NCBI GenBank assembly: GCA_902766015.1
Contig: CACXCC010000137.1
Span: 1 to 49,179, forward strand
Direction: 5' to 3'
Source: an uncultured Veillonellaceae bacterium
GTDB lineage: Bacteria > Bacillota > Negativicutes > Selenomonadales > Selenomonadaceae
Length of the DNA: 49,179 nt
The position numbers were made by a program, and so were the translations under genes. Positions within the stretch are counted from its first letter, which is position 1; the number at the start of each line of letters is the position of its first letter. The notes under the pieces were generated by a model. That model was not told where the DNA came from and did not search any database. It saw nothing but the letters and a program-made list of their open reading frames with translations. This document shows, piece by piece, positions 1 through 49,179 of the stretch.

Positions 1-645
1 ATTGCCAAGACTTTCAGTAAATTTGATTGGGCAGATATGGAAGCTGCCGGATTAGGCGAAGAAGAATTCCTGATTTACAAATCATGGTATTTGGAATTTT
101 ATGACCAGATGCGTGATAAACGCCGTACAGGAACACCGACTGCATTGGAAGATATTGACTTCTCTATCGAACTTATCCGTACCGATAAAATCAATGTCCG
201 TTATATCATTAACCTTCTGAAAGAGGTTAACCGTGAAAATCCCGAAGAAATGCGAAAAGCCGTAGACCTTATTTTGCGGGAATTGGAACGGACAGACAAT
301 GAAAAATTGCGGTATAAACGGGAACTCATGGAAGAGTTCATTACAAAGCATTTCTTCCAGTTGAAGCCCGATACGGATATTTTTGAAGCATATCTTGAAT
401 TTGAAAGTAAAATGCAACAAAAGGAAATCAAAGCGTTTGCCAAAGAATATAAGATTGATGAACAGATTGTTCATGACATCTTAAATCTTTACATTACCCG
501 TACCGACGGGGTTTCCAAGAATGACATCCGAAAGAAACTGTTACATATGGGATTAGGTTTGATGGAAATTACTAACCTGATTAGGGTTATTCAAGCTTTC
601 TGTAAAGAAATGTATGATAAATATACAACGGAGGTAGATGAATAA
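1..645 (+). CDS. hsdR: Type I restriction enzyme R subunit, C-terminal part (partial)
   Basis: The reading frame is open from base 1 and ends at the TAA at 643-645, so only the last ~214 residues are present. The helicase and nuclease domains would lie to the left of the window. The visible part is a charged, helical C-terminal segment (for example KSWYLEFYDQMRDKRR near its start) of the kind that contacts the methylase core in type I enzymes. The assignment rests mainly on the directly following hsdM and hsdS; the stop codon overlaps the hsdM start by one base. HsdR supplies ATP-dependent translocation and cleavage to the R2M2S complex. Base composition is AT-rich compared with the region after 5460. 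Confidence 0.8.
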   Translation: MAKTFSKFDWADMEAAGLGEEEFLIYKSWYLEFYDQMRDKRRTGTPTALEDIDFSIELIRTDKINVRYIINLLKEVNRENPEEMRKAVDLILRELERTDNEKLRYKRELMEEFITKHFFQLKPDTDIFEAYLEFESKMQQKEIKAFAKEYKIDEQIVHDILNLYITRTDGVSKNDIRKKLLHMGLGLMEITNLIRVIQAFCKEMYDKYTTEVDE

Positions 646-2261
646 TGGCAATGAGTTCCGCAGGAGCAACTGAATTAGCAAATCGCCTGAAAGCTATCGC
701 AGATGAGCTTCGTGGGCGTACCAACATGGAAGGCTTTAAATTTAAGGATTATATTTTGGGCGTTATTTTCTATCGTTTCCTTTCAGAACGGACAGAAGAG
801 TTTATGAATGATTTGCTGAAGCAGGATAATATCTCTTATGAAAATGCTTTAGCAGAAGACGGGGAATTTGCCGATACGGTACGCCAATGGTCTATTGATT
901 ATTTGGGATATATTATAGAACCGAATGAACTGTTCCGTGCTATGATACCTAAAATCAAGGCTGAAGAATTTGATGCGGAAGATTTTCAGAAAGCAATCAA
1001 TCATTTGGTTGCTTCTACGACTGACCCGAAATATCACGATAACAATGATGATGCTGACAGCGTAAAGAATCTGTCTGCTCCGGTCTTTGCTGATATGTTC
1101 AGTAATGTCCGTATGGATGATACAGAGTTGGGTACAACCGTAGCAGACAGGACTTCTATCATGAATGATATGATTTTGAAAATCAGTGATATTCCGTTTA
1201 AAGCGGATGCGTCCGGCATTGATGTGTTGGGTACAGCATATATGATTTTGATTACCATGTTTGCGTCTGATGCAGGGAAAAAAGCAGGCGAATTCTTTAC
1301 CCCTGCCAGTGCCGCTAAATTGGTTGCACGGATTGCCGCTGCCGGAATGAAATCCGCAAATAATATCTGTGACCCGACTGCTGGTTCCGCTTCTTTATTA
1401 TTGCAGGTATTGGGCGAGTTGGAAGACCATGAAGTTGGTAATTTCTATACGCAGGAAAAGATTGCATCTTCCTATAACATCGCCCGTATGAATTTCCTTA
1501 TTCATGGTGTTGAGTATCAGAAAATTCATTGTTTTAAAGCAGATACTCTGTTAGAAGATAAATTGGTTGATGAAGACGGTAAACCGATATTGTTTGATAT
1601 TACCGTAGCAAATCCGCCGTATTCACTGGATTACAAACAGACAACAGCGTTAAAGGAAGACCCTCGTTTTAAGGGACCTGGCGTATTACCGCCTAAATCT
1701 TTTGCTGATTTACTGTTTTTACAGCATATGGCTTATCATATGGCAGAACATGGCAAAGTTGCTGTATTGTTGTCACAGGGTTCTATGACTCGTGGCAAAA
1801 AAGAACAGAAAATCCGTGAATATATGATTGAACGGTTAAATTGTATTGATACTATTATCGGGCTTCCTGATAAGATGTTCTATGGTACGGGTATTGCCGT
1901 AGATTTAGTTATCTTAAAACATAATCGCAATGGCAATTCTGATAATATCTTCTTTATGGATGCCAGTAAGTTATTTGTCAAAGAAGGTAAATTCAACATT
2001 CTTACTGATGATGCAATTGACCAGATTGTTGACGCTTATATGAAACGGGAAAACATTCCTAAGTTTACGCAAAAAGTGCCGTTGGCAACAATTAAAGATG
2101 ACGGTTACATCCTGAATGTACCCCGTTATGTAGATACCACGATTGAAGAAGCGGAAATAGACATTCCTGCTCAATTAAAAGCATTGGAAGAATTAGATTG
2201 CAAAGCTGCTGAAGCAAGTAAATCTGTTTACAATTACCTGAAACAATTAGGTTTAAAGTGA
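645..2261 (+). CDS. hsdM: Type I restriction-modification system DNA methyltransferase (M subunit)
   Basis: The 538-residue product is the adenine-N6 methyltransferase of a type I system. An N-terminal HsdM helical domain (GFKFKDYILGVIFYRFLSER) is followed by AGEFFTP, the SAM-binding motif DPTAGSASLLL at about residues 243-253, and the catalytic motif NPPY at 323-326. The length is normal for the family. The ATG overlaps the hsdR stop (TAATG), and GGAGG lies about 12 bases upstream, implying translational coupling. The order hsdR-hsdM-hsdS with tight spacing indicates one operon. HsdM with HsdS methylates the recognition site and with HsdR forms the restriction complex. Confidence 0.96.
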   Translation: MAMSSAGATELANRLKAIADELRGRTNMEGFKFKDYILGVIFYRFLSERTEEFMNDLLKQDNISYENALAEDGEFADTVRQWSIDYLGYIIEPNELFRAMIPKIKAEEFDAEDFQKAINHLVASTTDPKYHDNNDDADSVKNLSAPVFADMFSNVRMDDTELGTTVADRTSIMNDMILKISDIPFKADASGIDVLGTAYMILITMFASDAGKKAGEFFTPASAAKLVARIAAAGMKSANNICDPTAGSASLLLQVLGELEDHEVGNFYTQEKIASSYNIARMNFLIHGVEYQKIHCFKADTLLEDKLVDEDGKPILFDITVANPPYSLDYKQTTALKEDPRFKGPGVLPPKSFADLLFLQHMAYHMAEHGKVAVLLSQGSMTRGKKEQKIREYMIERLNCIDTIIGLPDKMFYGTGIAVDLVILKHNRNGNSDNIFFMDASKLFVKEGKFNILTDDAIDQIVDAYMKRENIPKFTQKVPLATIKDDGYILNVPRYVDTTIEEAEIDIPAQLKALEELDCKAAEASKSVYNYLKQLGLK

Positions 2262-2268
2262 GGTAACT

Positions 2269-3432
2269 ATGCTTAAATATCGGTTTAAACAAGATAATGG
2301 TAATGATTATCCTGATTGGGATAATTTTACATTAGACAAATGTTGTAATTGTTTTGACTCTAAAAGAATACCTATATCTGAACAAAATCGGATTAAGGGT
2401 AGTTATCCGTATTATGGTGCTAATGGTATTCAAGATTATGTTAATGATTATATTTTCGATGGTGAATATATGCTGTTAGCCGAAGATGGCGGACATTATA
2501 AAGAATATAAAACAAGACCCATTGCACAATATGTTACAGGTAAATTTTGGGTAAATAATCACGCACACATTCTTCAATCTAAAGATGAATTTTATAACAA
2601 ATTTGTATTTTATTGTTTAGAACATAAGAACATCATTCCTGTTGTAAAAGGAAGTACAAGAGGAAAATTAAATCAATCGGATATGTGGAAAATTAAGATT
2701 TCCATACCAGTAAATTATGAAGAACAACAGAAAATTGCCGATTTCTTCACCGCTATTGATAATCAGATTGATATTCAGCGTCAGCGTGTAGAAAATATGG
2801 AAACGCAGAAGAAAGGTTTATTGGATAAAGTATTTTCGCAGGAACTGAGGTTTAAACGGGATGATGGCAGTGATTATCCCGATTGGAAAGAAAGTTCGAT
2901 AGAATCTGATTTTAATATTAAAATGTGTAAACGTATTTTAAAAAAGGATACACAGCCAAATGGCGATGTCCCTTTTTATAAGATTGGTACTTTAGGAAAA
3001 ACTCCTGATAGTTTTATTTCTAATGATTTATATCAATTTATGAAAGAGAATTATAATTCGCCAAGTGTTGATGATACTCTTATTAGTTGTAGCGGAACAT
3101 TAGGTAAGTGTACCTTATATGACGGCAAACCTGCTTATTTTCAGGATTCGAATATAGTATGGTTAGTTGCAAAAAATCAAGCTATGGTAAATAAGAAATT
3201 TTTGTATTATGTATTATCTCGTTTTACATGGAATAAGGTTAATAAAACAACAATTGGCAGAATATATTCAAATGATTTAAATCGTAAAATATGGCATAAA
3301 CCATGTCCTGAAGAACAGCAGAAAATCGCTGATTTTTTCACCGCTATTGATAATCAGATTGATATTGAAAAACAGCGGTTGACCACGATGGAAACGATTA
3401 AAAAAGGATTGTTACAACAGATGTTCTGTTAA
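2269..3432 (+). CDS. hsdS: Type I restriction-modification system specificity subunit
   Basis: This 387-residue protein has two target-recognition halves. Each half opens with a similar segment (RFKQDNGNDYPDW near residue 5; RFKRDDGSDYPDW near 199) and closes with EEQQKIADFFTAIDNQIDI followed by a coiled-coil spacer and KKGLL. That is the pseudo-symmetric HsdS plan: two recognition domains, one per half-site, held apart by conserved helices. It starts 7 bases after the hsdM stop behind GAGG. The conserved segments are also nearly identical at DNA level (around 2730-2790 and 3310-3370), which would permit exchange of recognition domains. It sets the DNA target of both the methylase and the restriction complex. 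Confidence 0.95.
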   Translation: MLKYRFKQDNGNDYPDWDNFTLDKCCNCFDSKRIPISEQNRIKGSYPYYGANGIQDYVNDYIFDGEYMLLAEDGGHYKEYKTRPIAQYVTGKFWVNNHAHILQSKDEFYNKFVFYCLEHKNIIPVVKGSTRGKLNQSDMWKIKISIPVNYEEQQKIADFFTAIDNQIDIQRQRVENMETQKKGLLDKVFSQELRFKRDDGSDYPDWKESSIESDFNIKMCKRILKKDTQPNGDVPFYKIGTLGKTPDSFISNDLYQFMKENYNSPSVDDTLISCSGTLGKCTLYDGKPAYFQDSNIVWLVAKNQAMVNKKFLYYVLSRFTWNKVNKTTIGRIYSNDLNRKIWHKPCPEEQQKIADFFTAIDNQIDIEKQRLTTMETIKKGLLQQMFC

Positions 3433-3462
3433 TTGATTTATGAGTGAAATAATTAGAGTTAC

Positions 3463-3491
3463 TTGACGTAGTTTTTTATGTTTGATATTAT
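3463..3491 (+). promoter_or_regulatory. Sigma-70-type promoter downstream of hsdS
   Basis: TTGACG (3463-3468) and TATTAT (3486-3491) are separated by 17 bases, a near-consensus housekeeping promoter. A transcript would start near 3498 and meet a terminator-like hairpin about 90 bases later, before the small gene at 3636. Confidence 0.6.
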
Positions 3492-3497
3492 ATAAGT

Positions 3498-3590
3498 ATA
3501 AATTGACAATCAGGAGACTGCTGTAATTTTGTTGAGCGGTGGTATTGTCCTTTAGGGGGGATTACTATGCTCACATAACAGCAGTTTTTT
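3498..3590 (+). ncRNA. Candidate small RNA or attenuated leader
   Basis: This segment runs from a good promoter to a hairpin made of ACTGCTGT (3517-3524) and ACAGCAGT (3578-3585), followed by a T-run. GACAAT (about 3504-3509) could also pair with ATTGTC (3544-3549). Inside lies a very strong ribosome-binding-like GGGGGG followed by ATG, two codons and TAA, that is a three-residue reading frame. It may be an independent small RNA or a terminating leader of the gene at 3636. I do not recognise the family. Confidence 0.35.
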
Positions 3591-3635
3591 GTTTTTGATA
3601 ACGATAATTGGTAAATTAACATGGAGGAAGATATT

Positions 3636-3965
3636 ATGAGTAAAGTTTATTTTGATAAGTCTGCACTTTTAGAAAAAGCATTTAAAGAATTTTGTGCTGA
3701 TTATAATTTAGAAAAAGATGATATTTTAGAACTTCGTCACGGTGATAAAATAAAATATGCGTATATTGGTTGTATGGATATGGGATTTTTATCTCTTATG
3801 AGACATGACGATAACGGCAATTGGTTGTTTGACCCAGACCTTCTGCCTGAATTGTTACATGGTTACTATGAAATTACGAATACGCATCGTAAACATATTA
3901 TGCCTGAATGGATGCGTAAGATGAAGCCATTTATATTTAAGCCTGATTGGGAATTGTTGAAATAA
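3636..3965 (+). CDS. Hypothetical protein, 109 residues
   Basis: I do not recognise a family. The product (MSKVYFDKSALLEKAF... to ...KPDWELLK) is a soluble-looking, mixed-charge protein with no signal peptide or membrane segment. An ATG at 3621 also exists in frame, but it sits inside the Shine-Dalgarno sequence (GGAGGAAG). The ATG at 3636, 8 bases after GGAGG, is the better start. The gene is AT-rich like the R-M operon and lies between it and the transposase, so it probably arrived as cargo of the same segment. A strong hairpin terminator follows at once and is shared with the convergent transposase gene. Confidence 0.7.
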   Translation: MSKVYFDKSALLEKAFKEFCADYNLEKDDILELRHGDKIKYAYIGCMDMGFLSLMRHDDNGNWLFDPDLLPELLHGYYEITNTHRKHIMPEWMRKMKPFIFKPDWELLK

Positions 3966-3969
3966 AGAA

Positions 3970-4004
3970 AAGCACCTATCCAAGCGGTAGGTGCTTATTT
4001 CTTT
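3970..4004. terminator. Bidirectional hairpin terminator
   Basis: AAGCACCTA (3970-3978) pairs with TAGGTGCTT (3988-3996) across a 9-base loop. T-rich tracts follow on both strands. It ends the small gene on the plus strand and the transposase gene on the minus strand. Confidence 0.75.
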
Positions 4005-5265
4005 ACTCATCGGCAGGCTGTTTAAAGTTACTAAAACTGAATTTTCTTCGTTTAGGTATCATCTTTCCAAAGATAATCTTTGCCCGTAAAACGGGGAAGG
4101 AATATCCTCTGCCCGTCCTGTCCATATCCTTTATGATACGGTTCAGGCTTTCTGTTTGAGCATTAGTGCGGTTATCACCTTCAAATTTAAAGTAGTTGAA
4201 GATTTCCGTATGCCAATTATCAACCGTCTTTATAAGTGGTTCAAACGCAACGGCATTGGCATTTTCAACGGCTTTACACCATTCGGCATACATGGATTTT
4301 GCTTCCTCAACAGATTCCGCAAATTCGTAAATATTTCGGAACGCTTCTTTTAGTTCATATGGTTCTCTGAACTCAGGGAAATCCCGAAGTATCTCTTCCA
4401 ATCGTTCTGATTGGGCAGGAGACAGGTTTTCTGAACTGGCTAACATAAGGAAGCGGTTATCCTTTAGGGATTTACGAACTTTCTTTTCCTGTATGGATTT
4501 AGAAACCGCACGGCGAATGGTTTCCAAACACTTTTGCAGTTCCTTAATCACATGGAAGCGGTCAATGATGATGGTCATGCCGGGGAATATGTCAAGAACA
4601 GCATCCTTGTATGGCTGCCACATATCCATTGTGACATATTGAAGATTTTCAGGGTGTGCCATACTTTTAAGCACTGTCTTGATATGTTCCTTGCTACGGG
4701 TTTCCGTAAGCTCAATTACTTTACCATCATCTTTGTTAACATCGACCAATACGCCACAATAGGCACTATGCAGATGCACTTCGTCAATGCCTAATACCTT
4801 CGGCATGGTAAGGACATATTCCCTGTCATATGCCTTTGCCTGTTCATTGAAGATATTAAGTACAGTAGGCGTTGATACTCCGTATCGTTCTGCCAATGTG
4901 CTAAAGTTTTCACGGAACGACTCTTTTCGGATTTCATCCCGTAAGCGTTTGGTCATTCTGCCGTCCAATGCCTGATATTCAGGTGTGAAGGTGCTTCCGC
5001 AGTTTTTACAACGATAGCGTTTGGTCTTTACAACAATGCCGACACGATGGTCATTGATGTCCAAATCATGAATATGCAAATCAATGTTTTTGTGGATTAT
5101 GATGCTATCATGTCCACAATCTTCACATCGGTTCGGTCTGTCATCACCAACAGGCTCAACAACGAAAAGAAAGTCACCGTCGTTTTCCTGCCTGTCAATG
5201 ACTTTAAATTCCGGTAATCCCAAATCATATTCAACCAATTTTTTCCTGTGACTGGGTTTACGCAT
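4003..5265 (-). CDS. ISL3-family transposase
   Basis: The product carries an N-terminal zinc ribbon (CEDCGHDS and CKNCGSTF), a helix-turn-helix-like segment (LAERYGVSTPTVLNIF) and a DDE catalytic domain: Asp in GIDEVH, Asp in TMDMWQPY and Glu in NAQTESLNRI. This is the ISL3 layout, and ~420 residues is full length. An upstream ATG at 5295 would add 10 residues, but the GGGGG Shine-Dalgarno is well placed only for the ATG at 5265. A TATAAT-like -10 lies just upstream on the minus strand. The catalytic residues are intact, so the enzyme may be active. Insertion sequence ends were not found. Confidence 0.93.
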   Translation of the reverse strand: MRKPSHRKKLVEYDLGLPEFKVIDRQENDGDFLFVVEPVGDDRPNRCEDCGHDSIIIHKNIDLHIHDLDINDHRVGIVVKTKRYRCKNCGSTFTPEYQALDGRMTKRLRDEIRKESFRENFSTLAERYGVSTPTVLNIFNEQAKAYDREYVLTMPKVLGIDEVHLHSAYCGVLVDVNKDDGKVIELTETRSKEHIKTVLKSMAHPENLQYVTMDMWQPYKDAVLDIFPGMTIIIDRFHVIKELQKCLETIRRAVSKSIQEKKVRKSLKDNRFLMLASSENLSPAQSERLEEILRDFPEFREPYELKEAFRNIYEFAESVEEAKSMYAEWCKAVENANAVAFEPLIKTVDNWHTEIFNYFKFEGDNRTNAQTESLNRIIKDMDRTGRGYSFPVLRAKIIFGKMIPKRRKFSFSNFKQPADE

Positions 5266-5330
5266 GGTCATGTTCCCCCTGTTACTCTGCCTCATGAGTA
5301 ACTATATTATATCATACTTTTGGGAACTTG

Positions 5331-5379
5331 ACCACCTTTTTTTTAATAATTAACCACATATTTTTTAAAAAATTACCAC
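5331..5379. repeat. Three ACCAC iterons at 22-base spacing
   Basis: ACCAC occurs at 5331-5335, 5353-5357 and 5375-5379, exactly 22 bases apart (about two helical turns), in the AT-rich DNA upstream of the transposase gene. A further inverted copy forms the hairpin at 5397. Such phased repeats often bind a transposase or regulator near the end of an element; this role is inferred. Confidence 0.4.
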
Positions 5380-5396
5380 CGATAAATTAAAAGAAA

Positions 5397-5441
5397 AAGT
5401 GGTTTTACAGACTAAAATTGTCGCAAAACCACTTATTTTTT
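5397..5441. terminator. Hairpin terminator at the edge of the AT-rich segment
   Basis: AAGTGGTTTT (5397-5406) pairs with AAAACCACTT (5425-5434) and is followed by a T-run. A-rich sequence on the other side makes it potentially bidirectional. It lies about 20 bases before the junction with tnpB and may insulate the element. Confidence 0.6.
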
Positions 5442-5460
5442 AACATACCCATTATTTTTT

Positions 5461-6516
5461 GAGCGTCAGGAAGAATGCCTGGGAAAAGAACAGCGGCCGG
5501 TTGATTATGTACAGACGGGAAGGCTGCTGACTCAGTTGAAACGCGAGGAAGCGTGGACGTGGCTCCGGAAAACGGACAGTATGGCCCTGCAGGAGACATT
5601 GCGGGATCTTGACCGTTCGTTTCGTAACTTCTTTGACCGGCGGGCCCGTTATCCGCGGTTTAAATCGGCGCATGCCGCCGTACACAGTTACCGTACGCGC
5701 AATCAAAGCAACAGTATCCGTTGGGAAGGCAATCAGCTGCGCCTTCCCCGGATCGGCTGTGTGACAGTCAGGCCGCGTCATATCGTCGAAGGGCGGATTC
5801 TCAATGCGACCGTCATGCAGACGATGACGGGTCATTTTTACGTTTCGCTTTGTATGAAACGGGAGATCGAGCCGCTGCCGGCAAAGAAGGAAAAACGGCA
5901 TTTGGGGCTAATCCTCGATCCGCAGGGGTGTTTTATCGGCAGTACGGGATTCTGTATCCCGCTGCCGGAAAGCCTGTCGGAGCGCGAACAGCGCATTGCG
6001 CGTCTCAAACGGGATCTCGCGCGCGGACAAAAGGGAAGCGCCAATTACGAAAAACGGCGTGCCCGCATCGTGCGGCAGGAGGAACGTATCTGGAATACGG
6101 AGCAGGATTTCCTGCAGAAACTCACGACACGGCTCACGCGGGAATACAGTCTCATTGTCGTCGAGACACGTCAGGGCAGTTCGCGCGGCGATTCCGCGGG
6201 ACTTCGGACAACGGGGTGGCAGGGATTTCTCGCGCTGCTCCGGTATAAAGCGGAGGAAAACGGCTGTGAAATCCTCGCCGTGCCGATCCGGAAAACGCCG
6301 GGACAGACCTGCCGAAAATGCGGTTCGCCCCGCAGCGGCGTTCCGTCAGACCATCGCGGACGTTGGATTTGTCCCGTGTGTCACGCGGAAAATGACGGCA
6401 TCGCCGCGGCGCGTACACTTTTGCGGCGCGGACTCGGACTGCAGGCATATAAACGCCTGCGCTGTCAAAACAGTCAGCCGAACCGGAAACCGCGTTCCGG
6501 GATCCGATGGAAATAA
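5461..6516 (+). pseudogene. tnpB: TnpB-type RNA-guided nuclease, 5'-truncated
   Basis: The frame runs from the junction at about 5461 to the TAA at 6514-6516. The first TnpB-like residues are ERQEECLGKEQR, so the true N-terminus (start codon and first part of the RNA-binding domain) is missing. The rest matches TnpB: SMALQETLRDLDRSFRNFF, then a RuvC domain with Asp (ILDPQG, codon 5917), Glu (IVVETRQ, codon 6163) and Asp (ENDGIAAA, codon 6394), and a zinc finger (CRKCG and CPVCH). All three catalytic acids remain, so the damage is confined to the 5' end. An internal TTG at 5536 is a possible but weak start. No tnpA is visible. GC content is host-like. Confidence 0.85.
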
Positions 6517-6521
6517 CAGAG

Positions 6522-6568
6522 AAAACTGCCGCAGAGCCGGAACGGGTTCTGTGGCAGTTTCCGTTTTT
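6522..6568 (+). terminator. Hairpin terminator after tnpB
   Basis: AAACTGCC (6523-6530) pairs with GGCAGTTT (6553-6560), with extra pairing inside, and is followed by CCGTTTTT. In TnpB elements the guide RNA normally overlaps this 3' region, so the hairpin could equally be part of an omega RNA scaffold. Confidence 0.55.
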
Positions 6569-6591
6569 GAGGGGGGTTGAGGCGTCAAAGC

Positions 6592-6640
6592 AAAAAAATA
6601 CCTATCCAAAAAAGAAAACGTTTTCTTTTTTGGATAGGTA
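6592..6640 (-). terminator. Terminator made of a perfect 21-bp palindrome
   Basis: 6599-6619 and 6620-6640 are perfect inverted copies with the centre at 6619/6620. On the minus strand the palindrome is followed by a seven-T run, so it ends the small gene at 6671-6901. Confidence 0.7.
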
Positions 6641-6670
6641 AATAGCCTGTTTTTATACGGTAAGTCGGAC

Positions 6671-6901
6671 TTATACGGCGCGTTCGACAGCGCGCTCTGC
6701 AAACGGAATCCGGCGGATTCGCTGCAGCGGAATCTCGTTAAACGAATAACGGATATCCAGATAGTCATCGGAGCGGGAGAAATTTACTTTTTTCAAAGTA
6801 AAGCGCTTCGACGATTCCCGAAGCTTGCCAACGTAATACTTTGCAGCTTCCGGGGAGATTGTCCCATTTTCAACCGTAACGCGAATGTTATCAATCATCA
6901 T
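6671..6901 (-). CDS. Hypothetical protein, 76 residues
   Basis: I do not recognise a family. The product begins MMIDNIRVTVENGTIS and ends ERAVERAV. It looks soluble and basic, with a central stretch rich in Lys, Arg and aromatic residues. The start at 6901 has GGAGG nine bases upstream; a longer in-frame extension to 7000 lacks a ribosome-binding site. It forms a single-gene unit with its own strong terminator and lies between tnpB and cymR. Confidence 0.7.
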   Translation of the reverse strand: MMIDNIRVTVENGTISPEAAKYYVGKLRESSKRFTLKKVNFSRSDDYLDIRYSFNEIPLQRIRRIPFAERAVERAV

Positions 6902-7054
6902 GGGGTAACACCTCCAACAAAACGGGTAAAACAAAAAGGCTTTGTTGTAAGCGAGGCTGGACAGAGGCAATGTCCCATACAACTCGCCATCATTATACAA
7001 TAAAACCGGTTCGTTGTTAAGAAAAAAATATGCAACCGCTTGAATTTTTTATAA

Positions 7055-7097
7055 AAAAACCCGCAAACCCTTACAGGATAAGGATTTGCGGGTTTAT
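7055..7097 (-). terminator. Terminator of cymR
   Basis: AAACCCGCAAA (7057-7067) and TTTGCGGGTTT (7085-7095) form an 11-bp stem. On the minus strand it is followed by a T-rich run, directly after the cymR stop. Confidence 0.8.
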
Positions 7098-7118
7098 TAA
7101 ATTTTGATTAGACACGCG

Positions 7119-7565
7119 TCAGATGAAGTACATGAGGCTGTCGGCGTCTTTTTCGCCGTCAATTGCCGTCAATATATCATCGAGCGTCACGTTTTTCAGC
7201 GTTGCTTTGACGGCTTCGTCAAGCGGATTGAACACGCAGCTCATGAGCGCGCGGTCGAGTTCCGGCATTTTGTCCGGGGCAGCCGGCTGTGTCTTTTCCA
7301 TCAGCGCGAGTTCGATCGAGGACAAAATGTCATACGCGGTAATGTCACGCGGCTGACGTACGAGTTGATAGCCGCCCTGGGATCCTTTGATTGACGTGAC
7401 GAGCTGGGCACGTTTCAGGAGTGAGAAGACCTGTTCGAGGTAGATCTTGGAAATGCCGAGGCGCGTCGAGATACTGATGATCGTAATCGGCGCACCGGAA
7501 GCGTAGTTGCGGGCGAGGTAAGTCATTGCCGCCAGCCCGTAGCGGCCCTTCGCGGAAATCTTCAC
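7119..7565 (-). CDS. cymR: Rrf2-family cysteine metabolism repressor, CymR type
   Basis: The 148-residue product has the Rrf2 winged-helix start (KISAKGRYGLAAM) and the wing segment SIKGSQGGYQL. It has a single cysteine (LMSCVF) and lacks the three-cysteine iron-sulfur site of IscR. It ends ADSLMYFI, much like the C-terminus of Bacillus CymR. It is divergent from cysK. In Bacillus, CymR is activated by binding the CysK protein when cysteine is plentiful, so the pairing supports the call. I chose the GTG at 7565 because AAGGAG lies about 9 bases upstream; in-frame ATGs farther out have no such site. It probably controls the shared intergenic region. Confidence 0.85.
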   Translation of the reverse strand: MKISAKGRYGLAAMTYLARNYASGAPITIISISTRLGISKIYLEQVFSLLKRAQLVTSIKGSQGGYQLVRQPRDITAYDILSSIELALMEKTQPAAPDKMPELDRALMSCVFNPLDEAVKATLKNVTLDDILTAIDGEKDADSLMYFI

Positions 7566-7706
7566 GGAAACACTCTCCTTACTTGACATAGTAAATCCCC
7601 GAAAACGGGTAAATCTTATATTTTCGCTAGGTTTACTTATTATCATAGTAAAAAGAAGCCCTCTTGTCAATTACCTAGGGCACAAGTATGATTTGAAAAT
7701 TTTCTC

Positions 7707-7735
7707 TTGACAAGTCGACACAGAGCGATTACAAT
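7707..7735 (+). promoter_or_regulatory. Promoter of cysK
   Basis: TTGACA (7707-7712) and TACAAT (7730-7735) are spaced by 17 bases, upstream of cysK. The 230-base gap between cymR and cysK is AT-rich, with repeated GTAAA-like words (near 7590-7650) that are candidate CymR sites. Confidence 0.75.
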
Positions 7736-7801
7736 ATAAACATATAAAAGATGTATGTTTTAAAGACGATCACGTCAAGTTACAACCGGGAGGTTTTTAC
7801 T

Positions 7802-8734
7802 ATGGCTAAAATTTACAATAATGTTACGGAACTCATCGGCAATACGCCGCTGTACCGCCCGACGAATTTTATCGCCGCGAACGGACTCAAGGCTGACATT
7901 CTCGTGAAACTCGAGTATTTCAACCCGGCAGGTTCTGTCAAGGACCGCATTGCGAAAGCGATGATCGAACAGGCCGAGAAGGAAGGCAAACTGAAACCGG
8001 GCGCAACGATCATTGAACCGACGAGCGGCAATACGGGTATCGGTCTCGCGAGCGTCGCTGCATCGCGCGGCTACAAAGCCATCCTGACGATGCCGGAAAC
8101 GATGAGTGTCGAACGCCGCAATCTGCTGAAAGCTTACGGCGCAAAAATTGTCCTGACCGACGGTTCCAAAGGCATGAAAGGCGCGATCGCCAAAGCCGAG
8201 GAACTCGCGAAAGAAACGCCGAATTCGATCATTCCGTCCCAGTTCACGAACCAGGCCAATCCGGCTGCGCATGAAGCCACGACGGGCCCGGAAATCTGGC
8301 GTGATGCTGACGGCAAAGTTGACGCGTTCGTCGCCGGCATCGGCACGGGCGGCACGTTAACCGGTGTCAGCCGTTACCTCAAGAAACAGAACGCCGACAT
8401 CAAAGTCGTAGCCGTCGAGCCGGAAACGTCCCCGGTTCTCTCGAAAGGCACGGCAGGCCCGCATAAGATTCAGGGCATCGGCGCAGGATTTGTCCCGGAA
8501 ACGCTTGACACGAAAGCGTATGACGAAGTCGCCGACATCTCGAATGACGATTCGTTCAAATACGGCCGTCAGTTCGCACATCTCGAGGGCATTCTCGTCG
8601 GTATTTCTTCCGGCGCAGCTCTCGCCGCAGCCGTTCAGCTCGCAAAACGTCCGGAATTTGAAGGCAAGACGATTGTCGCCCTGCTGCCGGATACGGGTGA
8701 CCGTTACCTTTCGACGGAACTTTACGCCGACTGA
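7802..8734 (+). CDS. cysK: Cysteine synthase A (O-acetylserine thiol-lyase)
   Basis: This 310-residue PLP enzyme makes cysteine from O-acetylserine and sulfide. Visible motifs are the PLP lysine in NPAGSVKDR (Lys47), the substrate loop PTSGNTGIG and the phosphate-binding [10 protein letters not shown]. The C-terminal part is complete ([12 protein letters not shown]). The ATG at 7802 follows GGGAGG at good spacing, whereas an earlier in-frame ATG at 7751 lies just after the -10 element. It sits divergently next to the CymR-type repressor, which is known in Bacillus to form a regulatory complex with CysK. Confidence 0.97.
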
Positions 8735-8792
8735 ATTGACACGATTGACAACCATTTGCCCTCTCCTATCATCACATAAATACGAAACGTTT

Positions 8793-8821
8793 GAGACGCC
8801 TGCGGGCGTCTCTTTTTTTTG
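8793..8821 (+). terminator. Terminator of cysK
   Basis: GAGACGCC (8793-8800), loop TGCG, GGCGTCTC (8805-8812) and nine T residues make a textbook intrinsic terminator. Confidence 0.92.
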
Positions 8822-8869
8822 TCCGGGTTGACGTCAGATGCCGTTTGTCGGGCGCGGAAGAGGGAAGTA

Positions 8870-8878
8870 TGGTATAAT
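8870..8878 (+). promoter_or_regulatory. Extended -10 promoter of the trk genes
   Basis: TGGTATAAT is an extended -10 element about 48 bases before the trkA start. No good -35 is visible, as is common with extended -10 promoters. Confidence 0.5.
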
Positions 8879-8926
8879 AGAGAAAATTTCAGGTCATCTG
8901 CATGTCGGGGAAAGGGGCGGAGTCTT

Positions 8927-10282
8927 TTGCGGATCGTTGTTGTCGGAGCCGGTAAATTGGGCTATAGTATCGCGGAACTGCTGTCGAGGGAGCAGTTTGA
9001 CGTCATTGTCATCGACCGTGAGGAGAGTCAGCTCGAAGCGGCCAAGAATACGCTTGACGTTCTTACGGTCTTTGCGAACGGGGCAAGCCCGATCACGATG
9101 GACGACCCCGATATCCGCGAATCGGATATCCTCATCGCCGTAACGGGAAGCGACGAAGTCAACATGGTTTCCTGTATTCTCGCGAAGAAACACGGCATCC
9201 GTCATACGATCGCGCGCATCCGCGATATGCAGTTCATGTCCGAAGCCCGCGAGTACCTCAAGAAAAATTTTGACATTGACCTCATGCTGAACCCGGAGCT
9301 CATTACGGCAAGTGAAATCAACCGTATCCTCATGACGCCGGCCGCGCTTGATGTCGAGGATTTTGCACACGGGCGTATCCGCCTGTTCGAGACAAAAGTC
9401 CGCCGTCATTCGCCGCTTGCGAATGTACCGCTCAAAGACATCAATATGCCGAAAGGCGTGCTCGCAGGCCTCATTTCACGCGATCATCATATGATTATCC
9501 CGCACGGCGATGACTGCCTGCTGCCGCACGACAATGCGTATTTTATCGGTGTACCGGAGGAGATCGAGAAGTTCAGTCAGAATTTCGTCCAGCGCGACGC
9601 GCGCAAACTCCATCGCGTCATGATCATCGGAGCCGGGCGCGCGGGGCGGTATCTCGCGCCGATGCTTGAAAAACAGGGCGTTTATGTCAAAGTCATCGAC
9701 AAGGACCGCGAACGCTGCCGCCTGCTCGCCGAAAAACTCGAAAACGGTATCGCAGTCTGCGGCGACGGGACGGATATTGACCTCCTCATGGAGGAAGGCG
9801 TCGCGGAAGCGGATGTCGTCGTTTGTTTGACGGAAGACGACAAACTCAATCTCATGCTCGCCCTGCTCGCACGTCACTTGTCGGGGAATCGTACGCGTAC
9901 GGTTGTGCGCGTTTCGCGGAATGAATACGTCGAGCTCATGGAAAAAGTCGGCGTTGACGTCGTTCTTTCGGCGCGTCTGTTGTCTGCGGCCGAAGTGCTC
10001 GCGTTTGCGCGCCGCGGCGGCGTTGTTTCGGTTTCCCTGCTCGAAGGAGCCAAGGCCGAAGCGGTCGAAGTTATCGTCCAGGACGGCGCGCCTGTCGCGG
10101 GAAAACGGCTTATGGATGTCAAACTGCCGCGCGAGGTACTCGTCTGTGCCTACGTTCGCGGCGACGGAGCCGCGGTGATCCCGAACGGCATGACGGTTCT
10201 GCAGCCCGGCGACCGGACCATCCTCTTTATTCAGACGCAGGGCGCGCAAAAGGTCATGAAGTACTTTAAAGGAAAGGGGTAA
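8927..10282 (+). CDS. trkA: Trk potassium uptake system regulatory protein TrkA
   Basis: The 451-residue product has two RCK-type repeats. Each has a nucleotide-binding Rossmann motif (IVVVGAGKLGYSIAELL at the start and MIIGAGRAGRYLAPML near residue 230) and a C-terminal ligand domain. It is the cytoplasmic gating ring that binds NAD(H)/ATP and controls TrkH. The start is a TTG at 8927 preceded by GGGGCGGAG, giving the conserved glycine-rich motif at the very N-terminus. It is followed within 6 bases by the first trkH, so the three trk genes form one operon. Confidence 0.93.
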   Translation: MRIVVVGAGKLGYSIAELLSREQFDVIVIDREESQLEAAKNTLDVLTVFANGASPITMDDPDIRESDILIAVTGSDEVNMVSCILAKKHGIRHTIARIRDMQFMSEAREYLKKNFDIDLMLNPELITASEINRILMTPAALDVEDFAHGRIRLFETKVRRHSPLANVPLKDINMPKGVLAGLISRDHHMIIPHGDDCLLPHDNAYFIGVPEEIEKFSQNFVQRDARKLHRVMIIGAGRAGRYLAPMLEKQGVYVKVIDKDRERCRLLAEKLENGIAVCGDGTDIDLLMEEGVAEADVVVCLTEDDKLNLMLALLARHLSGNRTRTVVRVSRNEYVELMEKVGVDVVLSARLLSAAEVLAFARRGGVVSVSLLEGAKAEAVEVIVQDGAPVAGKRLMDVKLPREVLVCAYVRGDGAAVIPNGMTVLQPGDRTILFIQTQGAQKVMKYFKGKG

Positions 10283-10287
10283 GCGGC

Positions 10288-11766
10288 GTGAGGACTCAGG
10301 GACTCGGCTTATTCTGGCTGCTTATGGGGCGTGTGACGTTCTATTTTGCGGCGGCGCTGCTCGTTCCTTTTGCGGCGGCTTTATACTGGCACGAATCGTT
10401 TGCGCTGACGGCAGCGTTCTTGTTCTCCGCCGTTTTCAGTGCGCTTCTCGGCAGTGCGTTTACGTATCATGCCCGTCATCATTTTCAGCAGTTGACACTT
10501 CGTGAGGGCGTTTTTTTTATGACGCTCGTTTGGCCGTTGGCCGGATTTATCGGGATGCTGCCGTTTTGGCTGTCAGGTGCGCTGCCGGATTTTACGACGG
10601 CGTTTTTTGAAGGGATTTCGGCACTGACGACAACGGGGCTTACGGATTTCGGACTCATTGACGGCGAAAGGGCGGGGGTCCCGCAGTCGCTGCTCCTCTG
10701 GCGGAGTTTGCTCAGCTGGCTCGGCGGACTGAGTTTTGTTATGATTCTCGTGACGGTCCTGCCTCATGTCAGCGGTTGTTTCGGTATGACACTGACAGCA
10801 CGTCAAATGATCTATTTCAGTCCCGTTTGGAACCGCATGCGCACATCGATGCGTCAGGGAGCGGCGATTTACGCCGTCGTGACGCTTCTCGCGATTCTGC
10901 TTTTTTTGCTCGCGGGATTAAAGCCCTTTCTCGCCGTGACGCAGGCGTTTTTTACGATTTCGTCGGGCGGCGGGCCGTTTTTTTCGTTTTCCGACTATAA
11001 CAGTCCCGCGCTGGAGCTTGCGACGGGATTTGTCATGATCCTTTCCTGCGTCAATCTTTTACTCTGCTGGAAAGCGTGGGATATCCGGCGTCCGCTCCTT
11101 TTGCTGCAGGATACGGAACTGCGCGTGTTTTTCTTCATCGCTTTGGGCGCGGGGGCGATTCTTTCGCTGCATTTTGCGGGGAATAACGTCATGGCGCCGC
11201 TTGACGCCGTGCGCTGCGGTTTTTTTGACGCCGTGTCCTTTTTGTCGACGAACGGTTATTTTTTCGGGTCAATGGACGGCTGGTCGGATTTTGACCGAAT
11301 GATGCTCCTTTCCCTGCCGCTGATCGGCGGCTGTATGGGATCGGCCGCGGGCGGGATCAAAGTGCTTCGCATCATGATTCTCATGAAAATTTCGTGGGCG
11401 GGACTGCGTCAAACGCTTCATCCGCATATGGTTGTCAGTATTCGACTTGACGGCCTGCCTGTGGCGGCAAAGATTGTCGGCCGGATTCTCAGCTACTTTT
11501 TCCTCTATTTCGTGGCGTTCGCCGTTTTTTCGCTCGTGCTTTCCCTGTCGGATATGTCATTGATGCAGGCGATGAGTTTGACTGTCGGCTGTTTGACCAG
11601 TACCGGCGCGACGGCGGCGCTTTACGGTATTGCCGATCTTTCGGCGTTTCCGGACTGGGTGCGTTTTGTCTGCAGCCTGCTGATGATTCTCGGGCGCATT
11701 GAAATTTTCTCGTTCCTCGTTTTCATTGAGCTGATCAGCCGCCATACGACACAGCGTCATTGGTAA
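10288..11766 (+). CDS. trkH: TrkH-family potassium transporter, paralogue 1
   Basis: A 492-residue multi-spanning membrane protein of the SKT superfamily with four pore repeats. Filter-like segments are TTTGLTDFG, SSGGGPFF, STNGYFFG and TSTGATAAL. The glycines are largely kept, but the surroundings differ from standard TrkH, especially in repeat 2. The GTG start at 10288 lies 5 bases after the trkA stop behind AAAGGGG. It is co-transcribed with trkA and with a second, more canonical TrkH. It may be a pore with altered selectivity or part of a mixed channel; that is inference. Confidence 0.88.
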   Translation: MRTQGLGLFWLLMGRVTFYFAAALLVPFAAALYWHESFALTAAFLFSAVFSALLGSAFTYHARHHFQQLTLREGVFFMTLVWPLAGFIGMLPFWLSGALPDFTTAFFEGISALTTTGLTDFGLIDGERAGVPQSLLLWRSLLSWLGGLSFVMILVTVLPHVSGCFGMTLTARQMIYFSPVWNRMRTSMRQGAAIYAVVTLLAILLFLLAGLKPFLAVTQAFFTISSGGGPFFSFSDYNSPALELATGFVMILSCVNLLLCWKAWDIRRPLLLLQDTELRVFFFIALGAGAILSLHFAGNNVMAPLDAVRCGFFDAVSFLSTNGYFFGSMDGWSDFDRMMLLSLPLIGGCMGSAAGGIKVLRIMILMKISWAGLRQTLHPHMVVSIRLDGLPVAAKIVGRILSYFFLYFVAFAVFSLVLSLSDMSLMQAMSLTVGCLTSTGATAALYGIADLSAFPDWVRFVCSLLMILGRIEIFSFLVFIELISRHTTQRHW

Positions 11767-11790
11767 GGCTGTGGCAGAAAGGATGCTTCG

Positions 11791-13242
11791 ATGGATTTTC
11801 GCGTTGTCTGCTCGCTGATCGGGCGGCTGATCCTCGCCGAATGCGCGTCGATGGCCGTGCCGCTCGCGCTTGCACTCGGTTACGGTGAGGAGAGTGCGGC
11901 GTCGTTTATCGCGTCAATGGCGGTTTGTCTCGTCGTTTCCTACGTCTGCATCGAACAGGGCGTACTGAAAGACGAAAAACTCACGATGCGCGAAGGCATT
12001 GCCGTCACGGGACTCGGCTGGCTTTCCGTCACGGTGCTCGGGATGCTTCCGTATCTTTGCGGCGGTTATCTCGGTCTGCTTGACGGCATTTTTGAAAGCA
12101 TCTCGGGCTTTACGGGGACGGGCGCGACGGTCATTCCCGATCTTTCGCCGCTCCCTTCGAGCATTCTCTTTTGGCGCATGATGACGCATTGGTTCGGCGG
12201 ACTCGGCATCATCGTCATCTTCCTCGCGATTCTGCCGCAGGCGGGACAGAGCAGTGTCTACATGTACGAAGCGGAATCGACGGGGCCGACGAGCGAACGC
12301 GTCATGCCGCGCCTGCACGAAATGACGATCGCGCTCTTTAAACTCTACATTTTTTTGACGTCCGTTGCGGCGTTGGTCTACTTCCTCTGCGGCATGACGC
12401 CGGAAATCGCCGTGACACACGCGATGTCAACGATCGGCACGGGCGGTTTTTCGACGTACAACGACAACGCCATGCACTTTGCGAGTCCGGTCGTCGAAAT
12501 CTGGATGACGGTCTTTATGATTCTCGCGGGCGGCAACTTCGGCCTTTACTACAAAATCTGGCGCAAAGGACCGCATGTCATCCGTCAAAATACGGAATTT
12601 AAGGCGTATATCCTCATCCTCGCCCTTGCGATGACCGCGATCGCCGCCGACCTCGTCTGGGCAAAAGATCTTGACGCGCTGACGGCATTTCGCTACGCGA
12701 GCTTTCAGGTCGGGTCGCTTTCGACGACAGGTTTCGTGTCAACGGACTTTGACCAATGGCCGGCGTTTTCCAAAGGCGTCCTTCTCATGCTCATGATCAT
12801 GGGCGGCTGTGCGGGGTCAACGGCAAGCGGGGTCAAAGTCTCGCGTATCGTTCTTCTCGTCAAAAATGCCGCGGCCGTCGTACGTCAAAAACTGGCGCCG
12901 CGTCATGTCGTCGAAGTCCGCATGAACGGACGCCTCGTCGACGAAGACACACTGATGCGTGTCGGACAGTTCTTCTTCCTTTATATTTTCTTCATCCTCG
13001 TCTGGACCCTGATCCTTACGGCCTGCGGACTCAGCACATTCGATTCGTTCGGACTCAGCGTCACGACGATGGGGAATATCGGCCCCGCTTTCGGCATCGC
13101 GGGGGCAACCTGTACCTATGCGGGTCTTCCGGCATTTGTCAAAGCCGTACTCTGTTTCGCCATGCTCCTCGGTAGACTCGAACTCTACACGCTCCTCGTC
13201 ATGTTACGGCCGGATTTCTGGCAGACGAGTCATCGGTGGTAG
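11791..13242 (+). CDS. trkH: TrkH-family potassium transporter, paralogue 2
   Basis: A 483-residue SKT-family membrane protein. The four filter segments are FTGTGATV, TIGTGGFST, LSTTGFVS and MGNIGPAFG, close to the usual TrkH/KtrB pattern. The ATG at 11791 follows AAAGGATG 25 bases after the first trkH. It forms the end of the trkA-trkH-trkH operon and is followed by nested-hairpin element copy A, which could end transcription. It imports K+ with TrkA as the gating partner. Confidence 0.92.
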   Translation: MDFRVVCSLIGRLILAECASMAVPLALALGYGEESAASFIASMAVCLVVSYVCIEQGVLKDEKLTMREGIAVTGLGWLSVTVLGMLPYLCGGYLGLLDGIFESISGFTGTGATVIPDLSPLPSSILFWRMMTHWFGGLGIIVIFLAILPQAGQSSVYMYEAESTGPTSERVMPRLHEMTIALFKLYIFLTSVAALVYFLCGMTPEIAVTHAMSTIGTGGFSTYNDNAMHFASPVVEIWMTVFMILAGGNFGLYYKIWRKGPHVIRQNTEFKAYILILALAMTAIAADLVWAKDLDALTAFRYASFQVGSLSTTGFVSTDFDQWPAFSKGVLLMLMIMGGCAGSTASGVKVSRIVLLVKNAAAVVRQKLAPRHVVEVRMNGRLVDEDTLMRVGQFFFLYIFFILVWTLILTACGLSTFDSFGLSVTTMGNIGPAFGIAGATCTYAGLPAFVKAVLCFAMLLGRLELYTLLVMLRPDFWQTSHRW

Positions 13243-13244
13243 AC

Positions 13245-13416
13245 GGGATAACCACGTCGTCTGTGCCTAAAAGCTGCGGCTGCAAAAATTGCACTTTCGC
13301 TTAATTGAGTCGCCTGTTTCAAACCGCTTCGCTTAAAAGAAACAGGCTCCGGGCGAAAGTGCAATTTTTGCTTAACGCCTAATGCAGCAAAACGGCACAG
13401 ACGCCGCGGTTATCCC
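13245..13416. repeat. Nested-hairpin element, copy A
   Basis: Three stacked inverted repeats share one centre. The outer arms 13245-13267 and 13394-13416 match at 21 of 23 positions. The middle arms 13284-13300 and 13353-13369 are perfect over 17. The inner arms GCCTGTTTC (13312-13320) and GAAACAGGC (13339-13347) enclose the loop AAACCGCTTCGCTTAAAA. Between outer and middle stems lie CTGCGGCT on the left and TTAACGCC...GCAGCA on the right, also seen in other copies. The A-run and T-run flanking the middle stem could make it a bidirectional terminator. It lies just after trkH. Family not recognised. Confidence 0.85.
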
Positions 13417-13467
13417 TTACGCTTGCTTAAACTGGGGAGGAAGGTTGCACTCAAAAAGGAAACGTAA

Positions 13468-13643
13468 GGGATGAGGGGACGTCGGGGGCGGCGCCTCGCT
13501 GCATAAGGCGTAAAGAAAAAAATCCGTTTTCGCAGGGAGCCTGAATTGTTTAAGCGCAGCGATTTGATTCAGGCGACTATATTAAGCGAAAACGGATTTT
13601 TTTTAGCCGCAGCATGGTGCCGACCCCGGCGTCCCCTCATCCC
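13468..13643. repeat. Nested-hairpin element, copy B (inverted relative to A)
   Basis: The outer arms 13468-13495 and 13616-13643 (28 bases) have 25 Watson-Crick pairs, two G-T pairs and one mismatch. The middle arms 13516-13533 and 13586-13603 are perfect over 18. The inner arms are GCCTGAAT (13539-13546) and ATTCAGGC (13567-13574). Stem sequences differ from copy A, yet pairing is kept. The loop, read on the opposite strand, is AAATCGCTGCGCTTAAA, close to copy A. Copies A and B lie about 50 bases apart, head to head, filling the gap before purB. Confidence 0.85.
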
Positions 13644-13794
13644 GTCGGATTTAACGTTCTTTGACCGTCATTCCCGTTCCTCCTTTCATCGTCTCGGGTT
13701 CCGAAGCTCAGGCATCCGCAACCGCTCCGCGTTCCTGCCGTGTTAACCGCAATCACGACTTCCCCGATTGACCGTCAATCCCGTTCTTCGTGCA

Positions 13795-13824
13795 TTGACA
13801 GTCAACGCGCGAAAATGATATGAT
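13795..13824 (+). promoter_or_regulatory. Promoter of purB
   Basis: TTGACA (13795-13800) and TATGAT (13819-13824) are spaced by 18 bases, about 100 bases before the purB start. Confidence 0.7.
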
Positions 13825-13829
13825 AAACA

Positions 13830-13848
13830 GGGAAATCGTTGATTTCCC
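13830..13848 (+). other. Short hairpin at the start of the purB transcript
   Basis: GGGAAATC (13830-13837), loop GTT, GATTTCCC (13841-13848) would form at the very 5' end of the mRNA, followed by a weak T-run. It may stabilise the transcript or bind a regulator. Confidence 0.4.
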
Positions 13849-13922
13849 GCACAATTTTTAGTCGTGTTTTCACTTCCGCGGCGAAAAAACGCCGTCGGTT
13901 TATTGAGGGGGAAAATACAAGA

Positions 13923-15215
13923 ATGATCGCACGTTACACCAACCCGGAAATGGGTCATCTCTGGTCGATCCAGAACGAATGGCAGACCATCCTGAACGTA
14001 GAAATGGCTGCCTGCGACGCCATGGCCGAACTCGGTGAAATCCCGAAAGAAGCTGCCGTCAACATCCGCGCCAAAGCAAAATTCGACGTAGACCGCATCC
14101 ACGAGATTGAGTCCGTCACGCACCACGACATCATCGCGTTCCTGACGAACGTCGCGGAAAACGTCGGTGACGACTCCAAATACATCCATAAAGGGTTGAC
14201 GTCGAGTGACGTCAAAGACACGGCCGTCTGCCTGCAGATGCGTGACTCCGCTGACATCATCCTCGACGACCTGCGCAAATTCCTCGAAGTTCTGCGCCGC
14301 CGTGCCGTCGAATTCAAACATACCCCGTGCATCGGCCGTACGCACGGCATTCACGCCGAACCGATGACCTTCGGCCTCAAACTCCTCCTTTGGAGCGCCG
14401 AAATCGAACGTGACATCGACCGCGTTGAGCATGCGAAAAAGACGGTTTCCGTCTGCAAACTCTCCGGCGCAGTCGGCACGTACTCCAACATTGACCCGCG
14501 CATCGAGGAAATGGTCGCAAAACGCCTCGGCCTGACGCCGGTACGTCTTGCTACGCAGGTTATTCAGCGTGACCGTCATGCCGAATACATGACGACGCTT
14601 GCCATCGTCGCCAGCACGCTCGAAAAAATCGCAACAGAAGTCCGCAACCTTCAGCGTACGGACATCCGCGAAGCCGAAGAATATTTCTCCCCGGGCCAGA
14701 AAGGCTCGTCCGCAATGCCGCATAAACGCAATCCGATCAACTGCGAGCGCGTTGCCGGCATGGCTCGTCTCGTCCGCGGCAACGCCGTTGCATCGCTCGA
14801 AGACATCACGCTCTGGCATGAACGTGACATCTCCCATTCGTCCGTCGAACGTGTCATCCTGCCGGATACGACGATTAACCTCGACTATTGCACGAGAAAG
14901 CTTACCAACATCATCGACAAACTGCTCGTTTATCCGGAAGCCATGCTCCATAACATGAACCGCACGGGCGGCCTCATTTACAGCCAGCGCATCATGCTCA
15001 CGGTCGTTGACAAAGGTGTTCTGCGCGAAGACGCTTACAAATGGGTACAGCGCAACGCCATGAAACGCTGGATGCAGGGCGAAGATTTCCGCACGAATGT
15101 CGAAAAAGATCCGGACATCACGAAGTATCTGACGAAGGAAGAAATCGACAACTGCTTCGATTATAAATACTTCCTGCGCAACGTCGACATGATCTTCGAG
15201 CGTTTCGGTCTGTAA
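13923..15215 (+). CDS. purB: Adenylosuccinate lyase
   Basis: This 430-residue enzyme acts twice in purine synthesis: it releases fumarate from SAICAR and from adenylosuccinate. The family signature GSSAMPHKRNP is present near residue 262, and the fumarase/aspartase-like helical core is complete (TSSDVKDTA, GRTHGIHAEP). The ATG at 13923 follows GAGGGGG; a longer in-frame extension to 13839 lacks a site and starts close to the promoter. It is followed by purA, which makes adenylosuccinate, so the two genes cover the IMP-to-AMP branch. Confidence 0.97.
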   Translation: MIARYTNPEMGHLWSIQNEWQTILNVEMAACDAMAELGEIPKEAAVNIRAKAKFDVDRIHEIESVTHHDIIAFLTNVAENVGDDSKYIHKGLTSSDVKDTAVCLQMRDSADIILDDLRKFLEVLRRRAVEFKHTPCIGRTHGIHAEPMTFGLKLLLWSAEIERDIDRVEHAKKTVSVCKLSGAVGTYSNIDPRIEEMVAKRLGLTPVRLATQVIQRDRHAEYMTTLAIVASTLEKIATEVRNLQRTDIREAEEYFSPGQKGSSAMPHKRNPINCERVAGMARLVRGNAVASLEDITLWHERDISHSSVERVILPDTTINLDYCTRKLTNIIDKLLVYPEAMLHNMNRTGGLIYSQRIMLTVVDKGVLREDAYKWVQRNAMKRWMQGEDFRTNVEKDPDITKYLTKEEIDNCFDYKYFLRNVDMIFERFGL

Positions 15216-15237
15216 TACCTGCATAAATCCGGAACCG

Positions 15238-15255
15238 GCCTCCCCTCGGGGAGGC
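15238..15255 (+). terminator. Hairpin between purB and purA
   Basis: GCCTCCCC (15238-15245) pairs with GGGGAGGC (15248-15255) and is followed only by TTAT. It may be a weak terminator or an RNA processing site between two co-transcribed genes. Confidence 0.45.
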
Positions 15256-15288
15256 TTATCCGTTGTATTGAGAGAGGAGTCATTTCTT

Positions 15289-16575
15289 ATGTCAACTGTA
15301 GTTATCATCGGTTCGCAGTGGGGCGACGAAGGCAAAGGCAAAATCGTCGACTATCTCGCACAGCAGGCTGAAACCGTCGTTCGTTCTCAGGGCGGCAGCA
15401 ACGCCGGCCACACGGTAGCCGTTAACGGCGAAGAATACAAACTCCGCCTGCTTCCGTCCGGTATTCTCTATAAAGGTACGCATAATGTCATCGCGAACGG
15501 CGTTGCCGTTGACCCGGAAACGATGTTGCAGGAAATGGACGCCATGGAAGCACGCGGCATTGACGTTTCGGGCATCCGCCTTTCGGACCGCGCTCAGGTC
15601 GTTCTGCCGTATCATCGTCTCATGGACGGTATCGGCGATGAAAAACTCGGTGAAAACAAAATCGGCACGACGCATCGCGGAATCGGTCCGTGCTACGTCG
15701 ACCGCGACAACCGCATCGGCATTCGCGTCTGCGATCTCATGGATCCGGACGAATTCGCCCGCAAACTGAAATTCAACCTCGAGCTCAAAAACAAAGAACT
15801 GCAGCTCCTCTACGACCATGAACCGCTTTCCTATGACGAAATCTACAAAGAATACATGGGCTATGCGGAACGCCTTCGTCCGTATGTCTGCGACACGATC
15901 GCACTCCTCGACGAAGAAATCAAAGCCGACCGCAAAATCCTCTTCGAAGGCGCACAGGCAACGATGCTTGACATTGACTACGGCACATATCCGTACGTCA
16001 CGGCATCGCATCCGGTTTCCGGCGGCGTAACCGTCGGCGCCGGCGTGGCTCCGAACAAAATCGGTAAAGTTGTCGGCGTTGTCAAAGCATACTGCACGCG
16101 TGTCGGCGAAGGCCCGTTCCCGACGGAACAGCTCAACGAAATCGGCGACCGCATCCGCGATGCCGGACATGAATACGGCACCGTCACGGGGCGCCCGCGC
16201 CGCACGGGCTGGCTCGACGCCTTCGTCGTTCGTTATGCCGGCATCCTTTCCGGTATCGACTACATGGCCGTAACGCGCCTTGACATCCTCGACGGCTTTG
16301 ATGAAATCAAAATGTGCACGGGTTACCGCTACAAAGGCGAAATGCTCCCGGGTGTCCCGGCCAGCCTCAAAGTCCTCGCCGAAGTCGAGCCGGTTTACGA
16401 AACGCTCCCGGGCTGGAAAGAAGACATCAGCGGCATCCGCAACTACGAAGACCTGCCGGAAAATGCCAAGAATTATCTCCGGCGCATGTCCGAAGTCACG
16501 GGCATCAAACTCGGCATCGTCTCCGTCGGCCCGAACCGCGACCAGACGATCGTCCTCGCTCACGACATTTTCTGA
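15289..16575 (+). CDS. purA: Adenylosuccinate synthetase
   Basis: A 428-residue GTP-dependent enzyme converting IMP and aspartate to adenylosuccinate. The N-terminal signature GSQWGDEGKGK contains the catalytic Asp and P-loop; QGGSNAGHTV and the GTP-binding C-terminal part (SVGPNRDQT) are present. Full length. The ATG at 15289 follows AGAGAGGAG. It is downstream of purB and carries its own strong terminator, so purB-purA are probably one unit. Confidence 0.98.
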   Translation: MSTVVIIGSQWGDEGKGKIVDYLAQQAETVVRSQGGSNAGHTVAVNGEEYKLRLLPSGILYKGTHNVIANGVAVDPETMLQEMDAMEARGIDVSGIRLSDRAQVVLPYHRLMDGIGDEKLGENKIGTTHRGIGPCYVDRDNRIGIRVCDLMDPDEFARKLKFNLELKNKELQLLYDHEPLSYDEIYKEYMGYAERLRPYVCDTIALLDEEIKADRKILFEGAQATMLDIDYGTYPYVTASHPVSGGVTVGAGVAPNKIGKVVGVVKAYCTRVGEGPFPTEQLNEIGDRIRDAGHEYGTVTGRPRRTGWLDAFVVRYAGILSGIDYMAVTRLDILDGFDEIKMCTGYRYKGEMLPGVPASLKVLAEVEPVYETLPGWKEDISGIRNYEDLPENAKNYLRRMSEVTGIKLGIVSVGPNRDQTIVLAHDIF

Positions 16576-16600
16576 GCTTGACGTCAAACGCATATACAAA

Positions 16601-16629
16601 GACCTGTCCCTTCGGGGACGGGCCTTTTT
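16601..16629 (+). terminator. Terminator of purA
   Basis: CCTGTCCC and GGGGACGGG form a GC-rich stem with loop TTC, followed by a run of eight T residues. Confidence 0.9.
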
Positions 16630-16644
16630 TTTCGAGCAAGAAGA

Positions 16645-16813
16645 GGGGCGGCGGTGCTTTTCCTGCGGTTTGCTGCGAAAAGCGTTAAGAAAAATTGCAC
16701 GTTCGCCGGGAGCCTGTTTCTTTTAAGCGCAGCGGTTTGAAACAGGCGACTAAATTAAGCGAACGTGCAATTTTTTAGCGGCAGCTTTTAAGCAGGAAAA
16801 GCACCGCCGCCCC
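16645..16813. repeat. Nested-hairpin element, copy C
   Basis: The outer arms 16645-16666 and 16792-16813 are perfect over 22 bases. The middle arms 16690-16706 and 16759-16775 are perfect over 17; one base pair differs from copy A and is compensated on the other arm. The inner arms are GCCTGTTTC (16712-16720) and GAAACAGGC (16739-16747). The orientation is that of copy B. It lies between the purA terminator and the suf promoter in a 440-base gap that holds no gene. Confidence 0.85.
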
Positions 16814-16904
16814 GATGTTTTCCTGAAACGGAACGTTTTTTAGCCGCAGCTCAGATATCCGGGTACGGGCCGCACGCCCGCCTCGTTGCATGTCAAATCT
16901 TTCA

Positions 16905-16933
16905 TTGACATTTTAGGCTAAACACCATACAAT
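16905..16933 (+). promoter_or_regulatory. Promoter of the suf operon
   Basis: TTGACA (16905-16910) and TACAAT (16928-16933) with a 17-base spacer, about 75 bases before sufC. Confidence 0.8.
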
Positions 16934-17014
16934 TGAAAAAGATAATCCTGAGTAAATTTGTAAGGATTAATGATTTTTATCACCGCTATGGTGTCAAATA
17001 AAGGAGAGCACACA

Positions 17015-17767
17015 ATGAGCGAAAAACTGTTAGAAGTCACCGACCTCCATGCCGGTGTCGAAGGTAAGGAAATCTTAAAAGGACTGAGCCTCAGCGTCGG
17101 CAAAGGTGAAGTCCATGTCATCCTCGGACCGAACGGTTCAGGTAAATCGACCCTCATGAACGTCATCATGGGTCATCCGAAATACGAAGTCACGAGCGGC
17201 AGCATCAGCTTCGAAGGTGAAGACCTTCTCGGCCTCAAAACGTATGAGCGTGCACGCAAAGGCCTCTTCCTGTCGTTCCAGAACCCGGAAGAAATCCCCG
17301 GCATCACCGTCGAAAACATGATCCGTACGTCCAAACAGATGATCACGGGCGAACGCGTCAAACTCATCCCGTTCCGCAAAGAACTTAAAGCCATGATGGC
17401 CGAATTGCAGATCAAACCGGAATACGCGGGCCGTTACCTCAACGTCGGCTTCTCCGGCGGCGAGAAAAAACGCAACGAAATCCTCCAGCTCCTCATGCTG
17501 AACCCGAAACTTGCACTCCTTGACGAGACAGATTCCGGACTTGACGTCGACGCCGTCCGCGTCGTCTCCGAAGGCGTTGCCAAATTCCACAACGAAAACA
17601 ACTCCTGCCTCATCATCACGCACAATACGCGTATCCTCGAAGACCTCAACGTCGACCGCGTTCACGTCCTCATGGGCGGACGCATCGTCGAAGAGGGCGG
17701 CCCGGAACTCGTCAACGAGATCAACGAAAACGGCTTTGCCCGCATCCTCGAAGCACAGGCAAAGTGA
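17015..17767 (+). CDS. sufC: Fe-S cluster assembly ATPase SufC
   Basis: A 250-residue ABC-type ATPase that powers the SufBCD scaffold. Walker A is GPNGSGKS (38-45). The SufC-type signature region FSGGEKKRNE and Walker B LALLDETDSGLD are present, and no membrane domain is attached. The ATG at 17015 follows AAGGAG. It is the first gene of sufC-sufB-sufD-sufS-sufU, the usual Firmicutes order without sufA or sufE. The operon builds [Fe-S] clusters in the cytoplasm. Confidence 0.97.
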   Translation: MSEKLLEVTDLHAGVEGKEILKGLSLSVGKGEVHVILGPNGSGKSTLMNVIMGHPKYEVTSGSISFEGEDLLGLKTYERARKGLFLSFQNPEEIPGITVENMIRTSKQMITGERVKLIPFRKELKAMMAELQIKPEYAGRYLNVGFSGGEKKRNEILQLLMLNPKLALLDETDSGLDVDAVRVVSEGVAKFHNENNSCLIITHNTRILEDLNVDRVHVLMGGRIVEEGGPELVNEINENGFARILEAQAK

Positions 17768-17777
17768 GGTGCTGACG

Positions 17778-19238
17778 ATGGATAAAAAAGAACAGGAAGC
17801 CTTTGCTCACAAGGAAGAGCTTCGTCAGGAGTTTAAGAAAAAGACATACATCGAGGACATCGAGCGTACGATTTATGACGTCAAAGACGCCGACAACTCG
17901 ATCTATAAAACACAGGAAGGCCTCACCGAAGAAGTCGTCCGCGATATTTCCGCGCGCAAGCATGACCCGCAGTGGATGCTTGATTTCCGCCTCAAATCGC
18001 TTGCGATTTACAATTCAATGGCACTGCCGACGTGGGGACCGAGCCTCGACGACCTCGACATGGACAACATCATCACGTATGTCCAGCCGAACGCCAAGAT
18101 GACGGGCAACTGGAAAGAAGTGCCGGAAGACATCAAAAACACGTTTGACCGTCTCGGCATCCCGGAAGCCGAACAGAAAGAATCCCTCGCCGGTGTCGGC
18201 GCGCAGTACGATTCCGAAGTCGTTTACCATTCCATTCAGGAAAGCCTCGTCAAACAGGGCGTCGTTTACACGGATATGGAAACGGCGATCCGCGATTACG
18301 AAGATATCGTCAAAGAATATTTCATGACGCTCGTGCCGCCGAAAGACCATAAATTTGCGGCGTTGCACGGTGCCGTCTGGTCGGGCGGTTCGTTCGTTTA
18401 CGTTCCGGCCGGCGTTCATGTCAAAATTCCTCTGCAGTCGTATTTCCGTCTCAATGCGGCAGGCGCAGGACAATTCGAGCACACGCTCATCATCGTTGAG
18501 CCGGGTGCAAGCCTCCATTTTATCGAAGGCTGCTCTGCTCCGAAATATAACGTCACAAACCTGCATGCCGGCTGCGTCGAACTGTTCGTCAAAGAAGGCG
18601 CGCGCCTGCGTTATTCGACGATCGAAAATTGGTCGCGCAACATGATGAACCTCAACACGAAACGTGCGCTCGTCGAAAAAGACGGCATCATCGAATGGGT
18701 TTCGGGTTCGTTCGGTTCGCATGTTTCCTGCCTCTATCCGTGCAGTATCCTGCACGGCGAAAACGCAAAATGCGAGTTCACGGGTGTCACGTTCGCGGCG
18801 AAAGGTCAGGACCTTGACACGGGGGCAAGCGTCATCATGACGGCACCGCATACGTCCGCCAACATCAACACGCGTACGATTTCCAAAGACGGCGGCAAAG
18901 CCACGTACCGCAGTGCCGTCAAAGTCACGCGCCGCGCGCCGGATGCAAAATGCTCCGTCAACTGCGAATCCCTGATGCTTGACAACAAATCCCGCAGTGA
19001 CACGCTGCCGGTTATGGATATCGAGGGCGACCGCGCCGATATCGGGCATGAGGCAAAAATCGGCCGCATCAGCGATGAGGCGATTTTCTACCTCACGAGC
19101 CGCGGTATCGACGAAGATGAAGCGCGCGCGATGATTGTCCGCGGTTTCGTCGAACCGATCGCCAAGGAACTGCCGCTCGAGTACGCCGTCGAGATGAACA
19201 ATCTCGTCAATATCGAACTCGAAGGTACGATGGGATAA
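17778..19238 (+). CDS. sufB: Fe-S cluster assembly scaffold SufB
   Basis: A 486-residue scaffold subunit on which the cluster is built with SufC and SufD. Typical segments are HAAVWSGGSFVYVPAGV-like (seen as LHGAVWSGGSFVYVPAG), INTRTISKDGG and EMNNLVNIELEGTMG at the C-terminus. The ATG at 17778 lies 10 bases after the sufC stop behind GAGGTG; a much longer open frame upstream overlaps sufC and is not coding. Slightly longer than common SufB because of a charged N-terminal stretch. Confidence 0.97.
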   Translation: MDKKEQEAFAHKEELRQEFKKKTYIEDIERTIYDVKDADNSIYKTQEGLTEEVVRDISARKHDPQWMLDFRLKSLAIYNSMALPTWGPSLDDLDMDNIITYVQPNAKMTGNWKEVPEDIKNTFDRLGIPEAEQKESLAGVGAQYDSEVVYHSIQESLVKQGVVYTDMETAIRDYEDIVKEYFMTLVPPKDHKFAALHGAVWSGGSFVYVPAGVHVKIPLQSYFRLNAAGAGQFEHTLIIVEPGASLHFIEGCSAPKYNVTNLHAGCVELFVKEGARLRYSTIENWSRNMMNLNTKRALVEKDGIIEWVSGSFGSHVSCLYPCSILHGENAKCEFTGVTFAAKGQDLDTGASVIMTAPHTSANINTRTISKDGGKATYRSAVKVTRRAPDAKCSVNCESLMLDNKSRSDTLPVMDIEGDRADIGHEAKIGRISDEAIFYLTSRGIDEDEARAMIVRGFVEPIAKELPLEYAVEMNNLVNIELEGTMG

Positions 19239-19250
19239 GGAGGCATGAAG

Positions 19251-20093
19251 ATGAATAATGACTTAACCGTATTCAGCCGGATCCCGATGCGTACCTGGCG
19301 CTGGCTCGGCGTCAACGAAGCCCGTGTCGCGGGACCGATTCCGGAAAAACAGGAAAATGAAAGCCTGCTCGTCGAAGCCGGGAAAACGGAAGAATATATT
19401 TTGACGCGCCGCGCAGGCGCACAGCAGAACGTGGACATCCGCATCGAGGACGGAGCGAAACTCCATCTCGTCAACATCCAGCTCGTGCCGACGGACGAAA
19501 CGGCGACGAGCCGTGTCAAAGTCACGGTCGGCAAAGACGCCGAATTCCGCTACACGGTCGTTGAAGCCGGCGCTTCGCAGGCGATGAGTGAACTTGACGT
19601 CAACCTCGCCGGCAATGACAGCAAGGCTGACATTTGGGGGCTCTATTTCAGCGACGGCAGCCGTAAAGTTGACCTGAACTACACGATTCGTCAGGCGGGA
19701 CGCCGCACGGATGCGAATATGCAGGTCCGCGGTGCCATGCTTGACACGAGCGAAAAGATTTTCCGCGGTACGCTTGACTTCATCGAGGGGGCGAAAGGCT
19801 CCGTCGGCCGCGAAAACGAGGAAGTCATCCTGCTTTCGCCGGGCGTACGCAACCGCAGCGTACCGATCATGCTGTCGCATGAAGATGACGTTGACGGTCA
19901 TCATGCCGTCAGTGTCGGACGTATGGACGAGGACAAATTGTTTTATTTGATGAGCCGCGGCCTCGATCTGCCGAATGCACAGCGTCTCATCGTCGAAGCT
20001 TCGTTCAATCCGGTCCTCGACCGCATCCCGGATGAAGCACTGAAACAGGAAGTTGACGAATACCTTCAGGGGAGGCTGGCAAATCATGAGTGA
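19251..20093 (+). CDS. sufD: Fe-S cluster assembly protein SufD
   Basis: A 280-residue, relatively short member of the SufB/SufD family with the typical beta-helix core (AEFRYTVVEAGASQ) and C-terminal MSRGLDLPNAQRLIVEASFNPVLDRIPDEAL-type ending (quoted only in part here: RGLDLPNAQRLIVEASF). GGAGG sits 7 bases before the ATG at 19251; the ATG at 19245 is too close to it. It pairs with SufB and SufC in the scaffold. Its end overlaps the sufS start by 8 bases, indicating coupling. Confidence 0.92.
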   Translation: MNNDLTVFSRIPMRTWRWLGVNEARVAGPIPEKQENESLLVEAGKTEEYILTRRAGAQQNVDIRIEDGAKLHLVNIQLVPTDETATSRVKVTVGKDAEFRYTVVEAGASQAMSELDVNLAGNDSKADIWGLYFSDGSRKVDLNYTIRQAGRRTDANMQVRGAMLDTSEKIFRGTLDFIEGAKGSVGRENEEVILLSPGVRNRSVPIMLSHEDDVDGHHAVSVGRMDEDKLFYLMSRGLDLPNAQRLIVEASFNPVLDRIPDEALKQEVDEYLQGRLANHE

Positions 20094-21324
20094 TGCACAG
20101 GAATTCCGCCGCGATTTTCCGCTGCTCCATACGAAAATGAACGGACAGCAGATCGCGTATCTCGATAACGGCGCAACGACGCAGAAACCGGAACAGGTGA
20201 TCCGTTCCCTCTGCACCTATTACGGCGGCTGCAACGCTAATCCGCACCGCGGCGCGTATGCGCTGTCGGTTGAGGCCACCGATATTTACGAAAACTCCCG
20301 CGCGCGCGTACAGAAGTTCATCAACGCGAAACGCCCGGAGGAGATTCTCTTTACGAAAAACGCGACGGAGGCGCTGAACCTCGTCGCTTACAGTTACGGC
20401 CTGACAAATGTCAACGCGGGTGACGAAATTGTCATCACGGTCGCCGAACACCACAGCAATCTCGTGCCGTGGCAGTATGTTGCAAAAGCCAAGGGCGCAA
20501 CGCTGAAGTACATCTATCTCGAAGATGATGCGAACCTTTCGGACGAAGACATCGAGACGAAGATCACGGAGAAAACGAAAGTTGTCGCCGTGACGCAGGT
20601 GTCAAATGTCCTCGGCCTCAAAAATGACGTCAAAAAAGTCGTCAAAAAAGCACACAGCGTCGGTGCGGTCTGCGTCGTTGACGGTTCGCAGAGCGTCGCG
20701 CATATGAAAGTTGACGTTCAGGATCTGGACGCGGATTTCTTCGCCTTTTCGGGTCATAAGATGCTGTCCCCGATGGGTATCGGCGTCCTCTACGGGAAAT
20801 ATGAGATTCTCGACAAGATGCCGCCGTTCCTCATGGGCGGTGATATGATCGAGTATGTCCATGAACAGGACACGACGTTTGCGGAACTGCCGGCAAAATT
20901 CGAAGCCGGTACGCAGAATGTCGGCGGTGCCGCCGGGCTTGCCGCGGCGATCGATTATCTCGAGTCGATTACGTTTGACCGCATTGAGGCGATCGAAAAA
21001 GAACTCGTTGACTATGCGATTCCGCAGCTCAAGGAACTGCCGTATATCGAACTGTACGGCTGTGATTCGACGCGAGACAATAAGACGGGTATCATTACGT
21101 TTAATGTCAAGGACGTTCATCCGCATGATGTCGCGACAATTCTTGACAGTTACGGTGTCGCGGTCCGCGCGGGTCATCACTGCGCCCAGCCGCTCATGGA
21201 GTATCTCGGTCAGAACGCGACGTGCCGCGCCAGTTTCTATCTTTACAATACGAAGGAAGACGTCGACCGCTGGATTGACGCGCTGAAGAAAGTCAGGGGG
21301 GTTCTCGGGTATGGCACTGTCTGA
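20086..21324 (+). CDS. sufS: Cysteine desulfurase SufS
   Basis: A 412-residue group II PLP cysteine desulfurase that supplies sulfur as a persulfide. The PLP lysine lies in FSGHKMLSP (Lys225) and the active cysteine in RAGHHCAQP (Cys366). The start ATG at 20086 overlaps the sufD end and follows GGGGAGG. The gene overlaps sufU by 14 bases; SufU is the partner that accepts sulfur from SufS. Confidence 0.97.
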   Translation: MSDAQEFRRDFPLLHTKMNGQQIAYLDNGATTQKPEQVIRSLCTYYGGCNANPHRGAYALSVEATDIYENSRARVQKFINAKRPEEILFTKNATEALNLVAYSYGLTNVNAGDEIVITVAEHHSNLVPWQYVAKAKGATLKYIYLEDDANLSDEDIETKITEKTKVVAVTQVSNVLGLKNDVKKVVKKAHSVGAVCVVDGSQSVAHMKVDVQDLDADFFAFSGHKMLSPMGIGVLYGKYEILDKMPPFLMGGDMIEYVHEQDTTFAELPAKFEAGTQNVGGAAGLAAAIDYLESITFDRIEAIEKELVDYAIPQLKELPYIELYGCDSTRDNKTGIITFNVKDVHPHDVATILDSYGVAVRAGHHCAQPLMEYLGQNATCRASFYLYNTKEDVDRWIDALKKVRGVLGYGTV

Positions 21325-21754
21325 TATTTATACGGAAGTCATCGGCGAGCACAGCCGCGATCCGGAAAATAAGCGTCATTTGCCGCATGCGACGTGCGCG
21401 CTGCGCGGCCATAACCCGAGCTGCGGCGATGAGATTACGCTGGAGCTCGAGATTGAAGACGGCAAGGTCAAGGATGCGTCGTTTACGGGTGTCGGCTGTG
21501 CGATTTCGCAGGCGAGCACGGATATTATGATTGACTTGATCCGCGGCCGCGAGGTCAAGGAAGCGAAGCATTTGGCGCAGCTCTTTATCGGGATGATTAA
21601 GGGCGAGGTGACGGATGAGTCGGAGCTCGAGGAGCTTGATGAGGCCTTGGCGCTCAAAGGTGTTGCGCATATGCCGGCACGCGTGAAGTGTGCCGTGCTC
21701 GCGTGGCATACGCTCGATCATGCGCTGGAGGATGACGGGTCGCAGAAAAAATGA
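21311..21754 (+). CDS. sufU: Zinc-dependent sulfurtransferase SufU
   Basis: A 147-residue IscU-fold protein. Zinc ligand candidates are Cys in NPSCGD, Cys in GVGCAISQAS and Cys in RVKCAVLAW, plus the Asp of NPSCGD. The insertion between the second and third cysteines typical of SufU rather than IscU is present. It accepts persulfide from SufS and hands it to SufBCD. The ATG overlaps sufS and follows AGGGGGG. It is the last gene of the suf operon; nested-hairpin copy D follows. Confidence 0.95.
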   Translation: MALSDIYTEVIGEHSRDPENKRHLPHATCALRGHNPSCGDEITLELEIEDGKVKDASFTGVGCAISQASTDIMIDLIRGREVKEAKHLAQLFIGMIKGEVTDESELEELDEALALKGVAHMPARVKCAVLAWHTLDHALEDDGSQKK

Positions 21755-21817
21755 TGTCAGCTTAACGAGGCGGGATCGCGGTGCGCTTCCCGATACTTGA
21801 TTGATTTACGTCGAGAC

Positions 21818-21990
21818 GGCAGGGGACGATCGCCCTTCCTTCCGACACTGCGGCTACAAAAATTGCACTTTCGCTTAATTTAGTCGCCTGTTTCAAAACG
21901 CTACGCTTAAAAGAAACAGGCTCCAGGCGAAAGTGCAATTTTTTCTTAACGCCCTTTGCAGCAAGTCAGTCAGGTCGATCGTCTCCTGCC
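21818..21990. repeat. Nested-hairpin element, copy D
   Basis: The outer arms 21818-21835 and 21973-21990 match at 16 of 18, with one further G-T pair. The middle arms 21858-21874 and 21927-21943 are perfect over 17. The inner arms are GCCTGTTTC (21886-21894) and GAAACAGGC (21913-21921), with loop AAAACGCTACGCTTAAAA. The orientation is that of copy A. CTGCGGCT and TTAACGCC...GCAGCA flank the middle stem as in copy A. It fills the 357-base gap after sufU, which otherwise holds only the terminator at 22059. Confidence 0.85.
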
Positions 21991-22058
21991 TCACGTATCG
22001 TTTACGGCATACGGAACGTTCCTGCGATCCCTTACGTTTGTTTGACTTGACATGAAGA

Positions 22059-22102
22059 AAGCCACGGTTTGTCGGATTTGTCCGATGCGCCGTGGCTTTT
22101 TT
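22059..22102 (+). terminator. Hairpin terminator between sufU and the convergent antiporter gene
   Basis: AAGCCACGG (22059-22067) pairs with CCGTGGCTT (22090-22098), followed by TTTT on the plus strand. The minus side has a weaker T-rich tract, so it may serve both genes. Confidence 0.75.
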
Positions 22103-22111
22103 GATGTCGAT

Positions 22112-23392
22112 TTATTTTTTTAGTTTCCAGCCGAGGAGGGGTTGGAGGTAGAGGTAGCACGCGCAGAGGATGGCGGTTGACGGCGCTTCGATCGTGGCGA
22201 GCGGGACGGAGCAGGCGATGGACCACGGGATCAGGGCGGCGATGACGATGGTGGTGTTTTCGATGCCGATCATCATTTGACGGTTGTCGGGGATGATTTC
22301 GTGGCAGAGCTGTTGTGTGAGGATGGAGGAAAGGGTTTGGTTGCAGGTGACCATGGCGGTGCAGGATGCAACGGTGATGAGGGAGAGGCGGCGTGAGGCG
22401 ATTGCGGCGAGTCGGGCGACGGCGGCGCGGACTTGTTCGAGAAGATCGGTTTTTTGCAGGATTTCGGCGTAGGAGCAGGAAATCGCGACGGTGAAGCCGG
22501 GGAGGATCATGGAGGTGATGCCGCCGCCGTTCATCATGCGCGCGATGGCGGGATCGGGCGATTCGTAGCCTGTGAGCAGCATGGGGAGAAGTGTCAGAGG
22601 ATCCATATGTTGGATGATGATGCAGAGAAGGAGTGCAAGGATGAGGCTTGTTTCCATGGTCAAACGGACGTCAATGCGCAAAAGCGGCATGATGATGACG
22701 GCAGCAGCCGGGAGAAGCAGAATTGGCGTCAATGTATAACTATTACGGAAAAGAGAAGCCGTATCCGCGGGCGCGCCGGATGCGCCGGTGAAAAAGCCGA
22801 GAACGCCGTAGATGAAGGCGGTGAGACAAAACGGCAGAACGGCCGTTTTTGCCATGATGCGCAGGTTGTCGTAGAATTCCGTTTTCGTGATCGATGCGAC
22901 GACGAGAGCACTGGTCGAAAGCGGCGAGCAGCGGTCGCCGACGTAAATGCCGCTGAGAACGGCGCCGCCCGTGATGACGGGACTGATTCCCATGACATTT
23001 CCCATGGACATGCAAATGACGCCCATTGTCGCGACGGTGCCGAACGACGTACCGATGAGGAGAGACAGACCGGCATTGAGGAGAAACGCGGCGAGCGGAA
23101 AGATTTCCGGGCGGATGACAACACCGGCGAGAGAGACGATGTACGGAATCGTCCCGCTTGCGCGCCAGGAAGCCGTGAGCATACCGATGAGGACAAAGAC
23201 GATGAGCACGGTGCGGACGGAGAGAATTCCGTCTTTTGTCAATTGCAGCAGTTCGCGGACAGACAAGCCGTAACGCCTGCCGTAGAGAAAGAACAGCGCA
23301 TAGCCGAAGAGAAGTGCCGCGATCAGGGGAAGCCCTGCGGAAAGACAGAATATGAGTCCCGCGATAAATAAAGTGAGTGTAAGCAGTGCCAA
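22112..23392 (-). CDS. NhaC-family Na+/H+ antiporter
   Basis: A strongly hydrophobic protein with about 11-12 membrane segments. NhaC-family hallmarks are GTSFGTVATMGV and GAVLSGIYVGDRCSPLSTS. Members exchange sodium and protons or exchange organic acid pairs such as malate and lactate; the substrate cannot be told from sequence. I favour the TTG at 23392, because AGAGGA lies 6 bases upstream and a TACAAT -10 (23439-23444, minus strand) overlaps the alternative ATG at 23440. A start at 23440 would add 16 residues. It is convergent with the suf operon. Confidence 0.85.
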   Translation of the reverse strand: MALLTLTLFIAGLIFCLSAGLPLIAALLFGYALFFLYGRRYGLSVRELLQLTKDGILSVRTVLIVFVLIGMLTASWRASGTIPYIVSLAGVVIRPEIFPLAAFLLNAGLSLLIGTSFGTVATMGVICMSMGNVMGISPVITGGAVLSGIYVGDRCSPLSTSALVVASITKTEFYDNLRIMAKTAVLPFCLTAFIYGVLGFFTGASGAPADTASLFRNSYTLTPILLLPAAAVIIMPLLRIDVRLTMETSLILALLLCIIIQHMDPLTLLPMLLTGYESPDPAIARMMNGGGITSMILPGFTVAISCSYAEILQKTDLLEQVRAAVARLAAIASRRLSLITVASCTAMVTCNQTLSSILTQQLCHEIIPDNRQMMIGIENTTIVIAALIPWSIACSVPLATIEAPSTAILCACYLYLQPLLGWKLKK

Positions 23393-23526
23393 GGGAAGTC
23401 CTCTTTTCCGATTCAAGTTTGTATCGTGCGAATATCTCATTGTAACACGAATAACGTCGTTTGACACAGAACCGGATGGTTTTTATTCGGTTGACGTCAA
23501 AAGGCCGGGATAGACGAGATCAATTG

Positions 23527-23554
23527 TTGGCAGACGGCGTATTTCCTGTATAAT
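23527..23554 (+). promoter_or_regulatory. Promoter of the lysine methylase gene
   Basis: TTGGCA (23527-23532) and TATAAT (23549-23554) with a 16-base spacer, about 40 bases before the start codon. Confidence 0.65.
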
Positions 23555-23594
23555 AGTAGACGGGGCTGCTGATTTTGCCAAAGGAGAGATACAC

Positions 23595-24521
23595 ATGGAT
23601 GTGATCATTCCGGATTTTTATGGAAATTTCGTCTGCAAAGCGGACCAATGTCGTCATACGTGCTGTGCCGGCTGGGAAATCGATGTGGATGTACCGACGC
23701 TGGCGCGGTACGAACAGACGTCGGGCGCACTCGGCGTGGAGCTGCGCAACAATCTTGTTCATGATGATGATGTCTGGCATTTTCGTCTGCGCGAAAACGG
23801 ACGCTGCCCGTTTCTACGGGATAACGGGCTGTGTTATCTGATCGGTGAAAAGGGGGAGAATTTTCTCACGGAGATCTGCCGCCGTCATCCGCGTTTTTAT
23901 ACGAAGGTCAACGGGATGACGCTCGCCGGGGTCGGACTTTCCTGTGAAAAGACGGTTGAGTTGCTGCTGGCGTCTGATAAGTCGCTGCAGTTTGTTTCCC
24001 GTAAACGGAAGACGCCGGCACCGTCGGTCGAAGAAGTCATGTCTTCGGCTTCCGCCGTTATTGCCGCGTTGGCTTCTGTGAACGCGCCAATGACGCTTGC
24101 CGAATTGACGTCAAAACTCCGGATTCCGTTTTCGGCGCGGGAACTGTCCTTTGTCCCCGATGCCGATGCGGAAGCCGCGTCGTTTGCGTTTGACTGTCAT
24201 GCGGCGTTGCGTCCGATTGACGCGGAATGGGAGGATTATCTCGCGCATTTGCAGGATCGGCTTACCAATCTGCCGCCTGACTGGACTGAGGCTCTGCCGG
24301 AAGGACTTTTCCGGCGTATTTATGATTATATTCTTTACCGCGCGCTCGAGCGCGTTGACACGGACGGCGCGGAATCGGTTGCCGCTTATGCGCAGATCGG
24401 TGCGGAGTTTATCGCCGCTGCGGCACGTATTACGGGCGATCTCCCCGATGCGGTACGCCGCTGGTCCGCGGAGGTCGAATATTGTCCGGAGAATGTCGAT
24501 TTGCTGTTGACGCTCGCGTGA
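23595..24521 (+). CDS. FliB-type lysine-N-methylase
   Basis: The 308-residue product carries the cysteine pattern of the FliB family: CKADQCRHTCCAGW at residues 14-27, CPFL and GLC near 72-80, and CRRHPR. FliB methylates lysines of flagellin in Salmonella and is thought to bind a metal centre through these cysteines. No flagellar gene lies in this window, so the target could be flagellin encoded elsewhere or another surface protein. The ATG follows AAAGGAGAG. It is a single-gene unit with its own promoter, followed by nested-hairpin copy E. Confidence 0.85.
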   Translation: MDVIIPDFYGNFVCKADQCRHTCCAGWEIDVDVPTLARYEQTSGALGVELRNNLVHDDDVWHFRLRENGRCPFLRDNGLCYLIGEKGENFLTEICRRHPRFYTKVNGMTLAGVGLSCEKTVELLLASDKSLQFVSRKRKTPAPSVEEVMSSASAVIAALASVNAPMTLAELTSKLRIPFSARELSFVPDADAEAASFAFDCHAALRPIDAEWEDYLAHLQDRLTNLPPDWTEALPEGLFRRIYDYILYRALERVDTDGAESVAAYAQIGAEFIAAAARITGDLPDAVRRWSAEVEYCPENVDLLLTLA

Positions 24522-24549
24522 CACGGATTTACGTTGACGTTGACCCGAC

Positions 24550-24726
24550 GGCAGCAGGAATACCGGTCTTCCTTTCATGCTGCAGGCTGATCACCGGACA
24601 GTTTCACTCAATGAAGTCGCCCTGCATCAAACCGCTGCGCTGAAACAATGCAGGGCTCCGGGTGAAACCGTCAGACGATCTGACGCCTGCTGACGCAAAG
24701 TCAGTCAGACCGGTATCCCTGCTGCC
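24550..24726. repeat. Nested-hairpin element, copy E (most diverged)
   Basis: The outer arms 24550-24569 and 24707-24726 match at 19 of 20. The middle arms 24598-24609 and 24660-24671 pair at 10 of 12 plus one G-T pair. The inner arms GCCCTGCAT (24619-24627) and ATGCAGGGC (24648-24656) are perfect. Most stem bases differ from copies A-D, but pairing is kept and the loop (CAAACCGCTGCGCTGAAAC) and the flanking AGTCGC / GCTCCGGG are conserved. The A/T runs of the middle stem are absent here, so this copy is less terminator-like. Confidence 0.8.
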
Positions 24727-24756
24727 TCAGTTAATCGTTGTTAATGTTTTTTGACA

Positions 24757-24790
24757 TAAAAATGCCCCGGCAGTTGAGTCTGTCGAGGCT
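24757..24790 (-). terminator. Terminator of the cysteine-rich peptide gene
   Basis: On the minus strand GCCTCGACAG pairs with CTGCCGGGGC (one mismatch, one G-T pair) and is followed by ATTTTTATG. Confidence 0.65.
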
Positions 24791-24797
24791 TTCTTTG

Positions 24798-25031
24798 TCA
24801 GCATCCGCAGCTGCGGTTGTTCCGTTGCGGTGTGCAGTTTCCGTTATTGTAGCAGTTGTTATCACGCGGGCAGTCACGTCTGCCGCAGTAATTATCCGGT
24901 GTACACTGCTGCGTATAGCGGCAGTTGCTCGGGCAGTCGGAACGGTCATTGACGCTCGCAGTTGCGGCAAAAACCGTGATGGACGAAACGAGCATAAACG
25001 CGGCGAAGACGGCGGCAATTTTCTTTTTCAT
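24798..25031 (-). CDS. Small secreted cysteine-rich protein
   Basis: The 77-residue product starts with a clear signal peptide (MKKKIAAVFAAFMLVSS, cleavage likely after ATA or FAA near residue 22-25). The mature part of about 52 residues has nine cysteines with spacings of 3-6 residues, many Asn and Arg, and ends SCGC. AGAGGTG lies 6 bases before the ATG at 25031. A TATAAT -10 lies at 25076-25081 on the minus strand, and a terminator follows. No family is recognised. The odd cysteine number suggests disulfide-linked dimers, metal binding or a modified peptide. No transporter or modifying enzyme gene is adjacent. Confidence 0.75.
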   Translation of the reverse strand: MKKKIAAVFAAFMLVSSITVFAATASVNDRSDCPSNCRYTQQCTPDNYCGRRDCPRDNNCYNNGNCTPQRNNRSCGC

Positions 25032-25261
25032 GGGTAACACCTCTTTCGGGGACAGATAAACGATTATTATAAATTATTATATCATAATTCAGCGATAAAG
25101 AGTGTGACTGCGGCACCGGGGAGGGAAATTTTACCGGGATTGACATTACGGCATGACGCGGCCGATGGGATTCTTAACTGAGACTGGAAGTCTGCGGTCT
25201 TTTCCGCTATAATCAAAACAAAGAACAGAACCATGTTTGTAAGATATAGGAGATGACCGAT

Positions 25262-26635
25262 ATGCCGTTAACGGGGGAAGAGATTCGTAAACGGATTGAT
25301 AACGAGGGAATGATCGAGGGGATGCGCGCGGATCATATCCGCACGGCATCGTATGACGTGACGGCCGGGAATATCGCACAGACGTTTCGCCGCGTGCCGG
25401 GCGGCGTCGACCTGCGCCGTACGGATTCCGTGCGTTTGTCGGAGCGCGAGGTTGTCGTGGAGAAAAACGGATACCAGATGGTTCCGGGCGAATATATGCT
25501 GATCCGCTCGCAGGAACAGTTCCATTTGCCGAAGGATATGACGGCGTATCTGCGTCCGCGCGAGGTGTTCAACCGTCTCGGACTGCTCCTTCACGGTCAG
25601 CAGCTCGATCCGGGATTTTCGGGCTATGTCTATCTCGGCCTGACGAATGCGACGCCGAATATTATCGTTTTGACGCCGGGACTCTGCGTCGGCGAGATGG
25701 TCTTTGAGGAGACGTATACGCACCGCGAAGCGCCGGTTTTGACGTCAAATGCGGCGGATGAACCGAAACCGGCCGTTGAAACGGTGACGTCAAAATCGTC
25801 TGCATCCGCGGTTTCCAATGCCGTTTTGACGTCAAACGCGTCGGCTTCGGCGCAGGCGTCCGTTTCGACGTCCGCTTCGGTGCAGGCGGCTGTGAATGCG
25901 TTTGAAGCGAAAGCGGCTGCGGCAAAAGACGTAGCGGCTTCGGCAACGCCGGCGTTCTCTTTGACAGGGGAAAATGAACCGTCTGCTAAGGTAGGTTCTG
26001 TTACCGATGTTGACGTCAAATCGGACACGGCGGCTTTCGTTAAGACGGAACCGGTTGCCGAAACTGGAAAAGCCGCAAAAGAAACCGCGGACGTCAAGTC
26101 TGACACGACAAATTCCGTTAAGGACGAGCCGGTTCCCGGCGCAGGAAAGGAAACCGTTGACGTCAAACCGGAATCGGCAAAACCTGCCGCGAAACCGGAT
26201 GTCCCGTCAGCTCAGGACATCGAGGATAAAACGCTTCCGGGCATCCCGGTCGTTAAAAAAGCCGCTCCCGTCACCGAGGAAACCGTCGTGATCCCGTCCG
26301 TCCGTGAAACGTTGTTTTCGCCCAATAAGAAGGCGAAACCGGAGTCAAATGCCGACGATGAGAAAAAATCCTCCGCCCGCGGCCTGCAGGCCGAGCCGGT
26401 TTTCCCGATGAGCTCGCCGGAAAAATGGCCGGTTCGCCCGACGCCGAAGATGAGTACGCCGCACTCAGGCGGTCATATGCCGTCAGCCCCGGTGCCGCCG
26501 TCCGGACTCAAGAAGAAATCCGGGGCGAAACCCGCGGAGGACTCGTATGACGAAGAGCAGCAGAATAAGCCGCAGTCGCCGAAAGACAAGGTTTCGGGCT
26601 TCTTCCGCCGCTTTATTCAGGACGAAAAAGGTTAA
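25262..26635 (+). CDS. dCTP-deaminase-like domain with long low-complexity tail
   Basis: Residues 1-150 match the dCTP deaminase/dUTPase fold (ASYDVTAG, PGEYMLIRSQEQFHLP, LDPGFSGYVYLGLTN). Key positions are changed: the GRSSLAR motif reads LRPREVFNR (residues 97-105), and the catalytic Glu of the LEFYN-type motif is Gly126. It is therefore probably not a deaminase. Residues ~155-457 form an Ala/Ser/Thr/Lys/Pro/Glu-rich tail with repeated LTSN and VDVK words and a basic Pro-rich end. AGGAG is well placed for the ATG at 25262 and not for 25253. A TATAAT -10 lies at 25209. A structural or nucleotide-sensing role is possible. Confidence 0.75.
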   Translation: MPLTGEEIRKRIDNEGMIEGMRADHIRTASYDVTAGNIAQTFRRVPGGVDLRRTDSVRLSEREVVVEKNGYQMVPGEYMLIRSQEQFHLPKDMTAYLRPREVFNRLGLLLHGQQLDPGFSGYVYLGLTNATPNIIVLTPGLCVGEMVFEETYTHREAPVLTSNAADEPKPAVETVTSKSSASAVSNAVLTSNASASAQASVSTSASVQAAVNAFEAKAAAAKDVAASATPAFSLTGENEPSAKVGSVTDVDVKSDTAAFVKTEPVAETGKAAKETADVKSDTTNSVKDEPVPGAGKETVDVKPESAKPAAKPDVPSAQDIEDKTLPGIPVVKKAAPVTEETVVIPSVRETLFSPNKKAKPESNADDEKKSSARGLQAEPVFPMSSPEKWPVRPTPKMSTPHSGGHMPSAPVPPSGLKKKSGAKPAEDSYDEEQQNKPQSPKDKVSGFFRRFIQDEKG

Positions 26636-26728
26636 TGCTTGACTTTTAGACATTTTTCAGAATTCCCCGCTAGACTGATAGCATATTCGAAAGAAATGTA
26701 TTGATACAGATAAAGGAGAATGTCAAAA

Positions 26729-27343
26729 ATGCTGTTATTGATGCTTGTTTTGGGTGTCAATCTCGTCATCAGTTTCCTCAACGCGAGGAACGTCGGCCGT
26801 GTCTGGGCCGAAACGAAAGCTGTCGGAGGATGGATCCGCGTCCTCGCCTGGTGCGGCGCGATTCAGTCGGCGATCGGTTTTACGTATGTTTATGCTGTTG
26901 TTATCACGTACATTGCGGCTTCGGCGGGGTATTTGCCGCCGGAACTCGCGATGGTTCTGCTGAACCTCATTTACGTCATGATCGTTGTGCCGATGATCGG
27001 TACGGGTATCCTCATCACGATTCAGTCGTGGATCTCGTTCGCGCGCGAAAAATCGCTCGGCAATCTCGGCGCGGCGGGCTGGAATACGTTTGCGACGGCG
27101 TACAACACGTACAATGCCGTTCAGAGTTTCGGACCGGCACTTTCGAGTGTCACGGACAGTCTCGGCGGACTGTTTGACGGTGACGGGGACAGTGACAGTT
27201 CGGCGATGCGCGTCATCCTTCTTGCCGCCATCGTTCTGCTTGCCGGCATTATGACGACAGTCGTCATTGTCCGCCGCTATGAGGCGACGCTTCCGGTTTC
27301 CGAGGAACTTCGCCGCGGCACCCGCGATCTCGAGTATCGTTAA
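26729..27343 (+). CDS. Membrane protein of unknown function
   Basis: The ~204-residue product has hydrophobic segments at the N-terminus (LLLMLVLGVNLVISFL), around residues 40-65, around 75-100 and near 165-185 (VILLAAIVLLAGIMTTVVIV). A soluble Gly/Asp-rich loop (LFDGDGDSDSS) precedes the last one, and the C-terminal tail is charged. I do not recognise the family. AAGGAG favours the ATG at 26729 over one at 26720. It is a single gene with its own terminator, after the deaminase-like gene. Confidence 0.75.
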   Translation: MLLLMLVLGVNLVISFLNARNVGRVWAETKAVGGWIRVLAWCGAIQSAIGFTYVYAVVITYIAASAGYLPPELAMVLLNLIYVMIVVPMIGTGILITIQSWISFAREKSLGNLGAAGWNTFATAYNTYNAVQSFGPALSSVTDSLGGLFDGDGDSDSSAMRVILLAAIVLLAGIMTTVVIVRRYEATLPVSEELRRGTRDLEYR

Positions 27344-27350
27344 AAAGACG

Positions 27351-27383
27351 GAAGTCCCGCTTCGGCGGGGCTTCTTTTTTTTT
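27351..27383 (+). terminator. Terminator of the membrane protein gene
   Basis: GAAGTCCCGC, loop TTCG and the complementary GCGGGGCTTC are followed by nine T residues. Confidence 0.9.
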
Positions 27384-27479
27384 GCGGAACGGGCGTATGC
27401 AAGAAACGTAGCGCCGCCGCGCACTCTGTTGTATAATGGTAGCCGAAATATCGTTTGCTAGTTTTAAGGGGGATTTACT

Positions 27480-28136
27480 TTGCAGAGACCGGATGCATTC
27501 CTGTTTGACATGGACGGCGTCATCCTCGACAGCGAACCGATTCATTCGCGCGTCAAAATGGATACGTTTCATCATTTCGGGCTGACGTTTGACGAGAACC
27601 GTCTCGTTCACTATATGGGGCGGACGAGCGAAGTCATTTTCGGCGAAGCGATCGAGGCGCAGCACCGTACAGATCTGACGCTCAAGGAAGTCGTCGATTA
27701 TAAACACGATCGTTATCTCGAAGTCCTGCACAGCGGCGTCATTGACACCGTGCCGGGTTCGCTTGAACTCATCCGCACGCTTCATGAGGCGGGGATCCCG
27801 CTCGCGCTCGCGACGTCGTCGTGGGAAGTCGTGATGAATATCGTACTCGACCGGCTCGATCTGCGCCCGTTCTTCACATCGGTTCTCTCCGGCAGCCAAC
27901 TCCCCGAAAGCAAGCCGAATCCCGCGATCTATACGATCTCGGCAGATCGTCTCGGCGTCAAACCGGAGCGCTGCATCGTCGTCGAGGACGCGGAAACGGG
28001 CATCCTCGCGGCAAAACGCGCCGGGGCGTTCTGCGTCGCGTTCCGTAATCCGCATTCGGGAGCGCAGGATCTCTCGCTCGCCGACACAGTTGTTGACGAT
28101 CTCGCGGAGATCCCGAAACTCATCGGCATCCGCTGA
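27480..28136 (+). CDS. HAD-superfamily hydrolase, beta-phosphoglucomutase-like
   Basis: A 218-residue subfamily IA HAD phosphatase or phosphomutase. Motif I is FDMDGVILDSEP, motif II ALATSS, the motif III lysine is in SKPNPAIY, and motif IV is VVEDAETGI. The cap lies between motifs I and II. The start is TTG at 27480 behind AAGGGGG. TATAAT at 27432-27437 is a likely -10. The substrate is probably a sugar phosphate but is not resolved; the neighbouring galM supports a sugar role weakly. Confidence 0.88.
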   Translation: MQRPDAFLFDMDGVILDSEPIHSRVKMDTFHHFGLTFDENRLVHYMGRTSEVIFGEAIEAQHRTDLTLKEVVDYKHDRYLEVLHSGVIDTVPGSLELIRTLHEAGIPLALATSSWEVVMNIVLDRLDLRPFFTSVLSGSQLPESKPNPAIYTISADRLGVKPERCIVVEDAETGILAAKRAGAFCVAFRNPHSGAQDLSLADTVVDDLAEIPKLIGIR

Positions 28137-28280
28137 TACGGAGCGTTCGGAGTCCGTATTTGCCGTCAATGTGCCGGGCGGTGCGGCCAGGTCATTCGCT
28201 GACATGCCCGCTTTGGAAACCGTCGGAGAAGCGCGACAAATCGACGAAAATGCGGTATAATAAACCTGATTAAGCCTGAA

Positions 28281-28328
28281 ACCGGCAGAACGGAAAAAGT
28301 AAACGCTTTCCCCGTGCTTCCTGCCGGT
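28281..28328 (+). promoter_or_regulatory. Hairpin in the galM leader
   Basis: ACCGGCAG (28281-28288) pairs with CTGCCGGT (28321-28328), and inside them ACGG/CCGT and AAAG/CTTT also pair. It lies between a TATAAT -10 (28256-28261) and the galM ribosome-binding site, so it would form at the 5' end of the message. No T-run follows, so it is not a terminator. Confidence 0.4.
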
Positions 28329-28359
28329 TCGTTTCGGAGATTTCTGGAGGGATACGGTT

Positions 28360-29430
28360 ATGACAGCAATCAAAAAAGAAGATTTCGGCAAAATGAGCGA
28401 CGGCAGCAGCGTCGATCTCTATACGCTGACCAATGCACAGGGCACGGAAGTTCAGATTACGAACTACGGCGCCCGTCTCGTCAGCTGGCGTGTCAAAGAC
28501 AAGGACGGCAAAGTCGTTGACATCCTGCTCGGGTATAAAGATGCTCCGTCGTACGAAAAAGATACGGCAAGTTTCGGCGCCCTCGTCGGACGCCATGCCA
28601 ATCGTATTGCGGGCGGCAAAATCCTCATCAACGGCAAAGAATACCAGCTCGAACTCAACACGGGCTCCAAGAAACAGAACCACATCCACGGCGGTGTCAA
28701 AGGCTTCCATTATCATATCTGGGATGCCGAGGAAACGCCGGAGGGCGTTAAGCTGACGTATCACAGCAAAGACGGCGAAGGCGGCTATCCGGGCAATATG
28801 ACGGTAAGCGTCCTTTATTCGCTGTCGGATGACAACAAATTGACGCTCGATTATACGGCCGTATCCGACAAAGATACGATCTGCAACCTCACGAACCATG
28901 CGTACTTCAACCTTGACGGCTACGCATCGGGCTCCGTTCTCGACCAGAAAATCCAGCTTTTCTCGGATCTTTACACGTGGGCAGACAGCGAGTCTCTGCC
29001 GGACGGGCGCATTCTTTCCGTCGAGGGCACGCCGATGGATCTGCGCAATTTGACGCGGATCGGCGAGCATATTGACGATGACTTTGACCAGCTCAATTTC
29101 GGACGCGGCTACGATCACAACTGGGTCATCCGCAAAGAACCGCTGGTTGACGGCCTCAAAAAAGCCGCTCACGCCGAATCGGACAAAACGGGTCTGACGC
29201 TGACCTGCTATACGACGCAGCCGGGTGTTCAGTTCTATACGGCAAATTGGCTCAAAGGTGATCAGGAAGGCGGAAAAGGCGGCGCAACGTTCCCGATGCG
29301 CAGTGCATTCTGCCTCGAAACGCAGTTCTATCCGAACTCCCCGGCCAACCCGAACTTCCCGCAGCCGCTCCTCAAGGCCGGCGATACGTGGAAAGCAAAA
29401 ACGGTTTATCAGGTCGGACTGCAGGACTGA
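28360..29430 (+). CDS. galM: Aldose 1-epimerase (galactose mutarotase)
   Basis: A 356-residue cytoplasmic GalM-type mutarotase interconverting alpha and beta hexoses. The catalytic histidine region is LTNHAYFNLDG, the second histidine lies in GYDHNWVI, and the catalytic Glu is in LETQFYPNSPANPNFP, close to the family signature. HIHGGVKGFHYHIWD is also typical. The ATG follows GGAGGG. It probably forms one unit with the dehydrogenase 26 bases downstream. Confidence 0.95.
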   Translation: MTAIKKEDFGKMSDGSSVDLYTLTNAQGTEVQITNYGARLVSWRVKDKDGKVVDILLGYKDAPSYEKDTASFGALVGRHANRIAGGKILINGKEYQLELNTGSKKQNHIHGGVKGFHYHIWDAEETPEGVKLTYHSKDGEGGYPGNMTVSVLYSLSDDNKLTLDYTAVSDKDTICNLTNHAYFNLDGYASGSVLDQKIQLFSDLYTWADSESLPDGRILSVEGTPMDLRNLTRIGEHIDDDFDQLNFGRGYDHNWVIRKEPLVDGLKKAAHAESDKTGLTLTCYTTQPGVQFYTANWLKGDQEGGKGGATFPMRSAFCLETQFYPNSPANPNFPQPLLKAGDTWKAKTVYQVGLQD

Positions 29431-29455
29431 CAGAACATCTCAGGAGGGCTGACTT

Positions 29456-30547
29456 ATGCAAGGCAGGTATACGGTAACGACGCCGAACTACACGATCGGC
29501 GCAGAAGCATATGAGAAAATCCGCGAGGTCTGCCCGCGTTACGGCAAGACGATCGTTGTCATCGGCGGACGCCGCGGCATCGAAGCGGCGCAGGAAAAGA
29601 TGATCAAAGCCGTCGAGGGCGTCGGCATGGAGTTTACCGGCTTTATCAACGGCGGCGGACTCACGACGTACGAGACCATTGACGTCATTTCCCGCGACCC
29701 GGCCGTCGAAGAAGCGGACATTGTCTTTGCCGTCGGAGGCGGCAGGGCCATGGATACGGCAAAAATTGTCGCCGACCGTCTGCATAAGCCGTACTTTACG
29801 CTGCCGACTGTTGCAGGGAGCTGCTCAGCCTGCTCGCGTATCGCGACGATCTATACGCCGGACGGGAAATTCCTCGAATATGCAAGCGCGGAAATGCCGC
29901 CGGTGCATGTTTTCCTTTGCAGCCGCATTTTGTCCTCGGCTCCGTCCGAATTCCTGTTGCGCGGGATCGGCGATACGATGGCGAAATGCTACGAAGCGCA
30001 GATCGCGGCGCGCGGTCAGAAACTGACACACCGCGACGGTATCGGCGTCGCGCTTGCGGGCCGCTGTGCCGGACCGATCTATGAATTCGGTGCACAGGCG
30101 ATCGAGGATAATAAAAACCACCGCGTCACGGATGCGTTTGAAGAAGTCGCGCTCGCCGTCATCATGACGAGCGGCCTCGTGTCAAACTTTGCCGCGCCGG
30201 AATATCACGGGCAGATCGCCCATGCTGTGTTCGCCGAACTCGCGACACTCCCGGAAAACGAACGCTGCAGTCATCACGGCGGGCTCGCCGCATACGGCAT
30301 CCTGCTTCTCCTGCTCTGCGACAAACAGCAGGAGGAGTTCGAACGGTTCTACGCGTTCTGTGAAACAGTCGGACTGCCGACCTGCCGTCAGGATATCGGG
30401 GCAAGCGAAGAAGAAATCCGCCGCGTGTTCCGCCTCGCCGTGCAAAAACAGAACAGCCAGCCTCTGCCGTACAAGGTCACGCAGAAAATGCTGAACGGTG
30501 CGGCCGAAGAGCTCGAAGCATATCATCAAAAGAAACATCAGGCCTGA
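29456..30547 (+). CDS. Iron-type alcohol dehydrogenase, glycerol-dehydrogenase-like
   Basis: A 363-residue GldA-like member of the metal-dependent dehydrogenase superfamily. The NAD-binding GGGRAMDTAK is present. Metal ligands are Asp in GIGDTMAK and His in QIAHAVF and SHHGGLAAYG. GldA oxidises glycerol to dihydroxyacetone, but related proteins reduce other keto compounds, so the substrate is open. GGAGG precedes the ATG. It directly follows galM and ends at a strong terminator. Confidence 0.85.
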   Translation: MQGRYTVTTPNYTIGAEAYEKIREVCPRYGKTIVVIGGRRGIEAAQEKMIKAVEGVGMEFTGFINGGGLTTYETIDVISRDPAVEEADIVFAVGGGRAMDTAKIVADRLHKPYFTLPTVAGSCSACSRIATIYTPDGKFLEYASAEMPPVHVFLCSRILSSAPSEFLLRGIGDTMAKCYEAQIAARGQKLTHRDGIGVALAGRCAGPIYEFGAQAIEDNKNHRVTDAFEEVALAVIMTSGLVSNFAAPEYHGQIAHAVFAELATLPENERCSHHGGLAAYGILLLLLCDKQQEEFERFYAFCETVGLPTCRQDIGASEEEIRRVFRLAVQKQNSQPLPYKVTQKMLNGAAEELEAYHQKKHQA

Positions 30548-30560
30548 CGTGTCAGACCGT

Positions 30561-30593
30561 AAACGGACAGCAGGCCATCTGCTGCCCGTTTTT
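30561..30593 (+). terminator. Terminator after the dehydrogenase gene
   Basis: AAACGG-CAGCAG pairs with CTGCTG-CCGTTT and is followed by TTTC. Confidence 0.8.
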
Positions 30594-30618
30594 CTATATT
30601 GTATTCACATAGAAACTA

Positions 30619-30647
30619 TAGACATTTTGTATGGAAGAGTTTACAAT
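30619..30647 (+). promoter_or_regulatory. Promoter of sucCD
   Basis: TAGACA (30619-30624) and TACAAT (30642-30647) with a 17-base spacer, about 95 bases before sucC. Confidence 0.65.
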
Positions 30648-30741
30648 GGGAGTATCGTTTGGCACTACAGACGAAACAACACGGAAGTTTATTTGTTTAC
30701 CGAGCACATCTGTGCGTCAATTGTGATAAGGAGTGGGTGGA

Positions 30742-31941
30742 ATGAATATCCATGAATATCAGAGCAAGGCGGTGCTGCGCTCATACGGTGTGACGGTCCC
30801 GGAAGGGAAGCCGGCGTTTTCTGTGGAGGAAGCCGTCAAAAACGCGGCGGAAATCCCGGGTGACGTCAAAGTCGTCAAAGCTCAGATCCATGCCGGCGGA
30901 CGAGGCAAAGCGGGCGGTGTCAAACTCTCGCATTCGCCGGAGGAAGTGCGCGCCTACGCACAGGAACTCCTCGGCAAAATCCTCGTGACGAAACAGACGG
31001 GCCCTGCGGGCAAGCAGGTCAACCGTCTGCTCATCGAAGCGGGTTCGCATATCCGCAAGGAATATTACCTGTCCTTTGTCATTGACCGTCAAACGGCCTG
31101 TGTCGTCATGATGGGCTCGGAGGAAGGCGGCATGGAGATCGAACAGGTCGCGGCCGAAACACCGGAAAAGATCATCAAAGAATACATTGACCCCGCGGTC
31201 GGACTTTTGCCGTTCCAGGCAAGCCGCATGGCGTATGCGCTTCATTTCCCGGCGGAATGCATCCGCAAAGCGGAAAAGCTCATGATGTGCCTCTATAATG
31301 CCTTTGTCGGTGAGGACTGCTCGCTCGCGGAGATCAATCCGCTCGTTACGACGGAGGAAGGCGACGTCGTCGCGCTTGACGCGAAGCTTAATTTTGACGA
31401 CAGCGCATTGTTCCGCCATCCGGAGATCACGGAGCTCCGTGACGCGAGCGAGGAAGATCCGAAGGAAAGCGCCGCGGCGGCTGCGGGACTCAACTATGTC
31501 AATCTCGGCGGCGATGTCGCCTGCATGGTCAACGGTGCCGGACTCGCGATGGCAACGGTTGACATGATAAAATTTTACGGCGGCGAACCCGCGAACTTCC
31601 TTGACGTCGGCGGTGACTCGACGCCGGAAAAAATCGCGACGGCATTCCGTATTATGCTCGCGGGCGGCCAGGCGAAAGGCATTTTCGTCAATATTTTCGG
31701 CGGCATCAACAAATGCGACCTCGTCGCGCAGGGCATTGTCGATGCGGCGAAGATGGTTTCGGAAGACGGTCATTCGTTGCCGGTTCCCGTTGTTGTCCGC
31801 CTCGAAGGAACGAACGTCGAACGCGGCCGTGAAATCCTGAAGGAAACGCCGATCGCCAACGTCATTATGGCGCCGACGATGGAAGGCGGCGCCGAGACAA
31901 TCGTAAATCTCGTTCACGCGGCAGAGAAACAGGAAGGCTGA
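30742..31941 (+). CDS. sucC: Succinyl-CoA synthetase beta subunit (ADP-forming type)
   Basis: A 399-residue ATP-grasp subunit. It starts [17 protein letters not shown], the family's typical opening. The nucleotide-binding region has [15 protein letters not shown], metal ligands lie in LAEINPLV and [10 protein letters not shown], and the C-terminal CoA-ligase part has [16 protein letters not shown] is well placed for the ATG at 30742. It works with SucD to interconvert succinyl-CoA and succinate with ATP. No other TCA-cycle gene is nearby. Confidence 0.96.
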
Positions 31942-31952
31942 GGTGGATCAAC

Positions 31953-32855
31953 ATGGGTATTTTCGTTGGTAAAGAGACAAAAGTCATCGTACAGGGGATT
32001 ACCGGCAAGGCAGCCCGTTTTCATACAAAACAGATGATCGAGTACGGCACGCAGATTGTCGCCGGCGTTACGCCGGGCAAGGCCGGACAGGAAGTCGAAG
32101 GCGTTCCCGTTTTCAATACGGTTCGTGACGCGAAGGAAGCGACGGGCGCGAATGCATCGGTCATTTTTGTACCGGCGCGTTTTGCCGCTGACGCGATCAT
32201 GGAAGCCGCCGACGCGGAACTCGGCGTTGTCGTCTGCATTTCCGAGCATGTACCGGTTCTTGACATGATCAAGGTCCGCCGTTATCTCGAAGGCAAGAAG
32301 ACGCAGCTCATCGGGCCGAACTGCCCGGGCATTTTGACCGTCGACGAGGCGAAACTCGGTATTATCCCGGGATATATCCACCGCAAAGGTCATGTCGGTG
32401 TCATTTCCCGCTCCGGGACATTGACGTATGAAGCGACGTTCCAGCTCACGGCGGCGGGAATCGGCCAGACAACGGCGATCGGTATCGGCGGCGACCCGGT
32501 CAAAGGAACGGATTTCCTTGACGCGCTGAAACAGTTCAATGACGATCCCGATACGTATGCCGTCCTCATGATCGGTGAAATCGGCGGCAATGCCGAGGAA
32601 GACGCGGCCAAATGGATCGCGGCGAATATGAAAAAACCGGTTGCGGCGTTTATCGCGGGACGTCAGGCTCCTCCGGGCAAACGTATGGGTCATGCGGGTG
32701 CGATTATCGCGGGCGGCAAAGGCACGGCGGCCGATAAAATCAAGGCGCTCAACGCCGTCGGCATCGAAGTGGCCGATACGGTTGCCCAGATCGGCGAAAC
32801 CGTTGTCCGCACGCTGAAGAAAGCCGGCATTTACGATGCTTGCCATACCTGCTGA
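31953..32855 (+). CDS. sucD: Succinyl-CoA synthetase alpha subunit
   Basis: A 300-residue CoA-binding subunit. [14 protein letters not shown] is the CoA-binding start, [15 protein letters not shown] and [10 protein letters not shown] are family segments, and the phosphorylated histidine is His247 in [12 protein letters not shown]. The ATG at 31953 follows GAGGTGG 11 bases after sucC, so the two subunits are co-expressed. Confidence 0.97.
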
Positions 32856-33024
32856 ACCTGCGTTCGTTTTTCGGCAAAATCTCCGCTCGAACGGTTGTAT
32901 TCCCGTGCAAATTAGTATAATATAGTATCCGAATCTGCGAAGCAAAACCAAAAACAGGTTTTCTTCATCTTTGCTTGTTACACTCATCTGAGGGATTCAG
33001 TCTTTTGGAAGGAGATCTATTATA

Positions 33025-34077
33025 ATGTTTGGAATGTCAATGGATATCGGGATTGACCTCGGCACGGCGAATGTGCTCGTTTATGTCAAAGGCAAGGGCA
33101 TTGTCCTGCGCGAGCCGTCTGTTGTCGCGGTTGATAAAGATACAAATCAGGTTCTTGCGATCGGCGAGGAAGCGCGCCGTATGATCGGCCGTACGCCGGG
33201 AAATATCGTTGCGATTCGTCCGCTGCGCGAAGGCGTTATTGCGGATTATGATATTACGGAAAGTATGCTGCGTCATTTCATCGAAAAGGTTGTCGGACGC
33301 AGTTTCGTGTTCCGCCCGCGTGTTATCATCTGCATCCCGACCGGGGCAACGATGGTAGAACAGCGCGCCGTACAGGAAGCGGCGGAACAGGCAGGAGCAC
33401 GTCATGCCCAGCTCATCGAGGAGCCGCTCGCAGCAGCGATGGGGGCGGGACTTGACATCGCGGAGCCGTGCGGTTCGATGGTCGTTGACATCGGCGGCGG
33501 AACGACGGATGTTGCCGTCATCAGTCTCGGCGGCATCGTCACGAGTGCAAGCCTGCGTATCGCGGGTGACAAGTTTGACTCGGATATCATCGCGTATGTC
33601 AAACGCGAGTTCAACATGATGATCGGCGAGCGCACGGCAGAAGACATCAAAATGCGTGTCGGTGCGGCTTATCCGGAAGCGCGCGATGAATCGATGGAGA
33701 TCCGCGGACGCGATCTGCTCTCCGGCCTGCCGAAAACGGTGACGATTACGACGGCGCAGGCTGCCGAAGCCGTCAAATTGTCGGTTGAGAGCATTCTCGA
33801 AGCCGTCAAAAAGGTCCTCGAGGATACGCCGCCGGAACTGTCGGCCGATATTATGGACCGCGGGATTATCCTGACGGGCGGCGGATCGATGCTCTACGGA
33901 CTCGACGAACTGATTCGTCGGGGCACGGAGATCCCGACGGCGCTCGCGGATGATCCGCTTTCCTGCGTCGCGGAAGGCTGCGGCAAGGCGCTCGACTCCT
34001 TCGCCCATTTCCACGGACGCTCGGTTGACGTGGGCGGACGTCATAAGGATCGCAAACAGGATAAGAAATCGAAATAA
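33025..34077 (+). CDS. mreB: MreB/Mbl-type rod-shape-determining actin homologue
   Basis: A 350-residue MreB-family protein that polymerises under the membrane and steers cell-wall synthesis. Nucleotide-binding motifs are DIGIDLGTANVLVY, DIGGGTTDVAV and ILTGGGSMLYG. The ATG follows AAGGAG, and TATAAT (32916-32921) is a likely -10. mreC and mreD are not adjacent, and murA lies close by. That is reminiscent of mbl in Bacillus, so this may be the Mbl paralogue rather than MreB itself. The C-terminal tail is Lys/Asp-rich. Confidence 0.93.
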   Translation: MFGMSMDIGIDLGTANVLVYVKGKGIVLREPSVVAVDKDTNQVLAIGEEARRMIGRTPGNIVAIRPLREGVIADYDITESMLRHFIEKVVGRSFVFRPRVIICIPTGATMVEQRAVQEAAEQAGARHAQLIEEPLAAAMGAGLDIAEPCGSMVVDIGGGTTDVAVISLGGIVTSASLRIAGDKFDSDIIAYVKREFNMMIGERTAEDIKMRVGAAYPEARDESMEIRGRDLLSGLPKTVTITTAQAAEAVKLSVESILEAVKKVLEDTPPELSADIMDRGIILTGGGSMLYGLDELIRRGTEIPTALADDPLSCVAEGCGKALDSFAHFHGRSVDVGGRHKDRKQDKKSK

Positions 34078-34098
34078 CCATAAGCTAAAACTACGGAA

Positions 34099-34127
34099 GG
34101 GCTCCCCGAGGCGGGGGCTTTTCTTTT
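34099..34127 (+). terminator. Terminator after the mreB-like gene
   Basis: GGGCTCCCC and GGGGGCTTTTC form a GC-rich stem followed by TTTTT. It ends just before the ribosome-binding site of the next gene, so part of the transcription may read through. Confidence 0.7.
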
Positions 34128-34146
34128 TGGAAGGCGGTGTACTTCG

Positions 34147-35652
34147 TTGAAATTCTCTCGTATGATGCGGCGCGCCGGTGTTTTGGCGGCGGCGCTTTTG
34201 TTTGCCGCGCAGTCACTGACGTTTGCGGCTTCGGCAGACCTCACCGGTGTTCGTTTTCACAGCAATCAGCAGCATGACCGCGTGGTCTTTGACGTGTCGG
34301 CGATGCCGATTTATACGGTCGCGGGCGCGGAAGACGGCAGCACGGTGACGTTTGACTTTTCGGATGTCGATGTTTCGGCGCTGAAACAGACCTCGTTCGC
34401 CGGCAGGCGCGTCGAGTCCGTTGACTATCAAAAGAAAAAAGGTCATTTCCTCGTGACGCTGCATCTGCAGCCGGGGATGACATACCGCGTCGCCAATCTG
34501 ACGAAACCGTTCCGCGTGTTCGTCGATATCGTGCCGCAGAACGCGGGGACGCAGGCTGACGTCAAAGGGCAGGATGCGTCGACACGTGACACGCAGATCG
34601 GCAATCCGCCGCCCGCGGGCGAAGATATGACAGTCACGTCGGGCGATCCGAAAAACACCTACAGCGAGGAAATGGCGCCGGGCCTCGTGAAGAAGACCTA
34701 CATCTACTGGGATGAAGACGGACGTGTCTCGGCGTATTTTGTCGAGGCGGATAAAAATCGCTATACGCTTCGTCCCGCACTCGCAAAAGGACAGGTTCCG
34801 GGACGCGAAACAGTCGGTTCGATCTCGGATGACACGAATGCCGTCGCGGCGATCAATGCGTCATATTTTGCCCAAAGCGGTGATCTCATCGGCATCACGA
34901 AAATCGACGGCGTCATCGCGGGCACGACGTATTTTAAGCGCAGTGCCTTCGGCATTATGCCGGATGGGAGTCCCGTTTTCGGTAAGGTTTCGTACAGCGG
35001 TTCCGTGACGCTCGGCGACGAGACACAGCCCGTTTCCGGTGTTGACTGCGAACGCGGCGAGAACAATCTTATCATTTATAACAGCGCCTACGGTACGCAT
35101 ACGGGCACGAATGACTACGGCGAGGAATATACAGTGCAGAACGGACGTGTCACGCAGATCGGAACAGGCAATTCCTATATTCCTCCCGACGGATATGTCG
35201 TTTCGGTTCACGGTACGGCGAAGGAAGCGTTTAAGGGACTTCAGGTCGGAGACCGCGCCGTCCTTGACCAGAAACTCGGCGATCCGTGGGACAAAGCCGT
35301 TCAGATCGTCGGTGCGGGACCGCGCCTCGTCGAAAACGGACGCGTTCATGTCACGGCAGCCGAGGAAGAATTCCCGGGTGACATTCGTTACGGACGTGCC
35401 CCGCGCAGCGCCGTTGCCGTGACGGATACGGGTAATTTCCTCATCGGCGTCGTTGACGGCCGTCAATCGTCAAGTCACGGCTTGACGCTCGTGGAGTGGG
35501 CGAACCTTTTGCGCAAATTCCATGCCGTTGACGCACTGAACCTTGACGGCGGCGGTTCGAGCGAACTCGTTGTCGGCGGCGATATCGTCAATTCCCCGTC
35601 AGACGGACACGAACGTCCGGTCGGCAGCGCCCTGATTCTTGTCGAGAAATAA
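34147..35652 (+). CDS. Secreted AMIN-domain and phosphodiester glycosidase (NAGPA-like) protein
   Basis: A 501-residue exported protein. A signal peptide (VLAAALLFAAQSLTFAASA) is followed at 30-135 by an AMIN-like beta domain (GVRFHSNQQHDRVVFDV, FRVFVDIVPQ) of the sort that binds peptidoglycan or targets envelope sites. A linker leads to a NAGPA/DUF2233 phosphodiester glycosidase domain from about 180 to the end, with AAINASYFA, RSAVAVTDTG and the hallmark LNLDGGGSSELVV. The start is TTG at 34147 after GGAAGGCGG. Its place between the mreB-like gene and murA points to an envelope role. The substrate is unknown. Confidence 0.85.
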   Translation: MKFSRMMRRAGVLAAALLFAAQSLTFAASADLTGVRFHSNQQHDRVVFDVSAMPIYTVAGAEDGSTVTFDFSDVDVSALKQTSFAGRRVESVDYQKKKGHFLVTLHLQPGMTYRVANLTKPFRVFVDIVPQNAGTQADVKGQDASTRDTQIGNPPPAGEDMTVTSGDPKNTYSEEMAPGLVKKTYIYWDEDGRVSAYFVEADKNRYTLRPALAKGQVPGRETVGSISDDTNAVAAINASYFAQSGDLIGITKIDGVIAGTTYFKRSAFGIMPDGSPVFGKVSYSGSVTLGDETQPVSGVDCERGENNLIIYNSAYGTHTGTNDYGEEYTVQNGRVTQIGTGNSYIPPDGYVVSVHGTAKEAFKGLQVGDRAVLDQKLGDPWDKAVQIVGAGPRLVENGRVHVTAAEEEFPGDIRYGRAPRSAVAVTDTGNFLIGVVDGRQSSSHGLTLVEWANLLRKFHAVDALNLDGGGSSELVVGGDIVNSPSDGHERPVGSALILVEK

Positions 35653-35692
35653 AAAGTATATTAGGAAAGTTTTTCGCAAAATGGACACGGTA

Positions 35693-35701
35693 TGCTATAA
35701 T
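35693..35701 (+). promoter_or_regulatory. Extended -10 promoter of the S55 peptidase gene
   Basis: TGCTATAAT (TGn plus TATAAT) lies about 75 bases before the start codon. The -35 is poor (TTTTCG-like). Confidence 0.5.
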
Positions 35702-35776
35702 GGAACAAGATAATCGGGAATTCCGGCTTTTGAGTCGATAAAATACGGAATTGGTGAATGATGAGGTGAAACGATT

Positions 35777-38098
35777 TTGCGTAAGTTTTTAAGGAAAGCG
35801 GCGGCAATGGGCATTGCGGCGGCTCTCTGGTCTGCATCGGTACTTCCGGCGTCCGCAATGGCGCCGATTATGCCGGTCGCGGAAGTACAGCGGGGGATGA
35901 GCGGACAGGCCTATACGGTCCTCGACGATACGGGAGTGATTCAGTCGTTCCCGGTTGACATCGTCGGCGTTGTCGACAACGGCAAGGGTTCGTCGCGCAT
36001 GATTATGGCGAAGACAGACGGCCCGCTGATCCGATCCGTGGGCGGTATCCTGCAGGGCATGAGCGGCAGTCCCGTTTACGTTGACGGTCAACTCGTCGGC
36101 GCCGTGGCGGCAGGCATCAAGGAAATGACGCCGTATACGTTCTTCATCACGCCGATCGAGGATATGGAAGAGCTCTGGAAACTTCCGGATAATAAAAATA
36201 AGACGCGGATTCGCAACGTCAATCTGAAGAAGTATGCTGCCGACCGGGAAAAGCTCAAGGAAGAGCTCGATAAAGAAGAAAAAGAGAAGAGCGCGAGAGG
36301 CGAGCTGAAGAACGAAGATCAGCAGGCGCCGCAGAAGAACGAAAAGGAACCGGCTGACGTCAAGGATGATGCGGAAGCAAAAACCGAAACGGGAAAAACC
36401 GCTGACGTTGATGCAGAGAAACCGGCTGAGGAAAACGCTGACGTAAAGACTGCAGCCGATACGGAAAAAACGGCTGACGCCAAAGACGGCGATGCAAAAG
36501 TTGAGGTGTCAAATAAAGCCGACGTGACAAAGGAAGAACCGGCGGAACCAAAGCCGGAGACTGACGTCAAAGAAACCGTCGACATAAAAGATAAAGCTGA
36601 CGTCAAAGCGGATGCGGAAAACGCTGACACGAAAGAAGCCGTTGACGTCAAACCGGATGCCGATACGGATAAAGGTACAGTCAATGCGGATAAAACGGCC
36701 GCAGAACCGGTGAAACAAGAGTCTTCCGAGGCAGAAAAACCGGCGGAACCGGCTGACGCCGATATGACGAAAGCCGAGCCGAAAGACGCGCTTTTCGTGT
36801 CGGGATTTAATGCGGCGGGTCTTCGTTACCTGCAGGAGCGCATTTCGCCGCTCGGATTTGACATCCTGCCGTTCGGTGCACCGTCAACGGTAAGCCGCAC
36901 GCAGACAAAATATGACGCGACACTCGAACCGGGCAGTCCGGTCGGCGTAGCCGTTGCTTACGGTGACTTTGCCGTCGGCGCAACGGGCACGGTGACGGCC
37001 GTTGACGGCAAACGTGTCCTCGCGTTCGGTCATCCGTTCCTGCACAAAGGCAATGTCAACTATTTTATGACGGATGCATCTGTCGTCGGAACGATCAGCG
37101 GCATGAGCAACGGCATGAAAGTTGCGAACATCGGTAACCTCATCGGTCGTGTCAATCAGGACCGCGAAAGCGGTATCGCGGGCATTCTCGGAACATTTCC
37201 GTCTGTCGTGCCGATCCGCGTCAGCGTTCAGGACAAAACGCTTGCGCGCCGCGATGATTACGGTGCGCGTATCGCGTACGATGAAGATTTCCTGCCGCAG
37301 CTTTCGGGCGGTATCGCGTATGCCGCGATGAGCAAAACGAGCGATACACTCGGCGGCAGCACGGCGAACGTTCATTTTACGATCCGCACGAATGCGACGG
37401 ATTCCGGCAAAGTCGAGCGTTCGAATATGTTCTACAACACGGCTGACGTCGGACAGATCGCTGTCGCCGAACTCACACAGGCGATGGATATTATCTGCGC
37501 CAATACGGATCGTGAGTCCGATATCATCGACGTCCAGGTTGACGTCACGGTTGACAATGACCGCAAAACGGCATCCATCGTCTCGGCGATCCCGGACCGC
37601 GAAACGGTAAAACCGGGCGACACGGTCATGTTTACGACGACCATCAAACCGTACCGCCGCGACAAAGAAACGCTCTTAATCCCGTTCCGCGTACCGAAGA
37701 CGCAGCCCGAAGGGCCGATGGCACTTGACGTCCGCGGCGGCGGACTCGTTCCGGTCACGGCGATCATGCTCATGCAGCAGTCCGGCGTTGACATTACGGC
37801 TGACACGGACACGAAAACGCGCACGACCCAGGAACAGCTCGAAGATCTTCAGCAGTCCGGGCAGAACAACGAAATCATCATCGCACCGGGACCGGCGGCG
37901 AATGACATGACGTCGGAGAAGGAAACGAAAAAGATGATGCGCCGCTATCAAGAACAGCAGGAAGCTGCCGCGAAAGAACAGGCAAAACCCCATAAAGTTG
38001 ACCTGATTTCGGGACTGCAGCCGAAGAAAAAACGGAAATTTACCACGCCCTATATCATTGATAATGTCATCCATACAACATTGCAGGTCGAACGGTAG
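35777..38098 (+). CDS. Exported SpoIVB-type S55 peptidase with acidic repeat insert
   Basis: A 773-residue protein with a signal peptide (MGIAAALWSASVLPASA). The S55 region begins VAEVQRGMSGQAYTVL and has the serine motif GMSGSPVY (residues 95-102). A second conserved part from about 335 (KDALFVSGFNAAGLRYL) has TGTVTAVDGKRVLAFGHPF with His419. Between them (about 155-335) lies a low-complexity Lys/Glu/Asp/Ala-rich insert with repeated ADVK/VDVK words. SpoIVB cleaves a regulator in sporulation; broader S55 proteins like this one exist in non-sporulating bacteria with unknown targets. The start is TTG at 35777 behind GAGGTGAAA. It may coordinate the envelope gene block. Confidence 0.85.
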   Translation: MRKFLRKAAAMGIAAALWSASVLPASAMAPIMPVAEVQRGMSGQAYTVLDDTGVIQSFPVDIVGVVDNGKGSSRMIMAKTDGPLIRSVGGILQGMSGSPVYVDGQLVGAVAAGIKEMTPYTFFITPIEDMEELWKLPDNKNKTRIRNVNLKKYAADREKLKEELDKEEKEKSARGELKNEDQQAPQKNEKEPADVKDDAEAKTETGKTADVDAEKPAEENADVKTAADTEKTADAKDGDAKVEVSNKADVTKEEPAEPKPETDVKETVDIKDKADVKADAENADTKEAVDVKPDADTDKGTVNADKTAAEPVKQESSEAEKPAEPADADMTKAEPKDALFVSGFNAAGLRYLQERISPLGFDILPFGAPSTVSRTQTKYDATLEPGSPVGVAVAYGDFAVGATGTVTAVDGKRVLAFGHPFLHKGNVNYFMTDASVVGTISGMSNGMKVANIGNLIGRVNQDRESGIAGILGTFPSVVPIRVSVQDKTLARRDDYGARIAYDEDFLPQLSGGIAYAAMSKTSDTLGGSTANVHFTIRTNATDSGKVERSNMFYNTADVGQIAVAELTQAMDIICANTDRESDIIDVQVDVTVDNDRKTASIVSAIPDRETVKPGDTVMFTTTIKPYRRDKETLLIPFRVPKTQPEGPMALDVRGGGLVPVTAIMLMQQSGVDITADTDTKTRTTQEQLEDLQQSGQNNEIIIAPGPAANDMTSEKETKKMMRRYQEQQEAAAKEQAKPHKVDLISGLQPKKKRKFTTPYIIDNVIHTTLQVER

Positions 38099-38183
38099 AA
38101 TGAAGTATTGTCAGTTCAGGCTGATAATGATAAACTAAATGTTGATGCGTGACAGCGCGATGACAGGAGGAAACAGAACTTAA

Positions 38184-39449
38184 ATGGAAAAGTTGATTAT
38201 ACACGGAGGCCGGCGTCTGCAGGGGCGGGTAAAAATCAGCGGCGCAAAAAACGCTGTACTGCCGATTATTGCGGCAACGCTTTTGGGCCAGGATACGCCG
38301 AGCCTGCTCGATGAAGTGCCGGCTCTCGAAGACGTGCGCACGATTACGGAAGTCCTGCACAAGCTGGGTGTCAAAGCGGAGTTCAATCACGACAAACACC
38401 AGCTGCTTGTTGACGCGTCCGTTATCGGCAGCTGCGAAGCGCCGTATGATCTCGTACGCAAAATGCGCGCGTCATTCCTCATCATGGGACCGCTGCTCGC
38501 GCGTTGCGGACAGGCGAAGATTTCTCTTCCGGGCGGCTGTGCGATCGGAACGCGTCCGATTGACCTTCATCTGAAAGGCTTTGAAGCACTCGGCGCCAAG
38601 ATCAATATCGGACACGGATTCATTGAAGCCTCGGCTCCGGAAGGCCTCACGGGAGCAAAGATTTATCTTGACTTCCCGAGCGTCGGCGCGACGGAAAACA
38701 TCATCATGGCGGCGTCGATGGCAAACGGTCAGACGATCCTCGAAAATCCGGCACAGGAACCGGAAATCGTCGACCTCGCGAACTATCTGAACGTTATGGG
38801 AGCCCATATCCGCGGTGCCGGAACGAACGTCATCAAGATTGACGGCGTACCGAAACTGCAGGGACGCGACTACACGATCATTCCGGACCGTATCGAAGCC
38901 GGGACGTATATGGTTGCCGCCGCGATGACACGCGGTGACGTCTACATCGAAAACGCCATCAGCGAACACCTGAAACCGGTCATTGCGAAACTGAAAGAAG
39001 CCGGTGCCGAAATCGAAGAAGACGTACACGGCATTCGCGTCAAATGCGACCGCCGTACGAAAGCCGTTGACGTCAAAACGATGCCGTATCCCGGTTTCCC
39101 GACGGACATGCAGGCGCAGTTTATGGCCATGATCGCCGTATCGGAAGGCACGGGGCTTGTCACGGAAACGGTCTTCGAGAATCGTTTCATGCACGTGGAC
39201 GAACTCAAACGTATGGGAGCCAATATCCGTATTGACGGCCGTACGTCAATCGTCGAAGGCGTCGACCGTTTGACGGGATGTCAGGTCAAAGCGACGGATT
39301 TGCGTGCCGGTGCCGCGATGGTACTCGCGGGACTTGTCGCCGACGGTGAAACGCAGGTCGGATATATTCATCACATCGACCGCGGTTACGACAACCTGGT
39401 AGCAAAGCTGATCGGACTCGGCGCTGACATTTGCCGCGTTGACCGCTGA
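38184..39449 (+). CDS. murA: UDP-N-acetylglucosamine 1-carboxyvinyltransferase
   Basis: A 421-residue enzyme for the first committed step of peptidoglycan synthesis (transfer of enolpyruvate from PEP). [10 protein letters not shown] at the start and the catalytic Cys119 in [13 protein letters not shown] are present. Cys at this position means fosfomycin-sensitive chemistry is possible. The C-terminal [13 protein letters not shown] is typical. The ATG follows AGGAGGAAA. TTGTCA (38109-38114) and TAAACT (38132-38137) could be its promoter. It ends at a strong terminator. Confidence 0.97.
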
Positions 39450-39466
39450 TTTACGGTAAAAATACG

Positions 39467-39496
39467 GCTCCCCGGATCTACCCCGGGGAGCTTTTG
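39467..39496 (+). terminator. Terminator of murA
   Basis: GCTCCCCGG (39467-39475) pairs with CCGGGGAGC (39483-39491), followed by TTTTG. Confidence 0.88.
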
Positions 39497-39537
39497 CCTA
39501 TCTGAAGATAACGGAAAGAACAGGAGGATTATTCGTT

Positions 39538-40626
39538 ATGAACCGGATTGCAACACCGATTCAACTATCGCATTTACAGCCGAAAAACCGTCTGATCCGC
39601 TCGGCGGTACACAGCTTTCTGGCGGATAAAAACGGCTTCATGACGGAAGCCGAATATTCGCTGTACGAAACGCTTGCCGAAAGCGGCATCGGTACGGTCA
39701 TTACGGGTCATTGCTGCGTCGCCGAAGGCGGACGTGCCAATGACGATCAGATTAACATTTACGACGACCGCTTTATTCCGCAGTTTACGGAGGCGGCAAA
39801 ACGCGTTCATGCACACAGTGCACTCTTTATCGCGCAGATCAACCATGCGGGACCGCGCGCGATTAACACGGACGATCCGGCTGACGTCAGCCCGAGCATC
39901 CTGAAAAAAGGTCATCGTCAAACCCGTGCGATGACGCTTGACGAAATCCATGCCGCCGAGCAGGCGTTCATTGACGCGGCTCTGCGTCTGCAGAAAGCCG
40001 GCGTTGACGGAATTCAGGTTCATGCCGCGCATTCGTATCTGATTTCGCGTTTCCTCGACCCGTTCTTTAATGTACGCACGGATGAATACGGCGGTACGCG
40101 GGAGAACCGGTTCCGCATGCTAGAAACGGTCATTCGCGGCATTAAGGAAGCCTGTGGCACGGATTTCCCGGTGCTCGTCAAAGTCAACGCGGACACGAAA
40201 GCCGAAGACACAGCGTCCTATCATGAGGACATGATCGCGCTCTTGCAGCGCATGCACGAACTCGGCGTTGAACTCGTCGAGTTTTCCGGTGCCGACTTCA
40301 TTCATCAGCCGCGCGGCTCGAAGCTTTATTACCTCGACCTTGTCCGTGACATCAAAGCCCATGTTCCCGAAGAACCCGTCAGCCTCGTCGGCGGCGTGCG
40401 TTCGCGCGAAGACATGGAAACGGTACTTGACGCCGGCATTGACATGGTGTCACTCGGACGACCGCTTATCGCCGATCCTGCCTTTGCCGCCAAGGCGCTC
40501 GCGTCGGACGAACCGTCCATCTGCATTTCCTGCAGCCGTTGTTTTGCCCTGCCGCATCTCCATCCGGGCATTCGCTGCATCTGGGCCTGGAAAGAGGAAA
40601 AGGCGCGTCAAAAACAGGAAAAATGA
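39538..40626 (+). CDS. Old-yellow-enzyme family NADH:flavin oxidoreductase with C-terminal cysteine cluster
   Basis: A 362-residue FMN TIM barrel. VHAAHSYLISRFLDPFFN, DEYGGTRENRFR and GGVRSREDMETVL are typical of the OYE/2,4-dienoyl-CoA reductase group. The C-terminus has CISCSRC followed by GIRC, a four-cysteine pattern like the 4Fe-4S site of the dienoyl-CoA reductase branch. The FAD/NAD(P)-binding domains normally following are absent, so this is a short form that would need an outside electron donor. AGGAGG precedes the ATG. The substrate is unknown. Confidence 0.9.
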   Translation: MNRIATPIQLSHLQPKNRLIRSAVHSFLADKNGFMTEAEYSLYETLAESGIGTVITGHCCVAEGGRANDDQINIYDDRFIPQFTEAAKRVHAHSALFIAQINHAGPRAINTDDPADVSPSILKKGHRQTRAMTLDEIHAAEQAFIDAALRLQKAGVDGIQVHAAHSYLISRFLDPFFNVRTDEYGGTRENRFRMLETVIRGIKEACGTDFPVLVKVNADTKAEDTASYHEDMIALLQRMHELGVELVEFSGADFIHQPRGSKLYYLDLVRDIKAHVPEEPVSLVGGVRSREDMETVLDAGIDMVSLGRPLIADPAFAAKALASDEPSICISCSRCFALPHLHPGIRCIWAWKEEKARQKQEK

Positions 40627-40686
40627 GTCAAAGTATGAGTAGTTAACAGACAAAAGAATTATTTTACATTTTTTATAGATTACAAG

Positions 40687-40715
40687 TTGACATGAGTTTT
40701 TTCCCGTGATATGAT
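40687..40715 (+). promoter_or_regulatory. Promoter of cstA
   Basis: TTGACA (40687-40692) and TATGAT (40710-40715) with a 17-base spacer. The transcript would begin near 40722, about 160 bases before cstA. Confidence 0.8.
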
Positions 40716-40721
40716 ACAGAT

Positions 40722-40827
40722 CAACGGACAATCCCGCACCACAATACATTTGTGGCGGCGGACCTGAGAATGTACAGCCGGAATCATCATTTGTACCCCG
40801 TTCAGGCATAGCCCGGAACGGGATTTT
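40722..40827 (+). promoter_or_regulatory. Structured cstA leader ending in an intrinsic terminator
   Basis: The leader holds a CCACAA/TTGTGG hairpin (about 40738-40754) extended by CCGC/GCGG, a GTACA/TGTAC hairpin (about 40772-40796), then CCCGTTC (40797-40803) and GAACGGG (40816-40822) followed by ATTTTTATT, an intrinsic terminator inside the 5' UTR. AACGG near 40724 could pair with CCGTT of the terminator's left arm, giving an alternative structure. This is the layout of a transcription attenuator or riboswitch controlling cstA. No known class is recognised. Confidence 0.55.
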
Positions 40828-40884
40828 TATTGCTGTGCGTTCTTTGTTATTGTTTGTAGTAATAAGGAAGGGAAGGAATCATCT

Positions 40885-42549
40885 ATGAACGGACTCACTC
40901 TCGTAGGGATAGCGCTCGTCGTTTTCGTTTGCGCTTATCTCTTCTACGGACGTTGGCTGGCGAAAACTTGGGGTATTGACCCGAAGGCAAAAACGCCGGC
41001 TGTCAAGTACGAAGACGGACAGGATTTTGCTCCGGCTTCGCGTTTTACGGTTTTTGCGCATCAGTTCTCATCCATCACGGGCGCAGGCCCTGTCACCGGG
41101 CCGATTATCGCGGCTATGTTCGGTTGGCTGCCGGCTTTTCTCTGGATTATTGTCGGCGGTGTTTTCTTCGGTGCGGTTCAGGACTTTACGGCTCTGTATG
41201 CATCGGTTAAGAATGAAGGCAAGTCGATGGGCCTGCTTATCGAGCAGTACGTCGGTAAAACGGGCCGCCGCCTGTTCCTGTTGTTCTGCTGGCTCTTTAC
41301 GCTGCTGATCATGGCGGCATTTGCGGATATTATCGCCAAAACGTTTAACGGCACGACCCCGGCAGGCGCACTCAATGTTCCGGGCGCTCAGGCTGCAACG
41401 ATTTCGCTTCTTTACATTGTCGTTGCGATGGGCTTCGGCGTTTTCATCCGCCGCTGCCAGCCTTCCGGCATTGTCAAACTGCTTGTTGCTATCGTTCTCG
41501 TCATTGCCATGTTTGCCGTCGGCATGCAGGCACCGCTTTATCTTGACGTTCCGACGTGGCGTCTCATCACGTTCGGTTACTGCTTTATCGCCGCTCTTCT
41601 GCCGATGTGGCTCCTCATGGAACCGCGTGACTATCTGAGCTCGTTCCTCCTGCTCGGTATGGTTTTCGGCGGCGTTGTCGGCGTTCTGGTCGCGAATCCG
41701 ACGATCAATATGCCGGCTTTCGTCGGTTTTGACGTCAACGGAAAATCGCTGTTCCCGATCCTCTTTATCACGATCGCCTGCGGCGCTGTTTCCGGTTTCC
41801 ACAGCCTCGTTTCCTCCGGCACGAGTTCGAAAGCCATCCGCAATGAAACGGATATGCTGCCGGTCGGTTACGGCTCGATGCTCGTTGAATCTACTCTCGG
41901 TATTGTCGCTCTCGTTATTGCCTGCGCTGCTGCATCGAACGGTGTTCTCGCCAAAGGTACACCGTTCCAGATCTTTGCTCAGGGCATCGGCGGTTTCTTT
42001 ACGATGTTCGGCCTGCCGGCTGCAGTTTCGGCCTGCGTTCTTACGATGTGCGTTTCGGCTCTCGCTATGACGACGATTGACTCCGTCGCCCGTATCGGTC
42101 GTATGTCCCTGCAGGAATTCCTCAAACCGGGCGAAGGGGAAGAAGCCGGCGCTGTCACCAAGTTCCTCAGCAACAATTTTGTTGCAACGATTGTTACGCT
42201 CGTTCCGGCATACATTCTGTGCCTTGCCGGTTATATGAACATTTGGCCGCTGTTCGGTTCTGCAAACCAGCTGCTCGCCGCGATGGTTCTTATTTCGCTG
42301 GCTGTGTTCCTGAAGGTTACGGGCCGTAAAGGCTGGATGCTCTACGTCCCGATGATCTTCATGTTCATCGTTACCATGACGGCTCTTGTTATGAGCGTTA
42401 TCGGTATCGTCAGCAAATTCGGCACGGGCAACTTCCTCTTCATGGTTGACGGCCTCCAGCTCATTCTCGCGATCGCGCTGATGTCGCTCGCCGTCATGGT
42501 TGCCAAACATGACTGTCACGTTCTGCTTCACGGTAAAACGGAAGCTTGA
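40885..42549 (+). CDS. cstA: CstA-family carbon starvation / pyruvate or peptide transporter
   Basis: A 554-residue protein with about 14-16 membrane segments. The family features are the N-terminal YGRWLAKTWGIDP, FAHQFSSITGAGPVTGPIIAA and PAFLWIIVGGVFFGAVQD. In Escherichia coli CstA and its paralogue take up pyruvate and peptides. The ATG at 40885 follows AAGGAAGGGAAGG. It is a single-gene unit with a promoter, a structured leader with terminator and its own end terminator, so expression is probably controlled by premature termination. Confidence 0.93.
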   Translation: MNGLTLVGIALVVFVCAYLFYGRWLAKTWGIDPKAKTPAVKYEDGQDFAPASRFTVFAHQFSSITGAGPVTGPIIAAMFGWLPAFLWIIVGGVFFGAVQDFTALYASVKNEGKSMGLLIEQYVGKTGRRLFLLFCWLFTLLIMAAFADIIAKTFNGTTPAGALNVPGAQAATISLLYIVVAMGFGVFIRRCQPSGIVKLLVAIVLVIAMFAVGMQAPLYLDVPTWRLITFGYCFIAALLPMWLLMEPRDYLSSFLLLGMVFGGVVGVLVANPTINMPAFVGFDVNGKSLFPILFITIACGAVSGFHSLVSSGTSSKAIRNETDMLPVGYGSMLVESTLGIVALVIACAAASNGVLAKGTPFQIFAQGIGGFFTMFGLPAAVSACVLTMCVSALAMTTIDSVARIGRMSLQEFLKPGEGEEAGAVTKFLSNNFVATIVTLVPAYILCLAGYMNIWPLFGSANQLLAAMVLISLAVFLKVTGRKGWMLYVPMIFMFIVTMTALVMSVIGIVSKFGTGNFLFMVDGLQLILAIALMSLAVMVAKHDCHVLLHGKTEA

Positions 42550-42602
42550 CGTTGATCATAAACCATTAACCCTATAACCATTCAATAGAATAAATCCATT
42601 GT

Positions 42603-42638
42603 CCCCGTATCCGCCGTTCCGGATGCGGGGATTTTTTT
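42603..42638 (+). terminator. Terminator of cstA
   Basis: CCCCGTATCCG (42603-42613) pairs with CGGATGCGGGG (42620-42630; one G-T pair), followed by ATTTTTTTG. Confidence 0.9.
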
Positions 42639-42732
42639 GTGCCCGCGATAAGTGTAGCGTCAGCGCCCCGGTTCATGGTAAAATGTCAATAGCTGTTTTG
42701 TCAGCCCAGCATTAGAGAAAGAAAGTGATTTC

Positions 42733-43953
42733 GTGAACTGGAAAGTCGTTCTGGCTATCCTCGTCTGCAACATACTCTTCATGTCATCGAGCTATACGAT
42801 GCTGATCCCGTTCCTGCCGATGTATTTGACGGGCGACCTCGGCGTCGGACCCGACAGCGTGCATCTTTGGTCCGGCATTGTCTTTTCGGCGTCATTTCTC
42901 GTCTCGGCGTTTACGGCGCCGATTTGGGGGAAACTGGCGGATACGCACGGCAAACGCCTCATGGCGATCCGCGCGAGCCTGATGCTCTCGGTGAGTTATT
43001 TCCTCGGCGGTATTGTCGAAACGCCGGGACAATTGACGCTCATGCGCATGTTTCAGGGATTCGCGTCGGGACTTTGGCCGATGGACCTTGCGATTATGAC
43101 GCTTTACGCGCCGTCGCGCAAGCTTGGACTTTGTCTCGGCATTATGCAGGGGACACTTACGGCGGGCGGCGTGATCGGGCCTCTCATGGGCGGCATTCTC
43201 GCCGAATGGTTCGGTATGCGTTTCTCGTTCTTTATCGCGGCGGGGGCGCTCTTTATGAACTGTCTCATGTTCATTTTCTTTATCAAAGAGCCGCCCGATC
43301 CGGAACGCGAGAAACGCCGCGCCGAAGCCGAGGCGGGGAAGAATTTGCCGCCGAAACCGGAGCCGAGTCTCTGGCGTATGCCGCTCATCCGCAATATGCT
43401 GCTCTGCGGTACGGCCGTACAGATGGTCATTCTCATCATGCAGCCGATTTTGACGACATATATCGCGGCACTTGCGGGGCCGATCCCGAATCTCGTTTTT
43501 GTCGCGGGACTCGTCTTTTCTCTCGGCGGCATCGCGGGAGCTTTGGCCGCGCCGGTTTGGGGGATTATCGGTCAACATCGCGGCTTTTTCCGTTCGATGA
43601 GCGTGGCGATGGCACTTGCCGGTATCAGTATGATCGTGCAGAGCCTGCCGCGTGAAATCGTCTGGTTTGCCGTGATGCAGTTTGTCGGCGGACTCTTCTT
43701 TTGCGGCATTCATCCGGCGATTAACGCCGTCCTTGCACGCAATACGCCGTCGAGTATGAAAGGGCGCATTTTCGGCATGCTCTTTTCGGCGCAGCAGGTC
43801 GGATCGATGCTCGGACCGATCCTGGGCGGTCTCGTCGCGACGTTTATCGGGATGCATGCGGTTTTCGTTTTTGCGGGCGTCATCCTGCTTATTTTGAGCG
43901 TTTCCGTTTGGCGCAAGTACGCGCATGCGACACTCGATGAAGGCGCGCATTGA
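42733..43953 (+). CDS. MFS transporter, drug-efflux type
   Basis: A 406-residue protein with 12 membrane segments. The loop 2-3 motif GKLADTHGKRLMAIR is the MFS motif A, and GIMQGTLTAGGVIGPLMGG in helix 5 is the motif C of drug:H+ antiporters. A charged central loop (PPDPEREKRRAEAEAG) separates the two halves. The start is GTG at 42733. TGGTAAAAT near 42676 may be an extended -10. It stands alone between cstA and accC; the substrate is unknown. Confidence 0.9.
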   Translation: MNWKVVLAILVCNILFMSSSYTMLIPFLPMYLTGDLGVGPDSVHLWSGIVFSASFLVSAFTAPIWGKLADTHGKRLMAIRASLMLSVSYFLGGIVETPGQLTLMRMFQGFASGLWPMDLAIMTLYAPSRKLGLCLGIMQGTLTAGGVIGPLMGGILAEWFGMRFSFFIAAGALFMNCLMFIFFIKEPPDPEREKRRAEAEAGKNLPPKPEPSLWRMPLIRNMLLCGTAVQMVILIMQPILTTYIAALAGPIPNLVFVAGLVFSLGGIAGALAAPVWGIIGQHRGFFRSMSVAMALAGISMIVQSLPREIVWFAVMQFVGGLFFCGIHPAINAVLARNTPSSMKGRIFGMLFSAQQVGSMLGPILGGLVATFIGMHAVFVFAGVILLILSVSVWRKYAHATLDEGAH

Positions 43954-43982
43954 GACGCGTTATCGTTTCCCGTTCGGCTTTG

Positions 43983-44011
43983 TTGCGTTAACGATAGGCA
44001 TGTGATAGAAT
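43983..44011 (+). promoter_or_regulatory. Promoter of accC
   Basis: TTGCGT (43983-43988) and TAGAAT (44006-44011) with a 17-base spacer, 65 bases before the gene. Confidence 0.55.
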
Positions 44012-44075
44012 CTTATTATATTAATGTAAGAGAATTCTGTTTTAGAAAAAACTGACTCATAAAGGAGTGACGACG

Positions 44076-45446
44076 TTGTTTAAACGTATCTTGATTGCCA
44101 ATCGCGGCGAAATCGCAGTCCGTATTATCCGGGCCTGCCGTGAAATGGATATCGAAACCGTAGCCGTCTATTCGGATGCCGATGAAGGGGCTCTGCATGT
44201 CCAGCTTGCCGATTATGCCTATAATGTCGGCGGCCCGGAAGCATTTGACAGTTATCTGAACCGTGACGCGATTCTGCAGGCCGCGATCGCGTCGGGAGCG
44301 GAGGCCATTCATCCGGGTTACGGTTTCCTGTCGGAAGACGCCGATTTTGCCCAGCAGGTCACGGATGCCGGTATCGTCTGGATCGGACCTCTGCCGGAAA
44401 CGATCCGCCTCGTCGGCGACAAAGACAAGGCACGCGAAGCCATGGAACCGTCCGGGATCCCGATGTCAAAAGGCAGTAAGCCGATCGTTGACAACAAAGA
44501 CGCGATGGAAAAAGCCGAAGAAGTCGGTTATCCGGTCATCCTGAAGCCGGTCGCGGGCGGCGGCGGCAAAGGCATGTTTGTCGCACAGGACAGAAAAGAA
44601 CTCAAGGAAGCGCTCGAACTCGCCGATGTCACGCAGATCAAGTATTATTTTGAGCACTATATCAGCCGTTCGCGTCATATCGAGGTGCAGATTGTCGCCG
44701 ATAACTACGGTACGGTTGTCCATCTCGGCGAGCGCGAATGCTCGATCCAGCGCCGCAATCAGAAACTCCTCGAGGAGTCACCGTCCATCGCTTTGACTCA
44801 TGACATGCGTAAACGCGTCGGCGTTCTCGCGATCAAAGCCGCCAAGAGCGTTCATTATTCCAACGTCGGTACGGTCGAATTCCTGCTTGACCTCAAGACG
44901 AACGAGTTCTATTTTATGGAAATCAACCCGCGTATTCAGGTCGAACACGGTGTCACGGAATGCGTCACGGGTATTGACATTGTACGCACGCAGATCCGTA
45001 TTGCCGCGGGCGAGCCGATTGACCTCAAACAGAGCGATATCGCCTTTACGGGTCATTCGATCGAATGCCGCATCAACGCCGAGGATCCGGCACACAACTT
45101 TATGCCGTCGCCGGGTCAGATTTCGTTCCTGCACGCTCCGAGCGGTCCGCGTGTCCGTTTCGACAGCGGCGTGACGGGCGGACTCTCCATTGAGCCGTAT
45201 TATGACTCCATGATCGCCAAGCTCATCGTCCACGGTCGTACACGCGGTGATGCGATCAAGATCATGCAGCGTGCGCTTCATGAGTTCCGTATCGACGGTG
45301 TCAAAACGACGGTGCCGCTGCACAAAAAGATCCTCGCCGACAGCTATTTCCTGACGGGCAATTTTGACACGCGTTTCCTGCAGTACCGTATGCCGGTTTA
45401 CGAGGAAGAAGCCCGTAAAGAAGCGGCGCAGCAGCCGAGCGAGTAA
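44076..45446 (+). CDS. accC: Biotin carboxylase subunit
   Basis: A 456-residue ATP-grasp biotin carboxylase. FKRILIANRGEIAVR opens the preATP domain, KPVAGGGGKGM is the ATP-binding loop, and FMEINPRIQVEHGVTE the catalytic region. The start is TTG at 44076, eight bases after AAAGGAG; the GTG at 44067 directly abuts that site and is unlikely. No biotin carrier (accB) or carboxyltransferase gene is adjacent. It may therefore serve acetyl-CoA carboxylase encoded elsewhere, or a split pyruvate or acyl-CoA carboxylase. Confidence 0.93.
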   Translation: MFKRILIANRGEIAVRIIRACREMDIETVAVYSDADEGALHVQLADYAYNVGGPEAFDSYLNRDAILQAAIASGAEAIHPGYGFLSEDADFAQQVTDAGIVWIGPLPETIRLVGDKDKAREAMEPSGIPMSKGSKPIVDNKDAMEKAEEVGYPVILKPVAGGGGKGMFVAQDRKELKEALELADVTQIKYYFEHYISRSRHIEVQIVADNYGTVVHLGERECSIQRRNQKLLEESPSIALTHDMRKRVGVLAIKAAKSVHYSNVGTVEFLLDLKTNEFYFMEINPRIQVEHGVTECVTGIDIVRTQIRIAAGEPIDLKQSDIAFTGHSIECRINAEDPAHNFMPSPGQISFLHAPSGPRVRFDSGVTGGLSIEPYYDSMIAKLIVHGRTRGDAIKIMQRALHEFRIDGVKTTVPLHKKILADSYFLTGNFDTRFLQYRMPVYEEEARKEAAQQPSE

Positions 45447-45451
45447 GCCGT

Positions 45452-45480
45452 TTGCAGAAGCAGGGCTTTCTTGGTATAAT
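45452..45480 (+). promoter_or_regulatory. Promoter of the tRNA-Arg gene
   Basis: TTGCAG (45452-45457) and TATAAT (45475-45480) with a 17-base spacer and an extended TGG before the -10. Confidence 0.7.
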
Positions 45481-45491
45481 AGGAAAACAGC

Positions 45492-45568
45492 GCGGTTGTA
45501 GCTCAGTTGGATAGAGCATCTGCCTCCTAAGCAGGTGGTCGGGCGTTCGAATCGCCCCAATCGCACCA
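45492..45568 (+). tRNA. tRNA-Arg (anticodon CCU)
   Basis: 77 bases with CCA encoded. The acceptor stem GCGGTTG/CAATCGC has one G-U pair. The D arm is GCTC...GAGC, the anticodon loop CTCCTAA gives anticodon CCT, and the T arm GGGCG-TTCGAAT-CGCCC is perfect. It reads AGG. An integrase gene follows on the other strand 52 bases after the CCA, so its 3' end is the likely attachment site. Confidence 0.95.
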
Positions 45569-45578
45569 GTAAATTCAA

Positions 45579-45609
45579 GGCTTCCCGGGTTTGCCGGGAA
45601 GCCTTTTTT
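45579..45609 (+). terminator. Terminator of the tRNA gene
   Basis: GGCTTCCCGG (45579-45588) pairs with CCGGGAAGCC (45594-45603), followed by TTTTTT. If the tRNA 3' end is the crossover point, this terminator came with the element. Confidence 0.88.
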
Positions 45610-45612
45610 GGA

Positions 45613-45637
45613 TTTGGTTCTTATTTTTGGTTCTTAT
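45613..45637. repeat. Two direct repeats next to the attachment site
   Basis: TTTGGTTCTTAT occurs at 45613-45624 and 45626-45637, a 13-base period overlapping the 3' end of the integrase gene. Short direct repeats near att sites often bind the integrase arm domain. Confidence 0.45.
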
Positions 45638-46847
45638 GAGAAGTTCCTGTTTCGCCGTCTTGCTTATTTTCGGCGTTTTTTAGCGTAGTGTGTAAAATCT
45701 TGTCCATAACTTCGGCCGTTTCATGCTCCGCTGTTTGGAGCAGATGACTGTAAACGACCTGCGTCGTTGTGGAATTAGCGTGCCCAAGTTTGCCAGCAAC
45801 GGTTCGAAGGTCAACACCCGCTGTTATGAGGTACGTCGCGGTCATGTGGCGAAAGCTATGGGGACTGATAGATGGAAGGTCATGTGCTTTGACGAAGCGC
45901 CGTAGCCACGTATTCATGGAGTCAGGGCAGCCGGGGAGTCCGTCCCAAGTCGTGAAAAGAAAGTTCTCATTGAGGTCTTGCGAACCTTGCCACTTGTTGG
46001 CGATAGTTTCACGAGTTGACTCGTATTCTGCGCGGTAGGAAGTCAGCAATGTCATAAGGCTGTCCGGGACGGAGAGCAGGCGGGTTTGACGAGTCTTAGT
46101 AGGTCCTATGGTTACGCCGCCGCCGACTTTTGCTTGGGCTGACTGTTCGATCAAAATAGTCTTGTTTTTGAAGTCAATATGTTTCCAACAAAGCCCGAAG
46201 ATCTCGCCTCGTCGGAGTCCTAAAGCAATGGCAAGCAAGCACCAAGTTTGGTGCTTTAACGGCTCATTCTTCAGAAGAAGCAGGAACTTTCCTGTTTCTT
46301 CTGGGGATAGGATCGTTTTTTCGTTTTTATATGTATACTCTGGTGGATCAACTTGGTCAATAGGGTTCGAGAACAAGATTTGCCATCTCACAGCCCGTTT
46401 AAAAAGCAAATGCAGCAGGGCATGGTACTTGCGGATGCTTGTAGGGGAGAGATGCCCTTGGCGCCGATCAAGCCGCGGACAGTGTTGCAAATTGGCGTAG
46501 AACATCAAAATATGACGCGGTTCGATCTTATCCATCGCTTTGGCACCTAGCGCGATGTCGATGCGACGGAACTCGTATGTGTAGAGTTCGATCGTCTTAG
46601 GAGCGAGGTGCGTACATGCGTAGTTCTGGAGCCAGTAGTCAAAGAAGTCATGCAAAGTCATTTTGCGAGAAGCGTTCTGCACCTGGCCTTTTTTCGCGAT
46701 TTCAGCTGCCAAAATTCGCTCTTCAACGACAGCATCTTTGTAGGCGCCGTGAACTGTGCGCGTAATAATCGTTTGTCGGCCGAGCTGGTCATACCCGTTG
46801 CTAATTCTGACTTGCCAAGTTCCTTTCCCTCGTTGCCGAATGGCCAT
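45621..46847 (-). CDS. int: Phage-type tyrosine recombinase (integrase)
   Basis: A 408-residue integrase with an N-terminal arm-binding AP2-like domain (IRQRGKGTWQVRISNGYDQ), a core-binding SAM-like domain (MTLHDFFDYWLQNYA) and the catalytic domain. Active residues are Arg in LRRGEIFGL, His330 and Arg333 in HSFRH, His356 in GKLGHANS and Tyr366 in VVYSH. All are intact. The ATG at 46847 follows AAAGGAGGG. It lies with its stop codon facing the tRNA-Arg gene, the usual arrangement for tRNA-targeting integrases. Confidence 0.96.
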   Translation of the reverse strand: MAIRQRGKGTWQVRISNGYDQLGRQTIITRTVHGAYKDAVVEERILAAEIAKKGQVQNASRKMTLHDFFDYWLQNYACTHLAPKTIELYTYEFRRIDIALGAKAMDKIEPRHILMFYANLQHCPRLDRRQGHLSPTSIRKYHALLHLLFKRAVRWQILFSNPIDQVDPPEYTYKNEKTILSPEETGKFLLLLKNEPLKHQTWCLLAIALGLRRGEIFGLCWKHIDFKNKTILIEQSAQAKVGGGVTIGPTKTRQTRLLSVPDSLMTLLTSYRAEYESTRETIANKWQGSQDLNENFLFTTWDGLPGCPDSMNTWLRRFVKAHDLPSISPHSFRHMTATYLITAGVDLRTVAGKLGHANSTTTQVVYSHLLQTAEHETAEVMDKILHTTLKNAENKQDGETGTSHKNQK

Positions 46848-46889
46848 GACCAGCCCTCCTTTTTATGCTTAGTACATCGAATAATAGAA

Positions 46890-47276
46890 TCAAGAAACTG
46901 AATGCCCGATTAAGGCATGACCGTAACGCTGCCAGATCGCGCTGGTGTAAAAGGGACTGTACTCCCAGTCATCTAAAAGTTCTCCTACGTTATGCATCGC
47001 ATCACCATCCCAGCCGTAAAGCTGAAATGCAAGGCGCATAGTTTGACGAGTGGTCGACGAGAGTCGATAGTCCGTTTTGAACTTGTCCGCGTTTTTCGGC
47101 TCGCCGGTTACTGTATCCCAATATTCCGGGATCCAGCCTTTGATAGAACGGAGAGTCAGCAGATAAATACAAGGCAAGATCATCTGTGCGTTCCCACGGT
47201 CTTGATACTTGGCACGGAATGTTTCGTATAATTGACGATGGTCATCACTTTGGAAAACCTTGGGCTCCAATAACAT
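46890..47276 (-). CDS. Hypothetical phage-type protein, 128 residues
   Basis: Family not recognised. The product (MLLEPKVFQSDDHRQLYETF...) is soluble, rich in aromatic residues and Asp, with no signal or membrane segment. AGGAG lies 8 bases before the ATG at 47276; a GTG at 47285 is too close to it. It lies between integrase and helicase genes on the same strand and is probably an accessory or replication-linked protein of the element. Confidence 0.75.
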   Translation of the reverse strand: MLLEPKVFQSDDHRQLYETFRAKYQDRGNAQMILPCIYLLTLRSIKGWIPEYWDTVTGEPKNADKFKTDYRLSSTTRQTMRLAFQLYGWDGDAMHNVGELLDDWEYSPFYTSAIWQRYGHALIGHSVS

Positions 47277-47290
47277 GTCGATCACTCCTA

Positions 47291-47491
47291 TCAGTAGTTT
47301 TCGTAAAACTCGTCAACCGTATTACAGATAGCATCGAGTGCGTTGGTTGTAGCTTCGAGCTTTTCGACCATCATCAGCATCAACACGTCGGACACTCGAA
47401 CATTGGCCAGATTAGCGACAATCTGTATATCATTTAATTTATCCAGCAAAACTTGCTGATTGTACTGCTTCAAACCATTGATACGTTTCAT
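47291..47491 (-). CDS. Small hypothetical protein with helical character, 66 residues
   Basis: The product is mostly predicted helix (QVLLDKLNDIQIVANLANVR, then MVEKLEATTNALDAI). It resembles no family I know. Its start is taken at 47491 because AAAGG is about 11 bases upstream; the ATG at 47503 directly touches it. It sits 14 bases upstream of the 128-residue gene and just downstream of the helicase, suggesting co-transcription. Confidence 0.6.
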   Translation of the reverse strand: MKRINGLKQYNQQVLLDKLNDIQIVANLANVRVSDVLMLMMVEKLEATTNALDAICNTVDEFYENY

Positions 47492-47515
47492 TTGTATACT
47501 CATCCTTTCTTTAAT

Positions 47516-49030
47516 TTAAGCCGAACGCGAATGATTATTTGGCATGTTAAACAGATCATCAGCCGCTTTTTGTTCTTTTTTTGACATTTTACTGAAGGAT
47601 TGAAAATTGTTATTTTTAAGGCCGTGAAAAGTTTGGAAATTACCATCAAATAATAACAAGGCACTTCCAAGGCGTCCCCAACGGTTCTTCAGGATCAAAA
47701 CGATCGTTTCATTTATTCTATTAAATCCCGGACCGTCAGCATCTTGTTCGAACGGGCGATGTATCACAAGCACACCATCAGAATCTTGCTCAATCGATCC
47801 GGAATCTCGAAGTGAGGTCAGTGACGGTATACTTGGCTTATTATCTTTGCGCGCATCTGGGAGTCGGTTATCTTTTGATCGATTAAGCTGACTCAAAACT
47901 AACACAACGACTTTGTAGCGAAGTGCTAATTGTTTTAGCCGCCCTGTAATATATCGTATCTTATCGTACGGTGATTTCCCATACTCTGTATGGACGAGCT
48001 GAAGATGATCAATAATAACTAGATCCAATTTTCCATGTGCATGTAATACACGACACTTATTCTCAATCAAATCAATCGAATTACAAGTATCGATAAGATG
48101 CAGTCGACCGCCGTCTGCTAATCGTTTTCCGGCTGCCAGTAAAACTGTACGATCATTGGCACTTAATGATCCATAACCGTTCAGAATCAAATTTGCAGGT
48201 AGGCGAGCTTCAGCCGCAAGCATTCTTTTTTGTAACATTAAATTTGACATTTCGAGTGAAAAATACGCAACGTGATGTCGGAATTTGATACAGTTTTTGC
48301 GAGCAACGTCGCTCGCAAAAACTGATTTGCCGGAGCCAGTTTCCCCCGCAACGACAAACATTGATCCACGAGGCATAGTCACACAATTTAAAGATTTCCA
48401 GCCCAAATATATATTATTTTTTGCTCGTTCGGCTGGTGGAGTGTCGATGTAATCAATACAGGCCTTCGTCCGCGCTGCAATTTCGCTCTCCGCATCATCG
48501 TCACTACTGCTTACATCAGTAGATGATTGTATATCGGCCAATCGGTCCAGCAATCCAGCTGATGCACTTTGATCACCAGCCATGATAGCCGGCATCCGGT
48601 TCACTACCTCATCGCGTATAGCACGACTGCGAGAAGCGGTCAGTACGGCATCGATGACGGATTTGTAAGACGCAAATACAATATTTTCGATATTAGCAAT
48701 ATCAGTTATTGTTATAATAACGTTATCAAACGGGATAGCTTGCCGTTTTGCTCGACGTTGTGCGATATTTGTTTGGCATTCTTGTACTACAGTAGTAATA
48801 TCGATAGACTTATTGGCATCGTACATACCGCGTAATAAACTGTATAGGTATTGATAGTCGGCGGAATAGATGTCTGACGGTCGAACACGAGATAATATCT
48901 CGTCCTCACAAGCATACGCGGTGTGATCGGTGGGGAGTTGTCTGGCATTAATGAGATAACACAAAAGTAATCTCTCATTACGGCGCCATGTATCATAAAT
49001 TGATGGGGAGTATTCAAGTACTGATGACAT
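47516..49030 (-). CDS. DnaB-type replicative helicase of the element
   Basis: A 504-residue protein with an N-terminal DnaB-like helical domain (NERLLLCYLINARQL) and a RecA-fold helicase domain: Walker A GETGSGKS, FSLEMSNLMLQKRML, Walker B LDLVIIDHLQLVH, and VLVLSQLNRS, LRDSGSIEQDSDGVLVIHRP at the motif 4 region (quoted as LRDSGSIEQDSDG). AAAGGAG precedes the ATG. Sequence is far from a host DnaB in composition, and the gene sits in the integrated element. It would unwind element DNA in replication and need a primase and loader from the element or host. Confidence 0.9.
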   Translation of the reverse strand: MSSVLEYSPSIYDTWRRNERLLLCYLINARQLPTDHTAYACEDEILSRVRPSDIYSADYQYLYSLLRGMYDANKSIDITTVVQECQTNIAQRRAKRQAIPFDNVIITITDIANIENIVFASYKSVIDAVLTASRSRAIRDEVVNRMPAIMAGDQSASAGLLDRLADIQSSTDVSSSDDDAESEIAARTKACIDYIDTPPAERAKNNIYLGWKSLNCVTMPRGSMFVVAGETGSGKSVFASDVARKNCIKFRHHVAYFSLEMSNLMLQKRMLAAEARLPANLILNGYGSLSANDRTVLLAAGKRLADGGRLHLIDTCNSIDLIENKCRVLHAHGKLDLVIIDHLQLVHTEYGKSPYDKIRYITGRLKQLALRYKVVVLVLSQLNRSKDNRLPDARKDNKPSIPSLTSLRDSGSIEQDSDGVLVIHRPFEQDADGPGFNRINETIVLILKNRWGRLGSALLLFDGNFQTFHGLKNNNFQSFSKMSKKEQKAADDLFNMPNNHSRSA

Positions 49031-49128
49031 AATTCGATTATCTCCTTTCTAATCGTCTTCAAGTTCGTAAGTTACAGGGAAAGCAATTGACGGTAACCGG
49101 TAAATCATCCGGTGTACCAATCTGACAT

Positions 49129-49157
49129 CAAAAAAAGCGCAGCCGTTAGGCTGCGCT
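49129..49157 (-). terminator. Terminator of a gene upstream of the helicase
   Basis: AGCGCAGCC (49136-49144), loop GTTA and GGCTGCGCT (49149-49157); on the minus strand the stem is followed by a T-run. It ends a transcript entering from the right of the window. Confidence 0.8.
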
Positions 49158-49179
49158 GAGGTCTCAAGCTTTATTTACA

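Follow-up and report, generated by a model that had tools for sequence, protein, structure and literature searches.

The cstA locus and its promoter and terminator

The window, by which we mean the whole stretch of 49,179 nucleotides analysed here, is one contig of a 2.04-Mb Selenomonadaceae genome. It carries a cstA gene located downstream of a gene for a flavin oxidoreductase (Table 1). Since cstA is followed by a strong terminator of its own, the gene is probably transcribed alone. The import of pyruvate and peptides has been reported for the CstA protein of E. coli (PMC5847655, PMC7730263). The window CstA scores 278 bits against a model of the E. coli-type pyruvate symporter, which is far below the cut-off of 1188.

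Table 1. Features at the cstA locus (positions refer to the window)
Feature	Position	Strand	Details
Flavin oxidoreductase gene, upstream neighbour of cstA	39538-40626
cstA promoter	40679-40715	+	TTGACA 40687-40692, 17-nt spacer, TATGAT 40710-40715
Predicted 5′ untranslated leader of cstA	40722-40884	+	Position relative to promoter
Hairpin P1	40734-40761	+	CCGC-A-CCACAA / UUGUGG-CG-GCGG, high predicted probability
Extended P2, candidate antiterminator	40763-40806	+	40763-40768 (CCUGAG) with 40801-40806 (UUCAGG)
13-codon ORF MYSRNHHLYPVQA*, doubtful	40770-40811	+	Read from sequence; weak ribosome-binding site
Hairpin P2	40772-40796	+	GUACAG ... UUUGUAC, high predicted probability
Intrinsic terminator	40797-40831	+	Stem 40797-40803/40816-40822, U-rich tail 40823-40831
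12-bp hairpin directly upstream of ribosome-binding site	40840-40869	+	Arms 40840-40851/40858-40869
cstA, 554 aa	40885-42549	+	Pfam CstA, E 2.4e-154
Strong terminator after cstA	42601-42632	+	-23.6 kcal/mol

An earlier sequence-only reading of this DNA had placed a consensus promoter and, about 60 bases before cstA, a strong intrinsic terminator at the locus, and both were recovered. The promoter goes beyond chance: it agrees with the consensus at 11 of 12 positions and has a TG before the -10 region. Judged from the promoter sequence, the transcript would start at about position 40722, some 7 nt past the -10 region. Such a start is supported by the block TTACAAGTTGACA around the -35 region. 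Of 80 related cstA loci from a single scan, 22 have exactly this block; several of the 80 come from near-identical species, so that the loci are not independent. Moreover, many relatives (among them L040, L061 and L065) have a conserved TCTGAAAATTACTTCTT immediately before the cstA promoter, and this element may be a binding site for a protein. We take this motif to resemble part of a CodY box.

The terminator (CCCGTTC/GAACGGG, -14.7 kcal/mol, followed by the tail ATTTTTATT) lies between the predicted transcription start and the start codon, as is generic for attenuators, and 62 nt separate the end of its stem from the cstA ATG. The plus strand of the window contains 18 terminator-like sites of -14 kcal/mol or lower, whereas three Markov shuffles had 1, 4 and 7 of them; the resulting p for a chance terminator inside the 160-nt leader is ~0.01. 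Thus, the terminator is also beyond chance. It might simply be unregulated, stopping read-through from the flavin oxidoreductase gene and lowering cstA expression by a constant factor. Indeed, a terminator scan and reading of the sequence uncovered no terminator-like hairpin between 40626 and 40797. However, the cstA promoter is located upstream of the terminator, so that cstA's own transcript must cross it, and we regard a plain terminator as unlikely.

Predicted alternative folds of the leader

All fold energies given here refer to naked RNA at 37 °C, and the p-values compare the leader with shuffled sequences rather than with real leaders. The two hairpins noted in the sequence-only reading, P1 and P2, are predicted with high probability, but their stability is at the level of shuffles: without the terminator, the leader containing P1 and P2 is no more stable than chance, as 14% of dinucleotide shuffles fold equally well. 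The whole leader has a folding z-score of -3.2, for which the terminator is mainly responsible. The previously proposed antiterminator, a pairing of AACGG (40723-40727) with CCGTT, has to be dismissed. It is a 5-bp run, 71% of the shuffles have one as long, and forcing it costs 8 kcal/mol (-27.8 vs -35.9 kcal/mol).

A different candidate antiterminator, which was absent from that reading, encloses P2 and excludes the terminator fold. When forced, this extended P2 fold reaches -32.2 kcal/mol at full length, a gap of 3.7 kcal/mol to the terminator fold (-35.9 kcal/mol), and it is predicted to dominate at RNA lengths of 88-94 nt. Its strength is only marginally unusual against shuffles (p 0.03-0.08). 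Both this marginal strength and the chance-level stability of P1 and P2 speak for a plain terminator. A further hairpin that had escaped notice, with 12 bp, is located between the terminator and the cstA start codon, and the region that contains it is predicted to be more stable than shuffled sequence (p 0.0025). Alternatively, the P2 region (40766-40778) can pair with 40832-40844, which includes part of the 5′ side of this hairpin (-19.5 kcal/mol). According to these fold predictions, the hairpin or the pairing with the P2 region may affect translation or stability of the read-through RNA.

The leader also contains a short ORF, which runs across P2 into the terminator loop, where it stops. 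A ribosome stalled on this ORF would cover the 5′ arm of the terminator and thereby attenuate transcription. The ORF has two adjacent His and two Tyr codons. However, few codons are repeated, the start signals including the ribosome-binding site are weak and, by eye, reading frames for leader peptides are not conserved in the cstA leaders of the relatives. Attenuation mediated by a ribosome is therefore highly improbable.

The sequence-only reading had raised the possibility of a riboswitch or attenuator that matches no known riboswitch class. The latter statement was confirmed, because a search of the window leader against Rfam 15 with gathering and permissive thresholds gave no credible family match. 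In an unrecognised riboswitch, P1 and P2 would together make up a metabolite-binding aptamer and thereby influence whether extended P2 or the terminator prevails. The leader is compact, has two competing predicted folds that are close in energy and matches no known family, all of which would suit this model. However, apart from the terminator the leader is no more structured than shuffles, and no conserved loop nucleotides are demonstrable. Furthermore, BLAST searches in 60 relatives, all from other genera, did not find the leader and returned short fragments only, and this family-level comparison revealed no conserved covarying aptamer. At family level, the leader does not pass the check that the sequence-only reading itself had set, namely conservation in relatives. 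The fragment from the source genome (G000:C117) looks like another terminator that shares this tail. A metabolite-binding leader is thus quite improbable, and the proposals of a ligand-binding riboswitch and of a new riboswitch class for cstA are unsupported. We consider it very improbable that an undescribed ligand-sensing RNA, with this leader as its first example, controls CstA in place of the T-boxes and ANTAR-type hairpins of sister lineages.

Leaders of cstA and glnA in related bacteria

The 80 related cstA leaders were sorted by a script: 37 have a promoter without a terminator, 18 a T-box, 15 a hexaloop hairpin with a terminator, two a promoter and a terminator only, and eight fall into none of these groups. 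The window leader belongs with the promoter-plus-terminator-only kind. Control of termination is not required for cstA, as the 37 loci with a promoter but no terminator illustrate. However, 33 of the 80 loci have terminator-containing T-box or hexaloop leaders, and the frequency of such regulated types before the cstA genes of relatives argues against a plain terminator.

T-boxes (RF00230) precede cstA in Anaerovibrio, Megamonas, Propionispira, Pelosinus and other genera. For six of them, directly upstream of cstA, Rfam gave confirmation, with E about 1e-20 in L070, L079 and L081 and, under the gathering score, with E 5e-14 to 1.3e-12 in L029, L045 and L060; the other 12 of the 18 calls are based on the T-box sequence alone. 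By alignment position, the specifiers are CUC (Leu) in L070, L079 and L081 and AUC (Ile) in L029, L045 and L060; this reading is our own, and in L045, L070, L079 and L081 the codon is followed by C instead of the usual A. A search of titles and abstracts gave no paper that describes a T-box or riboswitch upstream of cstA for this family. T-box sequence and specifier loop are missing from the window leader, and RF00230 does not match it.

In 15 cstA leaders from Selenomonas, Mitsuokella, Anaerovibrio and further relatives (L007, L009-L015, L017, L021, L024, L034, L040, L061 and L065), a hexaloop hairpin follows soon after the predicted start, and all of them contain a terminator. The loop reads AAYGRN, with A at position 1 and G at position 4 in 15 of 15 cases, whereas the stem differs between leaders by compensated changes (TCGC/GCGA, TTGC/GCAA and CGAC/GTCG). 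The hairpin agrees with the consensus AGCAANGRRGCUY of ANTAR targets and the A1/G4 rule (PMC3369931). The pattern GCAANGRRGC on its own is too short to be informative. No consistent second hexaloop was found in these leaders; thus, the cstA leaders of the relatives, too, fall short of the strict EutV-type definition.

A covariance model of the relatives' leader (R1) matched the 15 cstA loci, gave otherwise weak matches and had no match in the window. A second model (R2) consists of the hairpin alone and was built from cstA leaders only. Its best genome-wide matches include leaders of the glutamine synthetase gene glnA in several Selenomonas, Mitsuokella and one further genus. A match of R2 in the window (8994-9015, minus strand) lies near the start of a plus-strand ORF, no terminator was seen, and it was attributed to chance. 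In the glnA leaders, the hairpin (TATGGC-AATGGA-GCCATA) shares sequence with the 5′ arm of an intrinsic terminator (GCCATACAG...CTGTATGGCTTTTT), an arrangement known from ANTAR targets. Predictions of ANTAR targets already include leaders close to glutamine synthetase genes (PMC3369936).

In each of the 13 ANTAR-bearing genomes examined, from 10 genera, the hexaloop is present before glnA. Leaders of this kind are L179, L184-L187, L192, L193 and L196-L208; L208 has a G at loop position 1, and the source genome's own leader (G000:C18, L206) reads GGC-AACGCA-GCC. For the genera g9 and g13, no ANTAR match over the cut-off was among the matches listed, and their readable glnA leaders have no hexaloop. 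The few script matches in these two genera are located at a greater distance upstream, where the sequence looks coding or precedes the apparent promoter. Based on the match to the consensus and the co-occurrence of ANTAR regulator and glnA hexaloop, the family's ANTAR regulator very probably targets the hexaloop. A GTATAC palindrome is conserved upstream of the glnA -35 region (L184-L187, L196, L200 and L206) and is perhaps a repressor or activator site. In one Anaerovibrio genome (G072:C106:61070 and 67254), the ANTAR gene is located about 6 kb from cstA, and in the source genome and in G010 the two genes are on different contigs.

The window leader could also be a diverged target of an RNA-binding antiterminator such as the ANTAR regulator. 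The source genome encodes a single ANTAR response regulator, which adjoins a HisKA_2 kinase, and the apparent target hairpin of this regulator is present before glnA here and before cstA in the 15 relatives. However, the A1/G4 hexaloop hairpin is absent from the window cstA leader, model R1 does not detect it, and neither hairpin of an ANTAR-type pair, the second of which overlaps the terminator, was found in it. The sole hexaloop with a 3-bp stem lies in the 3′ arm and tail of the terminator, and the only ANTAR-like loop sequence, AACGGA at the 5′ end, is unpaired. A diverged target is the least probable of the readings considered.

Proposed regulation of termination and comparison with known systems

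We lean towards the view that the 5′ leader of cstA is a lineage-specific transcription attenuator. This part of the sequence-only proposal is supported by the promoter, the terminator, the competing fold and the terminator-containing leaders of many relatives. The analysis establishes the sequences of promoter and terminator together with two predicted folds that exclude one another and are close in energy, and we infer that termination is regulated. The promoter block kept in relatives, the above-chance terminator between start and gene and the competing fold, which is dominant in shorter RNAs and close in energy at full length, count in favour of an attenuator. The marginal strength of the alternative fold, the failure to find the leader in relatives and the 37 related loci with a promoter but no terminator count against it.

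In the attenuator, transcription would start near 40722 and the RNA would by default form the terminator, at which many transcripts would end. A trigger that favours extended P2 or masks the 5′ arm of the terminator would allow the polymerase to read through into cstA. By analogy with the relatives, the likeliest trigger is the supply of amino acids or nitrogen, because their cstA devices belong to types that respond to uncharged tRNA or to an ANTAR regulator shared with glnA. Pyruvate, which the sequence-only reading had named as a CstA substrate, is not favoured as the signal, since the RNA devices of the relatives' cstA genes are of kinds tied to uncharged branched-chain tRNA or to the ANTAR regulator.

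If termination is regulated, the type of cstA leader would differ by lineage within the family while part of the promoter is shared. The types would be Ile/Leu T-boxes, the ANTAR-type hairpin shared with glnA, the orphan leader of the window, or none. CstA of these fermenters would then be tied to amino-acid and nitrogen supply and not to carbon starvation or pyruvate, and the leaders would form a small set on which this idea can be tested.

Three known systems are comparable. T-box leaders of relatives precede the same gene and are terminator-controlled, but T-box sequence, specifier loop and Rfam T-box match are all missing from the window leader. ANTAR-target leaders of the EutV/NasR/AmiR type are seen at glnA, and also at cstA of Selenomonas and Mitsuokella. 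They share with the window leader a promoter, a small hairpin near the 5′ end and a terminator before cstA, whereas the window leader has neither the A1/G4 hexaloop nor a match to their covariance model. In contrast to transcription-terminating riboswitches, the window leader showed neither a conserved aptamer in the family-level comparison nor an Rfam match; what it has in common with them is a terminator fold that competes with a candidate antiterminator of similar predicted energy.
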